Shown here: piece by piece, positions 1 to 64,000 of the stretch
How positions within the stretch are numbered: position 1 is the stretch's first letter
Layout: each line of letters opens with the position of its first letter
DNA from: Candidatus Enterousia intestinigallinarum
GTDB lineage: Bacteria > Pseudomonadota > Alphaproteobacteria > Rs-D84
Length of the DNA stretch: 64,000 nt
NCBI GenBank assembly: GCA_944407095.1
Contig: OX097180.1
Coordinates: 620,001-684,000, forward strand
Direction: 5' to 3'
Notes under the pieces: generated by a model
The model's database searches: none
What the model saw: only the letters and a program-made list of their open reading frames with translations
What the model was told of the DNA's origin: nothing
Made by a program: the position numbers and the translations under genes

Positions 1-679
1 ATGAAGATTCATCAGACGCCAGGAAAACGCACGCATACGCAATATCGTCCGGTTCGCCAAATCGACCCGCTGGTATCTGTGCCAGATATGATTTTTTCAA
101 ATCATCGGACAAAACGTCCGTCATCGGGGTCTTGATAAATCCCGGCGCGATACAGTTCGCGGTGATGCCACGTGATCCAACCTCGGCCGCGATGGATTTA
201 GTCATTGCAATCATACCGCCCTTGGACGCCGCATAGTTTGCCTGGCCCGGGCCGCCGATTGCACCGATGATGGACGCCATATTGATAATGCGTCCGCCAC
301 GGTTTTTCATCATCGGCATAACAACTGCACGACACATCTTGAAACAAGAACGCAGATTTGTGTTTATGACGTTGTCGAATTGTTCGTCCGACATACGCAT
401 CAATAAAGTATCCTGTGTAATACCAGCGTTGTTTACCAAAATATCAATTTTACCGGCCGTGTCGATTGTTGACTGAACCAAATCAATCGCACCGCCGTCC
501 GACGCCAAGTCAATTGGAATTTTGATAAATGAATTATCAAACTGTGCGTCCAGCTTATCAATACTGCGCCCTGTTACGACAACGGTTGCACCGGCTTCCT
601 TCATACGTTTGGCGATTGCGCCGCCGATACCACCGGTTGCGCCGGTAATCAATGCTACTTTTCCTGTTAAATCAAACAT
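1..679 (-). CDS. fabG: 3-oxoacyl-ACP reductase FabG (C-terminus beyond window edge)
   Basis: Reduces 3-oxoacyl-ACP with NADPH in the cytoplasmic fatty-acid elongation cycle. The ATG at 677-679 opens MFDLTGKVALITGATGGIG, which carries the TGxxxGIG nucleotide-binding motif of short-chain dehydrogenases. An NNAG block follows, and the last third has the catalytic serine region and the YAASK block. 226 codons are present against a usual 245 or so, so about 20 C-terminal residues lie outside the window. The start lies one base past the fabD stop, so both genes should share the promoter upstream of fabD. The identification is secure from motifs and the fabD neighbour. Confidence 0.95.
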   Translation of the reverse strand, partial: MFDLTGKVALITGATGGIGGAIAKRMKEAGATVVVTGRSIDKLDAQFDNSFIKIPIDLASDGGAIDLVQSTIDTAGKIDILVNNAGITQDTLLMRMSDEQFDNVINTNLRSCFKMCRAVVMPMMKNRGGRIINMASIIGAIGGPGQANYAASKGGMIAMTKSIAAEVGSRGITANCIAPGFIKTPMTDVLSDDLKKSYLAQIPAGRFGEPDDIAYACVFLASDESS

Positions 680-680
680 T

Positions 681-1556
681 TTATATCTCCAATTTTTTTG
701 ATGTCATTTCCGAACAAATACGCGGGGTCAGTCCCGTCAGAACCGCACCAGGTCCAACCTCTATGGTTTCGTTTATTCCCAATTCGTGCATTTTTAATAC
801 AGATTCGCGCCAATGTACACCGTGTGTGATTTGATATATCAATGCTTCCTTGATTTCCGCTGGGTCGGACATAGGCGCGGCCGTTTTATTAGAAATCAGA
901 ATTGCGTTTGGTGCCTTTATTTCAATTTTTTCCAACGCGGCGCGCATTTCATCCGCCGCTGGTGCCTGAATTCTGCAATGAACCGGGACGGACAGTGCCA
1001 ACGGCATTGCGCGTTTTGCCCCCGCGGATTTTGCCAATTCCAGTGTTTTTTCCACAATATCGCGTGCACCGGAAACAACAACCTGACCTGGACTGTTGTC
1101 ATTTGCAACGTCACAGTCGGTTTGTGCACAAATTTCACGCACCTGCTCGATTGGCAGACCCAGTATCACTGCGGTCAATCCCGCGCCAACCGGCACCGCG
1201 CGCTGCATTGCGTCCCCGCGCAGGCGCAGCAGTCGCGCCGTATCACCAACCGACAACGCGCCCGCGGCACACAGTGCGGTATATTCACCCAACGAATGCC
1301 CCGCAACATATTGGGTCAGTTGGATACCGGATGCGCGCAACATAGCAATAGACACAGCCATAATTGCGGGCTGAACATTTGTGGTCAGGGTTAAATCTTC
1401 CATTGGACCGTTAAAGATAATATCAGACAATTTCTGATTTAACGCGTCGTCAACTTCGTCGAATACGGCGCGTGCGGCCGGATTATTATCGTACAGTTCT
1501 TTGCCCATACCAACGGATTGCGATCCCTGGCCGGGAAAAACAAGTATAGATGACAT
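681..1556 (-). CDS. fabD: Malonyl-CoA:ACP transacylase FabD
   Basis: Moves malonyl from CoA to ACP, supplying the extender unit for fatty-acid synthesis in the cytoplasm. The 291 residues show GQGSQ at 9-13, the nucleophile loop GHSLGEYTA at 86-94 with catalytic Ser88, the conserved Arg at about 113, and the partner His193 in VPVH. Length is close to the family's roughly 310. A good ribosome site (AAGGAG on the minus strand, 1562-1567) precedes the ATG. It is the first gene of a fabD-fabG unit with its own promoter at 1578-1606. Confidence 0.97.
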   Translation of the reverse strand: MSSILVFPGQGSQSVGMGKELYDNNPAARAVFDEVDDALNQKLSDIIFNGPMEDLTLTTNVQPAIMAVSIAMLRASGIQLTQYVAGHSLGEYTALCAAGALSVGDTARLLRLRGDAMQRAVPVGAGLTAVILGLPIEQVREICAQTDCDVANDNSPGQVVVSGARDIVEKTLELAKSAGAKRAMPLALSVPVHCRIQAPAADEMRAALEKIEIKAPNAILISNKTAAPMSDPAEIKEALIYQITHGVHWRESVLKMHELGINETIEVGPGAVLTGLTPRICSEMTSKKLEI

Positions 1557-1577
1557 ATAAACTCCTTTTACGGGGTA

Positions 1578-1606
1578 ATTATAGAATTGAAAGACCGTAT
1601 GCGCAA
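1578..1606 (-). promoter_or_regulatory. Promoter of fabD-fabG
   Basis: Minus-strand -35 TTGCGC (1601-1606) and perfect -10 TATAAT (1578-1583) with a 17-base spacer, lying between the queH stop and the fabD start. Confidence 0.7.
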
Positions 1607-1609
1607 ATA

Positions 1610-2179
1610 TTATCTGACTGGAACGGCGGTTGTAAATTTGGCCTTATTGTCGCCCGTTTTTCGAATTGAAAATTCGCATCCGCAATAATTCTGGCGATAA
1701 AATTGAGATTCACGTCCAATCTGTTGACGCAGGTTTTCATCCCATTTTACGGGGATATATTGCTCCCCCAGTGCGGCGACGCCCGCATCGTCCACCTGGG
1801 ACTGGCTTTTATGGCGTGACACGCCGAATACGGACGTGACCGCATCATATCCGTGTTCGGCCGCCCATTGGCGCGCATAGTCAAACCTGAATTTGAAACA
1901 AGCACTGCATCGGCGGCCGCGTTCTGGGGCATCTTCCAGGCCGCGCACCGCATCACGCCACGCATTATGGTCATATTCGCCAACGGCGTATTTTACACCC
2001 AACGCGTCACAGTACTTTATTTGTTCGGCCAGGCGTTTGTCATATTCGGCGGCCGGGAAAATATTAGGATTGAAAAACAACACGATAAAATTGTCAACCC
2101 CGGGTATTTGCCCGTCGGCCAGTTGTTTTATCGCACCCGCACTGCACGGGGCACAGCAAGACATTAAAACCAGTTTCAT
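1610..2179 (-). CDS. queH: Epoxyqueuosine reductase QueH
   Basis: Reduces epoxyqueuosine to queuosine in the wobble position of tRNA; QueH is the non-cobalamin alternative to QueG. The 189-residue protein begins MKLVLMSCCAPC, giving the CC..C cluster at residues 8-12. A CSAC motif lies mid-protein and a YCGC motif near the C-terminus, the cysteine pattern of the former DUF208 family that binds Fe-S and a metal. I chose the ATG at 2177-2179 because it overlaps the metG stop as ATGA and begins directly at the conserved CCAPC region; the longer upstream frame lies inside metG and looks non-homologous. Translationally coupled to metG. Confidence 0.88.
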   Translation of the reverse strand: MKLVLMSCCAPCSAGAIKQLADGQIPGVDNFIVLFFNPNIFPAAEYDKRLAEQIKYCDALGVKYAVGEYDHNAWRDAVRGLEDAPERGRRCSACFKFRFDYARQWAAEHGYDAVTSVFGVSRHKSQSQVDDAGVAALGEQYIPVKWDENLRQQIGRESQFYRQNYCGCEFSIRKTGDNKAKFTTAVPVR

Positions 2180-4185
2180 TTTACCACGTATTCTGTGCCA
2201 ATTTCGCTGTCCGCGGGCAGTTCGATTATATTGTCTGTATCCACGCCTGCACCGATTTCGGCACTGCTGCACATCATACCAAACGATTCAACGCCGGCGA
2301 CAGTGCGCTGGGATATCGGTTTTTTTGCGCCCGGCAATGTGCATCCAATCGGTGCCAGAACACCAATAAGACCAGACCGTACGTTCGGCGCACCACATAC
2401 AATTTGCAAATTGTGATTTGTACCGTCGTCAACGGTTAAAATGTGCAGGTTTTCACGTGTTGGATGTTCGCGCACATCAACTATTTTTGCAACGGTTGGC
2501 TTTGGCGCATTATCCACCTGGGGGGCATATTGTGCGGTCAGTTTTGCGACAGTGTCATCATCAATGCGCGTGAACAGATTTTCAGGCACGACAAATTTTG
2601 CACCATTTGTGATACGTGGCGCGTATGTTTCCGGCCAGGACAAATCTAAATCAGCCCCAACAAATATATTACGCATTTTTTCCGCGGCCGCGGGTATAAA
2701 CGGTGCGGATACGCGCGCATACAGGTCAATCAGTTGAAAGCATTGATTTAACACCGCACCGGCCGCGTCCATATCACCGTTTTTCACCAATGCCCACGGT
2801 TCGTGCACGGTCATATATTCGTTGCCAATCGCATACAGCGAACGCAGTGCGACAATCGCCGCGCGAAATTCGCACGCATCCAACGCATCAGTCAATTCGC
2901 GCAGTTTTTCATTTATCTGTGCGACCAGCGCATCATCTGTTGTACCGGCACTTGGCACCGTATCACCAAAATTTTTGTTGGTCAGTTTGCACACACGCGA
3001 TACAAAGTTACCCAGCATACCGTTCAAATCCTTGTTCACAATATCGGCAAATCGCGTAAATGTAAAATCAGTATCGTCTGTTTCCGGCGCGGACGCAATC
3101 AGCGCATATCGCCACGCATCGGCCGGCGCAATGGACAGCGCGTCCGTTAAAAATACGCCGCGGTGTTCCGATTTGGAAAACTTGCCACCTTCGAAATTCA
3201 GGAAATTCATAGATTTCAACATATCGACGGTTTTCCAGTTATCGTTCATCGCCAGTTGCTGTTCCGGGAAAAACACGGCGTGGAATTTAACATTGTCCTT
3301 GCCCATAAATTGCGCATAGTGCGCGTCTGGATTTTTCCACCAATCCGCCCAGTTTTTGTTTGCCGCCTGGGAAATGGAAACATAGCCCCACGGCGCGTCA
3401 AACCAAACATAGAAAACCTTGTCTTCATATCCCGGCTTGTTGACGGGAATGCCCCACGGCAAATCGCGTGTAATAGATGTATCGCGCAGTTCGTCGTTTG
3501 CCCAACCCTGGGCGATGGCGGCGGCGGTGCGCGACCATTTTGGCGCGTGCGATTTTAACCAGTCACGCCACGTGCCCTGCACCCGTGATGCCAGGAAAAA
3601 TAAATTTTTTGTCGGCCGCATTTCGATATTGGTGCTGCCGGAAATAGTGCTGCGCGGGTTTATCAGTTCGGACGCGTCGTATGTTGCACTGCAGTTGTCA
3701 CATTGGTCGCCGCGTGCACCGTCATATCCGCATTTTGGACACGTTCCGACCAGTTGACGGTCTGCCAGAAACATATTGTCATCAATGGAAAACGGCTGAA
3801 CAGTTTCGCGTTCTTCTATCAGTCCCAACGCGTCCAGACGGTTGAACAAATCGTGAATCAGTTTTTCCTGCAGTTCGGTATGCGTGCGTCCGTACAGGTC
3901 GAACGACAGATTGAAATCACGCACGGCGCGCAAATGCTTTTCATAATATTTGTTGTTATATTCGATTATGGGCATATTTTCTTTCATTGCACCGACAGCA
4001 GCGGGGGTTCCGTGTTCGTCGGCCCCGCATATGTATAACACGTCACGCCCGCGCGCACGGCAAAATCGCGCATATATATCGGACGGCAACCAACACCCCA
4101 CCAAGTGCCCCAGGTGCAAATCCCCGTTCACATACGGTAACGCGGATGTAATCAGATATTTTTGCTTTTTATTATCGGTTGTCAT
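2176..4185 (-). CDS. metG: Methionyl-tRNA synthetase with C-terminal tRNA-binding domain
   Basis: Charges initiator and elongator tRNA-Met. The 669-residue protein has the class I signature HLGH at 24-27, a four-cysteine zinc knuckle (Cys149, 152, 162, 165) and KFSKS at 335-339. The C-terminal part, from about residue 560, matches the EMAP/Trbp111-like OB-fold tRNA-binding domain that dimerises the E. coli enzyme. Full length. The stop overlaps the queH start by four bases. A hairpin with a T-run (4203-4232) lies just upstream; it most simply ends the tRNA-Val transcript, but could also attenuate metG. Confidence 0.97.
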   Translation of the reverse strand: MTTDNKKQKYLITSALPYVNGDLHLGHLVGCWLPSDIYARFCRARGRDVLYICGADEHGTPAAVGAMKENMPIIEYNNKYYEKHLRAVRDFNLSFDLYGRTHTELQEKLIHDLFNRLDALGLIEERETVQPFSIDDNMFLADRQLVGTCPKCGYDGARGDQCDNCSATYDASELINPRSTISGSTNIEMRPTKNLFFLASRVQGTWRDWLKSHAPKWSRTAAAIAQGWANDELRDTSITRDLPWGIPVNKPGYEDKVFYVWFDAPWGYVSISQAANKNWADWWKNPDAHYAQFMGKDNVKFHAVFFPEQQLAMNDNWKTVDMLKSMNFLNFEGGKFSKSEHRGVFLTDALSIAPADAWRYALIASAPETDDTDFTFTRFADIVNKDLNGMLGNFVSRVCKLTNKNFGDTVPSAGTTDDALVAQINEKLRELTDALDACEFRAAIVALRSLYAIGNEYMTVHEPWALVKNGDMDAAGAVLNQCFQLIDLYARVSAPFIPAAAEKMRNIFVGADLDLSWPETYAPRITNGAKFVVPENLFTRIDDDTVAKLTAQYAPQVDNAPKPTVAKIVDVREHPTRENLHILTVDDGTNHNLQIVCGAPNVRSGLIGVLAPIGCTLPGAKKPISQRTVAGVESFGMMCSSAEIGAGVDTDNIIELPADSEIGTEYVVK

Positions 4186-4202
4186 AATTTATGCCCTATT
4201 GT

Positions 4203-4232
4203 TAAAAAATATGGACGCCCAACGGGGCGTCC
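4203..4232 (-). terminator. Terminator after tRNA-Val(GAC), upstream of metG
   Basis: On the minus strand a perfect 8-bp stem (GGACGCCC with GGGCGTCC, 4213-4232) is followed by a T-rich run (4204-4210). It lies between the tRNA and the metG start. Confidence 0.7.
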
Positions 4233-4330
4233 ACCGAATCCCGTCAGAATTTTTAATCAAGATTATTTGTACATTCGCATTTTTTTGTAACTTTATTTTG
4301 TGGCCTGCCACCTGAAACCTTGGCGAAAGG

Positions 4331-4407
4331 TGGTGGGTGGTATTGGACTCGAACCAACGACCTTTACGATGTCAACGTAACGCTCTAACCAACTGAGCTA
4401 ACCACCC
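4331..4407 (-). tRNA. tRNA-Val (anticodon GAC)
   Basis: 77 bases including an encoded CCA. The acceptor stem is GGGTGGT with ACCACCC. The D-stem is GCTC/GAGC, the anticodon stem TTACG/CGTAA, and the loop TTGACAT gives anticodon GAC. The T-stem is GTTGG/CCAAT with loop TTCGAGT. All stems pair. A broken second copy lies upstream in the same transcription direction (4439-4492), and the likely promoter lies beyond that copy at 4507-4534. Confidence 0.96.
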
Positions 4408-4438
4408 AAAACCGTTTTCCGGTGATATGTCCAGTAAT

Positions 4439-4492
4439 CAACGACCTTTACGATGTCAACGTAACGCGGCTGACCAACTGAGCTAACCACCC
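4439..4492 (-). pseudogene. Truncated duplicate of tRNA-Val(GAC)
   Basis: Reading the minus strand from 4492, the acceptor 5' strand, D-loop, whole anticodon arm and variable loop of tRNA-Val(GAC) are repeated. Similarity then stops after GGTCGTTG; there is no T-arm and no 3' acceptor strand. The D-stem is also broken: GCTC faces CAGCCGC instead of GAGC. It lies 85 bases from the intact copy and is directly downstream of the promoter, so it should form the 5' part of the tRNA precursor. Confidence 0.85.
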
Positions 4493-4506
4493 AACAAGCG
4501 AACAAG

Positions 4507-4534
4507 ATTATACCAAACAAAAATCAGATTGCAA
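4507..4534 (-). promoter_or_regulatory. Promoter of the tRNA-Val(GAC) transcript
   Basis: Minus-strand -10 TATAAT (4507-4512) and -35 TTGCAA (4529-4534), spacer 16. The predicted start is about 8 bases before the broken tRNA copy. The -35 box is shared with the plus-strand promoter. Confidence 0.65.
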
Positions 4535-4557
4535 TATTAAATTACGGTGCGTATAAT
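4529..4557 (+). promoter_or_regulatory. Promoter of the structured leader RNA
   Basis: Plus-strand -35 TTGCAA (4529-4534) and perfect -10 TATAAT (4552-4557), spacer 17; predicted start near 4564. TTGCAA is its own reverse complement and serves the divergent tRNA promoter as well. Confidence 0.7.
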
Positions 4558-4563
4558 GTTAAA

Positions 4564-4736
4564 TGTGACGGGTGTTCTGTCACTGGGATTCACAACCCAT
4601 TGTCAAGCGTCCGCAGGGACGAAAAAAACTCCAACCCCCGGTTGGAGGGACTTTGAATATATTGAATAAAAGTCGCAATTCTTGACAATTGTTGTGAACC
4701 TCCAACCACCTGGTTTTTTCCGGTGGTTTTGTTTTT
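4564..4736 (+). ncRNA. Structured leader RNA or attenuator (unidentified)
   Basis: About 170 bases from the predicted start to a terminator. A small hairpin (GTGAC/GTCAC, 4565-4583) is followed by a long closing stem: 4588-4607 pairs with 4681-4698 almost perfectly. Inside are three hairpins: CGTCC/GGACG, CTCCAACC/GGTTGGAG and GACTTT/AAAGTC. The 3' end is a terminator hairpin. GGTTGGAGG (4640-4648) could instead pair with CCTCCAACC (4699-4707), which overlaps the terminator's 5' arm, so two exclusive folds are possible. I do not recognise a known family; it does not look like SRP RNA, 6S RNA, tmRNA or RNase P RNA. It could be a free small RNA or a cis-acting switch for the ORF at 4754. Confidence 0.5.
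4704..4736 (+). terminator. Terminator between leader RNA and the 66-codon ORF
   Basis: Stem AACCACC(T)GG with CCGGTGGTT around a six-T loop, then TTGTTTTT. It ends 17 bases before the ATG at 4754. Confidence 0.65.
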
Positions 4737-4753
4737 GAATATTTGGGGGCAAA

Positions 4754-4954
4754 ATGACACTGGGCGCGGAAATAGAACAAATCAGAATCAAATGCAATAT
4801 GCCGCTGTTTATTGCGTACGATGTTTTTTCCACCGATATGGCGGGCTATCATCAAATAATTACCGGGCGGTGTTCGCCAACGATTTTTCAACTGATAATG
4901 TTTATTGATGCGGCGCGCCATCCACTGGAAAAAATACCGAAAAAGTTTATATAA
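4754..4954 (+). CDS. Hypothetical 66-residue protein
   Basis: Unrecognised small protein beginning MTLGAEIEQIRIKC. A GGGGG ribosome-binding site lies just upstream (4745-4749), and a strong bidirectional terminator follows the stop. It has no signal peptide or long membrane segment; the composition is mixed, with a basic C-terminus. The placement argues it is real: promoter, structured leader, terminator hairpin, ribosome site, ORF, terminator. Without homologues it could still be a chance ORF. Confidence 0.5.
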   Translation: MTLGAEIEQIRIKCNMPLFIAYDVFSTDMAGYHQIITGRCSPTIFQLIMFIDAARHPLEKIPKKFI

Positions 4955-4982
4955 AAAACACCGGCATTTGCCGGTGTTTTTT
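4953..4982. terminator. Bidirectional terminator between the 66-codon ORF and accC
   Basis: ACACCGGCA/TGCCGGTGT hairpin flanked by an A-run and a T-run, serving both converging genes. The same hairpin recurs after pal and between parB and the MacB-like permease. Confidence 0.9.
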
Positions 4983-6393
4983 ATTCTTTTTCTGCATCCG
5001 AATCCGTCGTCTTTTCGGCGCGCGCCTGTTTGGCGGCGGCCTTGTCACGTTCGGATTTCAGATATGATTCCAACCAATGATTGTCAAAGTTTAACGTCTT
5101 TACATCGCGATTCTTTAACAATTTCTGTTGCAATGGGATTGTTGTTTTGACGCCTTCGATAACAAATTCGTCCAGTGCACGACCCGCACGCATAATACAC
5201 GCCGGTCTGCTTTGTGCGTGAACAATCAGTTTTGCAATCATCGAATCATAGGTCGGCGGAATTGTATATCCGGTGTACACCGCGCTGTCCACACGCACGC
5301 CCAGTCCGCCCGACGGCGCGTACAGTGTGATTTTGCCCGGATTCGGGATAAAAGTTTCCGGATCTTCGGCATTGATACGAAATTCAATCGCGTGTCCGTG
5401 TGGAACAACGTTAGATTGTGTGTATCCCAATTTTTCGCCGGCCGCGATACGTATTTGTTCGCGTACCAAATCAACGCCGTACACCATTTCGGTTACTGGG
5501 TGTTCAACCTGCAGACGGGTGTTCATTTCCAGGAAATAAAACTTTCCGTCTTCGAACATAAATTCAAACGTTCCCGCATTGACATAGCCCATTTTTTTCG
5601 CGGCGCTTTTACAGATTTCAATCATATCGTCGCGCTGTTTCTGGGTTAAAATTGCGGCGGGACATTCTTCCATAACCTTTTGATTTTTGCGCTGCAGCGA
5701 ACAGTCGCGTTCACCAAATATAACGACGTTTCCGTGCGTATCGCCCAGAACCTGGAATTCAATATGACGCGGGTGCATCAACAGTTTTTCCATATACAGT
5801 GTATCGTCGCCGAATCCGGATTTTGCCTCGTTCTTGGTCATTTGGAACGCTTCGGCCATTTGTTCGGCGTTCATTACCGGGCGTATTCCACGTCCGCCGC
5901 CGCCGGCCGCCGCCTTTAGCATAACGGGATATCCGATTTTTTCGGCCCAGGCATACGCATCTTCCAACGTATCAACCGCACCGTCGGAACCCGGCACCAC
6001 CGGCAGACCGCACGCAATCGCGGTTTGCTTGGCATTGACCTTGTCCCCCATTTTTTCAATCATTGCGGCGGACGGCCCAATCCAAATCAGTCCGTGTTGT
6101 TCCACCTTTTGCGCAAAGTCCGCGCGTTCGGATAAAAATCCATATCCGGGGTGAATTGCGTCCGCATTTGTCAGCAACGCCGCCGTCAAAATTGCGGATT
6201 CGTTCAAATAAGAATCCTTGGACGGACCCGGACCTATGCACACGGATTCGTCCGCCAACTGCACGTGCATTGCGTTTTTATCCACCGTTGAATAAACCGC
6301 AACCGTGCGTATGCCCATATCGCGGCACGCGCGAATAATACGCAGCGCAATTTCACCACGATTGGCAATCAAAACTTTTTTTATCTGTGACAT
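4981..6393 (-). CDS. accC: Acetyl-CoA carboxylase biotin carboxylase subunit AccC
   Basis: ATP-dependent carboxylation of the biotin on AccB, the first half-reaction of acetyl-CoA carboxylase in fatty-acid synthesis. The 470-residue protein opens with KKVLIANRGEIALRIIRACR, has the glycine-rich ATP-grasp loop AAAGGGGRGI near residue 165, and EMNTRLQVEHPVTE near residue 290. Family length is about 450; the extra residues form a charged C-terminal tail (KAAAKQARAEKTTDSDAEKE). It lies 23 bases after accB in the same direction, the common accB-accC operon. Confidence 0.97.
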   Translation of the reverse strand: MSQIKKVLIANRGEIALRIIRACRDMGIRTVAVYSTVDKNAMHVQLADESVCIGPGPSKDSYLNESAILTAALLTNADAIHPGYGFLSERADFAQKVEQHGLIWIGPSAAMIEKMGDKVNAKQTAIACGLPVVPGSDGAVDTLEDAYAWAEKIGYPVMLKAAAGGGGRGIRPVMNAEQMAEAFQMTKNEAKSGFGDDTLYMEKLLMHPRHIEFQVLGDTHGNVVIFGERDCSLQRKNQKVMEECPAAILTQKQRDDMIEICKSAAKKMGYVNAGTFEFMFEDGKFYFLEMNTRLQVEHPVTEMVYGVDLVREQIRIAAGEKLGYTQSNVVPHGHAIEFRINAEDPETFIPNPGKITLYAPSGGLGVRVDSAVYTGYTIPPTYDSMIAKLIVHAQSRPACIMRAGRALDEFVIEGVKTTIPLQQKLLKNRDVKTLNFDNHWLESYLKSERDKAAAKQARAEKTTDSDAEKE

Positions 6394-6416
6394 TTTTGTT
6401 TCGTCGCCCGTATTGC

Positions 6417-6875
6417 TTATTCAATAACGATAATAGGTTGATCAAATTCAACGGCCTGGCCGTCGGATACCAAGATTTCTTTTACAACACCGTCCTTGTC
6501 GGATTTAATCGGGTTAAATGTTTTCATTGCCTCTATCAATGCGACGGTGTCGCCGGCCTTGATTTGTGCACCAACTGATGTGAACGGCTTTGCCCCCGGT
6601 TCTGGTGCCAGATATGCAACACCAACCATTGGTGATTTCAATGCATATCCACTGATTGTATTGTTATCGGCCGCGGCCGGTTCACTGTTTGTATTTTTAG
6701 ATTCTGTCGCCACCGGGAAATTCGGCATAGCAACGGCCGTGGTGCCCTGTTGTTTTGACAGATGAATATGCTTGCGATAAACGCCGAACAAAAACTGGCG
6801 TTCCAAATCCAATTCAGTAATCCCCATTTCATCCATTATCTTTGACATAGATTCAACGGTTGCACGAAATGACAT
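6417..6875 (-). CDS. accB: Biotin carboxyl carrier protein AccB
   Basis: Carries biotin between biotin carboxylase and the carboxyltransferase. At 152 residues it is typical. The C-terminal biotinyl domain has the acceptor motif EAMKTFNPI with biotinylated Lys118; this is the variant EAMK rather than the commoner EAMKM. The N-terminal region (1-35) is the usual helical part, joined by an Asn/Pro/Ala-rich linker (about 50-75). First gene of accB-accC; AAAGGA precedes its ATG. Confidence 0.96.
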   Translation of the reverse strand: MSFRATVESMSKIMDEMGITELDLERQFLFGVYRKHIHLSKQQGTTAVAMPNFPVATESKNTNSEPAAADNNTISGYALKSPMVGVAYLAPEPGAKPFTSVGAQIKAGDTVALIEAMKTFNPIKSDKDGVVKEILVSDGQAVEFDQPIIVIE

Positions 6876-6961
6876 TTTCTATCCTTTTATATATAAACCT
6901 TGTACGAACACTTACTAAACTGTTCAATGTGCCTGGAATTTTACCATAATCACGCCGGATG

Positions 6962-7207
6962 TCAAGGGACGGGGTCATATCCGAACCCGCCGCCCGGCCG
7001 ACAGCGCAATATCCGCCGCATTCCCATAATTGTACCACGCAGGATGCCGTATTTCTCAATGGCCTGGCGTGTGTATTCACTGCAGGTTGGAATAAACCGA
7101 CACGCGGCGCGTCCGCCGATAAAAGGCGAAATACACACCTGGTACGCGCGCACCATAGATATTGCAACGCGACGGGCTAAATTATTTTTCTGTTTTTTTG
7201 TCTGCAT
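6962..7207 (-). CDS. yidD: Membrane protein insertion efficiency factor YidD
   Basis: Small membrane-associated protein that helps YidC insert proteins into the inner membrane. The 81 residues contain the family core: RAYQVCISPFIGGRAACRF, PTCSEYTRQAIEKYG and RCRPGGGFGYDPVP. It overlaps the end of rnpA by 26 bases, the usual rnpA-yidD arrangement. yidC is not found in the window. Confidence 0.95.
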   Translation of the reverse strand: MQTKKQKNNLARRVAISMVRAYQVCISPFIGGRAACRFIPTCSEYTRQAIEKYGILRGTIMGMRRILRCRPGGGFGYDPVP

Positions 7208-7535
7208 AAAGTTTTTTTATATACCCCAGTGCCTTGCGCATTGCGACGCGTCCGTCTGTACGTGTTGCGTTCAGTATTGCAGCGCGTGCAATAAATATAT
7301 AGTCCAAATCTGGGTGCATATTTTTTTCATTAAATCGAATCCAGTCGCGCAACAGTCGCTTTGACCGGTTACGGTCAACGGCGTGCCGGAACAGACGTTT
7401 TGTCACAATCAGACCGTACCGTGCACCATCTGAAAACTTAGTCGGACGGGCACGCACAAAGAACATCGCACAGCGTGCGTTCAAATCGTCTTCTTGGACA
7501 ATAAAGTCCTGATGATTTTTTATAGTGTCTCTCAT
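7182..7535 (-). CDS. rnpA: Ribonuclease P protein component RnpA
   Basis: Protein cofactor of RNase P, which matures tRNA 5' ends. The signature AVDRNRSKRLLRD lies in the middle, and FFVRARPTKFSDGARYGLIV is the N-terminal sheet. Two ATGs lie upstream in frame, but a promoter (TTGCTT-17-TTATAT) ends 7 bases before the ATG at 7533-7535, so I take that start (117 residues) and predict a leaderless mRNA. rpmH, the usual upstream neighbour, is absent; mreB diverges instead. Confidence 0.93.
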   Translation of the reverse strand: MRDTIKNHQDFIVQEDDLNARCAMFFVRARPTKFSDGARYGLIVTKRLFRHAVDRNRSKRLLRDWIRFNEKNMHPDLDYIFIARAAILNATRTDGRVAMRKALGYIKKLYADKKTEK

Positions 7536-7542
7536 ATCCGGC

Positions 7543-7571
7543 ATATAATACCAAAATATACGGATAAGCAA
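7543..7571 (-). promoter_or_regulatory. Promoter of rnpA-yidD
   Basis: Minus-strand -35 TTGCTT (7566-7571), spacer 17, -10 TTATAT (7543-7548). The -10 ends 7 bases before the chosen start codon. Confidence 0.55.
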
Positions 7572-7601
7572 ATAAAAAACATAAATTTAATGTATGGCCG
7601 C

Positions 7602-8715
<1,114 letters not shown>

Positions 8716-8721
8716 AAAGAT

Positions 8722-8745
8722 ACGCCCCATTTCGGGGCGTTTTTA
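8722..8745 (+). terminator. Terminator of mreB
   Basis: ACGCCCC/GGGGCGT stem with 5-base loop, then a T-run. Confidence 0.9.
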
Positions 8746-8767
8746 TTGTTGCGATTATATGATGATA

Positions 8768-8788
8768 AAAACGGGGCGCGTGCCCCGT
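8768..8788 (-). terminator. Terminator of the xseB-rpsO operon
   Basis: ACGGGGC/GCCCCGT stem (8771-8788), followed on the minus strand by TTTT. It lies directly after the rpsO stop. Confidence 0.85.
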
Positions 8789-8791
8789 TTA

Positions 8792-9064
8792 TTATTTGCG
8801 CAGACCCAATTTTTTAATCAGATCTTCATATTCCGCCACGTTGCGCTTTTTAATATACGCCAACAATTTTTTACGGCGGTTGACCATCAACAACAGACCA
8901 CGTTTTGAATGCTGGTCTTTGTGATTGTTTTTCATATGTTCGGTCAGATTGCGAATGCGTTCCGTCAAAACGGCAACCTGGGACGCGGCGGAACCGCCGT
9001 TATCCTTTTCAGTCGTTTTATACGCCTGAATCAATTCGCTTTTCTTTTCTTTTGTAACGGACAT
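8792..9064 (-). CDS. rpsO: 30S ribosomal protein S15
   Basis: Binds 16S rRNA early in 30S assembly. The 90-residue protein has the family core [18 protein letters not shown], the [20 protein letters not shown] block and [30 protein letters not shown] precedes the ATG. It follows truB by 17 bases, the conserved truB-rpsO pair, but the usual next gene pnp is 19 kb away. Confidence 0.98.
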
Positions 9065-9081
9065 TATTTTTCCTTTTGTCG

Positions 9082-9954
9082 TTAAATTGTTCGTTTTGGG
9101 TGCAGCACACCGTCCGTCACGCGCCCGATACCAATAAAAACGGAACCGTTGTACACGCGCCGTAGTCCATCCGCACCACCCGTTGTTATAAATCCACCGT
9201 TTTTATACAATTCGGCCGATTTATCGTCCAGATTCTGAACCGGAATGTCCCCCAGTCCGAAATCTGTTGGTTTCAGGTATGCCCCGAAATCCCCGCTATT
9301 ATTAAACAGATTTTCTAAAAAATCAAGTTTTACGGTGTCTTTTATTGTAAAACCAATACTTTCGGTGCGACGTATCATTGTAACAGTTGCGACCGTGCCG
9401 CATATTTTCGCAATATCGCGTGCAATCGCGCGCACGTATGTTCCACGCGTACAGCGCGTGCGAAACGTCCATATATTGTCACGGACGGTCAATAATTCCA
9501 ATAAATCAATGTGTACACGTCGTGGCGGAATATCAACCACTGCGCCGCGTCGTGCCACATCATATGCACGTTGCCCGTCAATATGTACCGCGCTGTATGC
9601 CGGGGGGATTTGGTCTATGTCACCGACCAGTTGCCCCAACGCCCGCACAACCGCGTCGTGTGTTGGCGTAATGTCGGTACGTGCGATTTCGCGCCCAAAT
9701 ACGTCCAATGTATCAGTTTCAATCCCAAATTGTACGGAAAACAGGTATTCTTTGACTGACGGTCGTACATCTTCGACAAACGGAATCATTTTGGTTGCCG
9801 CGCCAATGGCAATCGGCAGAACGCCCGTCGCCATTTCGTCCAGTGTTCCAATGTGCCCAAACGTGCGCGTACCAAACATACGGGCGACAATGCCAGCGGC
9901 GCGTCGCGAAAACATACCGGTCGGTTTATCTAAAATTATCCACCCTGATGTCAT
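9082..9954 (-). CDS. truB: tRNA pseudouridine(55) synthase TruB
   Basis: Makes pseudouridine 55 in the T-loop of tRNAs. The 290 residues from [14 protein letters not shown] carry the catalytic motif [18 protein letters not shown]; the Asp of GTLD is the nucleophile, and the usual next Pro is Glu here. [15 protein letters not shown] is the second conserved block. I use the ATG at 9952-9954, two bases past the upstream gene's TAA stop; a longer reading frame exists but its extra 30 residues look non-homologous and overlap the neighbour. Confidence 0.95.
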
Positions 9955-9956
9955 TG

Positions 9957-10445
9957 TTACCGCCGTTTGATTTGATATTTTTGGCGATTCAGGTACGTCA
10001 GGAATTTTACAAATTCCGAACGGCTTTCTTCGCATACCGGCCACAGTTGTCGCATATTATGTATGTCTATCACTGCGTCCGCCATATCGCGATGTATTTG
10101 CACCAATTTGTATTCGCGCGTAACCAGCATACTGTCGCCGTCGCCACCCGGCGCATCCGTTGGTATGTCCGCAAAGATTCGACCCTGGTTGTTTGTTACG
10201 GCGCGTGCCACAATAAAACGCGGCCCCCATTTTACATCTGATTCACAAAAATATCCGTCGATTGTAAATTCCAGTTTTGTTCCCAACTGAAATTCAGGCA
10301 TACCAGTTTGCAGCCGACTGCACATATGCGGTCGCATAAAATCAAAAACCGTCAGAAACTTTTGCAATTCCGACGGATTTCTGAATTGTTTATATCTGGG
10401 TTCATAGAACGGTGTTTTGAATACTATCAGCGGACGAACGTACAT
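9957..10445 (-). CDS. Hypothetical protein between mutS and truB
   Basis: I do not recognise this 162-residue protein. It begins MYVRPLIVFKTPFYEPRYKQF, has no signal peptide or membrane segment, is rich in aromatic and charged residues, and ends in a basic tail (RQKYQIKRR). A ribosome site (AAAGGATAAAAA) precedes the ATG, and it sits 14 bases after mutS and 2 bases before truB in an unbroken minus-strand operon, so it is almost certainly translated. A soluble protein with a beta-rich middle (TKLEFTIDGYF, RFIVARAVTN) is likely; function is unknown. Confidence 0.85.
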   Translation of the reverse strand: MYVRPLIVFKTPFYEPRYKQFRNPSELQKFLTVFDFMRPHMCSRLQTGMPEFQLGTKLEFTIDGYFCESDVKWGPRFIVARAVTNNQGRIFADIPTDAPGGDGDSMLVTREYKLVQIHRDMADAVIDIHNMRQLWPVCEESRSEFVKFLTYLNRQKYQIKRR

Positions 10446-10459
10446 TTTTTATCCTTTTG

Positions 10460-13024
10460 TTATCCGAACAGATTTAATTGAACTGTGTGTTGTTCTGGCT
10501 GTGATACACGTGACTTGTCAGGTGATGCCTTGTCTTGGGTCGTCTTTGCCGCCTGTTGCGGTTTTTCGGGTGCCGGCTTGTCATCACATAAAGCAACCGC
10601 GTCGGATTCCAAATTGGCCAGAACTTGCTCTGCACGTGCGACAACCGCTGCTGGCATACCGGCCATTTTTGCAACCTGGATTCCATACGAACGGTTTGCA
10701 ACACCCGGCACGATTTTATGCATAAAGATTATTTCATTGTTGTGTTCGCGTACATCAATGGTCAGACAGGTCACGTTCTGTAACTTGCCAGGCGCATCCC
10801 CAACCAGCGCGGTCAGCTCGTGATAGTGCGTTGCAAACAGTGTACGCGGCTGCAAACCGTTCAGGTATTCCAACACCGCCTGGGCGATTGCCATACCGTC
10901 ATACGTCGATGTGCCACGCCCGATTTCGTCAAAAATGATAAATGATTGTTTGGTTGCACGGCGCAGGATGTTTGCGGTCTCACTCATTTCCACCATAAAT
11001 GTCGATTGCCCCGCAGCCAGATTGTCTGACGCGCCAACACGACTGAACAGTTGGTCGCAAATCCCAATAGTCGCACGCACTGCTGGTACAAACGAACCCA
11101 GATGCGCCAACACAACCAGCAGCGCGTTCTGGCGCAGGTATGTTGATTTTCCCGCCATATTCGGCCCGGTCAGCAGTGCAACAGAACGCGCGTTCAGGTT
11201 ACAGTCGTTTTGAACAAATTTGTCACCACGGCTGCGTAATACAAAATCAATTACCGGATGCCGTCCGCCGGCAATATCAAATGCGACGTCGTCCGTCACA
11301 TTGGGCCGCACCCACGAATACGTATCCGCACACGTCGCCAAAGAATACCATACGTCTAATTCTGCCAGCAATTCTGCTGTTGCCAACAAATCGTCCGCCA
11401 CCATACGAATTTTTTCAATCAGACGCGATATTATTTCCGCCTCTATGGCGGCGGATTTTTCCGCGGCACTGCGCACATCGTTATCCAAATCAATCAGCCG
11501 TGCGGTTGTAAATCGCATATTACCAGCCATTGTTTGACGATGAATAAATCCCGATTCTGGTGCCATCAATGCATCGGCGCGGGCGGAAGGAACCTCTATA
11601 AAATATCCCAGGATATTGTTGTATTTAATTTTCAGATTATGAACACCGGTCGCGGCGGCGTATTCAGATTGCATACCGGCGATTGTTTCCTTGGCCCCGT
11701 GGGCCAGTCCCCGCATATGATCCAGTGATACGTCAAAACCGGCACGAATAACATCGCCGTCGCGGAAAAACGTCGGCAGTGTATCGGCCAGTGCCGAATT
11801 TAATTCCGCGCACAGTTCATCGTGAGTATTTATATTTGCAAAGCGCGCAGCCAAATCTGCATCCAGACGCGCCCCCATTGCCTTTGCATTTGGCAACCCG
11901 GATATAAAGTCCGCAATATGGCGCATATCGCGTGGCGTGCCACGCCCGGACAACAGACGTGACAAACTGCGCCCGACGTCTGGAATTGCACCCAGTGCAG
12001 CCCCAACCGCACCCATAATTTCCATATTCAGCATCAGATGACCGATATGTTCCTGGCGGCGTTTTATTTCATTTGTATCCGCCGACAGCGTACGCAAATA
12101 TGCGCGCAGTTTTCGTGCACCCGCCGCTGTTTTTGTGTTATCTAATACGTCGACCAGGCATACCCCACCGTCATTTATTGGCGCGTCTATTTCCAAACTT
12201 TTCCACGTGGCCGAATCAATCAGTAACTGGCGTCCGGATTTATACAGGTATGGTGCACGAAACGTTATCGTGGCGCCACGCTGGGTATTAAACAAATATC
12301 CCGCCAACAGTTTTATCGCACTGTCGTACGTTTGTGCGACCGTATCACCTGGCGCCACGGCACCACCGAATACCGTTCCGACAATCTTGTCAATATCCGC
12401 ACGATGATACAATTTTTCATACACCGGCGTTGTCTTGAACACATCGCGCAGATGCATAACCGTTTCATTTTCGGCCAGTATTTCCGGATAAATGATTTCC
12501 GCCGGGTTTATACGTACTAAGTCATCCAATACGTCTGCTGTGCGTCCGACAAAAAATTCACCAGTTGATATATCGCACCCGGCGATTTCAAATCCGTCGT
12601 CGTTCAGTGCCAATGCAATCAGAAAGTTTGAATTTTTAGGCGTCAACAGGTTTTCATCGGTCAGTGTTCCCGGTGTTAAAACGCGTATGATTTTGCGGTC
12701 TATGAACTTGTGGCCACGGGCTTTGGCTTCGGCCGGGGTTTCCATTTGTTCAACCAATGCGACACGGTATCCGGCCCGCACCAGACGCCCAAAATAGTTG
12801 TCCGCCGCGTGCCACGGAATTCCGCACATAGGAATGTCCACCCCGTCTGCGTCTGTGCCACGCTGTGTCAGCACCAGCCCCAGTGCACGACTGATTGTTT
12901 TGGCATCATCAAAAAATGCTTCATAAAAATCGCCCAGGCGAAACATCAGCAACGCGTCGGGGTTTTCACCCTTCATATCGACATATTGCTGCATAACCGG
13001 GGTCAATTTGCTTTTATCCGCCAC
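10460..13024 (-). CDS. mutS: DNA mismatch repair protein MutS
   Basis: Recognises mispaired bases and starts methyl- or nick-directed repair. 854 residues, full length. The N-terminal mismatch-binding domain shows FRLGDFYEAFFDDA near residue 30, the counterpart of the GDFYE loop. The ATPase domain has Walker A GPNMAGKSTYLRQ near residue 618, FIIFDEIGRGTSTYDGMAIA and FATHYHELT. The start is GTG (13022-13024) with MADKSKLTPVMQQY. It follows xseB by 16 bases. The C-terminal part (about 790-845) is a charged Lys/Gln/Pro-rich linker ending in VQLNLFG. Confidence 0.98.
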   Translation of the reverse strand: MADKSKLTPVMQQYVDMKGENPDALLMFRLGDFYEAFFDDAKTISRALGLVLTQRGTDADGVDIPMCGIPWHAADNYFGRLVRAGYRVALVEQMETPAEAKARGHKFIDRKIIRVLTPGTLTDENLLTPKNSNFLIALALNDDGFEIAGCDISTGEFFVGRTADVLDDLVRINPAEIIYPEILAENETVMHLRDVFKTTPVYEKLYHRADIDKIVGTVFGGAVAPGDTVAQTYDSAIKLLAGYLFNTQRGATITFRAPYLYKSGRQLLIDSATWKSLEIDAPINDGGVCLVDVLDNTKTAAGARKLRAYLRTLSADTNEIKRRQEHIGHLMLNMEIMGAVGAALGAIPDVGRSLSRLLSGRGTPRDMRHIADFISGLPNAKAMGARLDADLAARFANINTHDELCAELNSALADTLPTFFRDGDVIRAGFDVSLDHMRGLAHGAKETIAGMQSEYAAATGVHNLKIKYNNILGYFIEVPSARADALMAPESGFIHRQTMAGNMRFTTARLIDLDNDVRSAAEKSAAIEAEIISRLIEKIRMVADDLLATAELLAELDVWYSLATCADTYSWVRPNVTDDVAFDIAGGRHPVIDFVLRSRGDKFVQNDCNLNARSVALLTGPNMAGKSTYLRQNALLVVLAHLGSFVPAVRATIGICDQLFSRVGASDNLAAGQSTFMVEMSETANILRRATKQSFIIFDEIGRGTSTYDGMAIAQAVLEYLNGLQPRTLFATHYHELTALVGDAPGKLQNVTCLTIDVREHNNEIIFMHKIVPGVANRSYGIQVAKMAGMPAAVVARAEQVLANLESDAVALCDDKPAPEKPQQAAKTTQDKASPDKSRVSQPEQHTVQLNLFG

Positions 13025-13040
13025 GATGAATCCGTTATAT

Positions 13041-13250
13041 TTATGCCTGGGTGGTTGTTGGGGTAACCTTTAACGTTTCGATTTTTAATTCGGCCTCTTT
13101 CAACAACTGTTCACAGTACGCCTTTAACTTTATGCCCTGTTCATATGCGGCAACAGACGCCGCCAACGGCAATTCCCCTGATTCCATTTTTTTAACCAGT
13201 TCGGTCAGTTGTTTGTATGCATCTTCGAAAGATAATTTTTTGTCGTCCAT
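13041..13250 (-). CDS. xseB: Exodeoxyribonuclease VII small subunit XseB
   Basis: Small subunit that, with XseA, degrades single-stranded DNA. The 69 residues have the family pattern: SFEDAYKQLTELVKKMESGELPL then AASVAAYEQGIKLKAYCEQLL in two antiparallel helices. Typical length. First gene of xseB-mutS-hypothetical-truB-rpsO; xseA is not in the window. Confidence 0.93.
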   Translation of the reverse strand: MDDKKLSFEDAYKQLTELVKKMESGELPLAASVAAYEQGIKLKAYCEQLLKEAELKIETLKVTPTTTQA

Positions 13251-13306
13251 AAAATACCCCTGTTATTACAGGGCAACGATACAAAAATAATCATTAAAAG
13301 GCAAAT

Positions 13307-13333
13307 AAAAAACGGGGTGTTTCCCCGTTTTTT
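13307..13333. terminator. Terminator after macA-like gene
   Basis: AACGGGG/CCCCGTT hairpin flanked by A- and T-runs; on the minus strand it ends the efflux operon. Confidence 0.85.
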
Positions 13334-13334
13334 A

Positions 13335-14519
13335 TTACATTGGCGGCCCCATACGTGCCCCGGACGTACCAGATGAAGATTGGCCGTATCGACCGAATAT
13401 TACGCGGTCACCGTCCTGAATTTCATCTGAAATAATTTCCGTTTCCGTCGCCGTTACCAATCCTTTTTCATACGGAACCAGCACGACAGTTGGTTCACCG
13501 TTTACAATACGCTGTATCGCCAGGTGGTCTGACGGTGTCGCGTCGCCCGGATTTTCAACTATGCCGTCAAAACTGCGCAGAATCAGTGCGGAATTTTGAA
13601 CCTTCCATATATCTGTTTTTTCGGAAATCAGGATTGTTACAAATGCGGTCATACCTGGTTTCAGGCGTAAATCAGAATTATCCACGTCGATTACCACGGT
13701 GTACACAACAACGTTTGATGTGATTGTCGGCGACAAGCGCACCTGACGCACAGAACCCGCAAACGTCTGGGTCGGATACGCGTCAACGGTAAACGTAACA
13801 CTTTGACCTTCTTCAATAACGCCGATGTCTGCTTCGGACACGGCGGTTTCAATTTGCATTTTTGACAAATCTTCGGCGATTTCAAACAGGTCTGGTGTCT
13901 GGAAAGATGCAGCAACCGTCTGGCCAACGTCAACCTGGCGTGAAATAACGGTTCCGTCAACGGGCGACGTAATCGTCGCATAGCCCAGATTTGTCACTGC
14001 ACGATCATATTGTGATTGCATACGATTGACCGACTGTTCGGCCTGTTCGTATGTGGTCTGGGATTGTTCCAGTTCCGCGCGCGGAATAAATCCGTCAGAA
14101 TACAGGATTTTGTTACGTTCATACTCGCTTTTCGCGTAGTTACGTTGGGATTCGGCGCTGACCAGTGATGCGTACGCTTCGTCCACGGATGCCTGTAATA
14201 CAGACGGTTCTATTTCCAACAGCACATCACCCTTTTTAACTTTGGAATTATAGTCGACATATATCGCCTCGATAGTGCCGCTAACTTGTGAACCGACATT
14301 GATGGTGTTCAGTGGTTGAATTTCGCCGGTGGCGGTTACAACCTGGCGCAAATCACCGCGCGTAATAGTTGCGGTTGCAAAACCGGTGCCGGTACTGCCG
14401 CCAGTTGCGGTTAAAAAGTATATGGTGATACCGGCAATAATGGCAAACAGAATAATCCACCATTTACGGCGACGTACCCACGGCCAGAATTTACGTTGTT
14501 TTGTTTCGTTTTTATTCAT
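13335..14519 (-). CDS. macA: MacA-like periplasmic adaptor (membrane fusion protein)
   Basis: Links an inner-membrane ABC exporter to an outer-membrane TolC-type channel. The 394 residues start with a basic cytoplasmic stretch and one membrane segment (about 23-42, WWIILFAIIAGITIYFL). A biotinyl-lipoyl half (TATGEIQPLNTINVGSQVSG), a coiled-coil hairpin (about 110-180), the second lipoyl half (TSPVDGTVISRQVDVGQTV) and beta-barrel regions follow. It overlaps the end of the TolC-like gene by 8 bases, so the two are co-translated. The likely ABC partner is at 25.8-27.8 kb. Gene symbol by similarity; a YknX/HlyD-type role is equally possible. Confidence 0.85.
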   Translation of the reverse strand: MNKNETKQRKFWPWVRRRKWWIILFAIIAGITIYFLTATGGSTGTGFATATITRGDLRQVVTATGEIQPLNTINVGSQVSGTIEAIYVDYNSKVKKGDVLLEIEPSVLQASVDEAYASLVSAESQRNYAKSEYERNKILYSDGFIPRAELEQSQTTYEQAEQSVNRMQSQYDRAVTNLGYATITSPVDGTVISRQVDVGQTVAASFQTPDLFEIAEDLSKMQIETAVSEADIGVIEEGQSVTFTVDAYPTQTFAGSVRQVRLSPTITSNVVVYTVVIDVDNSDLRLKPGMTAFVTILISEKTDIWKVQNSALILRSFDGIVENPGDATPSDHLAIQRIVNGEPTVVLVPYEKGLVTATETEIISDEIQDGDRVIFGRYGQSSSGTSGARMGPPM

Positions 14520-15843
14520 CTGCTTCTCCCTCCTGCATCAAACCCTCCTTTATATCACCGATGGACAGTGCCAATGCGGCGCGCTTTGTGAACAAATCAT
14601 ATTTTGCTGCATTGTTTTGCTTGTGTGCGTCGGCCAGGTCCGATTGCGCCGTTTGCCAATCCAGCATAGTTGCCTTGCCAACCCGATACATACCGGCGGT
14701 GACCCGTTCAGATTCCTGGGCCGACGCCAGTAATGCCGCCGTCTGGGTCAATACCATTTGTGCGGTTTTATAATTCTGGTATGCCGTGAATACGTCTAAC
14801 ATTGCGTTATCGACGGTTAAACGTTCTTGTTCCTTGGCACGTTCATAGTTTGCCTGGGCACTGCGCACATTGTACATATTTGAAAATCCCGCGAATATAG
14901 GCATAGACGCGCGGATGCCGATGCTGCCACTCCATTCATCCTGGCCGGCGTTATATACATCGGACGGAATATTGTTCCACGACAAACTGCCACTGGCCGA
15001 AATCGACGGCAGGTTTTGTAAAAACGCACTGTTTCTGCGATGCCAGGCGGCGTCCTTGTTTGCGGTTGCCCGCAACAGGTCTGGACGTTTTTCACGTGCC
15101 TCGGCAATTAAATCGTCGATGCTTTTGTTTTCGGATTCAGATCCAAAATCAGACGACATATCCGCAATCTGTATATCCTGGTCCGCCGGGAAAGACAGTT
15201 TCGCCAACAGGTTTCCCTTGGCTATTTCACGATTGTTTTTTGCGCGTTCCAGTTCCAACACATTACTGGCCAATGTGGTGTCAGCGCGCAGAACGTCAAC
15301 CTTTGCCACGGCGCCGGCCTTGTACTTTTTGTCGGCGGTATCCTTGGCCGTTTGTGCAACGTCTTTTAATGCCTGGGCGGTGATAACGTCCGCATCCGCA
15401 TTTAACAGTGCATAATATGCGCCGATTATTCCATATACATAGTTTTGCACGCTTTCACTGTAATCAAACCCCGTTGCACGCCAGGTATCAATCAACTGGT
15501 TCACATCGGACAGACGTTTGCCAAAATCAAAGATTAGATACGATGCGGAAATTGACGCGCCATATGACCAGTCGTCAAATTCACGATTTCGGTACGGCAA
15601 ACTGGCCGAACCAGAAACACTGACGCTGGGCAGGTATTGCGAGTAACCGGCATTTTTATTAAAGCGCGCGGATTCCAATGACAAATAAGCGGACGCCGTT
15701 TCCGGATTTCGACACAGTCCCAATTCAATCACCTGTTGCAGGGTCAGTTCACCTTCTGGCACAGTTTCCATCGTACGGCAGTTGTCTGTTGCAGCCAATG
15801 CCCCGGCCGGCAGCAGACAAAACAGGAATAGTAATTTTTTCAT
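14512..15843 (-). CDS. tolC: TolC-family outer-membrane efflux protein
   Basis: Outer-membrane channel of a tripartite exporter. The 443-residue protein begins with a signal peptide (MKKLLFLFCLLPAGALAATD, cleavage near residue 18), then TLQQVIELGLCRNPE, the start of the first outer-membrane efflux repeat. Two repeats of long helices with short beta segments (SVSGSASLPYRNREFDD; ISASGSLSWNN) fit TolC. Length is at the short end of the family. First gene of a tolC-macA operon. Confidence 0.88.
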   Translation of the reverse strand: MKKLLFLFCLLPAGALAATDNCRTMETVPEGELTLQQVIELGLCRNPETASAYLSLESARFNKNAGYSQYLPSVSVSGSASLPYRNREFDDWSYGASISASYLIFDFGKRLSDVNQLIDTWRATGFDYSESVQNYVYGIIGAYYALLNADADVITAQALKDVAQTAKDTADKKYKAGAVAKVDVLRADTTLASNVLELERAKNNREIAKGNLLAKLSFPADQDIQIADMSSDFGSESENKSIDDLIAEAREKRPDLLRATANKDAAWHRRNSAFLQNLPSISASGSLSWNNIPSDVYNAGQDEWSGSIGIRASMPIFAGFSNMYNVRSAQANYERAKEQERLTVDNAMLDVFTAYQNYKTAQMVLTQTAALLASAQESERVTAGMYRVGKATMLDWQTAQSDLADAHKQNNAAKYDLFTKRAALALSIGDIKEGLMQEGEADE

Positions 15844-15900
15844 AAATACAACTCTCTCGCTTCCCTATATACAATTATAATACATAATACAATTTTTCTG

Positions 15901-15929
15901 TTGAATTACAATTTTTTTTTGCCTAGTAT
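15901..15929 (+). promoter_or_regulatory. Promoter of tRNA-Cys
   Basis: -35 TTGAAT (15901-15906), spacer 17 with a long T-run, -10 TAGTAT (15924-15929); predicted start about 10 bases before the tRNA. Confidence 0.65.
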
Positions 15930-15945
15930 AGTAACACAATTTTAC

Positions 15946-16019
15946 GGCCTGGTGGCAGAGTGGTTATGCAGAGGACTGCAAATCCTTGTATGCCGGTTCG
16001 ATTCCGACCCAGGCCTCCA
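15946..16019 (+). tRNA. tRNA-Cys (anticodon GCA)
   Basis: 74 bases with encoded CCA. Acceptor GGCCTGG/CCAGGCC, anticodon stem AGGA/TCCT with loop CTGCAAA giving GCA, T-arm with GTTCGATTC. The last ~18 bases plus the terminator are duplicated 200 bases downstream. Confidence 0.96.
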
Positions 16020-16087
16020 AAATTCAACGCCCCAGGATTGGGGCGTTTAATTTTGGAAATATGGAGTTATCGAACCGGCCCGGTTCG
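16002..16087 (+). repeat. Direct repeat, copy 1: tRNA-Cys 3' end plus terminator
   Basis: Starts inside the T-arm of tRNA-Cys and runs through the terminator to a short hairpin (CGAACCG/CGGTTCG, 16071-16087). It is repeated at 16202-16288 with one inserted base and one substitution. Confidence 0.95.
16026..16053 (+). terminator. Terminator of tRNA-Cys
   Basis: AACGCCCC/GGGGCGTT stem with 6-base loop, then TTTAATTTT. Confidence 0.9.
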
Positions 16088-16201
16088 CATAAGAGCAGGA
16101 TTTTTCAAGCAACGTGCCTTGCGCCGAAAAATCCGTGCGAATGGTGAGTCAAGTTGCGTCAGCAACGGTTTTCAAACGTAAAACGTTTGGAAATGCGAAC
16201 T
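16088..16201. repeat. Hairpin-rich insert between the two tRNA-Cys repeats
   Basis: 114 bases with no ORF of note, made largely of hairpins: GGATTTTTC/GAAAAATCC (16098-16134) enclosing CAAG/CTTG, GTTGC/GCAAC (16153-16166) and CAAACGT/ACGTTTG (16173-16189). It shares CCGTGCGA and TGAGTCAA with the insert at 30708-30848. With its repeats it accounts for all of the 315-base gap between tRNA-Cys and recF. Confidence 0.7.
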
Positions 16202-16288
16202 TTCCGACCCAGGCCTCCAAAATTCAACGCCCCAGGATTGGGGCGTTTAATTTTGGAAATATGGATGTTATCGAACCAGCCCGGTTCG
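16202..16288 (+). repeat. Direct repeat, copy 2: tRNA-Cys 3' end plus terminator
   Basis: Second copy, exactly 200 bases after the first, with the tRNA 3' fragment and terminator (16226-16253) intact. It cannot encode a tRNA. Confidence 0.95.
16226..16253 (+). terminator. Duplicate of the tRNA-Cys terminator
   Basis: Same hairpin and tail as 16026-16053, within repeat copy 2. Confidence 0.8.
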
Positions 16289-16299
16289 TGTTGTGGTGC

Positions 16300-16328
16300 T
16301 TGTATTTTTTGCGTTATGGTTGTATTAT
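16300..16328 (+). promoter_or_regulatory. Promoter of recF-sspB
   Basis: -35 TTGTAT (16300-16305), spacer 17, -10 TATTAT (16323-16328). The -10 ends 6 bases before the recF ATG, which predicts a leaderless mRNA. Confidence 0.6.
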
Positions 16329-16334
16329 CGGGCT

Positions 16335-17429
16335 ATGATAAATTCGATTACATTGACTAATTTTCGTAATCATACATCCTGCCGTATTCAAACGCACGGC
16401 CGGCGCAATGTTATTATTACCGGGCCAAACGGCGCCGGTAAAACCGCCGTGTTGGAGGCCGTATCAATGCTGTCCGGCGATCGTGGACTGCGCGGTGCGC
16501 CAATGGGGGACATCGCGCGTTTTGGTGGCGATGGTGGTTTTTCGGTGTTTGCACTGCTTGGGGACGATACGGAAATATCCGTTTATTTTACGGCCGGTGA
16601 CGCAAACCGCCGTGCACGCATTGACGGTGACAGTGCAACATTATCCGATTTGTCGGCACGTTTGCGCACGGTATGGTTGACCCCGCGCGAAGACCGTCTG
16701 TTTGTTGACGGTGCCGCCGAACGGCGCGCGTTTTTTGACCGCCTGGCCGCCAGTTTTGATTCTGCCCACGCCGGACGCTGTGCACGATTGTCAAAATTGA
16801 TGTCGGAACGTGCGTTTGCGTTAAAAAACGGACGTGATGTGCGCTGGTTGGATGCACTGGACGCCCAGATTGCCGGTGTTGCGGTATCCGTTGCGGATGC
16901 GCGCGTACGGTATGCGGGTGAATTGAATTATTTTTTGACTGATTGTGCGGTTACAGTATCAGGTATGGTGGAACAAATGCTGATTGACGGTTGCGCGGCA
17001 TCGGCCGAACGGCACTATTTGGAATATCTGCACGGGGCACGCGAATTGATTGGTGACAAGATGGTTGTTGACGGACCGCATAAATCTGACTTCGGCGTGT
17101 TTAACAAGCGGCTAAACCTGCCCGCGGCATTGACCAGCACGGGGCAACAAAAAACAGTTTTGCTGGATTTGATTTTGGCGCACGCAAAACTGATTCATAC
17201 CAAGACACATCGGCGCCCGCTGATTTTACTGGACGAAGCGGCGGCGCACCTGGACGCAGATGCACGTGCACGCCTGTTTCGTGATTTGGGTGCCGCCGAT
17301 GCCCAGGTTTGGGCGACCGGGCTGGACGCCAATGTTTTCGCCGATGTACCGGATGCGGTATTTGTTGCTTGCAAGGACGGGGAAATAAATAATATACTGG
17401 TGCCGGGGAATACAGATGAGCAAGATTGA
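16335..17429 (+). CDS. recF: DNA replication and repair protein RecF
   Basis: Loads RecA at single-strand gaps with RecO and RecR. From MINSITLTNFRNH the 364 residues carry Walker A GPNGAGKT at 30-37, the signature TSTGQQKTVLLDLILAHAKL and Walker B ILLDEAAAHLD. I use the ATG at 16335 because the family starts at this motif and the promoter -10 overlaps the longer frame. It is not next to dnaN or gyrB as is often seen; sspB overlaps its end by 14 bases. Confidence 0.95.
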   Translation: MINSITLTNFRNHTSCRIQTHGRRNVIITGPNGAGKTAVLEAVSMLSGDRGLRGAPMGDIARFGGDGGFSVFALLGDDTEISVYFTAGDANRRARIDGDSATLSDLSARLRTVWLTPREDRLFVDGAAERRAFFDRLAASFDSAHAGRCARLSKLMSERAFALKNGRDVRWLDALDAQIAGVAVSVADARVRYAGELNYFLTDCAVTVSGMVEQMLIDGCAASAERHYLEYLHGARELIGDKMVVDGPHKSDFGVFNKRLNLPAALTSTGQQKTVLLDLILAHAKLIHTKTHRRPLILLDEAAAHLDADARARLFRDLGAADAQVWATGLDANVFADVPDAVFVACKDGEINNILVPGNTDEQD

Positions 17430-17880
17430 TTATCAAACATTATTGGATAACGCGCTGAAATCCGTGGTGAAAGAAGCGTTGATTCACGCACAATTTAATG
17501 GACTGGGCGACGGAACGCATTTTTATATTACGTTCAAAACGCGTGCACCGGGCGTTGTTTTACCGGATTTTTTACGTATACGCTATCCTGATATAATGAC
17601 GATAGTGCTGCAGTATTCGTATAATAATCTGCACGTTTCGGACAAGGAGTTCGGTGTTCAACTGACGTTTGACGGTCGTCCTTTCTTTATCCGCGTGCCG
17701 TTTTCAGCATTGGTGGAATTTAAGGATCCGTCCGTTGACTTTATGCTGTCGTTTCATCCAAAGGGCGGCCCCGCCGCGGACAACGATATGGAACTGCCGC
17801 TGGATGAAAAGCCGGGGACCGTTCCCGACACTGGACGTGTTGTATCGTTGGACGAATTCAGAAAGAACAGAAAAAAATAA
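17416..17880 (+). CDS. sspB: ClpXP adaptor SspB
   Basis: Delivers ssrA-tagged and other substrates to ClpXP. The 154 residues have the alphaproteobacterial layout: HFYITFKTRAPGVVLPDFLR, IVLQYSYNNLHVSDKEF, PFSALVEFKDPSVDF, then an acidic Pro-rich linker and the C-terminal ClpX-binding tail VVSLDEFRKNRKK. Typical length. Overlaps recF and ends at a terminator shared with infC. Confidence 0.93.
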   Translation: MSKIDYQTLLDNALKSVVKEALIHAQFNGLGDGTHFYITFKTRAPGVVLPDFLRIRYPDIMTIVLQYSYNNLHVSDKEFGVQLTFDGRPFFIRVPFSALVEFKDPSVDFMLSFHPKGGPAADNDMELPLDEKPGTVPDTGRVVSLDEFRKNRKK

Positions 17881-17901
17881 TAATGATTTATTGCATATAA
17901 T

Positions 17902-17928
17902 AAAAACGCCCCAAGTGGGGCGGTTTTT
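17902..17928. terminator. Bidirectional terminator of sspB and infC
   Basis: CGCCCC/GGGGCG hairpin (17907-17922) with an A-run before and a T-run after, between converging genes. Confidence 0.9.
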
Positions 17929-18475
17929 ATTTTGCCGGTGCGATTATAATCGACTTTGTTCGTTCATCTGGCTTGGATTTTGATTCCAATGTTCCGCGGT
18001 CGCCGACCATTTCCATTATGCGGGCGAATAATTCCGGAACCGCGTCTTTGCCGCGTGCCAAAACTTTTTTTGAACCGCGTGTCATAACGGCAACCTTGAC
18101 CTTGTTACCCTGACCCAGAAATTCAAAAACCTTTTTCATTTTTATATTCAGGTCATTTTCTTCGATAAAGGGTTTTACCCATACTTCCTTCATCTCGATT
18201 GTTTTTTGGTTTTTTCGTGCCTCGGACGCGCGTTTTTTCTGCTCGTACTTGAATTTGCCGTAATCCATAATTTTGACAATAGGAACAGCGCCGTTGGAAC
18301 TGATTTCAACCAAATCCAACCCTTCGTCTGCGGCCATCTGTAACGCCTGGGACGTTTGCATAACACCCAGATTCTGGCCAGTTGAACTGATTACCTGAAC
18401 GGATTTTGCAAAAATCCGATTGTTTATACGCGGGCCCATATCCCGACGATTATCACGGTTGATTTGCGGTTTAAT
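17927..18475 (-). CDS. infC: Translation initiation factor IF-3, AUU start
   Basis: Keeps 30S free and proofreads the initiator codon. The ATG at 18437-18439 begins MGPRINNRIF, but the frame stays open upstream with sensible residues (KPQINRDNRRD) back to an ATT codon at 18473-18475. That ATT has a strong AAGGAG site 6 bases upstream (18482-18487). AUU starts are the known autoregulatory feature of infC, so I call 182 residues from AUU. IMDYGKFKYEQKKR and VKVAVMTRGSKKVLARG are family motifs. rpmI and rplT do not follow; sspB converges instead. Confidence 0.93.
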   Translation of the reverse strand: MKPQINRDNRRDMGPRINNRIFAKSVQVISSTGQNLGVMQTSQALQMAADEGLDLVEISSNGAVPIVKIMDYGKFKYEQKKRASEARKNQKTIEMKEVWVKPFIEENDLNIKMKKVFEFLGQGNKVKVAVMTRGSKKVLARGKDAVPELFARIMEMVGDRGTLESKSKPDERTKSIIIAPAK

Positions 18476-18481
18476 TGTGTG

Positions 18482-18487
18482 CTCCTT
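18482..18487 (-). promoter_or_regulatory. Ribosome-binding site deciding the infC AUU start
   Basis: AAGGAG on the minus strand, 6 bases before ATT at 18475. It is about 42 bases from the ATG at 18439, too far to serve it. Confidence 0.85.
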
Positions 18488-18503
18488 TTGATATATGTTG
18501 AAA

Positions 18504-18532
18504 ATTATTATCTATTTGTCATCAGTTTTCAA
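18504..18532 (-). promoter_or_regulatory. Promoter of infC
   Basis: Minus-strand -35 TTGAAA (18527-18532), spacer 17, -10 AATAAT (18504-18509), partly inside the 3' end of the upstream gene. Confidence 0.55.
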
Positions 18533-19303
18533 CAAATTTTGCACTATTTGCAGCGCTGTCCAGGCGTCACGCTTTGCCGCTGGTTTCAGCATCAGATAAT
18601 TCGGGTGGTAAATCGGCATAACGGTGATACCCCCCGCCGTCTGAGCCGTCATACCGTGACCGCGCGGTAATTGCACGTTCGCGATTTCCGCCGCTGCCAG
18701 TGTCCCCAGCGTCATAATAAACCGTGGTTGCATCAGTTCAATCGCCCTGTTCACAAACGGACGTGCCAAATCCAGTTCTGCGCGTGTCGGTGTTCGTCCG
18801 CCCGGCGTGCGCCAGAATACCAGCGGGATAATTGATACCGTATCGCGTGACATACCGATAGCCCCCAGCATTTTATCCAATAGTTCACCCGCCGCACCAG
18901 ACAGTATTTTACCACACGCGTCGTCATCACCGCTGGGGATATCGGTAACGATCAGCAATCCGTTTGGATTTGATGCCACGTGCGGCAGAACAACATTCGT
19001 CGCGCCCGCGCGCAGCGGGTGGTTAAATTCTGAAATCATACGGCACAGCGCGTCCATATCCGCGGGTCGTGCGGCCATCGCCACGGCGGTATCAACAGAA
19101 ATCGCCTGTTGCGGTGCGATGGGTGGAACAATAGATGTTGCCGTGCGTGCGGTCGCGTGCCCCGCCCCTGCGCGTGCCGTTGTGTTCGCACTAGCAGACG
19201 ATACCGTTGCGGCGCGCGCGGCCGCCATAACGGCTGTTGGCATATCAGTTATTTCCCATTGTACGCCGGCCAATACCAAATCACTTAAATCACAATCGTT
19301 CAT
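18512..19303 (-). CDS. Uracil-DNA-glycosylase superfamily protein with degenerate motifs
   Basis: The C-terminal half resembles family 4 uracil-DNA glycosylases: GAAGELLDKMLGAIG, RTPTRAELDLARPFVNRAI, PRFIMTLGTLAAAEI, and motif B as YHPNYLMLKP near residue 236. The catalytic motif A, normally GEAPG, reads TDIPSGDD, and the cysteine set that holds the family 4 Fe-S cluster is not visible. The N-terminal ~85 residues are an Ala/Thr-rich linker of low complexity. It may be a divergent enzyme or a DNA-binding relative that has lost activity. 263 residues; monocistronic, upstream of infC. Confidence 0.7.
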   Translation of the reverse strand: MNDCDLSDLVLAGVQWEITDMPTAVMAAARAATVSSASANTTARAGAGHATARTATSIVPPIAPQQAISVDTAVAMAARPADMDALCRMISEFNHPLRAGATNVVLPHVASNPNGLLIVTDIPSGDDDACGKILSGAAGELLDKMLGAIGMSRDTVSIIPLVFWRTPGGRTPTRAELDLARPFVNRAIELMQPRFIMTLGTLAAAEIANVQLPRGHGMTAQTAGGITVMPIYHPNYLMLKPAAKRDAWTALQIVQNLLKTDDK

Positions 19304-19316
19304 AACGCCTTTTTCC

Positions 19317-19345
19317 TTGATTTTTCAAACCTTTTATTCTAAAAT
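19317..19345 (+). promoter_or_regulatory. Promoter of pal
   Basis: -35 TTGATT (19317-19322), spacer 17, -10 TAAAAT (19340-19345). Confidence 0.65.
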
Positions 19346-19381
19346 AGACCACGAGTAACAGAAACTCAAGGGAGTATTTTC

Positions 19382-19798
19382 ATGAAAATAAAAAACTTTG
19401 CTATGTTGGCTGGTGTTGCTGGTCTGTTGGCCGCGTGCGGCGGATCATCGATTGTTGAACCGGCTGATTTGAACGATCAGCGCGTATTCTTCGCGTTCAA
19501 TTCGTCTGAAATTTCCGACGAAGCACGTGATAACCTGTTGGGTCAGGCGCTGTATATGAAGAATCACGAAGATGTCAAAATCCAGATTGCTGGTAACTGC
19601 GACGAACGCGGTTCCACGGAATACAACCTGGCGCTGGGCGCACGTCGTGCCAACGCGGCCAAGGAAGTATTGGTCAATGACGGCATCGATTCTGCACGTA
19701 TTTCCACAATCTCTTATGGCAAGGAACGCCCGTTGGTACAGGGTTCCGGCGAAGAAGTTTGGAAATGGAATCGTAACGCCACAACAACAGTTAAATAA
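19382..19798 (+). CDS. pal: Peptidoglycan-associated lipoprotein Pal
   Basis: Outer-membrane lipoprotein of the Tol-Pal system that grips peptidoglycan. Signal peptide with lipobox LLAAC, lipidated Cys19. The OmpA-type domain has VFFAFNSSEISDEA, GNCDERGSTEYNLALGARRA and ISYGKERPLVQG; the last conserved Asn/Arg region is WKWNRNATT rather than the usual WAMNRR. 138 residues, shorter than E. coli Pal (173) because of a short N-terminal linker. A good AGGGAG site precedes the start. tolB is not adjacent. Confidence 0.93.
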   Translation: MKIKNFAMLAGVAGLLAACGGSSIVEPADLNDQRVFFAFNSSEISDEARDNLLGQALYMKNHEDVKIQIAGNCDERGSTEYNLALGARRANAAKEVLVNDGIDSARISTISYGKERPLVQGSGEEVWKWNRNATTTVK

Positions 19799-19816
19799 TT
19801 ATGATTTAATTGTTAG

Positions 19817-19846
19817 AAAAACACCGGCATTTGCCGGTGTTTTTTA
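19817..19846 (+). terminator. Terminator of pal
   Basis: ACACCGGCA/TGCCGGTGT hairpin followed by a T-run; identical in core to those at 4953-4982 and 25758-25788. Confidence 0.9.
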
Positions 19847-19865
19847 TTATATACACATAAATAGT

Positions 19866-19893
19866 AAAAAGGTCGGCATTTACCGGCCTTTTT
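19866..19893 (-). terminator. Terminator of gpsA
   Basis: GGTCGG/CCGGCC hairpin, followed on the minus strand by a T-run. Confidence 0.85.
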
Positions 19894-19898
19894 TAATG

Positions 19899-20765
19899 TT
19901 ATACCAGATTCATTTTTTTCTGCATATCAATCAATACCGGTGTCGGTACACCCAAATTTTGTGCACGACTAATCAGACCACGCAGGGCAAAAATACCTTC
20001 GACTGTGCCAGCGGGCGGCTGACCCTGGGCTATTGCCATACCACCCGCATAGTTGCGGCTGGTTGCGGATGTCGCGGATAAAAACAAATCCCCTATTCCA
20101 CATAAACCTAAAAAAGTACGCATTTGTGCGCCACAACGCAGGCCTATTTCCATAACTTCGTTCCAGGCACGTGTGAACAGCATTGCGCGTTCATTTTCAC
20201 CACTGGCCGCGATTGAGTTATATCCACATATCAGTGCGACTGCGTTTTTACCAACACCACAAATTTCAGCACCGACAACGTCATCGCTGGGCGTTATGTA
20301 CAGTTGGTTCAATACTGCCCTGCCCGCGTCACACGCGCGTTGTGTACCCGCCAGTGTGGAACCAGTCGGAATGCCACGTGCCACTTCGGCCGCAAATTGT
20401 GGGCCGGACAGCACGCCGTAATCGGTTGCGCTTGGCAGTTCGGCAGCCATAATTTCAGACATAAAATCGCCGGTTGTGCTTTCAGCACCCTTGGTACAGA
20501 TTATAATTGGTTGGTTGTTATAATATGCCGTCGCCTGGCGCAGTGTTTCACGAAAATATGCCGCCGGTGTAACAATCAACCATACATCGCACGCGGCCAT
20601 TTCGGACATATTTGATGTGATATGAACAGTGTCCGGCATAGAAACACCGTCAAATTCCTTGTGGTTGCCGTCATAAGACCACAAAACAACATCTGCCCCG
20701 CCCCGTGCGGATATTATCGCCAGCGCCGTTCCCCACGCGCCCGCGCCAATTACACCAACTTTCAT
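19899..20765 (-). CDS. gpsA: Glycerol-3-phosphate dehydrogenase [NAD(P)+] GpsA
   Basis: Makes sn-glycerol 3-phosphate from dihydroxyacetone phosphate for phospholipid synthesis. The 288 residues start with the Rossmann loop GVIGAGAWGTALA; SGPQFAAEVARGIPT and GVGKNAVALICGYNS (catalytic Lys) follow, and GLCGIGDLFLSATSATSRN is the substrate-binding block. It is about 40 residues shorter than the family norm, mostly at the C-terminus, but all catalytic blocks are present. Start overlaps the upstream TPR gene's stop by four bases. Confidence 0.95.
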   Translation of the reverse strand: MKVGVIGAGAWGTALAIISARGGADVVLWSYDGNHKEFDGVSMPDTVHITSNMSEMAACDVWLIVTPAAYFRETLRQATAYYNNQPIIICTKGAESTTGDFMSEIMAAELPSATDYGVLSGPQFAAEVARGIPTGSTLAGTQRACDAGRAVLNQLYITPSDDVVGAEICGVGKNAVALICGYNSIAASGENERAMLFTRAWNEVMEIGLRCGAQMRTFLGLCGIGDLFLSATSATSRNYAGGMAIAQGQPPAGTVEGIFALRGLISRAQNLGVPTPVLIDMQKKMNLV

Positions 20766-22378
20766 TTTATTTCCCTTAGTTTCTTTTTAATCTGGGGGAC
20801 TATGACCTGGCCGTCATCAGATAAATCAATCGCACGCTGATACGCATCGCGCGCCAATTTTTTATCCCCCGCGGCGACATACAAATCGCCCAACTGTTCA
20901 AACAGCGCCGAATAAGATGCTGAAACCTCGCCAACACGAACCAAAACGTCCAGTGCCGGCTCTATGCCTTCACGTACGGTGATTACGCGTGCAAGTGTGT
21001 CCCACGCCATAATATCGGTTGGATCCTGTTTGACCAGTGTCATTGCATAGTCATACGCATTTTCAATTTCACGTCCCTGGGACGCCCATATCTTCGCTTG
21101 CAGCGCCAGTATTTCGCCGTCCAGTGGCAACGTTTGCGATGCATCGTGTAAATCCGCCTGAGCCGCATCCAAATCGCCGAACATATAGTAAATATGTGCC
21201 CTGCTTTTCAGGAAAAATGCACGTCCGACATCGTTCAGGTTTTCGTCATCCAGCGCCATATTTACCACACGCAGCGCCGCACGGCGTTTGCCGTTTTGAA
21301 CATTATATGCAATCAGTTTGTTTATTGCCGGCACGAACAGCGGATTTTCCGCTATCGCATCGCGCAGAACTTCGACATCGCCACTGCGTTCCGCCTGGCG
21401 TAAAACTGCGAATAAATAAAACGGACTGTCTGTTGCGATTTTATCGAAATAGCGTTCATAATCACCGACATTATTATAAAAGAACTGCCCCAGATAGTAA
21501 TTTATTGCGTCACTATTCTGACCGAAATCAGGCCCCGTAATCTGTGCAAAACGCAACAGCAGTATTGCCAAATCGGAATACATCATTATCTGTGTATGTG
21601 ATACTGTTTGAACCAAACTGAACGCCAGTGCGTTTTTGTATCCCGAAAACATAGACCAGTCGGGAATCTTGTTGTAGTCCAACATATACATACCGCCCGG
21701 TCGTGCAGTAAACTCGTCGTGCAATTTATGCGCCGCGTCCATCAAATTATTATTATGATAAAACGACATTACATACAGATAATCGTTTATGTTCATAAAG
21801 TCAATTCGCACCTTGGCAAATGCATCGGCGGCCTGCTCTATTTTACCGGTTTCGGCATAAATCTGACCAGTGACAAAGTTTTGCCACGCTTCGTTTGTTG
21901 GCAATGTTTTTATAAATTTTAATGCGTCTTTGGCCCGGTCTGTCGCAACGGACGCCCATATACGCAACGGCGCCGCCAGTGCGGATTCATCCTTTTTATG
22001 ACGCGCATACAGCGCGTCCCAGTCGTCGTTCTGAACCAGGTATGCGTCATAAATCAGGCGCGATGCGGCGTTTTTTTCTTCTTCCAAAATAATGGCACCG
22101 TCGGGCATATGTCCACTTAAAAATTCGGACAAGAATTTTGTTGACTGAACAATAGAATAATCAACATCCGTCAGCTGTGCGGAATATTTCGAAGCGCTTT
22201 CAAAATCATTGACATATACCGCGTGTTGCGCCGCCAAAAAAGCGCCATATTGTGTTGTCGGATATATATAATTTTCTGATGTGTCGCCAGTCCGGTCGTG
22301 ATACCACCAGGCACCGCCCGCCACTGCAATGACGGCAACCAGTGCGACACCAATAAATAATGTTTCTGCTTTTTTCAT
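20762..22378 (-). CDS. Membrane-anchored TPR-repeat protein
   Basis: 538 residues with one N-terminal membrane segment (about 6-26, TLFIGVALVAVIAVAGGAWWY) and then helical repeats over the rest. TPR-like units are clearest at about residues 165-190 (FVTGQIYAETGKIEQAADAF), 385-440 and 480-530 (GDLYVAAGDKKLARDAYQRA). The large domain should face the periplasm. The function is not recognisable; TPR proteins of this layout usually scaffold envelope complexes. Translationally coupled to gpsA. Confidence 0.8.
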   Translation of the reverse strand: MKKAETLFIGVALVAVIAVAGGAWWYHDRTGDTSENYIYPTTQYGAFLAAQHAVYVNDFESASKYSAQLTDVDYSIVQSTKFLSEFLSGHMPDGAIILEEEKNAASRLIYDAYLVQNDDWDALYARHKKDESALAAPLRIWASVATDRAKDALKFIKTLPTNEAWQNFVTGQIYAETGKIEQAADAFAKVRIDFMNINDYLYVMSFYHNNNLMDAAHKLHDEFTARPGGMYMLDYNKIPDWSMFSGYKNALAFSLVQTVSHTQIMMYSDLAILLLRFAQITGPDFGQNSDAINYYLGQFFYNNVGDYERYFDKIATDSPFYLFAVLRQAERSGDVEVLRDAIAENPLFVPAINKLIAYNVQNGKRRAALRVVNMALDDENLNDVGRAFFLKSRAHIYYMFGDLDAAQADLHDASQTLPLDGEILALQAKIWASQGREIENAYDYAMTLVKQDPTDIMAWDTLARVITVREGIEPALDVLVRVGEVSASYSALFEQLGDLYVAAGDKKLARDAYQRAIDLSDDGQVIVPQIKKKLREIK

Positions 22379-22404
22379 ATTAAAAATATGCTACAATAAT
22401 CTTT

Positions 22405-22962
22405 ATGAATAATAAAGGAAAATTTGACCGATATGCACAAATGCTGCGCGAATGGTCGGCGCGTATGAACCTGGTCGCCCCCAGTACACTGGCGGATATT
22501 GAAACACGACATTTCGCGGACAGTGCCCAGCTGGCGGACGTTTTGCCTAAAAATGCACATATTGTGGATTTGGGCAGTGGCGCTGGTTTTCCGGGTGTTG
22601 TACTGGCGATTTTGGGGTGGCCGGTTGTGTGTATCGAATCAATTGGCAAAAAGGTTGCATTTTTAACCGCTGTGCGCGATGCGCTGGGACTGGATAATCT
22701 AACTATATATCACGGCCGGGTGGAAAACTATGTTGCCGATATGCCAAAAAACACCGATGTCGTATTTACTGCACGTGCATTTGCCCCACTGGTAAAAATT
22801 CTGGATTATGTTGCAAAAACACATTGTCCACTATATTTATTAAAAGGCCGGGAAATACCGGCAGAAATTGATACGGCAATGAAAAAATATAAGTTTGATT
22901 ATGAATTGATTCCGTCAAAGACCGGCGACGGTTTTATTATAATTATTAAAAACACCCGGTAA
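22405..22962 (+). CDS. rsmG: 16S rRNA m7G527 methyltransferase RsmG (GidB)
   Basis: SAM-dependent methylation of G527 of 16S rRNA. The 185 residues have RHFADSAQLADVLP, the SAM motif IVDLGSGAGFPGVVLAILG, and TARAFAPLVKILDYV. Family length is about 207; the N-terminus is short. A TACAAT -10 box (22392-22397) ends 7 bases before the ATG with no ribosome site, which predicts a leaderless mRNA. The stop codon overlaps a parS-like site. Being next to parAB is the classical arrangement. Confidence 0.95.
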   Translation: MNNKGKFDRYAQMLREWSARMNLVAPSTLADIETRHFADSAQLADVLPKNAHIVDLGSGAGFPGVVLAILGWPVVCIESIGKKVAFLTAVRDALGLDNLTIYHGRVENYVADMPKNTDVVFTARAFAPLVKILDYVAKTHCPLYLLKGREIPAEIDTAMKKYKFDYELIPSKTGDGFIIIIKNTR

Positions 22963-22976
22963 TTTCACGTGAAACA
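22961..22976. promoter_or_regulatory. parS-like centromere site
   Basis: AATTTCACGTGAAACA matches 14 of 16 bases of the bacterial parS consensus TGTTTCACGTGAAACA and contains the palindrome TTTCACGTGAAA. It overlaps the last two bases of the rsmG stop and lies about 1.1 kb before parA. ParB encoded nearby should bind here. Confidence 0.82.
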
Positions 22977-22994
22977 AGTGATAATTTATTGATA

Positions 22995-23918
22995 TCAGCG
23001 TGTTTTTGTATAATACATAAAAAGTGAATTTTTGCCGGCAATTTCGTTTATTACAGAATCAACTGTGTTTATCAATTTTTTGCGCTGCGCATAACTGGAT
23101 GCCTGCCATATATTTACCTGGCCACGTCTGGATTCAAAATTCCACATAGGGGTCCATATACCACATTGTGGTAAAAACGCAGTTTGTATAAGTGTGGTGC
23201 ACAGGTTATTGGTTACGTATGCTTGGGGGCGGCCAAACTGCATTGCGCGCATAATTGTTGCTTTGTAAACTCCGCGCTTTATTTCGGATACAAAACGGTC
23301 CGTGGCGCATTGTATAATTATGTTCGCAATTTCACGATTATTGAAATCCAGCGGCCAATCCAATTTGTTTTGGTTTGCATATTGGGTTATCAGCATATCG
23401 GCACGTCGTATGAAAGAACGGTTCGTTGGATATGCCCGATTTGTTTCACTGCGATAATCTATTGCCTCTATGATTTCGGCGGCGGGTGCTATTATTTCGT
23501 TTTGTGCCGCAATTTCGCCACGGGTATGTGGCGGGTACCACCACGTATTTTTTGTCAGGTTTGCTTTGCGTGCGTGTTCCATTTCGTGTCGCAATACCAA
23601 GCGCGCCTGGCGATTGTTTCTATCACAGTATTCTTGGATGTTTTTATTTTCACTGTTTGTGGTCATATAATTTATTTTTATAACACCGCTATTTGGCATA
23701 AAAACACCCGCGGCAATAATTTGTCTGTTTTTTAACATTTCTTCGGTTATGACGATGGTGTCCGTTCGTGTGCTGATTTGTAAACAGTTATATTTTATAC
23801 CGGGGTTTGCCGGTTGTTTTTGTATGTTTTTATCACCGGTTTTGACGTATGAATACATACCAATCCCCAGTGTTATCGCCATTGTTGCGGCCAAAGAATA
23901 CAGTGTTTTGAATTTCAT
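22995..23918 (-). CDS. Putative HEXXH zinc metallopeptidase, membrane-anchored
   Basis: 307 residues from MKFKTLYSLAATMAITLG, whose first ~25 residues form a signal or anchor segment. The motif LRHEMEHARK gives HEXXH at residues 111-115 (His111, Glu112, His115). Glu135 or Glu141 in GEIAAQNEIIAPAAE could be the third zinc ligand of a gluzincin. No known family name can be assigned. It is oriented against rsmG and parAB and splits that conserved block. A TTGACA-16-TATATT promoter ends 7 bases before the start. AT-rich codon use suggests a later arrival, which is inference. Confidence 0.65.
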   Translation of the reverse strand: MKFKTLYSLAATMAITLGIGMYSYVKTGDKNIQKQPANPGIKYNCLQISTRTDTIVITEEMLKNRQIIAAGVFMPNSGVIKINYMTTNSENKNIQEYCDRNNRQARLVLRHEMEHARKANLTKNTWWYPPHTRGEIAAQNEIIAPAAEIIEAIDYRSETNRAYPTNRSFIRRADMLITQYANQNKLDWPLDFNNREIANIIIQCATDRFVSEIKRGVYKATIMRAMQFGRPQAYVTNNLCTTLIQTAFLPQCGIWTPMWNFESRRGQVNIWQASSYAQRKKLINTVDSVINEIAGKNSLFMYYTKTR

Positions 23919-23925
23919 ACAAATG

Positions 23926-23953
23926 AATATAATTAAAAAATGCCGGTTGTCAA
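23926..23953 (-). promoter_or_regulatory. Promoter of the HEXXH metallopeptidase gene
   Basis: Minus-strand perfect -35 TTGACA (23948-23953), spacer 16, -10 TATATT (23926-23931); 7 bases to the ATG. Confidence 0.7.
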
Positions 23954-24029
23954 ATTGTTTCTGTTTCATATGAAATAAAATATAATTTATTGTTTTTAGT
24001 TATTTTTTTAATTTGAAAAATATATTGTC

Positions 24030-24059
24030 TTGACCGAATCGCAGCGTTTATTGTAATTT
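24030..24059 (+). promoter_or_regulatory. Possible promoter of parA-parB
   Basis: -35 TTGACC (24030-24035), spacer 18, -10 TAATTT (24054-24059), inside a very AT-rich stretch (23970-24098). Confidence 0.4.
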
Positions 24060-24098
24060 ATAAATTGTTAAAAAGGTTTAATTTATAACGGAACATAG

Positions 24099-24872
24099 AT
24101 GGTACAGATAATAGCATTTGCAAATCAAAAGGGCGGGGTGGGCAAAACCACAACTGCAATAAATATAGCCGCATCACTGGCGTCAATTAAAAAGCGCGTT
24201 TTATTAGTTGATTTGGATCCCCAGGGTAACGCCGGAACGGGGCTGGGGTTTGTGCGCGCATCGCATCCGCAAAGTGTTTATGGTGTTATTATGGGTACGG
24301 CAAGTGCGGCGGATAATATATTGTCCACGGCGGTGCCTGGGTTGCATATTATGCCGTCGTCTATGGCATTGTCTGGGGCCGAAGTGGATTTGTTAGATAT
24401 GGAAAATCGCGAATATCGGTTGCGTGATGCACTGATGCCACTATATGAATATTATGATTATATTTTATTGGATTGTCCGCCGGCGTTGGGTTTTTTAACT
24501 CTGAACGCATTGACAACGGCCAGTAATGTTATAATACCGTTGCAGTGTGAATTTTACGCGTTGGAGGGTACTTCCCATCTTGTCAGCAATATTCGTGGAA
24601 TTCGTGAAAAGTGGAATCCTGAGTTAGAAATTTTGGGTGTATTACTGACAATGTATGACAAGCGTTACGGTCAAACACGCGAAGCCGAGGCCGACGTCCG
24701 TAATACATTTGGTGATACAGTATTCAAAACGGTTATTCCGCGCAACGTCCGCGTGTCCGAAGCACCCAGTCACGGCAAGCCGGCGTTGTTCTATGATTTT
24801 AATTCGGCCGGGGCCCAGGCATATTTGCGTGTCGCGACCGAGGTTGTTCAACGCCTGGAAAAGGGGGAATAA
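24099..24872 (+). CDS. parA: Chromosome partitioning ATPase ParA (Soj)
   Basis: Dynamic ATPase that moves ParB-parS complexes during chromosome segregation. The 257 residues have the deviant Walker A KGGVGKTTTA at 11-20, LVDLDPQGNAGTGLG, and DYILLDCPPALGFLTLNAL (Walker B). There is no N-terminal DNA-binding domain, as in chromosomal ParA/Soj. parB follows after 3 bases. Confidence 0.97.
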   Translation: MVQIIAFANQKGGVGKTTTAINIAASLASIKKRVLLVDLDPQGNAGTGLGFVRASHPQSVYGVIMGTASAADNILSTAVPGLHIMPSSMALSGAEVDLLDMENREYRLRDALMPLYEYYDYILLDCPPALGFLTLNALTTASNVIIPLQCEFYALEGTSHLVSNIRGIREKWNPELEILGVLLTMYDKRYGQTREAEADVRNTFGDTVFKTVIPRNVRVSEAPSHGKPALFYDFNSAGAQAYLRVATEVVQRLEKGE

Positions 24873-24875
24873 AAT

Positions 24876-25754
24876 ATGTCTAAATTTGGATTGGGACGTG
24901 GTTTGGCGGATTTAAGGCAGGAAATGGGAAATATTCCCGACATATCTATTTTAACCGGGGCCGAACGTGTTGTTGTAAAACAAATTCCATTGGCGCAAAT
25001 TGGTGCGAATCCCGACCAGCCACGCAAAACGTTTACAGAAGCGGAACTGGCAGATTTGGCGGCGTCTATTCGGGAAAAGGGCGTTTTGCAACCGATTTTA
25101 TTGCGTGCGGTGTCGGGGCGCCCGTATATGTATGAAATCATTGCGGGTGAACGTCGTTGGCGTGCCAGTAAATTGGCGGGGCTGACTGAAATACCGGCGT
25201 TGGTGAAACAAATTACGCCGGAAAACGCGATGGAAATCGCATTGATTGAAAATGTCCAGCGTGAAAACCTGAACCCGATAGAGGAGGGTAACGCATACAA
25301 AAACATAATGGACAAGTGCGGATATGACCTGGCCGATGTTGCACGTCTGATTGGAAAATCGGAAAGTTATATTCGAAATATTATGCGTCTGGATTCTTTG
25401 CCGGATGATGTCAAGGATATGGTGTCGCGTGGCGATTTATCTGCGTCACACGCGCGTACCATTGCGGTTGCCGAAAACCCCAGTGCATTGGCGCATCAGA
25501 TTATTGACAATAACTTATCGGTTGCGGAAACGGAAAAGATTGTGCGTGATACCACGCGAAAATCGTCCAGCCGTGCATACGTTGCAAAAACTATTGATGC
25601 GGCTGTTGTGCGTGATATTGAATCAAAAATATCAGCGCATTTTGGGGTGCCGGTAAAATTGCGTGAAAAACGGGGCGGGGCGGGGCAGATAATATTATCA
25701 TTCGCCACCCGTACACAGATGCAGGAACTGGTTGATAAAATGACAATAAAATAA
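24876..25754 (+). CDS. parB: Chromosome partitioning protein ParB (Spo0J)
   Basis: CTPase that binds parS and spreads as a clamp. 292 residues. The N-terminal CTP-binding part has QIGANPDQPRKTF, GVLQPILLR and the YEIIAGERRWRASKLAGL block (GERRxR). A helix-turn-helix follows (LADVARLIGKSESYIRNIMR), then the C-terminal dimerisation domain. AT the start, GLGRGLADL is the usual ParA-interacting peptide. Confidence 0.97.
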   Translation: MSKFGLGRGLADLRQEMGNIPDISILTGAERVVVKQIPLAQIGANPDQPRKTFTEAELADLAASIREKGVLQPILLRAVSGRPYMYEIIAGERRWRASKLAGLTEIPALVKQITPENAMEIALIENVQRENLNPIEEGNAYKNIMDKCGYDLADVARLIGKSESYIRNIMRLDSLPDDVKDMVSRGDLSASHARTIAVAENPSALAHQIIDNNLSVAETEKIVRDTTRKSSSRAYVAKTIDAAVVRDIESKISAHFGVPVKLREKRGGAGQIILSFATRTQMQELVDKMTIK

Positions 25755-25757
25755 TAA

Positions 25758-25788
25758 AAAAACACCGGCATTTGCCGGTGTTTTTTTA
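25758..25788. terminator. Bidirectional terminator of parB and the MacB-like permease
   Basis: ACACCGGCA/TGCCGGTGT hairpin with flanking A- and T-runs; third occurrence of this core. Confidence 0.9.
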
Positions 25789-27003
25789 TTCGTATCGCAA
25801 ACTGTCAATCGGGTTTAGTTTTGCGGCCTTCATCGCGGGCATAACGCCAGACGCCAGACCAACAACAACCGCAACCGTCACCGATACCACAACGGGCCAA
25901 GCACTGAACGGGACATTATATCCCATAACAAATCGCCCGATACCCTGGGACAGGCCGACACCCAATATCAATCCGACCATAGAACCGATAAATGAAATCA
26001 AAATCGCTTCTGATAAGAACTGGGTTATTATGTGACGTTCACGGGCACCGATGGCCTTGCGTATGCCGATTTCGCGCGTACGTTCCGCAACAGATACCAG
26101 CATCATATTCATAATACCGATTGATCCCACCAACAGTGATACAGCCGCAATCGCCACCAACAGCATTGTCATATACCCAGTGACGGTATCCATTGCTTCC
26201 ATAACCTGTTTCATATCCATTATTTGGAAATCGTCGGCTTCGTCGTCTGACAGTTTATGGCGGTCGCGAAGCAGGGCGGTTATCTGTTCAATCGCCAGTG
26301 CGTTATCTGCGCCTTCGTTCAATTTCAGTGCAATCATACTGACAGAGTTTGGAAAACGGCTGCCCTGCAGGCGCTTTTTCAGTGTTGTTATTGGGATGAT
26401 GACCATATCATCTTGGCTGCCCATAGTTGAATCACCGCGTTCCTTGGTTACGCCGATAATTGTGAACGGCATATTCTGCACGCGGATTATTTCACCAACA
26501 GGGTTAGTCGGCATATTTAGTTCTTCTGCGGTCTGTGGGCCAATAATTGCGTATGTGGAAGCATTGCGTACGGCCGACTGGTTAAAGAAAGTGCCATATT
26601 CCATTTCGATATTCTGTACTTGTTCATATCCGGGATATGCGCCGACCATTGAAGTTGCCCAGTTTTGATTGCCATAAATAACCTGGGCGGCGGCATTTTG
26701 CACAGGGGTGACCGCAGCGACATCGGGCAGTTGCGCGATAAATTCAACATCGTCAATGGTCAATGTTTGGCGGTTTCCGGTACGTACACCCGCATTTTGC
26801 GCCGCGCCGGCACGAATCATAATTGTATTTGTCCCCAGTGATGAAAACTGGTCGCTGATTTGCTTTGACACCGTTTCGCCGACTGCGACCATTATCACCA
26901 CCGCCATAACGCCGATAATAATACCCAGTACGGTCAAGAACGAACGGATTTTATTTCCGCTGATTGACAACCAGGATTCCTTCATTATGTCATTAAAAGT
27001 CAT
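25786..27003 (-). CDS. MacB-type ABC transporter permease
   Basis: 405 residues from MTFNDIMKESWLSISGNKIR. Layout of the MacB/FtsX permease: one membrane segment at about 20-45 (FLTVLGIIIGVMAVVIMVAV), a large periplasmic domain (about 55-280), and three membrane segments at the C-terminus, with RTREIGIRKAIGARERHI between two of them. The ATG at 27003 begins at the conserved family start, and 28 bases separate it from the ATPase gene. E. coli MacB fuses ATPase and permease; here they are separate. Probable partner of the MacA/TolC pair at 13-16 kb. Confidence 0.88.
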   Translation of the reverse strand: MTFNDIMKESWLSISGNKIRSFLTVLGIIIGVMAVVIMVAVGETVSKQISDQFSSLGTNTIMIRAGAAQNAGVRTGNRQTLTIDDVEFIAQLPDVAAVTPVQNAAAQVIYGNQNWATSMVGAYPGYEQVQNIEMEYGTFFNQSAVRNASTYAIIGPQTAEELNMPTNPVGEIIRVQNMPFTIIGVTKERGDSTMGSQDDMVIIPITTLKKRLQGSRFPNSVSMIALKLNEGADNALAIEQITALLRDRHKLSDDEADDFQIMDMKQVMEAMDTVTGYMTMLLVAIAAVSLLVGSIGIMNMMLVSVAERTREIGIRKAIGARERHIITQFLSEAILISFIGSMVGLILGVGLSQGIGRFVMGYNVPFSAWPVVVSVTVAVVVGLASGVMPAMKAAKLNPIDSLRYE

Positions 27004-27031
27004 TTTATTGCCTGTTTTTATTTGTTTGTCA

Positions 27032-27775
27032 TTATTGTTGCAACATACGTTCATCGCGCGGCACGCGTCCATCATAGGTTATGCGTCCGTCGTATATATG
27101 AATCAGTCGACTGGAATACTGGGCGATTTCAAATTCGTGCGTAATCATAACTATTGTTATGCCCATTTCGTCGTTTAATTTCTTAAAGAACGTCAAAATA
27201 TCGTTTCCCATTTTACTGTCCAATGCGCCGGTCGGTTCGTCCGCCAGAATCAGTTTCGGATTTCCCGCCAACGCACGCGCAATAGCAACACGCTGCTTCA
27301 TACCGCCCGACAACTGTGTTGGCAGGTATGTTTCAAATTTTTCCAATCCGACGCGCGCCAGCATTTCACGTGCGCGGTCTATGCGTTCGGACATAGGCAA
27401 CCCGCGGTACATCAGCGGCATCATAACGTTGTCCAGAACACTGCGCTTTGACAACAGGTTAAATTGCTGAAAAACAAAGCCGATATACTCGTTTCGCACA
27501 ATCGCCAATTCGTCCGATGTCAGGTGTGTTACGTCTTTGCCATACAGTTCATAAGTGCCGCTGGTTGGCGTGTCCAGTGCGCCGATTATATTCATACAGG
27601 TGGACTTTCCGCTGCCCGACGGACCCATAATGGACACAAATTCGCCCTGGTTCACGTCAAACGTTATGTCGAATAAAACCTGTTGTTCACCGCCCATTTC
27701 CAGGGGAAAACTTTTGCAGATTTTATTCATAGAAATGATTTTAACGTTATCAGATTTTTTCTGCGTTTTTTTCAT
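27032..27775 (-). CDS. MacB/LolD-type ABC transporter ATPase
   Basis: Energises the permease encoded immediately downstream. 247 residues with Walker A GPSGSGKST (about 57-65), Q-loop FVFQQFNLL, signature LSGGMKQRVAIARAL, Walker B LILADEPTGALD and H-loop ITHE. The LolD/MacB/FtsE subfamily is indicated by GALDTPTSGTYEL and by the FtsX-type permease next to it. First gene of a two-gene operon. Confidence 0.92.
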   Translation of the reverse strand: MKKTQKKSDNVKIISMNKICKSFPLEMGGEQQVLFDITFDVNQGEFVSIMGPSGSGKSTCMNIIGALDTPTSGTYELYGKDVTHLTSDELAIVRNEYIGFVFQQFNLLSKRSVLDNVMMPLMYRGLPMSERIDRAREMLARVGLEKFETYLPTQLSGGMKQRVAIARALAGNPKLILADEPTGALDSKMGNDILTFFKKLNDEMGITIVMITHEFEIAQYSSRLIHIYDGRITYDGRVPRDERMLQQ

Positions 27776-27873
27776 AGTTAGATTCTCTCTTTACCCGTTG
27801 AATTATACCATTTATACGCGATTTTTCAATAATCACGAATAATTATGTCTGTAAAAATTCGACACGAATTTCA

Positions 27874-27902
27874 TTTGCATCTGTGTAAATATACTTTATA
27901 AT
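27874..27902 (+). promoter_or_regulatory. Promoter of pnp
   Basis: -35 TTTGCA (27874-27879), spacer 17, -10 TATAAT (27897-27902); leaves about a 100-base leader. Confidence 0.55.
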
Positions 27903-27932
27903 CGCATAGTGCGAAGGATAAATTGTTCATTC

Positions 27933-27955
27933 TTGCATTTTGTATAGAATGCAAA
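27933..27955 (+). promoter_or_regulatory. Stem-loop in the pnp leader
   Basis: Perfect 7-bp stem TTGCATT/AATGCAA with a 9-base loop, between promoter and start codon. In E. coli an RNase III-cut leader hairpin autoregulates pnp; the same role here is inference. Confidence 0.5.
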
Positions 27956-28007
27956 AACGAATAATTTTTCTTCGCGTGTTATAGAAGTAAGAAATACGGA
28001 GAAAAAT

Positions 28008-30176
28008 ATGTTATTTGGTTTATTTAACAAAGATGAAAAAACACATCTGAACAACCCGATTGCGGTTGAAATACCCTATGGCGATGCAGTTTTGCGTCTG
28101 GAAACGGGTCGTATGGCAAAGCAGGCAAACGGTGCCGTTTTTGCGACAATGGGCGAAACGATGGTTCTGGCAACCGTTTGCGCGGAAAAGACCGCGGTTG
28201 AAGGTCAGGATTTCTTTCCCCTGACAGTTGATTATCAGGAAAAGTTTGCGTCCGCTGGTCGTATTCCAGGTTCGCGCGATAGACGTGAAGGCAAGGCATC
28301 AACCGCCGAAACATTGACGGCACGCTTGATTGACAGACCTATCCGCCCGCTGTTTCCAGAAACATTCAAGAACAAGGTTCAAATTGTTGTTCAGGTGTTT
28401 TCTTATGACAAGAAAAATCAGCCGGATATTTTGTCTATGATTGCGGCGTCGGCGGCGTTGTCGCTGTCTGGTGTTCCGTTTGCGGGGCCGATTGGTGCGG
28501 CGCGTGTTGGATATGCGGACGGCAAATATGTTCTGAACCCGTCAAAGAAGTTTGTTGAAGATTCCGAAATGGATTTAGTTGTTGCCGCGACCAAGGACGG
28601 TGTTCTGATGGTTGAATCGGAAATCGGCGAATTGGATGAAGCAACGGTTCTGGGTGCGGTAAAGTTCGGTTTTGACGCGCAACAGGATGTTATCCGTGCA
28701 ATCAATGAACTGACGGAAAAGGCGGGCAAGGAACGCTGGGCTACACCGGAAAAATCCACCGAATATGTTGCAATGGAAAATGACTTTGAATCATTTGCTG
28801 GTGATATAGAAAATGCACTGCAGATAAAGGAAAAATTGGTTCGTCTGGATACGCTGGCCCAGATTCACGCCGCGGCCAAGGCGCGTATCCCAGAACTGTT
28901 CCCGGATACAACGGTTGCACTGTCCACATTGGAATCCCAGGCGGATGAAGTCGTTGAAAACATAACGGCACGCATTATGCGCGGTAATATCTTGGCGGGT
29001 AAGCCACGTATTGACGGCCGTGATAACAAAACGGTACGTCCGATTGAAATTGAATTGGGCGTTTTGCCGCGTGCACACGGTTCCGCACTGTTCACGCGTG
29101 GTGAAACCCAGGCATTGGTTTCATTGACATTGGGTGGCGGCAAAGATGCACTGCCGATTGAAAGTTTGGATGGTGCCGAAGAACGCGATTTCATATTGAA
29201 CTATAACTTTCCTGGATATTCGGTTGGCGAATGCAAGGGGTTAAAGTCCCCCGGACGTCGCGAAATCGGTCACGGTAATCTGGCGTGGCGTGCATTGCAC
29301 CCAATGATACCCAGCCGCGAAAAATTCGACTATGTGATTCGCGTTGTGTCGGATATTTTGGAATCTAATGGTTCGTCTTCTATGGCGACAACCTGTGGCG
29401 CGACATTGGCAATGATGGATGGCGGTGTACCGCTGACCCGTCCGGTTGCCGGTATCGCAATGGGCTTGATAAAAGAGGGCGACGATTACGCAATTCTGAC
29501 CGACATTTTGGGTGATGAAGACCATTTGGGCGATATGGACTTTAAGGTGACGGGTACCGACCGTGGTATTACGGCACTGCAGATGGATATCAAAATCACG
29601 TCCATTACGTTCGAAATTATGGAACACGCATTGGCTCAGGCACGTGACGGTCGTATGCATATTTTGGGCAAGATTGAAAAGGCGATTAAATCGCCGCGTG
29701 ATCACGTGTCCGAATACGCGCCGCAACTGTACACGATGAAAATCAATCCTGACAAGGTTCGTGATGTTATTGGCAAGGGCGGGGCGGTAATCCAGGCACT
29801 GACCCGTGACACAAACACTCAGATTGATTTGGAAGACGACGGCACTGTAAAGATTATGGCCACGTCCAAGGAAGATGCCGATGCCGCAATCGCACGGATA
29901 AAGGACATTGTTGCCGAACCCGAAGTTGGGGTTATCTATCCGGGGGTTGTATCTGGTGTGAAAGATTTCGGTCTGTTTGTAAAGATTCTGAACGGTTTTG
30001 AATCTATGGTACACATTTCCGAAATTACGGGCGAAAGAATCGCCAAGATAGAAGACACCGGTATCAAGGAAGGTGACAAAGTGTTTGTGCGCTATTTGGG
30101 TGCGGACAAGCGCGGTAAAACCCGTATGTCTATGGTTGGAATCGACCAGAAAACAGGCGCGGAAATTAAAAAATAA
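28008..30176 (+). CDS. pnp: Polynucleotide phosphorylase Pnp
   Basis: 3'-5' phosphorolytic exoribonuclease of the RNA degradosome. 722 residues: first RNase PH domain (about 15-230), helical linker, second RNase PH domain with the active-site region (FTRGETQALVSLTLG; FPGYSVGEC), KH domain (DKVRDVIGKGGAVIQAL, about 585-600) and S1 domain (PGVVSGVKDFGLFVKI, about 645 onward). GGAG precedes the ATG. rpsO, its usual upstream neighbour, is 19 kb away, so pnp has its own promoter. Confidence 0.98.
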   Translation: MLFGLFNKDEKTHLNNPIAVEIPYGDAVLRLETGRMAKQANGAVFATMGETMVLATVCAEKTAVEGQDFFPLTVDYQEKFASAGRIPGSRDRREGKASTAETLTARLIDRPIRPLFPETFKNKVQIVVQVFSYDKKNQPDILSMIAASAALSLSGVPFAGPIGAARVGYADGKYVLNPSKKFVEDSEMDLVVAATKDGVLMVESEIGELDEATVLGAVKFGFDAQQDVIRAINELTEKAGKERWATPEKSTEYVAMENDFESFAGDIENALQIKEKLVRLDTLAQIHAAAKARIPELFPDTTVALSTLESQADEVVENITARIMRGNILAGKPRIDGRDNKTVRPIEIELGVLPRAHGSALFTRGETQALVSLTLGGGKDALPIESLDGAEERDFILNYNFPGYSVGECKGLKSPGRREIGHGNLAWRALHPMIPSREKFDYVIRVVSDILESNGSSSMATTCGATLAMMDGGVPLTRPVAGIAMGLIKEGDDYAILTDILGDEDHLGDMDFKVTGTDRGITALQMDIKITSITFEIMEHALAQARDGRMHILGKIEKAIKSPRDHVSEYAPQLYTMKINPDKVRDVIGKGGAVIQALTRDTNTQIDLEDDGTVKIMATSKEDADAAIARIKDIVAEPEVGVIYPGVVSGVKDFGLFVKILNGFESMVHISEITGERIAKIEDTGIKEGDKVFVRYLGADKRGKTRMSMVGIDQKTGAEIKK

Positions 30177-30192
30177 TATCGTGTTAGAATAA

Positions 30193-30214
30193 ATGCGCCC
30201 ACACGGGCGCATTT
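30193..30214 (+). terminator. Terminator of pnp
   Basis: ATGCGCCC/GGGCGCAT stem with ACAC loop, followed by a weak TTAT tail; some read-through into ybaB is possible. Confidence 0.65.
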
Positions 30215-30237
30215 ATAAAACCAACGGGGGAAAAGAT

Positions 30238-30537
30238 ATGGATATGGAAGCATTGATGGCCCAGGCCAGTGCCCTGCAGGACAAGGTTACCGCGGCCCAG
30301 GAACAGTTGGCGTCTATGCACGTCAAGGGTATTGCGGACGGTGGGGCGGTTATTATTGATATGACGGGGAAATATGACCTGGCAAATCTGACGATACGTG
30401 ACGACGTTATGTCGCGTGGCGCGTCGGCTGTGGCGGAACTGGTTTCTGTGGCATATATTGATGCCAAGGCCAAGGCAGACGCCCTGATAGACCGTGTAAT
30501 GGGCGAGGCAACTGCCGGTGTTCCGATGCCGGAATAA
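30238..30537 (+). CDS. ybaB: YbaB/EbfC family nucleoid-associated protein
   Basis: Small dimeric DNA-binding protein. 99 residues from MDMEALMAQASALQDKV, with a coiled N-terminal helix, KGIADGGAVIIDMTGKYDLANLTI and a C-terminal helix. The start at 30238 has a GGGGGA ribosome site; a longer frame lacks one. Typically found between dnaX and recR, but here dnaX is 31 kb away and recR is not seen. Confidence 0.85.
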   Translation: MDMEALMAQASALQDKVTAAQEQLASMHVKGIADGGAVIIDMTGKYDLANLTIRDDVMSRGASAVAELVSVAYIDAKAKADALIDRVMGEATAGVPMPE

Positions 30538-30543
30538 AAAAAC

Positions 30544-30572
30544 TGGACAAGTGGAAAAAAATACCCTAATAT
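30544..30572 (+). promoter_or_regulatory. Promoter of tRNA-Val(TAC)
   Basis: -35 TGGACA (30544-30549), spacer 17, -10 TAATAT (30567-30572), start about 8 bases before the tRNA. Confidence 0.6.
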
Positions 30573-30586
30573 TTGTCCACCGTTTT

Positions 30587-30663
30587 GGATGTTTAGCTCA
30601 GTTGATTAGAGCATCTCGTTTACACCGAGAGGGTCGGGGGTTTGAGTCCCTCAACATCCACCA
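30587..30663 (+). tRNA. tRNA-Val (anticodon TAC)
   Basis: 77 bases with encoded CCA. Acceptor GGATGTT/AACATCC, D-stem GCTC/GAGC, anticodon stem TCTCG/CGAGA with loop TTTACAC giving TAC, T-stem GGGGG/CCCTC with loop TTTGAGT. Its final 9 bases and terminator are duplicated 194 bases downstream. Confidence 0.96.
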
Positions 30664-30707
30664 CAAAATAAATCGCCCGTCGGGCGATTTTTTTGTGTAC
30701 GGGGATG
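30655..30707 (+). repeat. Direct repeat, copy 1: tRNA-Val(TAC) 3' end plus terminator
   Basis: 53 bases, from the last 9 bases of the tRNA through the terminator to GGGGATG. Repeated without change at 30849-30901. Confidence 0.95.
30671..30694 (+). terminator. Terminator of tRNA-Val(TAC)
   Basis: AATCGCCC/GGGCGATT stem, 3-base loop, T-run. Confidence 0.92.
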
Positions 30708-30848
30708 TGGGACGAAAACCCCCGCGGGGTGTTTGACAATGAGTCAACGAGCATTTTAATAAAATGCGAGTGCAGTATGCCAACGGCATACGCGAACGAA
30801 TGCCCCGCAGCCGGCGCGATTTTCGCGCCGTGCGAGGGAATCCCCAGT
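30708..30848. repeat. Hairpin-array insert between the tRNA-Val repeats
   Basis: 141 bases built from consecutive perfect hairpins: CCCC/GGGG (30719-30728), TTGAC/GTCAA (30733-30747), GCATTTT/AAAATGC (30751-30767), GTATGCC/GGCATAC (30775-30791) and CGGCGCG/CGCGCCG (30812-30830). No convincing ORF. With its flanking repeats it fills most of the 331-base gap before the next gene. Confidence 0.75.
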
Positions 30849-30901
30849 CATCCACCACAAAATAAATCGCCCGTCGGGCGATTTTTTTGTGTACGGGGAT
30901 G
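30849..30901 (+). repeat. Direct repeat, copy 2: tRNA-Val(TAC) 3' end plus terminator
   Basis: Identical to 30655-30707, 194 bases later. It includes the terminator hairpin but no complete tRNA. Confidence 0.95.
30865..30888 (+). terminator. Duplicate of the tRNA-Val(TAC) terminator
   Basis: Same hairpin and T-run as 30671-30694. Confidence 0.85.
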
Positions 30902-30932
30902 CGGAATACGCACAGCAAATTCGTAAAATATT

Positions 30933-30961
30933 TTGCCATTTTGGCGTTTTTTATTTAATAT
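30933..30961 (+). promoter_or_regulatory. Promoter of the OmpA-like lipoprotein gene
   Basis: -35 TTGCCA (30933-30938), spacer 17, -10 TAATAT (30956-30961). Confidence 0.65.
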
Positions 30962-30994
30962 AGAACACGTGTTATTTATCCAAGGGGGGAAAGT

Positions 30995-31642
30995 ATGAAA
31001 AAATTTTGTTCGTTGCTTGTAATTTGTGCGTTTGTTGCGGGGTGTACAACGGTAAATCCTTATACTGGCGAATCGCAAACGGCTAAATCTGTGTGGGGAA
31101 CCGCCATTGGCGCGGCAACTGGTGCGGCGACGGGTGCGCTGGTGTCTAATAACCGTGGGGCGGGCGCATTGGTTGGCGGATTGGCCGGCGCGGCGGTTGG
31201 CGGTGGCGTTGGATACTATATGGACACGCAAGAGGCCGAATTGCGCGCTGAATTGGCATCAACCGGCGTCAGTGTTATTCGTGATGGTGATAATATACGC
31301 CTGGTTATGCCGGGTAATATTACGTTCCGCACTGATTCTGCGGATATAAACGCCGGATTTTATGCCACATTGAATTCCGTGGCCAAGGTTTTGAATAAAT
31401 ACGATAATTCAACAGTTATGGTTTTGGGCTATACCGACAGCACTGGCAGCGCAGAATACAACCAGACCTTGTCAGCCCAGCGTGCAAATGCGGTTGCTGC
31501 ATATCTGCAGGGCCAGGGTGTAAAGTCATCGCGGTTTGAAATTATGGGTATGGGGTCATCCAATCCAATTGCGTCTAACACAACTGCGGACGGACGCCAG
31601 CAAAACCGTCGTGTTGAAATCAAGATTATTCCCAACAAATAA
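30995..31642 (+). CDS. OmpA-family lipoprotein with glycine-zipper region (YiaD-like)
   Basis: 215 residues. Lipobox FVAGC puts the lipidated Cys at 17. A Gly/Ala-rich zipper with two hydrophobic stretches follows (about 36-75: GTAIGAATGAATGALVS, GGLAGAAVGGGVGYYMD). The OmpA C-terminal domain (about 105-213) has ITFRTDSADINAG, GYTDSTGSAEYNQTLSAQRA and NRRVEIKIIPNK, so it should bind peptidoglycan. Outer-membrane integrity role by family. Good AAGGGGGGAAA ribosome site; own promoter and terminator. Confidence 0.9.
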   Translation: MKKFCSLLVICAFVAGCTTVNPYTGESQTAKSVWGTAIGAATGAATGALVSNNRGAGALVGGLAGAAVGGGVGYYMDTQEAELRAELASTGVSVIRDGDNIRLVMPGNITFRTDSADINAGFYATLNSVAKVLNKYDNSTVMVLGYTDSTGSAEYNQTLSAQRANAVAAYLQGQGVKSSRFEIMGMGSSNPIASNTTADGRQQNRRVEIKIIPNK

Positions 31643-31657
31643 TCTATATCATCGAAT

Positions 31658-31694
31658 AATAACACCGCATCATTATGACGCGGTGTTATTTTTT
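31658..31694 (+). terminator. Terminator of the OmpA-like lipoprotein gene
   Basis: AATAACACCG/CGGTGTTATT hairpin followed by TTTTATTTT. Confidence 0.88.
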
Positions 31695-31740
31695 ATTTTG
31701 CGTTATAAAAAAAATCGTATATCATTGCACTGAATCCACA

Positions 31741-31912
31741 GGGATGTGGGTTCGGGTCTTTCAAAACCCATAACACGCGATGCGAATGCATCGTAATCCA
31801 TATTGCAAATGATGCATTTCGCATCGTTATGCCCGGCCGTAATGTCGGGCGTCCGATGTTATACAACAGGTTTATCCGAAAGCATCGGGATCATCCGTGT
31901 TATGATTTTGAA
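31741..31912 (+). ncRNA. Structured intergenic element ahead of the glycosyltransferase gene
   Basis: A closing stem joins 31760-31777 and 31896-31912 (about 16 bp with one small internal loop). Inside are CGATGC/GCATCG (31778-31793), GATGC/GCATC (31811-31825), GCCCG/CGGGC (31831-31850) and CCGATG/CATCGG (31853-31888). The first two hairpins are also near-perfect inverted repeats of each other, so an alternative long stem is possible. GGGATGTGGG at its 5' edge also starts the 30708 insert. A terminator hairpin follows. RNA switch and DNA palindromic element are both open. It occupies most of the 325-base gap. Confidence 0.5.
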
Positions 31913-31920
31913 AACGCCCG

Positions 31921-31951
31921 ACCGCCATTTCTGTGGCGGTTTAATTTTTTA
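31921..31951 (+). terminator. Terminator hairpin just before the glycosyltransferase start
   Basis: ACCGCCA/TGGCGGT stem, then TTAATTTTTT; ends 17 bases before the ATG, so it may attenuate the gene. Confidence 0.7.
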
Positions 31952-31967
31952 TCAGGGATATTACATT

Positions 31968-32876
31968 ATGAAAATTTCAGTTATTATTCCGGCATATAAT
32001 TGCGCGGAATACATATGCCAGACGCTGGATTGCATACGTTTGCAAACTTTCCCGGCGCGTGATATAGAGGTTATCGTCTATCTGGACGGATGTACCGACG
32101 CCACCGCGGACGCGGTTGCAATGTATGCGCGTGATTGGCCTAAAATGAATCTGCGGGCTATTCGCGCCGCTGCAAACCAGGGGCCATCCATCGCACGCAA
32201 TACTGCGGTTGCCGCGGCACGTGGTGAATATATTCACTTTATGGATGCGGACGATGTTATAAATACTGATTTTTATCAGAAATTATACGATGCCGCCCAC
32301 CGCACTGATGCCGATGTTGCGGTTGCTGGATTTATTCACGAACGTTGGCCTGGTGATGGCATTGTTTTTGACCGTGAAATGGTTTTATCGCTGCCCCAGG
32401 ATAAAATTGACGCCACCCAGGTTGATATGCACGGGTATTGTTGGCGATATTTAATACGACGTGATTTTTGGAATCATAATCATTTTGCCTTTCCGACCGA
32501 TATGAAGTATTGCGAAGATATACTGATAATGACCAAAATGGTTTATTATGCAAATCGCATTGTTTTGGTGCCTGGTGCAGAATATGTGTACAAGTATCGT
32601 CAAAATTCAATGCTGACCACAAAATCAACACGAAAATTACAGGCAAATTTTTATCATCGTGCACGCTGTGATGTTTATATTTTTATGTGTACGTTTGATT
32701 TACGTATGACGTGCAAGAAATATAAATTCACGGCATATCGTCTGTTTGGATTACTGCCGGTTTTAACGGCACGATACAGTACGGATAATAACAGTTGCTG
32801 GTTGTGTTTGTTTGGGTTGATTCCATTTATGCGGCTGCGGCAAAAGGTAAAAGCCAAACGACCACCGTTGAAATAA
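31968..32876 (+). CDS. Family 2 glycosyltransferase
   Basis: Inverting GT-A enzyme, probably for surface glycan assembly in the cytoplasm. 302 residues from MKISVIIPAYNCAEYICQTL. Motifs: VYLDGCTDATADAV, ANQGPSIARNTAVAAARGEYIHF, then the metal-binding MDADD. A C-terminal amphipathic stretch (about 255-285, AYRLFGLLPVLTARY) may attach it to the membrane. I use the ATG at 31968 (AGGGA site, family start); a longer frame reads through the upstream structured element. Substrate unknown. Confidence 0.88.
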   Translation: MKISVIIPAYNCAEYICQTLDCIRLQTFPARDIEVIVYLDGCTDATADAVAMYARDWPKMNLRAIRAAANQGPSIARNTAVAAARGEYIHFMDADDVINTDFYQKLYDAAHRTDADVAVAGFIHERWPGDGIVFDREMVLSLPQDKIDATQVDMHGYCWRYLIRRDFWNHNHFAFPTDMKYCEDILIMTKMVYYANRIVLVPGAEYVYKYRQNSMLTTKSTRKLQANFYHRARCDVYIFMCTFDLRMTCKKYKFTAYRLFGLLPVLTARYSTDNNSCWLCLFGLIPFMRLRQKVKAKRPPLK

Positions 32877-32902
32877 AAAACGCGCATTTTGCGCGTTTTT
32901 TA
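32875..32902. terminator. Bidirectional terminator of glycosyltransferase and rlmN
   Basis: ACGCGC/GCGCGT hairpin with A-run before and T-run after. Confidence 0.9.
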
Positions 32903-34003
32903 TTGTTCCGATTTATGTTTTAATCGTAATTGACCGCAAGCGCTACCAATATCATTGCCGCGTTCCCGGCGTATCCGTGTGTGGATTCCATTTTTGATTA
33001 AAATATCCTGAAATCTGTGTACTGCATTGCCGGACGGTGATACAAAATCGCGTTCATCCACCGCGTTCCACGGTATTAAATTCACCATACAATTTTTACC
33101 ACGCAGTAAATCAGATAACTTTTCCGCATATTCTGGTGTGCAGTTTAATAATTCCACGTCGCCATTGTCATCGCGCACGGCCAGCAATATGTATTCTATC
33201 ATCAACTGGCGATTATGCAGGTTGGAAAATTCAAATGCGGCGGATAAAACTTCATCTATTTTATATTTATTGTTTATAGGCATTATTTTACTGCGCAATT
33301 CATCGGTTGGCGCGTGCAAAGATATGGCCAGGTTTATCGGTCGTCCCCATTTGGTCAAATCCCGTATTCCAGGCACAACCCCGCACGTGGACACGGTTAT
33401 TTTCCGCCACCCGATTCCCATATCGGAATTTGCGCGTTCAATAAAACCAATAACGTTTTCGGTATTCTGTAACGGTTCGCCAGTTCCCATAACGACAATG
33501 TGCGACACATCACCATTGTTTGCATCACCGTTTGGCCGCACCGGACGGTCAGAAAATCTGTCACTGCGCAATTCCCATTGCGCCACCAGTATTTGCGAAT
33601 AAATTTCGTTGACGGTCAAATTACGTTTCAGCCCCAATAAAGTACTGGCACAGAATTTGCATCCCATTGCACAGCCGGCCTGGGAACTGACGCATACACT
33701 GTTGCCGTAACTGGTGCGCATCAAAACGCATTCAATTTGTTCACAGTCGCCCAGTTCCAGCAAAAACTTTGTCGTTTGCCCGTCCGACGATTCCAGTTTT
33801 TTTATCACCCGCACCGGTAATGTTTGTGCAGATTCATCCAGTTCCCGACGCAGTTTTTCAGGCAGATTTTTCATAGATTCAAAATCTGGCGCACCACGAT
33901 TTAGCCAATCGCGGATTTGCGTGGCGCGAAATTTTGGCTGACCCATTTTAGTTACAAAATCGACCAGTTCTGCATCTGTAAAATTAAATAATACGGGCTT
34001 CAT
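32900..34003 (-). CDS. rlmN: 23S rRNA (A2503)/tRNA (A37) C2-methyltransferase RlmN
   Basis: Radical-SAM methyltransferase. 367 residues with the CxxxCxxC cluster motif in AGCAMGCKFCAS, VVMGTGEPLQNTENV, ISTCG-like block TVSTCGVVPGIRDL, and the methyl-carrying cysteine in SACGQL near the C-terminus. Full length. Three bases after the surA-like gene, last in the lptF operon. Confidence 0.96.
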   Translation of the reverse strand: MKPVLFNFTDAELVDFVTKMGQPKFRATQIRDWLNRGAPDFESMKNLPEKLRRELDESAQTLPVRVIKKLESSDGQTTKFLLELGDCEQIECVLMRTSYGNSVCVSSQAGCAMGCKFCASTLLGLKRNLTVNEIYSQILVAQWELRSDRFSDRPVRPNGDANNGDVSHIVVMGTGEPLQNTENVIGFIERANSDMGIGWRKITVSTCGVVPGIRDLTKWGRPINLAISLHAPTDELRSKIMPINNKYKIDEVLSAAFEFSNLHNRQLMIEYILLAVRDDNGDVELLNCTPEYAEKLSDLLRGKNCMVNLIPWNAVDERDFVSPSGNAVHRFQDILIKNGIHTRIRRERGNDIGSACGQLRLKHKSEQ

Positions 34004-34006
34004 ATT

Positions 34007-34828
34007 TTATAACTTATATCTGTCGTCGTTGATAACAACAACCGCCTTGCGCCGCAGTTGCTTTAATTGTTGATCTGCAATGAACATTGCCTGTTTGAAT
34101 GTGGCGTTTTGTTCAATCATATCGTCCAGTTTTCCGTATTCGTCGGTCTTTTTTGTGCTGCATACCAACAAGACACTGCGGTCAACCACTGGTGACCAGG
34201 TCAGTGGTGCCAATGTCGCTACACGGTCGCGAATGTCGGCGGCCAGTTCGTATTGCATTGCGGTAAATTTTTGCGGCACGCCACCCAAATCGCGCGCCAT
34301 TTGCATTGCGTCATCACAACTGGCGGGACGTGTCAGTTTTGCCGCCACGTCCGCCGGAATATCAACCAGACGTATAATGGTCATTTCAATGGGCAGACCC
34401 TGTTCACGTGCGATGGCGGCGCGTTCCGCGGCAATGTCGGCGGCGGTAACGTCAACTGTGGGTAAAATTGTTCGCGCAACGATTATTTGCCACGCGATTT
34501 CCGCCCGCAGTGCAGACAACGCCATTGCGCGTTCCGTTGCCGATAATTCGCCCAGATTCATTTTTTTCAGTTCTGCCGTAACTGTGTCATCGTCCGGCAC
34601 CGCGTTAAAATTCTGGGCATATGATAATTTAACACTGTCATCAATAATGTTTTGCAATGCCACGCGGCGATTGTCTGTGGATGATTTGCCCTGTTTGTTC
34701 ATCAGCGCGACGCGTGCGGTTACGTCTGCATCCGTTATCGGTGTGCCGTTCACCGACGCAACGACCGATGCTGCATTTGCTGGCATCGCACATACCGCAA
34801 ATAATATTGCTGCAATCAGTTTTTTCAT
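34007..34828 (-). CDS. SurA-like periplasmic chaperone, PPIase domain not evident
   Basis: 273 residues with signal peptide (MKKLIAAILFAVCAMPANAA). The N-terminal chaperone core resembles SurA: ASVVASVNGTPITDADVTARVALM, then VALQNIIDDSVKLSYAQ and a helix-rich stretch. E. coli SurA is 428 residues with two parvulin domains; here only a degenerate ~100-residue C-terminal part remains and I see no parvulin GGDLG motif. Position right after lptD is the classical lptD-surA order, which supports an outer-membrane assembly role. I chose the second in-frame ATG, 10 bases after a GGGGG site. Confidence 0.78.
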   Translation of the reverse strand: MKKLIAAILFAVCAMPANAASVVASVNGTPITDADVTARVALMNKQGKSSTDNRRVALQNIIDDSVKLSYAQNFNAVPDDDTVTAELKKMNLGELSATERAMALSALRAEIAWQIIVARTILPTVDVTAADIAAERAAIAREQGLPIEMTIIRLVDIPADVAAKLTRPASCDDAMQMARDLGGVPQKFTAMQYELAADIRDRVATLAPLTWSPVVDRSVLLVCSTKKTDEYGKLDDMIEQNATFKQAMFIADQQLKQLRRKAVVVINDDRYKL

Positions 34829-34855
34829 ATGTTTCATTCCCCCATATTGTTTACA

Positions 34856-36868
34856 TCAATATTGTTGGCCATTTATACTCATACCAAATTTGAATTGGAA
34901 CGTCGTGGTACCAACATAGTCGTATTTAATCGCATTATCACGACGGTACTGCAACGACAGATAATAACACGGATGAGTATAGAATATTCCGCCTGTGTGA
35001 CGCTGGAACCGGTTGTCGGTCACGTTGTACACTGCATTAAAGCGCACTGCCCACCGTTCTGTCAACTGGATGCCAATCCCGGCGGTAACTTCGTTTATAT
35101 TTTCATCAACGGTGTTTTCATCAATAAACTGTTGGGACCAGATATGTCCGATATTCATATAATTTTTAGAATTTCCAATAAATGCTGATGTTTCAATATG
35201 GCGCAATGACATATCATCCTGGGCCAGGCGGAACCGCGTTGTAAATTGCAGCCATTCGGCATTGTTGTACGACAGTCGTCCCACATAGTCCGATGCGCCA
35301 TTATGAAATCCGCTGTTTGGGTTTGTATATCCGCGGTCATAGAAATCATATGTTTGTCCCAAAAATGCTTCAAACATTTGACCTTTGTCATTAAAAGCGG
35401 CATATCGCACGCCATAGTCCGCATATGTTCCGTTTTCCCATAAATCCAGCCCGGCAAACCGGTTGTCTGAAAACAGCGTTGTATCAGATAAAAATGTTCC
35501 GGCAGAATCGTTGTTCAGTGTAAATTGGTCTTCATCTGTCTTCTGCATAACAGTCAGGCGTGCCCGTGGTTCTATAACCTGGGTCCATTGTGGTGTAACG
35601 CGAAACAGCGGCAATCCCCACTCTACATATCCGCTGGGCAGGAATCGGTCTTTCAGACCTGAAAATTCGGACGCGTCAACCATTTGACTGTTATGGAAAT
35701 TATATACGTCATATCGCGCGGATAAACTTGCCGTGATTCTGTTGCCACCCCACAGCGTCCACGGCGATACAATGCGTGCGTCACCAATCAGACGCTGGGA
35801 CGCGGTACCATCACCAGATATCCCCAGAACATCGGCGTCCAGTGTCAGGTATGTTTCTTTGAACAATGGTGCAGTTTGATACGTGGCACGAACATTGGGC
35901 AGTATATTTCCGGTCGGTGTAGCGTGTGTGTTTGATGTACTGCGCAGTTCCTGGAATATGTGGGCGTCGGCGACAACGTATCCGCTTTGACCGAACAGTT
36001 CGATTTTCGCCCCTGAATCCAAATACGGCTGATCATCATAAAATCCGTATTTTTGCAGGAACGTTTTATCCGATGCGCGTTCCAGAAATATGGTTGCCCG
36101 CGCGTATTCACCCAGTTCGATTACGTCGTTGTTGAATATGTACCAACGATTTTCGCCAGCACGGTTATGCGTGTATGCACCGTTTGTACGAAATTCCGAA
36201 TGCGCCATATTCAGACGGTGTTCCAACTGGAACAAAGGATTTTCCTGGGTCAGGTATGACGCAGTAAATGTCAAATCGTGTGTATCTGAAAAATTCACAT
36301 ACAGCGGCAGGTTTATCTGCGTCCCCATATTATTGGTGGAACCGAAATCCGGCATCAGAAATCCCGTCTTGTATTTAATGCTGGGGTCGGGCATTTCAAA
36401 AAATGGCAACCAGAAAACCGGAATATCATACGTTTTTAACACCGGGCTATAGAATCGCAACATATGATCTTCCATATCGTGGATAATTTTGCGTGTAGAA
36501 ATTTTCCAGGCGTCACCATACACGTCACAATTATCGCACGCGGTAAATGTCGCCTTGTACGCGATGGTTTCGTTACCTTCGCGGACTATGTTGTCGGATT
36601 CTATATACACGTGGTCGCCCAACCACAATTTTATATCGTTGCCGGACAAACTGTCGCCTTGCTGTGACAGGTATGAATCGGTCAGGGTCATACGCTGACC
36701 CGACTGGTTCACAATTTCCGTGTTGCCGGATGTTTTTATTGTTTCCGCCTTTACATCATATTCGATTTTATCCGCTGTGATGGTTTTAGGCGTTTCGACG
36801 TCAATCGACGCGCCGCGGGCTGCGGCTGTTACCAGGCAAAATATTAAAAATGGACTAGTTTTTTTCAT
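34856..36868 (-). CDS. lptD: LPS-assembly outer-membrane protein LptD
   Basis: Outer-membrane barrel that inserts LPS into the outer leaflet. 670 residues: signal peptide (about 1-19), OstA/LptA-like periplasmic domain (ITADKIEYDVKAETIKTSG; GNEIVNQ-like repeats), two closely spaced cysteines at about 113-116 (CDNC), and a long barrel with PVFWLPFFEMPDPSIKYKTGFLMP. Ends with an aromatic strand (TFQFKFGMSI). Start overlaps the lptF stop by four bases. Confidence 0.95.
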   Translation of the reverse strand: MKKTSPFLIFCLVTAAARGASIDVETPKTITADKIEYDVKAETIKTSGNTEIVNQSGQRMTLTDSYLSQQGDSLSGNDIKLWLGDHVYIESDNIVREGNETIAYKATFTACDNCDVYGDAWKISTRKIIHDMEDHMLRFYSPVLKTYDIPVFWLPFFEMPDPSIKYKTGFLMPDFGSTNNMGTQINLPLYVNFSDTHDLTFTASYLTQENPLFQLEHRLNMAHSEFRTNGAYTHNRAGENRWYIFNNDVIELGEYARATIFLERASDKTFLQKYGFYDDQPYLDSGAKIELFGQSGYVVADAHIFQELRSTSNTHATPTGNILPNVRATYQTAPLFKETYLTLDADVLGISGDGTASQRLIGDARIVSPWTLWGGNRITASLSARYDVYNFHNSQMVDASEFSGLKDRFLPSGYVEWGLPLFRVTPQWTQVIEPRARLTVMQKTDEDQFTLNNDSAGTFLSDTTLFSDNRFAGLDLWENGTYADYGVRYAAFNDKGQMFEAFLGQTYDFYDRGYTNPNSGFHNGASDYVGRLSYNNAEWLQFTTRFRLAQDDMSLRHIETSAFIGNSKNYMNIGHIWSQQFIDENTVDENINEVTAGIGIQLTERWAVRFNAVYNVTDNRFQRHTGGIFYTHPCYYLSLQYRRDNAIKYDYVGTTTFQFKFGMSINGQQY

Positions 36869-37923
36869 TTTCTAAATAATACGAATAATATTCCACCCAA
36901 CACCACGATAATCGCCAGCGCCAATAAAACAAATTCTGTAACACTGCTTATCATATTCGACGTTGACATAAATCCGGACATAACGACCGCCATTGCAGCA
37001 ACCGCAACCGCCGGCGCAAAACTGGCACGACGACGCAGCAAAGACGAACGTAACAATATTGCCGTGCACAGTGCGGCCAGTATAAGATTCATTATGGGAC
37101 CCAACAGACGCGTGCTCAATTCCGACAGAACCATTTTGTGCTGACGTTCGTTTGGCGCATCCAGTACGGATTTTATCAGTGTCATTGTCGGCACGCGCCG
37201 CACACGAAATGAATTTTCACCTTCCTTATCAGCAACGTTCAAATCCATATCAAATGTATCAAACGTTCCGGTTGTCAGTGTATCACCGCTGGCCTGTAAT
37301 GACCCGTTTGTCATTACTATGGACAGACCGCGCGCAGTGGACACCAGTTTTCCCTTTTCCGCAAATATTGTAACTGGCGCATCCCTGTCCCGCATATCGG
37401 ACAACATCAGCTGGCTTAAATCGTGACCAGAAACCTTGTCCACATAGACAACCAGACCATCAGCCAGTTGTGTAAAGGCGGATTCCTGTAACTTCATATG
37501 TGCCAGGCCATAACGCAGATTCCATTGCGTTGAATAGAACATTGACTGGGTTGTTGGTACAATCCAAATATTCAATATGAAGTGCAGCACCGTCAACACG
37601 CACGCCAACGCCAGTGCTGGCCGTGCGATTTGTCGTGGTGACAGCCCGGTTGCCGCCATAACAGTTATTTCGTTGTCTGAAATCAGTTTATTATAAACAA
37701 ATATAATTGCGATAAACGTGACAAACGGTATGATGATAGACACGATGAACGGCACCATCAGTATGGTCAGTCCCAAAAAACTGGTCAGTTCCACGCCATA
37801 GTTCAACAGGAACTTCATCATAGACATAATCTGCAGCATCCAGGCCAACCCAGTCAGCACCAGCAACAGCATTATAAAAATCGCGACCAGTTGACGCGTG
37901 AAATATCTGTTCAGTATTTTCAT
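36865..37923 (-). CDS. lptF: LPS export permease, LptF/LptG family
   Basis: Inner-membrane part of the Lpt ABC exporter that lifts LPS toward LptD. 352 residues from MKILNRYFTRQLVAIFIMLL, with three N-terminal membrane segments (about 12-35, 50-80, 95-115), a periplasmic beta-jellyroll (about 125-250) and three C-terminal segments. A perfect-spacing promoter ends 7 bases before this ATG, which rules out the ATG 36 bases upstream. Only one YjgP/YjgQ gene is present, so LptF and LptG cannot be told apart for certain. Confidence 0.9.
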   Translation of the reverse strand: MKILNRYFTRQLVAIFIMLLLVLTGLAWMLQIMSMMKFLLNYGVELTSFLGLTILMVPFIVSIIIPFVTFIAIIFVYNKLISDNEITVMAATGLSPRQIARPALALACVLTVLHFILNIWIVPTTQSMFYSTQWNLRYGLAHMKLQESAFTQLADGLVVYVDKVSGHDLSQLMLSDMRDRDAPVTIFAEKGKLVSTARGLSIVMTNGSLQASGDTLTTGTFDTFDMDLNVADKEGENSFRVRRVPTMTLIKSVLDAPNERQHKMVLSELSTRLLGPIMNLILAALCTAILLRSSLLRRRASFAPAVAVAAMAVVMSGFMSTSNMISSVTEFVLLALAIIVVLGGILFVLFRK

Positions 37924-37930
37924 ATTTCGC

Positions 37931-37959
37931 AGTATAAAGCCCAAAACCCATAGCGTCAA
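37931..37959 (-). promoter_or_regulatory. Promoter of lptF-lptD-surA-like-rlmN
   Basis: Minus-strand -35 TTGACG (37954-37959), spacer 17, -10 TATACT (37931-37936); 7 bases to the ATG. Confidence 0.8.
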
Positions 37960-38012
37960 ATTATATTTACAATTATATTGTGTGGCAACCGCGTAAAAAG
38001 TTCAGTTTTTAC

Positions 38013-38041
38013 TTGCATTTGTTCGATTCGGATTGAATAAT
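38013..38041 (+). promoter_or_regulatory. Promoter of nusA-infB
   Basis: -35 TTGCAT (38013-38018), spacer 17, -10 AATAAT (38036-38041). Confidence 0.55.
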
Positions 38042-38065
38042 ACAGATGTTCTTAAAAGTTTTTTT

Positions 38066-38093
38066 AAGGGCGGGGTTGCAAGACCCCGCCCTT
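38066..38093 (+). promoter_or_regulatory. GC-rich stem-loop in the nusA leader
   Basis: Perfect 10-bp stem AAGGGCGGGG/CCCCGCCCTT with an 8-base loop, between promoter and start. No T-run follows, so it is not an intrinsic terminator; a protein-binding or stability role is possible. Confidence 0.6.
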
Positions 38094-38133
38094 ATGAATA
38101 AAAGAGACATAAAAAACAAGAAGGAGAAACCAA

Positions 38134-39672
38134 ATGTCTTTTGTTTCTATGCCCCGCCAGGATTTGCTGTTGGCTATTGACTCGCTGGCCCAGGAAAAGC
38201 AAATCGACCGCGAAATTGTTATTGAATCGTTAGAGGCAGCAATCGCCAAAATTGCCAAGCATAAGTATGGCGAAGAATTTAATATCACGGCTGAAATAGA
38301 CCGTAAAAACGGGGCAATCCACGTGAAGCGTTTGTTTGAAGTTATTGCATCGCCTGAATCCAAGGGTGATGAATATGATGCTAATACTATGCTGACTGTG
38401 GACGGGGCGAAAAAATATGCCAAAAATCCCCAGGTTGGCGATATTGTTGAAGACCCGCTGCCGGAACCAGAATTTGGCCGTATGGCGTTTCAAACCGCAC
38501 GCCAGATTATGACCGCGCGCGTACGTGACGCTGAAAAGGGTCGCCAGTACGAAGAATTCAAGGATAATATCGGTGACATCGTCAGCGGTGTTGTAAAGCG
38601 TATTGAATTTGGAAACGTATTTGTTGATATCAATGGCAAGGCCGAGGGATATATCAAGGGCACCGAACTGATTCCGGGCGAACGTCTGGCGGTTGGTGAC
38701 CGTGTACGTGCGCTGATTATGGACGTGACGCGTTCCAATACCGGCCCCCAGATTTTCCTGACCCGCACGCATCCGATGTTTATGGAAAAACTGTTTGTTC
38801 AGGAAGTTCCGGAAATATACGAAGGCATAATCAAAATCAAATCCGTTGCCCGTGCCCCCGGCAGCCACGCTAAAATCGCGGTTGAAACCCAGGATCCGTC
38901 CATTGACGCCGTTGGTATGACCGTCGGTATCAAGGGTACGCGTATTCAGCCAGTTATCAATGAATGCCACGGTGAAAAAATCGACGTTATTTTGTATTCG
39001 GACGACCCGGCGGTATTTATCGTCAACGCTATGCAGCCGGCCAAGGTTGCCAAGATTATCGTTGATGAAGACACGCGCAGTGCGGCCGTTGTTGTCAACG
39101 AAGATCAACAGTCACTGGCCATTGGGCGCCGTGGTCAAAACGTCCGCCTGGCGTCACAGTTGACGGGCTGGAACATCGACGTTATGAACGAAGCCCAGGA
39201 ACAAGAACGCCGTGCCAAGGAAGTCAAAGAAAAAACAGAATTGTTTATTTCTGCGCTGGACGTTGATGAAATGCTGGCTCATCTGCTGATTACCGAAGGT
39301 TTCCGTACGATTGAAGAAATCGCGTTTGTCGATATTGGCGAACTGGAAAGCATCGAAGGTTTCAATGCGGAATTGGCGACAGAATTGCAAAATCGTGCCA
39401 AGTCATACCTGGAAAAACAGGAACAGCAATATAAAGAAGACGGTCACAAGTTGGGTATGACAGACGATTTGTTGAACTTCGATTTTATTAAACGTCCGAT
39501 TATAATGCAGTTGGGTAACGCAGGCATAAAATCATTGGATGACTTGGCGGATTTGTCCACGGATGAATTGATTGAAATCCTGGGTGAAGACACGATGAGC
39601 CCGCGTTTGGCTGGTCGCGTTATTATGAAGGCGCGCGAACTGGCGTACGGCATAACCCAGGGCGAAGATTAA
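38134..39672 (+). CDS. nusA: Transcription termination/antitermination factor NusA
   Basis: Binds RNA polymerase and nascent RNA to control pausing, termination and antitermination. 512 residues: N-terminal polymerase-binding domain (about 1-130), S1 domain (GDIVSGVVKRIEFGNVFVDI), KH1 and KH2 (DPSIDAVGMTVGIKGTRIQ; LAIGRRGQNVRLASQLTG), and C-terminal helix-hairpin repeats (about 370-505). Strong AAGGAG site. rimP does not precede it. Confidence 0.97.
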   Translation: MSFVSMPRQDLLLAIDSLAQEKQIDREIVIESLEAAIAKIAKHKYGEEFNITAEIDRKNGAIHVKRLFEVIASPESKGDEYDANTMLTVDGAKKYAKNPQVGDIVEDPLPEPEFGRMAFQTARQIMTARVRDAEKGRQYEEFKDNIGDIVSGVVKRIEFGNVFVDINGKAEGYIKGTELIPGERLAVGDRVRALIMDVTRSNTGPQIFLTRTHPMFMEKLFVQEVPEIYEGIIKIKSVARAPGSHAKIAVETQDPSIDAVGMTVGIKGTRIQPVINECHGEKIDVILYSDDPAVFIVNAMQPAKVAKIIVDEDTRSAAVVVNEDQQSLAIGRRGQNVRLASQLTGWNIDVMNEAQEQERRAKEVKEKTELFISALDVDEMLAHLLITEGFRTIEEIAFVDIGELESIEGFNAELATELQNRAKSYLEKQEQQYKEDGHKLGMTDDLLNFDFIKRPIIMQLGNAGIKSLDDLADLSTDELIEILGEDTMSPRLAGRVIMKARELAYGITQGED

Positions 39673-39692
39673 ACACTAACGGAGTATGTTTT

Positions 39693-42089
39693 ATGGCGAC
39701 ATTGACACTTGGAAAATCTGTAACTATTGACGCGGTGCAAAGTAAAAAGGGCGATGCGGTGTTCGTTGAACGCCGTCGTCGCGTTGTTGCCCCCGGCAGC
39801 AAAGAATTACGCGAAGAACCCGTTGCACCGGCTACACCGCGTAACGCGGCCGATGAAAAGTTGCGTGCTGTGTTGGAAGCTGCGCGTGCCCGCGAAGAAG
39901 AACGCAAACAGCGTGCCGCCGCCGAAGCGGCCGCCACTGCTGCGCGTGAAGCGGAAATTGCACGTGAAAACCGTGAATATGAACAGGTCAAAGAACAGTT
40001 GGCCGCGCGTGAAAATGTCGCCAATGCCACTGAAGCTGCTGCGCCGGTCGAAGCGCCTGCGCCCGTGCAACCCAAAAAGCAGCAGCCCGCGCCCGCACCG
40101 CGTCGCACATCCCGTGATGACGATGATATGGATATGGGCCGTCCGTCCAAGTTTAGCAATGCAAAAAAAGAATTTAAGAAAACGGGCAAGATTTCATTGC
40201 ACGACATTGTGATTGGTGGTGATGGTGATGACGATGATGAAATTGGTCTGCGTGGTGCAAACCGCCGCCGGTCGGAAGCGTCGCTGAAACGTTTCCGTGA
40301 AAAGGCGCGCGCCATATTCACCGCCCCGCAAAAGGTGGAACACGTCGTCACACTGGGGGATACAATCACTGTCAAAGATTTGGCCGCGGCAATGGCTGAA
40401 AAGGTTGGCAATGTAATTAAAAAATTGATGGAAATGGGTATGATGGCATCCCAGAATCAGTCGATTGATGCGGATACGGCGGAATTGATTGCTGGTGAAT
40501 TTGGTGCCAAGGTAAAGCGTGTTGATGTAAAACCGTACGCTGACCAATTGGAACGTCAACCGAACCCGGAAAATTTACAGCCGCGCCCGCCGGTGGTAAC
40601 CGTTGTGGGACACGTTGACCACGGTAAGACATCATTACTGGACGCGTTTCGTCACGCAAACGTTGCTGCACGCGAAGCTGGCGGTATAACTCAGCACGTT
40701 TCCGCGTACGAAGTTAAAACAAAATCTGGTGCGATGATAACGTTCCTGGATACACCGGGACACGAAACATTTACCGCTATGCGTGCACGTGGTGCTCAAA
40801 TGGCGGATATTGTTGTCTTGGTTGTTGCGGCGAACGATTCCATTATGCCCCAGACAATAGAAGCGATAAACCATATTCGCGCAGCCAAGGTTCCGTTTAT
40901 TGTCGCAATCAATAAAATTGATTTGCCTGATGCCGACCCGACACGCGTAAAAACCGACCTGCTGCAGCAAGAGGTTCAAGTCGAAGACCTGGGCGGTGAT
41001 GTTCAGTGTGTTGAAATATCTGCGACCAAGCATATCGGTCTGGAAAAATTGGAAGAAGCAATTTTGCTTCAGGCCGGTATTATGGAACTGCGCGCGGATC
41101 CCGATATGCCCGCTGTTGCATATGTGGTAGAAGCGAAAATGGAACGTGGTCTGGGCGCAACGGCAACAATTTTGATGCGCCAGGGTACATTGAAAATCGG
41201 CGATGTATTTGTTGTTGGTGAAACATTTGGTCGTGTGCGCGGACTGATAAGTTCATCTGGTGAACGTGTAAAGTCCGTAAAGCCGGGTCAGCCGGCGGTT
41301 GTACTGGGGCTGAACGCAGTACCCAGTGCTGGTGACGAACTGCACGTTATGGAAACCGAAGCACAAACCCGTGAAGTTGCCGAATACCGCGCACAAAAGG
41401 CACGTGATCGCGCCAATGCGGTAAAGCGTTCATCGCTGCAGGAACTGTTTGCAAAACGTGACGCGGATAAAAAGTTGGTTCTGCCGGTTGTTTTGCGTGC
41501 CGACGTTCAGGGCAGCGTGGAAGCGATTACTGATATGCTGAAAGACCTGAATTCGGACAAGGCATCGGTTGAAATTCTGTCATCCGGCGTTGGTCAGATT
41601 ACCGAAGGCGACATCCGTCTGGCATCCGCGTCTGGTGCAGTTGTAATCGCGTTCAACGTTCGTGCGGACGCAACCGTGCGCGATATGGCGCGTGCGTCTG
41701 GCGTAGATATCCGCTATCACAGTGTTGTATATCGCATAACCGATGAAATAAAGGAAATCTTGTCTGGAAAATTGGCTCCGGAACGCAAAGAAAACTTTAT
41801 CGGATACGCCGACGTTATCGCATTGTTCACCGTCGGCAAGGGTATTCGTGTTGCTGGATGCCGCGTATCCGAAGGTGTTATAAAGAAAGATGCCTTTGTT
41901 CGTCTGTTGCGTAACAACGTTGTTATATATGACGGCAAAATCGGTGAATTGCGCCGTGAAAAGAACGAAGTAAAGGAAGTATCTGGCGCCGGCGTTGAAT
42001 TTGGTATGTCGTTTGATAAGTACAACGATTTGAAGGAAGGCGACCGTGTTGAATGCTATGAGGTCGAAGAAGTTCGTGCTAAATTGTAA
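39693..42089 (+). CDS. infB: Translation initiation factor IF-2
   Basis: GTPase that brings initiator tRNA to the 30S subunit. 798 residues: a charged Arg/Glu/Ala-rich N-terminal region (about 25-200), IF2N-type segment ([20 protein letters not shown]), G1 motif GHVDHGKTS near residue 306, [16 protein letters not shown], then domains II, III and IV. ylxR, normally between nusA and infB, is missing: only 20 bases separate the genes. rbfA and truB do not follow. Confidence 0.98.
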
Positions 42090-42110
42090 TCAAACGTCGC
42101 TGTGACAACA

Positions 42111-42145
42111 AAAATCACCGCCCAAATTCGGGCGGTGATTTTTTA
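42111..42145. terminator. Bidirectional terminator of infB and der
   Basis: AATCACCGCCC/GGGCGGTGATT hairpin with A-run and T-run. Confidence 0.92.
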
Positions 42146-43480
42146 TTTGTCATCAAACGGATTTTCGTCTTTTTGATATTCAATCACAATCGGCAGATGT
42201 TCCCAATGCAACGCCGATGCCAACCCGCGCCGCAAATATCGTGTGTACGATTCCGGTATGTCAGACGCGCCACCGACATTTATAGTGATTTTCATCGGGT
42301 GGCGTCCCGTCTGGCGGGCGAATTTGATTTTCATCGGGCGTTTCAGTCGTGACATAGGCGGCTGGCGTGCCTCAACCAATTTTTCAACAATGCGGTTTAT
42401 CAAACTGGTTGGTGCGTCGGTGTTGGAAATGTCCCACTGTTCGTAAATTCGGCGGAACATATTTTTTACCCCTGTTCCCGTTTCTGCGGATATAGCCAGT
42501 ATCATCGGCCGAATAATCTGATGAAATGAATTTGTAAATTGGTGTTTCAGTTTCAACAGTTTGTCATCACGCAGTTCTGGTTCGACCAAATCCCATTTGT
42601 TTAATGCCACGCACAGGATTTTACCGGCATCAAATACGCGCGCCGCGATTCCCAATGCCTGGTTTTCAATATTTCGTGTTGCATCCACCACCAGGACGAC
42701 AACGTCCGCTTTGTCAATCGCGTCCAGTGATTTCAGCGCAGACAGCGTTTCAACATCGTCTGTAACGCCCGCCTTGCGGCGCAGGCCGGCCGTATCCATC
42801 AATATTATGTCGCGTCCATAAAAGTTTGCCGGTATTTTCACCGTATCGCGTGTTATACCTGGCGCATCCATCACTATTTGACGATTTTGCCCCAGAATAC
42901 GGTTCACCAATGTCGATTTTCCAACGTTTGGTTGACCCATAATTGCGACTTTTAATTTTTGTGGTGTGGATGTATTGCTTGTGTTGTTTTGCGCGTCAGG
43001 GGCGATTTTATCAATAAATTCATATATCGCATCAAGTCCGGTTTTATGTTCGGCCGAAATTTGCACCGGTGCGCCAAAACCCAGTTTATAAAAATCGTTC
43101 ACGTCGGCCATACGTTTGCCAGATTCTGCCTTGTTCGCCAGCAACAGTACCGGCGCGCGCGTTTTACGGCGTACCGCACGGGCCCAGTCCATATCGGCCC
43201 CCGTCAGTCCGACGCGTCCGTCCACGACAAACAATACCGCATCTGCATCCGCAATCGCGTCCAGTGCAATCATTGTTGAATCTGCCGCGATACCGGATTT
43301 TGCGTTTTCCAGTCCGGCCGTGTCCACAACCGTCCACGCACGGTCGCGCATATCACCGCTGATTGCGTCGCGCGTAACCCCGGGCCGGTCGTGAACCAGT
43401 GCGTCACGCGTTCCCGTCAGCGCATTAAACAGTGTTGATTTGCCCGTGTTTGGGCGACCTGCAATTATTAGTTTTGGCAT
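42143..43480 (-). CDS. der: Ribosome-assembly GTPase Der (EngA)
   Basis: Tandem-GTPase needed for 50S assembly. 445 residues from MPKLIIAGRPNTGKST. The first G domain has GRPNTGKST and DTAGLEN; the second has GQPNVGKST, DTAGLRRKAG and NKWDLVE; the C-terminal KH-like domain follows (KIKFARQTGRHP). The start at 43480 has a GGAAAAAG site and matches the family N-terminus; an ATG four codons earlier is less likely. In related bacteria bamB usually precedes der; here about 6 kb intervene. Confidence 0.96.
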   Translation of the reverse strand: MPKLIIAGRPNTGKSTLFNALTGTRDALVHDRPGVTRDAISGDMRDRAWTVVDTAGLENAKSGIAADSTMIALDAIADADAVLFVVDGRVGLTGADMDWARAVRRKTRAPVLLLANKAESGKRMADVNDFYKLGFGAPVQISAEHKTGLDAIYEFIDKIAPDAQNNTSNTSTPQKLKVAIMGQPNVGKSTLVNRILGQNRQIVMDAPGITRDTVKIPANFYGRDIILMDTAGLRRKAGVTDDVETLSALKSLDAIDKADVVVLVVDATRNIENQALGIAARVFDAGKILCVALNKWDLVEPELRDDKLLKLKHQFTNSFHQIIRPMILAISAETGTGVKNMFRRIYEQWDISNTDAPTSLINRIVEKLVEARQPPMSRLKRPMKIKFARQTGRHPMKITINVGGASDIPESYTRYLRRGLASALHWEHLPIVIEYQKDENPFDDK

Positions 43481-43504
43481 AACTTTTTCCATTGATTTTT
43501 TTTA

Positions 43505-43532
43505 ATTATAAAGCAAAAATATAAATAATCAA
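43505..43532 (-). promoter_or_regulatory. Promoter of der
   Basis: Minus-strand -35 TTGATT (43527-43532), spacer 16, -10 TATAAT (43505-43510). Confidence 0.65.
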
Positions 43533-43546
43533 ATTGGGGGTGTGAA

Positions 43547-44143
43547 ATGATGAAAAAAATCAAAAACGGTTTGAAACACATCAAAGACCTGTTGATAAAT
43601 CCGAAACGCTATTTCACGAAAATTGTTGCCGACGGCAATATGGAAGAAGCAATGTTAAAGGCCTTTATCTATGGTCTGATTGGCGGCTGCTTAGTGCTGT
43701 TGTTGCGTTTAATTGGCGGGGCGACAATAACAATCGGTTCGGTGTTCACGGCGTTGATAATTGTTCCGGTTCTGGCGGTGGCATTGCTGTTCGTGTTTGG
43801 CGGACTGATGATGTTGGTGTCCGAAATAACGGGTGGCGAACGCGATTGGGAAATTGCGATAAAGGGTCTGGCGTCGGTATTCTTTATCTATCCAGTGGTA
43901 TTGGTGTTAAATGCGTTGGCGTTTAATTGCACGTCTATGTGGATAATCAGTTTGATTGTCGATGCATATGTATTGTTCCTGTTTTATAATATCGCGTTGT
44001 ATTGTATGCGTGGCAAACGCAGCAATGTTATCATTGTAATTGCGATATTGGCGTTATTCTTGATAACGGTATATGCAACGGATTATCGTATTGGCTGGTT
44101 TATGTTGAAAAACACCAGTGCGACGTTGGCCTGCCTGTTGTAA
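43547..44143 (+). CDS. Yip1-family integral membrane protein
   Basis: 198 residues with a basic, amphipathic N-terminus (KHIKDLLINPKRYFTKIV) followed by five hydrophobic segments (about 38-60, 66-90, 105-125, 127-148, 155-178). The pattern NPKRYF... then membrane bundle fits the Yip1/DUF1282 domain family, whose bacterial role is unknown. Ribosome site GGGGGTGTGAA. Divergent from der and possibly the first gene of the accessory segment. Confidence 0.7.
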   Translation: MMKKIKNGLKHIKDLLINPKRYFTKIVADGNMEEAMLKAFIYGLIGGCLVLLLRLIGGATITIGSVFTALIIVPVLAVALLFVFGGLMMLVSEITGGERDWEIAIKGLASVFFIYPVVLVLNALAFNCTSMWIISLIVDAYVLFLFYNIALYCMRGKRSNVIIVIAILALFLITVYATDYRIGWFMLKNTSATLACLL

Positions 44144-44156
44144 CGGCGCGTGGGAC

Positions 44157-44185
44157 TTGATTTTTATCGCATTTTGTGATATAAT
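44157..44185 (+). promoter_or_regulatory. Promoter of the tail-fibre-like gene
   Basis: -35 TTGATT (44157-44162), spacer 17, perfect -10 TATAAT (44180-44185); predicted start near 44192. Confidence 0.75.
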
Positions 44186-44208
44186 CGGGTTCAAGAAAAC
44201 AAATTGAC

Positions 44209-44238
44209 GGGTTCGCTGATTTTGGCGAACCCATTTTT
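44209..44238 (+). terminator. First terminator hairpin in the tail-fibre leader
   Basis: GGGTTCGC/GCGAACCC stem (44209-44232) with 8-base loop, then ATTTTT. It lies between promoter and gene. Confidence 0.75.
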
Positions 44239-44245
44239 ATTATCT

Positions 44246-44270
44246 GCGCGTTGTTCGCGCTGTTTTTTTT
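44246..44270 (+). terminator. Second terminator hairpin in the tail-fibre leader
   Basis: GCGCG/CGCGC stem (44246-44260), 5-base loop, then TG and eight T. It ends 18 bases before the ATG. Confidence 0.65.
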
Positions 44271-44288
44271 AACCAAAAGGATACACAA

Positions 44289-45362
44289 ATGCATTTGATA
44301 ACATATACCGGCGATGGTCTAAGAACAGAGTATGATTTTTCATTTCCGTTTTTCCAGATTTCTGATGTCTGGGTTTCTGTAAATTCGGTTGTATTGTCTG
44401 CGGGCGCGTGCACAGTTGTGCCAATCGGTGCGTACGTTGATGGAAAATATGCTGGTGGTCGTGTTGTTTTAACCACGGCACCAGACATAGGCGCCGAAAT
44501 CAGAATCTGGCGTAAAATAGATTTATCGCGAACCATAGATTATCAGCCGACATTGCCGATAAATACAGATTGCCTGAACGCGGATTTTAATTTTATGTTG
44601 GAATATTTGCGTGACCTGTATGAACTGGACGGCGATGTTGGTAATATTGAAAATGCGATACAGTTTCTAGATTCAATTCGTGCACAGATTGATGCGCTGG
44701 GCGGTTTTAGTGAACTGGCGCGTAAAAGTGATTTGCCAGATTTGACAGAATATGCCAAAAAATCCGAAATCCCGGATACTGATGATTTCGCGACCAAGGA
44801 TGAAATTCCCGACACCAGTAATTTTGCCACAAAGTCCGAAATTCCCGATATCAGCAACCTGGCCACCAAGGATGAAATTCCCGACACGTCTGCATTCGCC
44901 CCCGCAAACCACACTCACGATATGTCGGCATATGCGACCACGTCCGCATTGAACAGTGCGGTGACACAGCTGCAAAATGAAATAGATGACATAGACACAT
45001 CTTCGTCATTTCCAATAGATTTTGATGACAACGACGAACCAGATGTTGTCGTAAAGACGCAACTGCCATCGGCATCAAATAATTATACCTGGTATCGGAA
45101 ATATAAGTCCGGCTGGGTAGAGCAGGGTGGCCGTGGCGCTGCAATAAATAATAGTGCGGTGACGATAACGTTGCCTGTAAAAATGGCAGATACTAATTAT
45201 TTTCCAATGATGTCAAATATAGTCCCCGCAAGTGCCGTTGCTGGCAATTATAATGGTAATGGCATTGTTATAGTTAGCACGTCCCAGGTAAAATTTGCCA
45301 CAACCGCCACAATTCCGGGATTTATATGGCGTGTCACAGGCCGTGCCGCACAAGCAGAATAA
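44289..45362 (+). CDS. Phage-tail-fibre-like protein with T7 gp17-type N-terminus
   Basis: 357 residues. The N-terminal part (about 5-90: YTGDGLRTEYDFSFPF, VVLTTAPDIGAEIRIWRKID, RTIDYQP) matches the pattern of the T7 tail-fibre N-terminal domain that docks fibres to a tail. Residues 146-205 are five exact 12-residue repeats of the type KSEIPDTDDFAT. Then comes NHTHD, common in trimeric fibres, a short coiled coil (215-235), and a C-terminal domain with YKSGWVEQGGR and VTITLPVKMADTNY typical of fibre tips. No signal peptide. No capsid, tail or lysis genes lie nearby. Its 3' end overlaps the converging glycosyltransferase by 29 bases. Confidence 0.82.
   Translation: MHLITYTGDGLRTEYDFSFPFFQISDVWVSVNSVVLSAGACTVVPIGAYVDGKYAGGRVVLTTAPDIGAEIRIWRKIDLSRTIDYQPTLPINTDCLNADFNFMLEYLRDLYELDGDVGNIENAIQFLDSIRAQIDALGGFSELARKSDLPDLTEYAKKSEIPDTDDFATKDEIPDTSNFATKSEIPDISNLATKDEIPDTSAFAPANHTHDMSAYATTSALNSAVTQLQNEIDDIDTSSSFPIDFDDNDEPDVVVKTQLPSASNNYTWYRKYKSGWVEQGGRGAAINNSAVTITLPVKMADTNYFPMMSNIVPASAVAGNYNGNGIVIVSTSQVKFATTATIPGFIWRVTGRAAQAE
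44724..44903 (+). repeat. Five in-frame 36-base repeats in the tail-fibre-like gene
   Basis: Encode KSDLPDLTEYAK, KSEIPDTDDFAT, KDEIPDTSNFAT, KSEIPDISNLAT and KDEIPDTSAFAP. DNA copies are similar but not identical. Confidence 0.9.
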
Positions 45363-46464
45363 CAATTACCACAATACACATCCCCAATGCCGTCGCCGTC
45401 CAGTTAAACAGGCGACGGTATTTTTTATGTTTTGATCGGATTACATCAATATTTGGCACCAGGCGCAAATTACGTCCGGATACATCGCCCAGTTTATATT
45501 GCATAAATTCTGGATATTTTTTGTTTTTTATAAAATCTGTATAGGTATCTGGATTGCTGACCAACCGGTGAAATGTATAATTTGCCCATAATTTTTTTAT
45601 TGGATCATTTGATGCGCCGGCGATTTCAATCATAATGAACGGAATATCTGACTTTGAAAACTTTCTGTCACCAATATCGTCGGCAAATATTTTTTTGAAG
45701 AATGTCGCTGAATTGATTTCTAGAAATTTATCTAGCATAAAAAACTTTTCTGAAATATCGGTCAACCCTGATACCCATCCTGATACATTTACATTATGTC
45801 CAATAATTCTGTATTTTGTCAGCGGTATTTCCAAAACTGCAATTTGTGTTTGCATCAGTGTATTCAAATGGAACCATCCGTCGCCACACGATAACAGGTG
45901 TGCATTAAAATGAACTGCGATATCTTTGCGAAACATTTCTGTTGGAAATGCCAGAAAGTTATATTCATTAAATGCACGTCGCAACATTTGTTCGCGCGTA
46001 CCGCCCGGGTTGTTTATTAGGTTGCGGATTATTTGGGCGTCCGCCGAATTCAATGGGTTGCCGTTTTCATCTATGACATCTATATATGAAAATACCGCAC
46101 CGTATTTCGGATTGGCGTCCAGAAATTTCGACTGGATTTCCAATTTTTCCGAGCAGAATAAATCATCTCCATCCAAAATAGTAATATATTTACCTGATGA
46201 TGCAGCAATACCGATATTCAGTCCATCCAACGGCCCCAGATTCTTTTCATTGCGAATATATTTTATGCGTTCATCATCAAATGATAATATTTCTGATTCC
46301 GTATTATCAGTAGATGCATCGTTAATAACAATTAGTTCCCAATTTGAAATGGTTTGATTTAATACCGATTGTATAGTTTGGCGTATATATCTTTCCTGGT
46401 TATATGTCCGGCAAATTATGCTGACGGTTGGACATATTTGGTTGTTCTTTTTCATAGATGGCAT
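45334..46464 (-). CDS. Family 2 glycosyltransferase with C-terminal membrane anchor
   Basis: 376 residues. GT-A motifs: VSIICRTYNQERYIRQTIQS, LIVINDASTDNTE, NLGPLDGLNIGIAASSGKYI, then metal-binding LDGDD. The C-terminus is a single membrane segment (about 355-374, TALGMCIVVIVILLVRHG), so the enzyme is held at the inner membrane. The start overlaps the acetyltransferase stop; an ATG three codons later is an equal candidate. Last gene of the wecE operon. Substrate unknown. Confidence 0.87.
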   Translation of the reverse strand: MPSMKKNNQICPTVSIICRTYNQERYIRQTIQSVLNQTISNWELIVINDASTDNTESEILSFDDERIKYIRNEKNLGPLDGLNIGIAASSGKYITILDGDDLFCSEKLEIQSKFLDANPKYGAVFSYIDVIDENGNPLNSADAQIIRNLINNPGGTREQMLRRAFNEYNFLAFPTEMFRKDIAVHFNAHLLSCGDGWFHLNTLMQTQIAVLEIPLTKYRIIGHNVNVSGWVSGLTDISEKFFMLDKFLEINSATFFKKIFADDIGDRKFSKSDIPFIMIEIAGASNDPIKKLWANYTFHRLVSNPDTYTDFIKNKKYPEFMQYKLGDVSGRNLRLVPNIDVIRSKHKKYRRLFNWTATALGMCIVVIVILLVRHGL

Positions 46465-46955
46465 TTTTCCTTTCCTTTGATATCAAAAACATATTGCAAC
46501 ACGCCATCTGGACGTTGTGCGATTTTCTGGAATCCCGCATTTTCATAGACGCGACGTGCCGCCGAATTTGTTGACAGAACTTCTAAAAACACGCGATGCA
46601 ATTTCATTTCATCCTGCGCGTATTGCAATGATTGCGCCAGTGCACGTGATCCTATGCCGTGACCACGCATTGTCGTATCGTGTATATAAATTCCCCAATC
46701 CGCCGTACCAGCGCCCCAATCAATTTTTTGAAAGAACGTTGCACCCACTGGTCTGTCGCCGTACATAATGAAAAACGCAACGGTGCGCGGTTGCGCGCCA
46801 ATCATTGTGGCTAACCACCGCCTGTGTCCGTCCAGTGTCAGATTATGCAACTGAAAATATTTATCCACGTGCGGACTGGTGCGCCATTTGAACGATTCCA
46901 GTCGCAAGTCATACGGCATATTCAAAAAGTTCACCAATCGTACGTTGTTATCCAT
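46452..46955 (-). CDS. GNAT-family N-acetyltransferase, likely amino-sugar acetyltransferase
   Basis: 167 residues of the RimJ/RimL/PseH-like GNAT fold: LESFKWRTSPHVDKYF, GIYIHDTTMRGHGIGSRAL (acetyl-CoA loop, GHGIGS) and LEVLSTNSAARRVYENAGF. Placed between two glycosyltransferases and downstream of a WecE-type aminotransferase, it probably N-acetylates the amino sugar made by that enzyme, as WecD does for TDP-fucosamine. That role rests on context; protein acetylation is the alternative. Overlaps its neighbours by 8 and 13 bases. Confidence 0.78.
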   Translation of the reverse strand: MDNNVRLVNFLNMPYDLRLESFKWRTSPHVDKYFQLHNLTLDGHRRWLATMIGAQPRTVAFFIMYGDRPVGATFFQKIDWGAGTADWGIYIHDTTMRGHGIGSRALAQSLQYAQDEMKLHRVFLEVLSTNSAARRVYENAGFQKIAQRPDGVLQYVFDIKGKEKCHL

Positions 46956-48306
46956 TTATCAATCCCAACAGTTTATTAAACCACCGTTCGCCCGCATAAT
47001 TATCCGTAAAGAACGCATAGTTCGAATCAGCAACGCTTTTACGCAGATTTTTATCACGTATCAGTTTTTCAATGCCAACAATCATATCATCAGCATTGTC
47101 AAATGCGAACGGATAGTTTTTTGGCATATATTCGTGGAATGTCCAAATTGGATTTTCACGGTTTATCTTTATAACATTTGGCACGCGCAAACTGATTAAA
47201 TCAATTTGTGTCAGTGCACTGGATATTGGAAATGAATCTATGAATACGTCCGCACATTTGAACAGAACCTTGTAGTTTGGGTTTGGTGCGATAAATTGGA
47301 TTCTGTCGGCGACGTTTGAATCAGCAAATATTTTATCGAATATTTCGCGTTCATTTGGACACATCTTAGGCACAATCATTATGTGCCGTAAATCCGGATT
47401 GCGCATCAGCAGTTGTTTTATCATTTCAAAGTAGGGCGACGCGTTGTGTGTCACATCAAAGAATTTATAAGTGGATGCACCACTCATTGTCAGGGGTGTT
47501 TCCGGTGTTATGCCGAATTTTGCGCGCAACTGCTGAATTTCATCGTCTGAAAATACGGGGCACGCGTCTGTGCACAGGTATGGCAATCCAACGACAACCG
47601 TGTTTTCAAATCCGCGTTGCTGGTTTGTAATGCGGGCGGTGGTAGGTGTTCCTTCCAGAATTAAATTTGCAAAACTCATCCCCAGGGTTGGAAAGTGTGA
47701 ACCGTGGTTATAGAATAATATACGTACCCCTGCACGTTGTAACAGGCATAATAATGCGGCGCCAAATGCATCATCCATATGGATAAACGATAAAACGGCA
47801 CTTGGTCGTTGTGATATGATTTCATCAAATGCGTCGCGCAGTTTGTGTCGCCATAATCCGCCGTTGTATTGTATTCCAGAAATAGTGGTATATTTTTCGA
47901 TTTCGGCCATTTTATGTTTGGCGTCCCGATTGGATTTTGCCGTGCGGGTTAAAAATAGATATGTTTTATATTTGCCGGCCGCTGAAACGATATTTTTTAT
48001 ACATTCGGTGTGGCCGCCCATATCATACATCTGGCTGGCCAAAATTACCAGGGTATCCGTTGTATCAGTTATTGGCGTGACACGTATTTTGCGCGTGGCG
48101 CGGCGTATTTGTTCGTCCAGTTTTCTGGTGTCCAGATTATCCCAGTTGTCGATACGTTTCTGTATTTGCTGGATACGGCTGGGGATAAAAATTATTGGCA
48201 ATACGTATAGAAGATAATACATAACGCCGCCGCCAAAATATCGGCGGCGTAACACGCGTATGCCCATAAAGCGATATTTGTTACGAACCCAGCCGAATAA
48301 TTTCAT
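46948..48306 (-). CDS. Glycosyltransferase of GT-B type (family 4-like)
   Basis: 452 residues. The N-terminal ~45 residues hold a basic stretch and a hydrophobic segment (YYLLYVLPIIFIPS). TLVILASQMYDMGGHTECIKNI is the glycine-rich acceptor loop, VRILFYNHGSHFPTLGMSF the interdomain region, and the C-terminal nucleotide-sugar domain runs ADVFIDSFPISSALTQIDLI with LRVPNVIK. The classical GT4 EX7E motif is only loosely kept, so the family is uncertain. Start overlaps the wecE stop by four bases. Confidence 0.75.
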   Translation of the reverse strand: MKLFGWVRNKYRFMGIRVLRRRYFGGGVMYYLLYVLPIIFIPSRIQQIQKRIDNWDNLDTRKLDEQIRRATRKIRVTPITDTTDTLVILASQMYDMGGHTECIKNIVSAAGKYKTYLFLTRTAKSNRDAKHKMAEIEKYTTISGIQYNGGLWRHKLRDAFDEIISQRPSAVLSFIHMDDAFGAALLCLLQRAGVRILFYNHGSHFPTLGMSFANLILEGTPTTARITNQQRGFENTVVVGLPYLCTDACPVFSDDEIQQLRAKFGITPETPLTMSGASTYKFFDVTHNASPYFEMIKQLLMRNPDLRHIMIVPKMCPNEREIFDKIFADSNVADRIQFIAPNPNYKVLFKCADVFIDSFPISSALTQIDLISLRVPNVIKINRENPIWTFHEYMPKNYPFAFDNADDMIVGIEKLIRDKNLRKSVADSNYAFFTDNYAGERWFNKLLGLING

Positions 48307-49436
48307 CGCGTTTTTTCCAGAAACTTATTTGCGACCGTAATAACGCGGTTTTGATCTTCGGCCCGCATATTATAGTACATCGGTAATCTGACCAATGTGT
48401 CGCCGATTTTATTCGTAACACTCATATCACCTGCGACGCGCCCGAATTTGCGTCCCGCTGGTGACGAATGCAACGGCACATAGTGAAATACGCACATAAT
48501 ATCGTTTTCCGCCATATACTTTATAAAGTTTGTACGCGTATCCAAATCGCGAAAGCGCAGATAGTACATATGCGCGTTATGCTGGCAGTATTTCGGAATA
48601 AAAGGCGTTTTGACAGAATCAAATTGCTTGAAATTCGCGTCATACTTTTCCCAGGTGCGCATACGATTTGCGTTTATTTCATCCATTTTCATCAGTTGTG
48701 GATATAAATACGCCGCATTCATATCGCCGGGCAGATATGACGATCCAACATCAACCCAAGTATATTTATCCACCTGGCCGCGAAAGAAACGACTGCGGTT
48801 TGTGCCCTTTTCACGGATAATTTCTGCATCTTCAACCATATCTGGCCGGTTGACCAGAATTGCACCACCTTCGCCACTGGAAATATTTTTTGTTTCGTGA
48901 AACGAATAGCAACCCAAATCCGCAATCGCCCCCAGGGGACGACCCTTGTATTTACTGCCAACGGCCTGGGCGGCATCTTCGACAACGTACAGATTATTGC
49001 GGTGCGCGATATCCATAATTTCATCCATTTCGCACCCCACACCGGCATAGTGCACCGGAACAATCGCACGTGTTTTCGGTGTAATTGCCGCGGCCAACTT
49101 GCGTTCATCCAGATTCAGTGTATCATCGCGGATATCAACAAACACAATTTTTGCACCACGCAAGACAAATGCATTTGCGGTTGATACAAACGTGTATGAC
49201 GGACATATAACCTCGTCCCCGGGTTTTATGTTTAACAGCAATGCCGACATTTCCAACGCGGCCGTTCCACTGTGCACCAACAGCGATTTTGCCGTCCCAG
49301 TGCGCTGTTCCAGCAATTCGTTGCACAGTTTTGTGTATTTGCCGTCACCGCTGATATGTGCGGATTCGATTGCATCTTGGATATATTTGAATTCGGTGCC
49401 CAGAAACGGAGCCCTATTAAACAGAATTTTTGCCAA
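48303..49436 (-). CDS. wecE: dTDP-4-amino-4,6-dideoxygalactose transaminase (WecE-type)
   Basis: PLP enzyme converting TDP-4-keto-6-deoxyglucose to TDP-4-amino-4,6-dideoxygalactose. 377 residues closely match E. coli WecE block by block: GDEVICPSYTFVSTANAFVL, AIVPVHYAGVGCEMD, VVEDAAQAVGSKYKG, CYSFHETKN with PLP Lys, and EIIREKGTNRSRFFRGQVDK. The start codon is TTG (49434-49436) with AAGGA 8 bases upstream; no ATG fits the family N-terminus. First gene of wecE-GTB-GNAT-GT2. No TDP-glucose genes (rmlA, rmlB) are in the window. Confidence 0.92.
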   Translation of the reverse strand: MAKILFNRAPFLGTEFKYIQDAIESAHISGDGKYTKLCNELLEQRTGTAKSLLVHSGTAALEMSALLLNIKPGDEVICPSYTFVSTANAFVLRGAKIVFVDIRDDTLNLDERKLAAAITPKTRAIVPVHYAGVGCEMDEIMDIAHRNNLYVVEDAAQAVGSKYKGRPLGAIADLGCYSFHETKNISSGEGGAILVNRPDMVEDAEIIREKGTNRSRFFRGQVDKYTWVDVGSSYLPGDMNAAYLYPQLMKMDEINANRMRTWEKYDANFKQFDSVKTPFIPKYCQHNAHMYYLRFRDLDTRTNFIKYMAENDIMCVFHYVPLHSSPAGRKFGRVAGDMSVTNKIGDTLVRLPMYYNMRAEDQNRVITVANKFLEKTR

Positions 49437-49507
49437 TTTTCAGTCCTTATTTAATATATGTATGTTGGTCTGATAAAATTAGCCCAAATTTTCTGCGTTT
49501 GCAAATT

Positions 49508-50239
49508 TTATTTAGAAATTTTTTCGCCCGTTTCGGCATTTATTTTTTCCGCGCCAACGGTGATGATTTTATTGGCATACTGTGGCGATACCTGTTCTTC
49601 GACAGGGGTGCGCCAATATGCCGCCCCGTCCGATGTACGCAGCGCATATAAATAACCGTCAGTTGCCACGACAAATATAGCGTTGCCCGCAATTATAAAC
49701 GGTACGGCGGTGCCAATTTGGGTGCACCATTTTGATGCACCAGATTCGGCATTTATACGACAAAACGCGTCACCCAGTCCGCCCGCATACACTGCGCCGT
49801 TGTGTACGACAATCGGTGCGACAATATCCACAATGGATGCACCGCCGGTCATATTGCTGCGACGGAAAACGTCGGCAATCCATATAACTTTGCGTGATTT
49901 CGGGGCAACCTTGACCACTTCGCCCGTTGTCAGACCCACATATACATATCCGCCCGCGCATACGGGTTTTTGATTACTGGCCACAGAGTTGTTTGTTGGA
50001 AAGCCGCTGAATATCTTTTTATCGCCGTTCCATATTACATTAGACGCGTCCTGAGTGTACGGACAGTCCGCCGCCACGGTATTATCAGCCGTATCCGGCA
50101 GATTTGATATTTCTGTGTTCAGGTTTTTAACACTTTGTGTTGCAAACACCGGGGTGCGTACCCCCGGTAAAATAGGGTCGTGTTCGGAACACGCCCCCAG
50201 TATTACAAGACACATTACCGCCGCGGTAAATTTACGCAT
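49508..50239 (-). CDS. bamB: BamB-like PQQ-repeat lipoprotein, short
   Basis: Lipoprotein of the outer-membrane protein assembly machine by family. 243 residues; lipobox VILGAC, Cys17. LPGVRTPVF matches the N-terminal motif of alphaproteobacterial BamB. PQQ-type beta-propeller blades follow: GGYVYVGLTTGEVVKVA, GAVYAGGLGDAFCRINAESG, NAIFVVATDGYLYALRTSDG. BamB normally has eight blades and about 380-450 residues; only four or five fit here, so it is truncated at the C-terminus or a reduced form. yfgM-like precedes it, the conserved yfgM-bamB pair. Confidence 0.78.
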   Translation of the reverse strand: MRKFTAAVMCLVILGACSEHDPILPGVRTPVFATQSVKNLNTEISNLPDTADNTVAADCPYTQDASNVIWNGDKKIFSGFPTNNSVASNQKPVCAGGYVYVGLTTGEVVKVAPKSRKVIWIADVFRRSNMTGGASIVDIVAPIVVHNGAVYAGGLGDAFCRINAESGASKWCTQIGTAVPFIIAGNAIFVVATDGYLYALRTSDGAAYWRTPVEEQVSPQYANKIITVGAEKINAETGEKISK

Positions 50240-50263
50240 TTGTTTTAATTCCCCGTGTGTTTT

Positions 50264-50914
50264 TTATCTTAACGCCTGTGCGTTGGCGGAAATAACCGCC
50301 GGCGCGTCTGCGTCATTTATAATCACGTCCAGCCATTTGTTTGCCGTTGTGCGGTCGCCATCGGCCAGATATTTTTTCGCCACCGTCAGTCGTCCTGTAT
50401 AATAATACGGTGATTTTTTCGTATCCAGCGGCGCCAGATATTGTTCCACGTCGGCCGCGGTCATATCGTCACCGCGCAGCCCCACCACGTGCAACCGTGC
50501 CAGGTCGCGAAAGTCGCGCGAATGCCCGTCTGTCGCCAGTTGTTCCAGTTTTTGGATGTCGCCGTCCAACAAATATGCCTGGAACAATGCTAAATCAGAA
50601 GTTGCACCGCCGGCACTGTCGGCCACCGCGGCCAGCATATTTGCGTCCAGTTTTTGCACTGCCAACTCATAGTTTTCTGCGATTGCCATTTTATGTGCGC
50701 GATGTGTACGCACACCGATAACAACGGCGGTCGCAACAATAAGTATAATCAATACGCCCGCGATTATATAGCGGGAATATTTCTTGATAAATGCCTGCGT
50801 TTTTTCATTATTGACTTCTTCCCACACTTCGCGGTACAAAGCGTCTTCGGCGTATTCTTCGCGTGTTTTTTTTGCCGGCTTTAATTTTTTGTTTCTTTCC
50901 AAAATGGATGCCAT
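50264..50914 (-). CDS. YfgM-like membrane-anchored TPR protein
   Basis: 216 residues. Cytoplasmic N-terminus with EVWEEVNNEKTQAFIKKYSR, one membrane segment (about 50-68, YIIAGVLIILIVATAVVIGV), and a periplasmic TPR-like domain (YELAVQKLDANMLAAVAD; GRLTVAKKYLADGDRTTANK). This layout and its place directly before a bamB-like gene match YfgM/DUF2133, an ancillary SecYEG chaperone in E. coli. Divergent from rpoH. Confidence 0.8.
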   Translation of the reverse strand: MASILERNKKLKPAKKTREEYAEDALYREVWEEVNNEKTQAFIKKYSRYIIAGVLIILIVATAVVIGVRTHRAHKMAIAENYELAVQKLDANMLAAVADSAGGATSDLALFQAYLLDGDIQKLEQLATDGHSRDFRDLARLHVVGLRGDDMTAADVEQYLAPLDTKKSPYYYTGRLTVAKKYLADGDRTTANKWLDVIINDADAPAVISANAQALR

Positions 50915-50941
50915 TTGAAATTTCTCCTGTATTATGGTGGC

Positions 50942-50969
50942 TTGATAAATCTTATTTTATTGCTATACT
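50942..50969 (+). promoter_or_regulatory. Promoter of rpoH
   Basis: -35 TTGATA (50942-50947), spacer 16, -10 TATACT (50964-50969); only 9 bases to the ATG, with no ribosome site. Confidence 0.6.
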
Positions 50970-50978
50970 ATAAAAGTT

Positions 50979-51890
50979 ATGAAAAAGCAAATCAAGAACG
51001 CTTTACCGGCTGTACAAAATCAAAGTTTGGTCGCTGCCCGCGGGGTGAACGACGAAACCAGTTTGGCTCAGTATATTCAAAATATACAGCGGTTCCCGAT
51101 TCTGTCCGCCGAAGAAGAATATGAATACGCCACCCGCTGGGCCCGGGACAAGGATTCCGACGCGGCTGAAAAGCTGGTGGCCAGCCATCTGCGTATGGTG
51201 GTGTCGGTTGCGTATGATTTTCGCAACTATGGCGTGCCGTTTGCTGAATTGATTGCCAGTGGCAATATGGGCCTGATGCAGGCATTACAAAAATTCGATC
51301 CAGAACGCGGATTTCGGTTTTCTACATATGCAATGTTTTGGATTCGGGCTGAAATTTATGAAACGATTTTGCAAAACTGGTCTATTGTAAAAATTGGCAC
51401 ATCTGCAAATCAAAAGCGTGTATTTTTTAATCTGAATCGTGCACGTCGTGCACTGGGAATAATGGACGGTAATTTGTCTGATGACCAGACAAAGCAGATT
51501 GCGGAATATCTAAATGTACCAGAAAATGATGTTCGCCGTATGTCCACGCGTATTGCGGCGCGTGATGTGTCGTTAAACGCACCCGCCCACGCTGATGATG
51601 ATGGCCGTGATATATTGTCGAATATGTCGGATAACCGTGCCAGTGTCGAAGAAAATATGGAACAAATGGAATTTCGGCGCCGCGGATATGAACTGTTACA
51701 GAAAAATCTGGAAAAATTGCCGGAACGCGATCGGGAAATCCTGCGTGCGCGCCGTTTGTCAGACCCGGTGGCGACACTGGAATCATTGTCACAGAAATAC
51801 GGCATATCGCGCGAACGCGTCCGCCAAATCGAAGAACGCGCATATAATAAACTGCGTGATGCAATCCTGCAGGAATACAAGGAAACATAA
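50979..51890 (+). CDS. rpoH: RNA polymerase heat-shock sigma factor RpoH
   Basis: Directs polymerase to heat-shock promoters. 303 residues: region 2 with HLRMVVSVAYDFRNYGVPFAELIASGNMG and RFSTYAMFWIRAEI (2.4), the RpoH-type segment TSANQKRVFFNLNRARRAL after it, region 4 with LPERDREILRARRLSD and the helix-turn-helix YGISRERVRQIEERAYNKL. The QKRVFFNL segment supports sigma-32 over RpoD or RpoS. A very short leader argues against a long E. coli-like 5' thermosensor. The porin gene starts 2 bases after its stop. Confidence 0.94.
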   Translation: MKKQIKNALPAVQNQSLVAARGVNDETSLAQYIQNIQRFPILSAEEEYEYATRWARDKDSDAAEKLVASHLRMVVSVAYDFRNYGVPFAELIASGNMGLMQALQKFDPERGFRFSTYAMFWIRAEIYETILQNWSIVKIGTSANQKRVFFNLNRARRALGIMDGNLSDDQTKQIAEYLNVPENDVRRMSTRIAARDVSLNAPAHADDDGRDILSNMSDNRASVEENMEQMEFRRRGYELLQKNLEKLPERDREILRARRLSDPVATLESLSQKYGISRERVRQIEERAYNKLRDAILQEYKET

Positions 51891-51892
51891 AT

Positions 51893-52924
51893 ATGAGTTT
51901 TTTTTCAAAATATCTTGTTTTGCCAACTTTTGCGGCGATAGTTTTTGCCCCGTCTGTGGCATCCGCAATCAGTTATGACAATGGTCGCTTTGGATTACGC
52001 CTGACGGGCTATGGGACGGCCGGGATATTGGAACCTGATTTTGAAACCCCTGATTTTGTTGGTGATTGGCGCGTTCGTGGCGAAATGGATTATTTGGTAA
52101 CCGACGGTAATAAACTGGGACTGGTTTATGCCATTGACGCCGCCGCCGTTGATGAAGATAAATTTTTTCGCGAAGCGTTCACATATTGGCAGAACAGTAA
52201 CTATGGCCGTGCGGAAATCGGTTTTACAGATTCCATTGCGCGCAAACTGGGGGTTGGATTGCCAGATGTTGGTGGATTGCGTGTAAATGATAAGCCGCTG
52301 TTTTATAAAAAAATTCACCCCAACGGCCCCGTTATTTCAGATACAACATTGACCACGGGGCGGGGCGCATTGCGATTGAATCTGGCGACAATGCCGCGTG
52401 GCGGGACGCAATACGGCCTGTCTGTGGCGGGATTGACCGACCACTATGATTATGCGATAGACGCGGGATTAAAAATCCGTCAACCCGCCGGCAAACTAAA
52501 GGCCGCATATGCGTTCGGCGCGTCTTTTATGTCTCGTCCCGATGGTTACAGAACGGACGCCTATACTCCACGCGTTTATGCCGATTGGCGTGCCCAGGTA
52601 TCTGGTGGTATGAATTTACAGTATAACAGTTGGATGTGGGGTGTAACCGCCAGATTGATTTATGATGAAAATCCTGTCGGTCCCGTATCGGACGGGCTGG
52701 CGGTTGGCACTGGGGTCAGTTACGATATTTTGAATTACAGCATATCGTTGACGTATATCTTTTCAGATACCGGCATTTGGAACCGCGATGTTGATGATTA
52801 TATGGATCATACGGCAATCGCATCGTTCAGATATAAATACAGTGAAAATGTTGATGGCTGGATGTCGTTGGGAATGACAACAGAAACGCCGTTCTTGGCG
52901 GTCGGATTGCGATTGACGTTCTAA
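51893..52924 (+). CDS. Outer-membrane porin-like beta-barrel protein
   Basis: 343 residues. Signal peptide of about 25 residues ending SVASA. The mature part begins ISYDNGRFGLRLTGYGTAGI and alternates in strands throughout, with a porin-style WRVRGEMDYLVTDGNKLGLVY block; it ends VGLRLTF with terminal Phe, the BamA recognition signal. No transmembrane helices. The ribosome site (AAGGAAA) lies inside the rpoH 3' end, so it should be co-transcribed with rpoH, an unusual pairing. Confidence 0.85.
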   Translation: MSFFSKYLVLPTFAAIVFAPSVASAISYDNGRFGLRLTGYGTAGILEPDFETPDFVGDWRVRGEMDYLVTDGNKLGLVYAIDAAAVDEDKFFREAFTYWQNSNYGRAEIGFTDSIARKLGVGLPDVGGLRVNDKPLFYKKIHPNGPVISDTTLTTGRGALRLNLATMPRGGTQYGLSVAGLTDHYDYAIDAGLKIRQPAGKLKAAYAFGASFMSRPDGYRTDAYTPRVYADWRAQVSGGMNLQYNSWMWGVTARLIYDENPVGPVSDGLAVGTGVSYDILNYSISLTYIFSDTGIWNRDVDDYMDHTAIASFRYKYSENVDGWMSLGMTTETPFLAVGLRLTF

Positions 52925-52960
52925 AAAAATAACACCAGAAATTCTGGTGTTATTTTTTTA
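52925..52960. terminator. Bidirectional terminator of the porin gene and virD4
   Basis: ATAACACCAGAA/TTCTGGTGTTAT hairpin, A-run before, seven T after. Confidence 0.9.
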
Positions 52961-55172
52961 GTGGCTCCAATTCTTTCGTTTCGTTTGTTTGTGGAATATA
53001 TATACGTGGGGTGCCGGTATATCCCAGTGCCAGGTGATGCGACGGTATCAAAAATTCCGGCAGCGGACTGCACGCGCCCATCGCCATATATCCGGCTAAT
53101 CGTGGGTCGCTGAACGCGTATTGCTTGTCGGCCTCAATCGGGCGATGATACCAGCCCTGATATATCACCAACTGTTTTTTATCGTCCAGTTTCATAATAT
53201 CCATTGGGCTGTACAGTAGTTCTTCGGATTTTTCTTCTTTATCCTTGCCATCAGGACCCTTGACAGTTTTGATTTTCATTTTATAGCCCATCATTTCGGA
53301 AAATCTGCGGGCGGTATCAGGGTCGTTTTGACGCATAACAATTTTTGCCGCGGTGGTGGAAATAATAGTTGCCGCCGCGTCGGCACCGTATTTTTCCTGA
53401 ATCTGGTGAATATCCTGGCCAATAATCAGATACGATATTTTTTGGCCACGCCCCAGGTCAGGTCCCTGAATCACGGCCTGTAATTTCTGCATTTTTGGCA
53501 TTTCGTCCAATACGAACAATACTGGATACGGCCCCAGTTTTTCACCGGCGTGTTCGGCCTCTGGCGGGTTTGCCAACAGAAAGTTCGTCATCAATTCAAT
53601 AAATATGCCTGTGATTGGATTTAACGCTTCGGCATCGACCATATTGATTGACAGATATACTGTTACTGGTTTTACTTTGCCATCACGCGGGTCGCGCAGA
53701 CCGCGCAAGTCCGCAAAATGAAAGTCCGAATGGCTGGTTCTGTTACGTACGGCGGCGTTGCGGAATATGGACAGCCCTTCCATCACGGTGGAAATGATTG
53801 ATCCGCGTTCTTTGTCTGGTGTGTTGGCCAGCTGGGTCAATTCCAAAACAGCGCGATGTGCGTATGCATACTGGCGCGCTTCGTCCACGGCGGACATAAA
53901 TAGGTCGTGCATTGGATCGGCCATCATAACCATTTGGTCACCCTGGCGACGGCGTTCTTCCAATTCCTGGGCCATTTTAATTTGGCTGGAATTTATCCAG
54001 TCCAGAATCATAGACAATGACGCTTCGCGTCCACGCCACGCGTCTGGGATTTTATCCCACGTGCCGATATGAACATAATTCATAGTATTTAATTCGCCAC
54101 GTTGCAGCATTGCATACGCCGCATATGCATTTGGATCGTTCATCATAGACAGATAGTAATCACCCAATACTGCGGCATCTTCGTCATCAAATGTGCCGGA
54201 TGTTATACGCGCGTAAAAGTAATCGTCGGCCTTGGCACGTTCAACCTTGGATATCATAAATTGAATCAGTCCAGACAATGCCGCACGCCCAGAAATTGTC
54301 CAGTGCGGGTCGGCGGACGATGATGTTTTATCCGCAATCAAAACATTACACATTGAATCAACGTACAGGTCGCGTTGTTCCTGGTTAAACGGTACGTGTT
54401 CCGGCGACAACGGGTTCCACGACGGATAATATATTCCACGTTCGGGATCATCCTGACCCGCCCAGTTCATAATGAACACCGGCCCGATAGTGGAACGATA
54501 TGCGGAAGATTTCTGATACAATTCTGGCTTTGGGTCGTTGATAATCATTGATACATTGTTGCATTCAAAAATGGTTGGCAATACAACGCCCTGTGTTTTA
54601 CCAGTCCCCGGGGGGGCAACACACAACGCCGACAGACATTCGTTCATCATTAATGGCTTTTTCTTAAAATAGCCCAATACCATCATAAAGCCCTTTAACA
54701 GGCCCATTTTTTCAATATCTTCCTTGGACGCCTTGTTAGATGATTTATCGTCGAATTTATCACTGCTGTACGGGTTAAATTCCTTGACCAACGTGCTGTC
54801 CGCCATAAAGAAGTATGCGATAATCGGCAACAGGGGCGTTATGCACATAATATCGGTTCGTAACAGTGTGCGCATAAACCAGGCCGGAATTTCCGCCAGA
54901 ACGGACATACCTCCACTGGTTAAAATATTATGAAAATACAGTGCCGTCCAATCCGCCGTTGCTGGTGACCAACCGTAGCGCCAAATATGTTCAATCCAAA
55001 ACGACAGTGCAAACGCCAGCGCACATACCAGCCATATTCCAATCGCCCACCGCAGTGACCAGAACAGCGATGCCATTGGTCCGCGCAGAGTTTCTTTGTA
55101 TGCGCTGGATTTGAATATGTTCAGGCCCTTGGATTTACCGCCGGCGGATAAAATCTTGAACTTTTCGACCAT
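52950..55172 (-). CDS. virD4: Type IV secretion coupling protein VirD4/TraG
   Basis: Inner-membrane ATPase that delivers substrates to a type IV secretion channel. 740 residues: two N-terminal membrane segments (about 38-60 and 108-125), Walker A PPGTGKTQG at about 187-195, INDPKPELYQ, Walker B VLFVLDEMPKM near 553, and GQDIHQIQEKYG. Full length. No other type IV secretion gene and no relaxase lie in the window, so it stands alone between two terminator/promoter boundaries. A secretion system elsewhere in the genome is expected. Confidence 0.93.
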   Translation of the reverse strand: MVEKFKILSAGGKSKGLNIFKSSAYKETLRGPMASLFWSLRWAIGIWLVCALAFALSFWIEHIWRYGWSPATADWTALYFHNILTSGGMSVLAEIPAWFMRTLLRTDIMCITPLLPIIAYFFMADSTLVKEFNPYSSDKFDDKSSNKASKEDIEKMGLLKGFMMVLGYFKKKPLMMNECLSALCVAPPGTGKTQGVVLPTIFECNNVSMIINDPKPELYQKSSAYRSTIGPVFIMNWAGQDDPERGIYYPSWNPLSPEHVPFNQEQRDLYVDSMCNVLIADKTSSSADPHWTISGRAALSGLIQFMISKVERAKADDYFYARITSGTFDDEDAAVLGDYYLSMMNDPNAYAAYAMLQRGELNTMNYVHIGTWDKIPDAWRGREASLSMILDWINSSQIKMAQELEERRRQGDQMVMMADPMHDLFMSAVDEARQYAYAHRAVLELTQLANTPDKERGSIISTVMEGLSIFRNAAVRNRTSHSDFHFADLRGLRDPRDGKVKPVTVYLSINMVDAEALNPITGIFIELMTNFLLANPPEAEHAGEKLGPYPVLFVLDEMPKMQKLQAVIQGPDLGRGQKISYLIIGQDIHQIQEKYGADAAATIISTTAAKIVMRQNDPDTARRFSEMMGYKMKIKTVKGPDGKDKEEKSEELLYSPMDIMKLDDKKQLVIYQGWYHRPIEADKQYAFSDPRLAGYMAMGACSPLPEFLIPSHHLALGYTGTPRIYIPQTNETKELEPLKK

Positions 55173-55181
55173 TGTGTTATG

Positions 55182-55210
55182 ATTATATCAGAATTTTAGG
55201 CGATTATAAA
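55182..55210 (-). promoter_or_regulatory. Promoter of virD4
   Basis: Minus-strand -10 TATAAT (55182-55187), spacer 17, weak -35 TTTATA (55205-55210); 9 bases to the ATG. Confidence 0.5.
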
Positions 55211-55228
55211 TCAGAATTAAAAAACTTT

Positions 55229-55885
55229 ATGAAAAATATCCCGCGAATATTTATTGGCAATGAAATTCGTTCTGGTGTGACAGTTCCTGCATCGTCGGAT
55301 ACGGCACATTACTTGTCGCGTGTAATGCGGCGACACGATTTTTTGGCGTTTGGGGGTGGGGCGGAATATAATGCAACATTATCAGATGATGGAAAAACAA
55401 TAACTGTTGGTGACAGAACACCGCATATTGACCCATCAAATAACATAACATTGATATTTGCGCCGATAAAGCGCACGGATGATTTGCTGAATATGGCGAC
55501 CCAAATGGGCGTTCGCGCGTTTCAGCCGGTGGTAACTGAACGCACGGTTGCAAATCATATAAATTGGGCACGTATGCAAAAAATAGTAATTGAGGCCGCC
55601 GAACAATCCAACCGTAACAGTGTACCCGAAATTTTACCAATAAAAAAGTTTAGTGATATAGATTTATCAGGCGTTGTCTTTGCCGATGAACGCGCGGCGT
55701 ATGGTGCCGATTTGCCGACACACGTTCACGATAAGAAAGTTGTGTTCATCGGACCCGAGGGCGGATTTTCCGATACGGAATTTGCGGCGTTTGATGCGGC
55801 TGGCGCGGTTGGCATATCATTGGGTAAAACAATTTTGCGCGCCGAATTGGCGGCGGCAATCGCAATCAGTCGGGTGGCGCTGTGA
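55229..55885 (+). CDS. rsmE: 16S rRNA m3U1498 methyltransferase RsmE
   Basis: SPOUT-class methyltransferase. 218 residues from MKNIPRIFIGNEIRSG. AHYLSRVMRR is the N-terminal RNA-binding part; the knotted SAM site includes PVVTERTV, IEAAEQSNRNSVPEI, FIGPEGGFSDTE and LGKTILRAELAAAIA. The ATG at 55229 matches the family start; a TTG/ATG 19 codons earlier overlaps the virD4 promoter. No clear ribosome site. Overlaps rluB by four bases. Confidence 0.93.
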   Translation: MKNIPRIFIGNEIRSGVTVPASSDTAHYLSRVMRRHDFLAFGGGAEYNATLSDDGKTITVGDRTPHIDPSNNITLIFAPIKRTDDLLNMATQMGVRAFQPVVTERTVANHINWARMQKIVIEAAEQSNRNSVPEILPIKKFSDIDLSGVVFADERAAYGADLPTHVHDKKVVFIGPEGGFSDTEFAAFDAAGAVGISLGKTILRAELAAAIAISRVAL

Positions 55886-56580
55886 CGGTTCGTATAGCAA
55901 AATTTTTATCAGATTCCGGTATTGCGTCGCGTCGCGGTGCCGAAGATATGATTTCCCACGGCCGTGTTGCGATAAATGGCCGGGTTATAGATAGCCCCGT
56001 TGAATTTGTAGATGACACAGATGTTGTTACTGTTGATGGTGTGACTGTTCGCCCGCGTGTTGCGACTAAGCTGTATTCTTTTCACAAGCCGATAAATGTT
56101 ATGACAACCGTGCGTGATCCAATGGGGCGACGGACGATTTATGATTGTCTGCCGGCGGAATATAAGAATTTGCGCTATGTGGGGCGTTTGGATTTCAAAA
56201 CAACTGGGTTGCTGTTACTGACGAACGACGGGGAATTAGCGCGTCGATTGACATTGCCGTCGTCGCATATTGCGCGTGAATATATCGCAACCGTGAACAA
56301 GATTGATAACGCGGGGCTAAGTCGTGCGCGTGCGGGCATAACTGTTGATGGGATATCGTATCGCCCGATGGAAATAGAAATAATGGACGCAAATAATTTG
56401 CGTGTTCGCGTAACCGAAGGTAAAAAGAACGAGGTTCGCATTGTTCTGCGTTCGTGCGGATGTCCGGTACGCAAACTGCATCGTGTTTCGTTTGGAACGA
56501 TTAAATTGGGAAATCTGTCCGTTGGTAAAATTCGTGAAGAATCACAGAAAACGATTGACGCGCTGATAAAAACTCTCTAG
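55882..56580 (+). CDS. rluB: rRNA large-subunit pseudouridine synthase (RsuA/RluB family)
   Basis: 232 residues. S4 RNA-binding domain (IAKFLSDSGIASRRGAEDMI, about 5-50), then the catalytic domain with KPINVMTTVRDP and GRLDFKTTGLLLLTNDG; Asp of GRLD is the nucleophile. The start is GTG (55882-55884), overlapping the rsmE stop as GTGA. RluB, RsuA and RluE are hard to separate by eye; the length without a long tail leaves this open. Confidence 0.88.
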   Translation: MTVRIAKFLSDSGIASRRGAEDMISHGRVAINGRVIDSPVEFVDDTDVVTVDGVTVRPRVATKLYSFHKPINVMTTVRDPMGRRTIYDCLPAEYKNLRYVGRLDFKTTGLLLLTNDGELARRLTLPSSHIAREYIATVNKIDNAGLSRARAGITVDGISYRPMEIEIMDANNLRVRVTEGKKNEVRIVLRSCGCPVRKLHRVSFGTIKLGNLSVGKIREESQKTIDALIKTL

Positions 56581-56583
56581 AAT
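56555..56583 (+). promoter_or_regulatory. Promoter of the TPR protein at 56611
   Basis: -35 TTGACG (56555-56560), spacer 17, -10 TAGAAT (56578-56583), inside the last codons of rluB. Confidence 0.65.
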
Positions 56584-56610
56584 CTGAGTATAAGAAGAGA
56601 GGGAGTATCA

Positions 56611-57636
56611 ATGAAAAAAAATACCACCGGAAAAAATCAGACAACCAAGAAATCTGCGGCAAAGTCGGCGTCTAAAATTGCGCCAAAAAATGCGTCAACA
56701 AAGCAAACGTCGTTTAATCCGTGGTCTTTGTCGATATATGTTTATTGGTTTATAATTTTGTTCTTTATTGCGGCAACGTTCTATATTCTGGGGCGCAGCC
56801 ACAGTACCTGCACCGATATGAACGCGCCGGTGAATAATGTTGAAATTATAGAAGATACCCAATCGATATCTGAAGAAAAACTGATGCAGGCGTCTGATTA
56901 TTATGCGTCTGCGCGTGAAAAAATCGTTGCGGGAAATTTCGCTGACGCCATTGTTGATTTGACTGCTGCAATCGATGCGGGTAACGCGACGGCAGATATG
57001 TATATTCTGCGGGGTGAAGCATATATGCAGACCGCGGATTACAGACGTGCGTTGGCGGACTTTAACAGTGCGTTGGAAATGGACGCTGTAAATGCCGTTG
57101 CGTATTATGACCGTGCGTTGCTGAATATGCGCCTGGAAGATTATAATACGGCATTGTCCGATATAAATAATGCGCTGGCATCACAGACGGCAAATCCGTC
57201 ACCTGTATTGAATCTGCGTGATTTGTATGCCAAACGTGGCCAGTTGAACCTGTGGCTGAAGAATTGGGAGGGTGCAATCGCCGACTATACCAATTCATTG
57301 GCACGTCCCGACGGCGCGGTGAATCCGACCGTCTATGCCGACCGGGCCGAAGCATATACTCAGTTGGGCAATTACACCGAAGCAGTAAATGATTATGCAT
57401 CTGCAATCCGTGTTATTTCCGAACAGATTCAGGGTGCAACAACCACCGCTGAACGCGAAAGTTTGTCCAGCAATGCTATGTCGTATTTTGAAAAATCGGC
57501 TGCTTTGAATTTGGCACTGGGCAATACGGCTGCTGCGCGCAGTGATTTGGATTCGGCATATACTATTGCCGCGGCGTTGGTTGACACAACCAGTATGGAC
57601 AGAATCCAGAATCTGATTTCCGAATTACAGCAATAG
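56611..57636 (+). CDS. Membrane-anchored TPR protein
   Basis: 341 residues. A Lys/Thr/Ala-rich cytoplasmic start (1-33), one membrane segment (about 42-64, IYVYWFIILFFIAATFYIL), then periplasmic TPR units: SAREKIVAGNFADAIVDLTAAI, MYILRGEAYMQTADYRRALADF, YYDRALLNMRLEDYNTALSD, LNLWLKNWEGAIADYTNSL, YADRAEAYTQLGNYTEAVND. Good GAGGGAG site, own promoter and terminator. Function unknown; an envelope scaffold is likely. Confidence 0.82.
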   Translation: MKKNTTGKNQTTKKSAAKSASKIAPKNASTKQTSFNPWSLSIYVYWFIILFFIAATFYILGRSHSTCTDMNAPVNNVEIIEDTQSISEEKLMQASDYYASAREKIVAGNFADAIVDLTAAIDAGNATADMYILRGEAYMQTADYRRALADFNSALEMDAVNAVAYYDRALLNMRLEDYNTALSDINNALASQTANPSPVLNLRDLYAKRGQLNLWLKNWEGAIADYTNSLARPDGAVNPTVYADRAEAYTQLGNYTEAVNDYASAIRVISEQIQGATTTAERESLSSNAMSYFEKSAALNLALGNTAAARSDLDSAYTIAAALVDTTSMDRIQNLISELQQ

Positions 57637-57658
57637 TTGTAATTTCGTAATAACAAAT

Positions 57659-57684
57659 AAAAACCGCGATAATATCGCGGTTTT
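57659..57684. terminator. Bidirectional terminator of the TPR gene and fabZ
   Basis: AAACCGCGAT/ATCGCGGTTT hairpin with 3-base loop and T-run. Confidence 0.9.
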
Positions 57685-57701
57685 TGTTTATGCGTTTATA
57701 T

Positions 57702-58154
57702 TTATACGTTTTTTTCCAACGGATTATGTGAATCCATAATTGCGGTAAATGTGGCTTCGGACACTTTTTTGCCGCTGACCATCGCAATACCGTGGAATTT
57801 GTACAGGCGCATTTTTGACATAATCAGTTCAACGTGCAGTTCCAACACATCGCCCGGCTTTACCATATGTGAAAATTTAATTTTTTCCATTGTGGTAAAG
57901 TACCCCAGTGTTTTTCCGTCATTTACTCCCAGGCGGGCCAGCGCGATAAAGCACGCTGTTTGCGCCAACGCTTCAATCGTCAGAACGCCCGGCATAATCG
58001 GGTTGCCTGGGAAATGACCCGTGCACCAAAATTCGTCATCACGTACATATTTGATGCCGACACCGCTGGTTTCGTTGTATTCACGAATTTCGTCGACCAG
58101 ACGCATTGCGCCACGGTGTGGTATAACCTTTTCAATACCTTTTGCATCTATCAT
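57702..58154 (-). CDS. fabZ: 3-hydroxyacyl-ACP dehydratase FabZ
   Basis: Dehydrates 3-hydroxyacyl-ACP in fatty-acid elongation. 150 residues; hot-dog fold with PHRGAMRLVDE and catalytic HFPGNPIMPGVLTIEALAQ (His47, Glu61). It follows lpxD by 18 bases as in the widespread skp-lpxD-fabZ-lpxA cluster; lpxA is missing here. Confidence 0.97.
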   Translation of the reverse strand: MIDAKGIEKVIPHRGAMRLVDEIREYNETSGVGIKYVRDDEFWCTGHFPGNPIMPGVLTIEALAQTACFIALARLGVNDGKTLGYFTTMEKIKFSHMVKPGDVLELHVELIMSKMRLYKFHGIAMVSGKKVSEATFTAIMDSHNPLEKNV

Positions 58155-58172
58155 CTATAATACTCCTGTGGT

Positions 58173-59216
58173 TTAGTTTTTTGCATTTCTGCGCAGCCAC
58201 GCATAGTGACGCATAAATTCCGTTCCCGGTCCGGCCGGATATCCCATATGGCGCGCGCCATCGGGGATGTTTCTAAATACACCGCTGTGGGCGCCAACTT
58301 CGGCATCGTTGCCAATATGCACGCCGTTTGCAACGCCAACCTGGCCGGCCAGCAGTGCGCGGTCACCAACAACAACACCGCCCGCCAGTCCAACACCAGA
58401 CGCCAAAAAGCATTCAGCACCGACAACAACGCCGTGTGCAATCTGGCACAAATTGTCGATTTTTGTGCCGTCGCCAATACGTGTGTCTGTCATTGCGCCA
58501 CGGTCAATGCACGTATTTGCGCCCACCGATACACGATTACCGATAACAACGCGTCCAACGTGCGGAATAAATACATTGTGTCCGTCTTGGCGGGTATAGC
58601 CGAATCCGTCCTTGCCAATTACGGCGCCGGCATTTATAACGCAGTCCGCCCCGATTGTTGCATTTTCTATATGTGCACCGGTTTGGATAACAGTGTTTGC
58701 ACCAATGGTGACATTGCGTCCGATGTATGCACCGGGATAGATTTTTACATTTTCTTCTATAACCGCGCCACGTTCAATGGTTGCATATTGACCGACATAG
58801 ACGGTCTTACGACGGCGAAAGAACACCCCGCGTTCGATTGTTGCGCGCCGGCTGATACCAAAGCGTGGTGGTTCGCGGTATATTTCACCCAGAATTTTTA
58901 CAATATTTCCACGCGGCGTATCCGTAATCAACAGTGTTGCACCCCGCGGGGCATTTTCGGCCTGTTCTGGTTGCACCAAAATAACGCTGGCGCGGGTATT
59001 CTTTAATACATCAATCGGCAGTATTTTGAATGCCGCACTGTTTTGTTCAGTGGAATAGAACGCCAGTTGGCCGGGGCGTGCATCAGCAATCGGCGCAACG
59101 CCGCGCACGACGGTTGACGCGTCCCCGCGCAGTTCCAGACCGAATTTTTCGGCCAGTTCACCGGCTGTTGTTTGTGTGGCCGCCGGCATAAACCAAGATT
59201 TCATTTTGTTTAACAT
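58173..59216 (-). CDS. lpxD: UDP-3-O-acylglucosamine N-acyltransferase LpxD
   Basis: Third step of lipid A synthesis. 347 residues: N-terminal uridine-binding domain (about 15-110), then a left-handed beta helix of hexapeptide repeats (IERGAVIEENVKIYPGAYIG onward), catalytic His in CQIAHGVVVG, and a C-terminal helix. TATAAT ends 6 bases before the first ATG (59214-59216), which favours that start and a leaderless mRNA, although its -35 is weak. fabZ follows. Confidence 0.95.
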   Translation of the reverse strand: MLNKMKSWFMPAATQTTAGELAEKFGLELRGDASTVVRGVAPIADARPGQLAFYSTEQNSAAFKILPIDVLKNTRASVILVQPEQAENAPRGATLLITDTPRGNIVKILGEIYREPPRFGISRRATIERGVFFRRRKTVYVGQYATIERGAVIEENVKIYPGAYIGRNVTIGANTVIQTGAHIENATIGADCVINAGAVIGKDGFGYTRQDGHNVFIPHVGRVVIGNRVSVGANTCIDRGAMTDTRIGDGTKIDNLCQIAHGVVVGAECFLASGVGLAGGVVVGDRALLAGQVGVANGVHIGNDAEVGAHSGVFRNIPDGARHMGYPAGPGTEFMRHYAWLRRNAKN

Positions 59217-59264
59217 ACCGGGATTATATCCGTTTTTTTGAAAAATAAAAGCATTATGTTATAT

Positions 59265-59295
59265 ATAAAAACACCGCCCGATTGGACGGCGTTTT
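59265..59295 (-). terminator. Terminator of skp-like gene
   Basis: Imperfect CGCCGTCC/GGGCGGTG hairpin followed on the minus strand by TTTTTATATAT. Separates skp from lpxD. Confidence 0.65.
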
Positions 59296-59315
59296 TTATT
59301 TACTGGTGATTTTGT

Positions 59316-59981
59316 TTAGAAACCCTGCGGGGTGTCCATTTTCACCTTGGATACTTTTTTATCCAGTGCGGAAATCACTTCTTCTGTGATATCCAGGTTT
59401 GTCGCATTTGAGCCCAGGCGGGTAAAGCGACCGTCAATTACCATAGACAGATTTTTCTTGGCAATTACACCTTCGATAATCGGGTTCAGATGCTGTTCCT
59501 GAACTTCGTTCAGTGCCTTTTGAAACGCGATTTCAACGCTTTGTGCGCGTTCTGTCAGATCACGCTGCAATTCTGTCACACGGTTTTGATAGTCAACGAT
59601 ACGACGCTGCAACGCATCACGTGATAAAACGTCCTGGGACTTTTCAATTTCTGCTTTTTCAGATTCCAATTCTTTTTGCTTTTTTTCCAGTTCGTTGCGC
59701 AGTTGGTCTTCATATGATTTTCTTTGTGCCGCCAGATCTTTCAGTACCGCTGCATCATTTTGAATTGCATCCATACGGATTACCGCGATACGCAAATCCG
59801 CCGCATTTGCCGCATCTGTGGTTACAACTTCCAACGCTTCTTCAACGGTGGCGTTGCTTCCACCACGCAGTGCGCTGATACCCCACGCCCCCAGTGCCGC
59901 AACAACAATCACGATTGCGGCGATGACGCCGATTTTAACATAGTTTTTTACAGCCGGATTGGCCGGTGTTTTGTTTGCCAT
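59316..59981 (-). CDS. skp: OmpH/Skp-family protein with N-terminal membrane anchor
   Basis: 221 residues. A hydrophobic segment at about 18-40 (VKIGVIAAIVIVVAALGAW) has no clear cleavage site, so the protein may stay anchored in the inner membrane, unlike soluble Skp. Then DLRIAVIRMDAIQNDAAVL, a long Glu/Lys/Gln coiled coil (about 80-150), and NLSMVIDGRFTRLG typical of the OmpH fold. I chose the fourth-codon ATG, which has AGGA 8 bases upstream. Next to lpxD as expected. Confidence 0.85.
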   Translation of the reverse strand: MANKTPANPAVKNYVKIGVIAAIVIVVAALGAWGISALRGGSNATVEEALEVVTTDAANAADLRIAVIRMDAIQNDAAVLKDLAAQRKSYEDQLRNELEKKQKELESEKAEIEKSQDVLSRDALQRRIVDYQNRVTELQRDLTERAQSVEIAFQKALNEVQEQHLNPIIEGVIAKKNLSMVIDGRFTRLGSNATNLDITEEVISALDKKVSKVKMDTPQGF

Positions 59982-60050
59982 AATTTCCATCCTTTTTTAT
60001 TGTTATGCTGGCAGTATAACAATAAAACTTTGAAAGTAAAAGGGAAAGTT

Positions 60051-60725
60051 TTACCGTGCCGGAACCAGGCGTATTTCAACGCGCCGATTGGTCAGGCGAC
60101 CTATGTCGTCCTGGCCGGCGATTGGACGTGCGGCACCGCGTCCGACAATAAACATACGCGCGGTATTCACGCCGTGTTGCGACAGATAAACACCGACACG
60201 CTGTGCCATATCCAGTGACAGTGCGTCCGCCTGGCGTGTTGCCATTGCATCAGTATATCCGGCGATTTCTAAAAAGGTCGCGTCGTATTTTTTCAAAATT
60301 TTTGAAATAGTTTTCAGTGTATCCGCACCGTCTGCGGAAATATCACCGACGTTCAGTTCCATAATCGCATCACGAACCAAAATTATAACAACGTCCGTTC
60401 CGGCGCGCTGGACGGAAATTCCGGGTTTGCGCAATGCGTCATATAATTCATATTCCAGGTTTGCCATATAATTGACGCTGATTGCGGTGTCGTTTTGCAC
60501 CTTGTCCCCGTAATCCAGCGCCGCCGGTGCATCAATGGAACTTATCAATTTCCCGCCCGCACCCAGAAAAACAGGACGTTTGGCAATTCGTGCGGTTTCG
60601 GTCATATCGGTAAAACTGGCACCGCGCAGGTATTGTGGCCACGTGCTTCGCGCCGGGCTGTGATATTGCACGCATCCCGCCAACATAACCAACGCCGCCA
60701 AAAAGACATAATTATGCCGTTTCAT
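60051..60725 (-). CDS. OmpA-domain lipoprotein
   Basis: 224 residues with lipobox VMLAGC (Cys18). The C-terminal ~110 residues are an OmpA/MotB-type domain: ISADGADTLKTISKILKKY, LEIAGYTDAMATRQADALSL, MFIVGRGAARPIAGQ, NRRVEIRLVPAR. The middle (about 35-110) is unassigned. Ten bases after the pilin gene in the same direction, so a pilus-linked envelope role is possible but unproven. Confidence 0.85.
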   Translation of the reverse strand: MKRHNYVFLAALVMLAGCVQYHSPARSTWPQYLRGASFTDMTETARIAKRPVFLGAGGKLISSIDAPAALDYGDKVQNDTAISVNYMANLEYELYDALRKPGISVQRAGTDVVIILVRDAIMELNVGDISADGADTLKTISKILKKYDATFLEIAGYTDAMATRQADALSLDMAQRVGVYLSQHGVNTARMFIVGRGAARPIAGQDDIGRLTNRRVEIRLVPAR

Positions 60726-60734
60726 TTACCCCGC

Positions 60735-61196
60735 TTATTCCACTATAAAAGATATCCTGTTTGTGTCGGTTGAAAAACAATTAGAAGTTGTTGATGTCAT
60801 TTCCACATTATTCACGGTCACGCGTGTCGCCCATTTGGGTAGCGTTGCGGTAAAGTACTGACATTCGCCTTCACTCAACTGGGTCAGGTTTATTGAAAAT
60901 CCCGCCCCGTCGGTTGTTGCGGTTACCGACCAATCATCACCACCAATCGGCGCGTATGCATTATCCAATGCGCCCGCGGACACCAGATAGTTCACCGATA
61001 CGCCCGTATAATCCCCACGTACCCCCATCAACATTTCTGTGTTCCGTGCAATTTGTTCCAGTTCCATAGACGCAATTTTGCGCGTTTGGTTGTTCCTGAT
61101 TACCTGGTACATAGCGATTGCGGCCGCACTCATTATTCCCGCAATGGCCAATACACCGATAATTTCAATCATAGATGCGCCACGTTCCTGAATCAT
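60735..61196 (-). CDS. Type IVb pilin, PilS-like
   Basis: 153 residues. Short leader MIQERG, prepilin cleavage after Gly6, then ASMIEIIGVLAIAGIMSAA with Glu at +5. The body resembles PilS-type pilins: RNTEMLMGVRGDYTGVS, WSVTATTDGAGFSINLTQLS, a cysteine pair (about 112 and 140) that would form the D-region disulfide, VTVNNVEMTST and ISFIVE. It lies 15 bases after dnaX and before an OmpA-type lipoprotein. Prepilin peptidase and assembly ATPase are not in the window. Confidence 0.8.
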   Translation of the reverse strand: MIQERGASMIEIIGVLAIAGIMSAAAIAMYQVIRNNQTRKIASMELEQIARNTEMLMGVRGDYTGVSVNYLVSAGALDNAYAPIGGDDWSVTATTDGAGFSINLTQLSEGECQYFTATLPKWATRVTVNNVEMTSTTSNCFSTDTNRISFIVE

Positions 61197-61211
61197 ATTT
61201 TCCCCCGTATT

Positions 61212-62771
61212 TTATTTTACACCAACGATTTCGGCGTCCGCGAACAGGTTCATTGCGCTGGCGACCAACGGGTCGGATTCCAGTTCTTCTTTTTTCTGTT
61301 CGGTTATGGTGTGCGTGTGCTGTGATTCCGCGACGCGTTCCAATGTCCAGGTACGTCCCGTTTTGTCGTTCAGCCACGCGGCCATTTTGTGTGCAAAATC
61401 CGCGTCACCTCGCCGGTCAAAGTATTTCATTATACCGTCGGATATTTCTACAACCTCTATATTACTGGTATAGTATGAATACAGTAATATTTCCTTGGAC
61501 GCCTGCAACGCTGCAGCCAAATCTGTTGCGTTTTTGATTTCAAGCCGTTGTGCTTCTGGTGCAGCGGGCGCCGCGGTTTCGTTCTTTGATGACGATATTG
61601 TTGTACCAGCCCCAGCGCGAGTATTATTGGAATTACGTTGCAATATTTCCGACACGGACGGCATATCCGCAATGTGCATCAGGCGCACAATCAGCATATC
61701 AAAGCATTGCTTTTGATTGCCAGATGCCTGCATTTCTGGAACAGCGGCGACCATAACCTGCCATATGCGTGACAAAGTATTTAATGAGACGCGTGAATTG
61801 ATTTTTTTAATTTGTTCGCGTTGGTCCGCGGTATATGGCGAATTTGTGACATCGCCCGCGTGTATTGCCGGATGCATACGTGTTGCCCAGTGCGTCCATT
61901 CCATCATATCAGTCAACAGCATCGCTAAATCGGCGCCATTAGTGTATATTTCATCTACCTTGGCCAGGGCGGCGGCGGTATCCCCCGACAATACAGTTTC
62001 CATAAAATCAACAACGACGCCGCGGTCGGCACGTTTTAGCATATCCAATACCGCGCGTTCATCAACGTGGCCACCGGTTTGGGCAATCGCCTGATCTAAC
62101 AGTGACAATCCGTCGCGCACCGAACCATCCGCCGCACGTGCCAGCAGTTCGTTTGCCGCATCGGACAGTTCTATTTTTTCCTGTTCCGCAATCCAGGCAA
62201 AATGCTTTTTCAATGTTTCAACCGGCACGCGTACCAAATCAAAACGCTGGCACCGTGACAGTATTGTAACGGGAACCTTGCGTATTTCGGTTGTTGCCAA
62301 AATGAATATGACGTGTGCGGGTGGTTCTTCCAGTGTTTTCAGCAACGCGTTAAACGCGCTGGTGGACAGCATATGAACTTCGTCGATTATATAAACCTTG
62401 TACCGGCCGTTGGTTGGGCGATATTGCGCGGCGTCCAAAATATCGCGCATATTGTCAACGCCGGTATGCGACGCGGCGTCGATTTCCATAACGTCTATGT
62501 GCTGACCCGCGGCGATTGCGCGACAATTTTCACACACGCCACAGGGATTTGCCGTTGGCCCATCCGACGACAGGCAGTTTAATGCCTTGGCCAGAATACG
62601 TGCGGTACTGGTTTTACCCGTGCCGCGTATTCCAGTAAAAATATACGCGTGCGCAATGCGCCCAGTATTGATTGCGGTCGTCAGTGTTTTGACTAACACA
62701 TCCTGGCCGATAAGAGATTTGAAATCCTGGCTGCGATATTTACGCGCCAAAACTGTGTAATTGCTGTCCAT
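61212..62771 (-). CDS. dnaX: DNA polymerase III subunit tau/gamma DnaX
   Basis: Clamp-loader ATPase. 519 residues from MDSNYTVLARKYRSQDF: Walker A GIRGTGKTSTA at about 46-56, four-cysteine zinc module (CLSSDGPTANPCGVCENC, about 67-84), Walker B IIDEVHML, SRC motif ILSRCQRFDL. The tau-specific C-terminal part is short. The start at 62771 has an AAAGGAAAG site; the frame extends 17 codons further without homology. No in-phase slippery heptamer is evident. ybaB and recR do not follow. Confidence 0.96.
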   Translation of the reverse strand: MDSNYTVLARKYRSQDFKSLIGQDVLVKTLTTAINTGRIAHAYIFTGIRGTGKTSTARILAKALNCLSSDGPTANPCGVCENCRAIAAGQHIDVMEIDAASHTGVDNMRDILDAAQYRPTNGRYKVYIIDEVHMLSTSAFNALLKTLEEPPAHVIFILATTEIRKVPVTILSRCQRFDLVRVPVETLKKHFAWIAEQEKIELSDAANELLARAADGSVRDGLSLLDQAIAQTGGHVDERAVLDMLKRADRGVVVDFMETVLSGDTAAALAKVDEIYTNGADLAMLLTDMMEWTHWATRMHPAIHAGDVTNSPYTADQREQIKKINSRVSLNTLSRIWQVMVAAVPEMQASGNQKQCFDMLIVRLMHIADMPSVSEILQRNSNNTRAGAGTTISSSKNETAAPAAPEAQRLEIKNATDLAAALQASKEILLYSYYTSNIEVVEISDGIMKYFDRRGDADFAHKMAAWLNDKTGRTWTLERVAESQHTHTITEQKKEELESDPLVASAMNLFADAEIVGVK

Positions 62772-62854
62772 TGCTAAATCTTTCCTTTGCGCAAAGCATA
62801 GCAAAACACAGTTAAAATTCAAGGATTAAAGTATAAATTTCGCGGATCTAAAAA

Positions 62855-63172
62855 TTATTTTGCGCCCGTTATAAATTCTGGGAATACGGTATCGTCTTCA
62901 TCGGTGGATTCATTTGTTTCGGCATTGTCCGAATTTACGTCTGTTGTATCAACAACCGGTGTTTTATCCCGCGGGTCACGCGTGGAATCGATTTTGCCCT
63001 GTTCAGCATTGACGATGCGACCATAGTGTTCGGCGGCCTGCATCAGGCGTTCGCGTTCGATTTCATCGGATGTTTGGCGCGCCTGGTCCATATATTGTTT
63101 TCTTTTCTGGCGCCACTTATGACAGCGCTGAATCATCAGCCCCACAGACGATTGATTTTTTTTGTTTTGCAT
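62855..63172 (-). CDS. DUF4167-like small protein
   Basis: 105 residues. Basic N-terminal half with helix KWRQKRKQYMDQARQTSDEI, then ERLMQAAEHYGRIVNAEQ, which fits the conserved C-terminal block of the alphaproteobacterial DUF4167 family (QHAEHYxRI). The rest is an acidic tail rich in Asp, Glu, Thr. Usual members are longer with an Arg/Gly/Asn-rich start; that part is reduced here. Function unknown, nucleic-acid binding often suggested. Confidence 0.65.
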   Translation of the reverse strand: MQNKKNQSSVGLMIQRCHKWRQKRKQYMDQARQTSDEIERERLMQAAEHYGRIVNAEQGKIDSTRDPRDKTPVVDTTDVNSDNAETNESTDEDDTVFPEFITGAK

Positions 63173-63266
63173 ATTCGTTTTTTTAGTTTTTTCAGGAAAA
63201 TATTTAATAGTGTGTTATCACTATCGCTTATTCAACAAGGCAAATAATAATGTATCTTAAAACTGA

Positions 63267-63295
63267 TTGCAATATTTTTTTTCGCCTGCTAATAT
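63267..63295 (+). promoter_or_regulatory. Promoter of the PilV-like gene
   Basis: -35 TTGCAA (63267-63272), spacer 17, -10 TAATAT (63290-63295). Confidence 0.7.
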
Positions 63296-63311
63296 CACCG
63301 GTGTAGGAGGG

Positions 63312-64000
63312 ATGCCTGACTTGTCGCGACAAAATGGAAATTTTTTATTACAGGCATTACTTGCGCTGACGCTGATATTTTCTTTTATCCCATTTTTTGC
63401 CCAGCGCTTGGCTGCGCGTGATATGGATGCACAAATGTATGCGTCTACTCAAAAGGTGGAAGTGGCACAAACTGCCGCGCGCATATTTATTCGCGAACGT
63501 GCAAATGATTTGCCGTATAATACGACGGTTGTGTCCGGTTATACATTTTCAGATTTGTTGGAATCATACGGATTGCCACTGGGATTTGTGCCGAAAACTG
63601 CACTGGGTCAGGATATATCATTGGTAATAAATAAAACGCCGGTTGCCGTTACTGCATACTTGCGTCTGACGGGGGGTGATTTATCGGCTGTTCAGTTGGC
63701 GGAATTGGCACGACGTATTGGTTTTTATGCGGATGTGTCCGGTAATGTGATTACAGTTGGATTGGCGTTGGACGCAACATATTCCGATGTGGTGCGCCGT
63801 AATGAACAGGATTTGGATAACAGTGCTTTTTTAACAAATTTGGATATGGGCGAATTTTCTTTTCGCAATGGTGGTGCGATCTTTGCACGTCGTGGTGAAT
63901 TTGATACGGCGCAGTTCGGAACACTGTCGATATATGGTGTGGATGATGGTCGTAAAACTCGCAGTACAATAAAATCTATGGTGGCGAACCGTGCGGTGTT
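63312..64000 (+). CDS. PilV-like type IVb minor pilin (3' end beyond window)
   Basis: 229 codons visible. Leader MPDLSRQNG, then NFLLQALLALTLIFSFIPFF, a prepilin-type hydrophobic helix with Gln in place of Glu at +5. The following stretch (QKVEVAQTAARIFIRERAND, YTFSDLLESYGLPLGFV, GQDISLVI, YLRLTGGDLSAVQLAELAR) matches the pattern of the constant N-terminal part of PilV shufflon adhesins. AGGAGG lies very close to the ATG (63305-63310), so a TTG three codons later is a possible start. The part that would show the adhesin tip is outside the window. Confidence 0.68.
   Translation, partial: MPDLSRQNGNFLLQALLALTLIFSFIPFFAQRLAARDMDAQMYASTQKVEVAQTAARIFIRERANDLPYNTTVVSGYTFSDLLESYGLPLGFVPKTALGQDISLVINKTPVAVTAYLRLTGGDLSAVQLAELARRIGFYADVSGNVITVGLALDATYSDVVRRNEQDLDNSAFLTNLDMGEFSFRNGGAIFARRGEFDTAQFGTLSIYGVDDGRKTRSTIKSMVANRAV

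Follow-up and report, generated by a model that had tools for sequence, protein, structure and literature searches.

A single-copy tail-fibre gene of Candidatus Enterousia intestinigallinarum very probably belongs to a podovirus-derived, gene transfer agent-like particle encoded elsewhere in the genome

Results

An intact fibre gene next to glycan genes

We examined a 64,000-nucleotide stretch of the Candidatus Enterousia intestinigallinarum chromosome (C1:620001–684000, hereafter the window); Enterousia is a genus of the order Rs-D84 (PMC12306168), and the closest relative with a name is Candidatus Enterousia excrementavium. The window contains a gene for a tail-fibre-like protein (C1:664289–665362), which is present once in the ~1.0-Mb genome (1.00 Mb). 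Its open reading frame begins with ATG and has no internal stop, as judged from sequence and translation. infB, der and a Yip1-like membrane gene lie upstream, and glycosyltransferase, acetyltransferase and DegT-type genes downstream. The gene is composed of the following parts.

44289..45362, + strand: fibre gene, 357 amino acids (open reading frame, profile matches, AlphaFold model, Foldseek)
44289..44627, + strand: T7 gp17-type docking domain, residues 1–113 (PF03906 below cut-off; phrog_1640, E 1e-11; Foldseek matches to podovirus portal–tail complexes)
44565..44696, + strand: helical neck, residues 93–136 (model helices 93–113 and 117–136, lower confidence)
44718..44897, + strand: five 12-residue stalk repeats, residues 144–203, consensus ATKDEIPDTSNF (read from the translation)
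44907..44921, + strand: NHTHD motif, residues 207–211, between stalk and tip (translation)
45030..45359, + strand: tip domain, residues 248–357, receptor-binding candidate (mostly pLDDT about 90; Foldseek match to the R2 pyocin fibre, 6ct8/6cl6)

An earlier note, made from the letters alone, had described an undecayed gene with a T7-type docking domain, five 12-residue repeats, an NHTHD segment and a fibre-tip domain, and the reading frame, the HMM searches and the structural model all bear this description out. Against PF03906 (Phage_T7_tail) the N-terminus scored E 8.7e-4 and 19.4 bits, short of the curated cut-off of 25.2 and hence of membership in that family. Despite this, its likeness to the T7-type docking domain is backed by PHROG tail families, which match at E 1e-11, and by the fold: with the AlphaFold model, which is confident at residues 1–75 and 250–310, Foldseek retrieved the podovirus portal–tail complexes of LME-1 (9efk, E 1.2e-4), Carin-1 (8ck1, E 1.8e-4) and PhiM1 (8vbx, E 4.5e-4). 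The likeness to the T7 gp17 tail fibre lies in this N-terminal domain and in its likely place in a particle; no other part of gp17 matches, and the window gene is unlinked. The tip resembles the R2-pyocin fibre (6ct8, E 2.3e-4; also 6cl6). Homology and model together suggest a protein that would dock onto a tail, extend a stalk of 12-residue repeats and present a receptor-binding tip. No signal peptide was evident by eye, and a search of phage records with the fibre protein returned no match.

Orthologues occupy the same place, adjoining the Yip1-like gene, in L001/G018, L002, G027, G029 and G120, and comparable fibres are found at other genomic places elsewhere in the genus. The NHTHD motif is kept among the orthologues as NHTHD, DHTHD or NHTHN, and in other species related tips are encoded by separate genes adjoining the portal gene. 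The earlier note had proposed that the repeats could vary fibre length by changing in number. The orthologues carry 1 (G120), 2 (G018 and L002), 5 (window) and 7 (G027) units, and thus stalk length does change between species. Within the repeat DNA, clear likeness is limited to three copies of 26 nt, spaced 36 nt apart.

A podovirus-type particle cluster in the same genome

The fibre gene had been reported to have no phage around it. This holds for its neighbourhood but not for the genome, which carries a single cluster of T7/podovirus-type particle genes about 242 kb away (C1:906339–918608), comprising portal, split terminase, scaffold, capsid, two tail-tube proteins and lysin.

C1:906807: portal, single copy in the genome (PF12236, 3e-83)
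C1:913218: tail-tube B, single copy in the genome (phrog_376, 6e-80)
C1:915806: capsid, single copy in the genome (PF19821, 3e-73)
Tail-tube A (phrog_394, 1e-29)
Terminase halves (phrog_38, 2e-44 and 5e-39; Walker A and B present)
Scaffold (PF05396, 1.5e-9)
SleB-type lysin, first gene of the structural operon (phrog_938, 1.4e-5)

On the minus strand, the lysin gene is followed by genes for a membrane protein (p99), the scaffold, a histone H1-like protein, the capsid, p77, tail-tube A, tail-tube B, p115 and the ATPase half of the terminase. Past the latter come three genes on the opposite strand, for p237, a helix-turn-helix regulator and dnaB; the nuclease half of the terminase, the portal and p87 complete the series. 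We recognised no small terminase in the cluster. Both terminase halves are under purifying selection. Tail-tube B, capsid and portal are each single-copy here, as they are in about 50 of 59 relatives, the genomes compared being mostly metagenome assemblies, and capsid identity within the genus is 80–95%. The search for tail genes that the earlier note had called for found a set, present once, which is not linked to the fibre and very probably not part of a prophage.

The dnaB between the terminase halves is the only one in the genome, and therefore excision of the whole cluster would take the replicative helicase with it. In the flanks that we read, no integrase or replication genes were seen beside it. 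We also considered an active T7-like prophage able to excise and replicate and rejected it, given the cell's only dnaB inside the cluster and the fibre 242 kb away.

Two features of the cluster deserve separate mention. The ATPase and nuclease genes of the large terminase subunit flank p237, the helix-turn-helix gene and dnaB (L078:13055–17835; C1:908054–912834), and a transcript reading through this region would run antisense through dnaB. The lysine-rich histone H1-like gene (HC2, PF07382) between scaffold and capsid (L079:6854–7261; C1:916853–917260) recurs at this position in 15 loci of the genus, in L093 and in G037; its product might compact DNA for packaging.

Fibre and particle cluster occur together

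In Enterousia, the docking domain is found either as a short adaptor gene within the cluster or, as in the window, relocated and fused to a tip. In several clusters across the class, it is part of longer fibres encoded between the tail-tube B and terminase genes. Of 15 same-genus genomes whose adaptor slot was read and is empty, 13 carry a fused fibre at another place; of 19 that have the adaptor, only 3 do (Fisher p 7e-5). The adaptor was seen directly in nine loci and deduced from coordinates for ten. In the genome under study the slot is empty, and the further T7-fibre docking domains that the note had suggested looking for are absent from it, leaving the window gene as the only copy. G021 and G024, two genomes of the genus, have neither the fibre nor the capsid, portal and tail-tube B; in G009 and G031 no docking domain was detectable although the particle cluster is present. 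We conclude with high confidence that the fibre belongs to a domesticated podovirus-type particle whose other genes lie at a distant place in the genome, an option raised by the earlier note and now matched by capsid, portal, terminase and tail-tube genes. The fibre gene would have moved out of the cluster and become fused to a tip.

A leader shared by the fibre gene and the structural operon

Between its promoter and its start codon, the fibre gene has two intrinsic terminators, or a single one in some species.

44156..44185, + strand: promoter CTTGATT-N14-TGATATAAT, core kept in six species, common to the fibre gene and the unlinked structural operon
44209..44242, + strand: first intrinsic terminator, a stem of 10 bp followed by a T-rich tail; in other species the sequence differs but the stem still pairs
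44246..44270, + strand: second intrinsic terminator, GCGCG/CGCGC stem and T8 tail, 28 nt before the ATG
44275..44281, + strand: likely ribosome-binding site AAAAGGA (sequence read and leader alignment)

A leader of the same layout precedes the lysin gene, about 254 kb from the fibre gene. Allowing at most one mismatch, CTTGAYT-N14-TGATATWAT gave 21 matches on both strands of 1.40 Mb of same-genus DNA, all 21 before fibre or lysin genes, and the motif written backward gave none in the same DNA. The motif was derived from fibre and lysin genes, and the scanned loci were chosen around those genes, some of them being copies of one place; the informative part of this count is therefore the absence of matches before other genes. 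Among relocated fibre genes, 13 of 14 have a terminator directly before the start codon, as do 12 of 12 lysin genes. In the background the figure is only 17 of 218 genes, and two particle genes (the window fibre and the L034 lysin) are counted in that set.

The Caulobacter gene transfer agent (CcGTA) needs antitermination (PMC11150451). Because of this requirement and of the leader common to both loci, we infer by analogy that the fibre and the main operon may be under joint antitermination control, so that one antitermination signal could switch on the fibre locus and the structural operon together.

That the fibre was instead co-opted alone as a surface adhesin or phage decoy, and is now unrelated to the particle, would suit the glycan genes beside it and its standing as a single gene at the locus. 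We consider this very improbable: it is the only docking domain in a genome whose cluster slot is empty, it shares its promoter and terminators with the particle operon, it is absent where the particle is absent, and its product has no signal peptide evident by eye. The adhesin and the decoy, together with the last prophage relic that the note had listed beside them, are disfavoured because the particle set is intact and conserved, two genomes are without both fibre and particle, and the leader is common to fibre and operon.

Some further leader features were noted. Outside the particle set, the only background gene with two terminators just upstream encodes a small lipoprotein-like product (window 30995–31642). 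In several species the −35 element of the lysin promoter (for example L079 8756 (−), L089 17094 (−), L090 16406 (−)) overlaps an inverted repeat, TTGAC-N6-GTCAA, a possible operator. Many species of the genus have another conserved promoter, TTTGATT-N15-TGATATAAT, in front of a gene for a small membrane protein (L273 and similar loci).

Capsid divergence largely follows the host lineage

A closely related capsid is encoded in about 59 of 385 evenly drawn alphaproteobacterial genomes, nearly always in one copy. The recurrent order across the class is portal–scaffold–capsid–p77–tube A–tube B–fibre–terminase–lysin, contiguous over about 13–15 kb and adjoining lysS, pyrD, purC or NAD kinase genes; some clusters are rearranged. 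In L107, a GTA_holin_3TM gene (PF11351, 5.6e-12) lies beside the cluster; this holin family probably occurs in phages as well. In 34 genomes, capsid distance correlated with InfB distance (Mantel r 0.54, or 0.61 without Enterousia; 0 of 5000 permutations), and the capsid evolves more slowly than InfB. The two trees have ten splits in common, shallow ones up to order level; their deep branches conflict, with 11 conflicting pairs among strong splits, and some old horizontal transfer is therefore possible. Capsids of cellular genomes group in a single clade (support 0.96) that leaves out the nearest phage, whose capsid is 44% identical. Purifying selection on capsid and portal is strong, with a capsid dN/dS of about 0.01–0.03. 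The fibre, with pN 0.19–0.20 against pS 0.74–0.75, is constrained too, though its synonymous sites are saturated.

These data also bear on whether the cluster is an active or recently decayed podovirus prophage from which the fibre gene drifted away. In favour are the phage origin and intact state of all its particle genes, the marine podoviruses as its nearest phages, and the filing of such contigs as viruses in IMG/VR. We nevertheless regard a prophage as highly unlikely, in view of the host dnaB inside the cluster, the single copy and class-wide gene order, the slow capsid whose divergence tracks that of the host, and the housekeeping flanks, in which no replication or integrase genes were seen. 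Moreover, the best 80 IMG/VR contig stretches are all under 20 kb. We read the particle set as inherited with the chromosome and kept by selection.

As to the catalogue itself, IMG/VR lists these chromosomal clusters as viral contigs (L189–L268), and 38 of the best 80 contain the cellular dnaB, a warning that virus catalogues may hold cellular loci. Beside the cluster, several families have a gene for an S24 (LexA/CI-like) regulator (L103:5682–6323, L108:4190–4840), which hints at damage-responsive control.

Discussion

The fibre of the window is, we think very probably, the tail fibre of a domesticated, podovirus-derived, GTA-like particle with a short tail, whose genes are unlinked. With particle genes in the same genome, conserved across Alphaproteobacteria, it looks like part of a GTA particle and not like a stray adhesin. 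GTAs in general are recognised by phage-derived head, packaging and tail genes, by vertical inheritance under purifying selection, and by dispersed loci without autonomous replication or integration genes. All of these were found here, the last in the flanks as read, and the deep-tree conflict remains beside the second.

We favour the view that the particle is a gene transfer agent, which would most likely package and deliver cellular DNA; particle assembly and antitermination, as well as packaging and transfer, are predictions from the genes. A particle that transfers no DNA, such as a DNA-free killing or effector-delivery device with a head, or one with some other role, would be compatible with the split terminase, with the lack of a recognised small terminase and with a particle known only as a set of genes. 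We judge it unlikely, given that the ATPase motifs of the terminase are present and both halves are under purifying selection. A tailocin has no capsid, portal or terminase, and would not need a scaffold either, whereas here capsid, portal and terminase are present and intact. Phage records searched with the window DNA for packaged host DNA gave one 74-base match only, which is no evidence of packaging.

Among described systems, the nearest in concept is FpGTA of Faecalibacterium prausnitzii (PMC12946183), a GTA-like and inferred podovirus-like element of a gut host. By its description, it likewise occupies two separate loci, the fibre and lysis genes lying outside the first operon; its host belongs to the Bacillota, unlike that of the alphaproteobacterial particle. 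RcGTA and CcGTA (Rhodogtaviriformidae) resemble the present system as vertically inherited phage-derived clusters with accessory genes dispersed on the chromosome and a 3TM holin family. They differ in their HK97-type head and in GTA_TIM (PF13547), which is absent from the genome studied here (the Caulobacter control was positive); the Enterousia capsid is of the PF19821 type and comes with a T7-type portal. Three GTA families have been formally proposed, among them BaGTA, which has an HK97-type capsid (PMC9662315). BaGTA (Bartogtaviriformidae) shares with the present particle its origin as an alphaproteobacterial domesticated phage. Relatives of its terminase include Sulfitobacter phage pCB2047-C (PMC9662315), which the cluster proteins did not match even at E 0.1. 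Homologous portal, capsid, scaffold and tail-tube proteins are found in Pelagibacter phage EXVC031P Hodr and HTVC010P-type podoviruses, but these are free phages of about 34–36 kb, whose capsid, at only 44% identity, falls outside the cellular clade.

Of the 385 genomes sampled for the capsid, 35 carry the RcGTA marker PF13547, and none of these is among the 59 podovirus-type capsid carriers, an overlap of 5.4 being expected (chance of zero 0.002, relatedness ignored). George et al. 2022 reportedly described RcGTA-type head genes in Rickettsiales and Holosporaceae. In the part of the literature that could be searched, no paper on a GTA of podovirus origin in Alphaproteobacteria came up, and the lineage appears to be undescribed there. 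On balance, we lean slightly towards the broader proposal that Alphaproteobacteria have two mutually exclusive gene-transfer lineages, the RcGTA type and, in many other families including 1-Mb gut bacteria, a podovirus-derived type whose fibre may be exported from the cluster while a leader common to both, with read-through by antitermination, would keep the two linked. Should the particle transfer DNA, it would allow genes to be exchanged across the class in groups that showed no RcGTA-type element, streamlined uncultured gut bacteria among them. It would then represent a GTA lineage separate from RcGTA, one whose capsid clade has marine podoviruses as its neighbours. The fibre would also exemplify a particle gene that has left its cluster yet stayed co-regulated.

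Two minor observations concern other loci. One genome holds a separate podovirus-like region (L097/L180; G020:C7:50000–82000) with a 780-residue fibre, the tip of which is like those of the domesticated fibres; this likeness suggests tip exchange with phages. VirD4/TraG-like and VirB11-like genes, read by eye in the window (52950–55172) and in L078:5465–6460, suggest a dispersed type IV secretion system in the small Enterousia genome.
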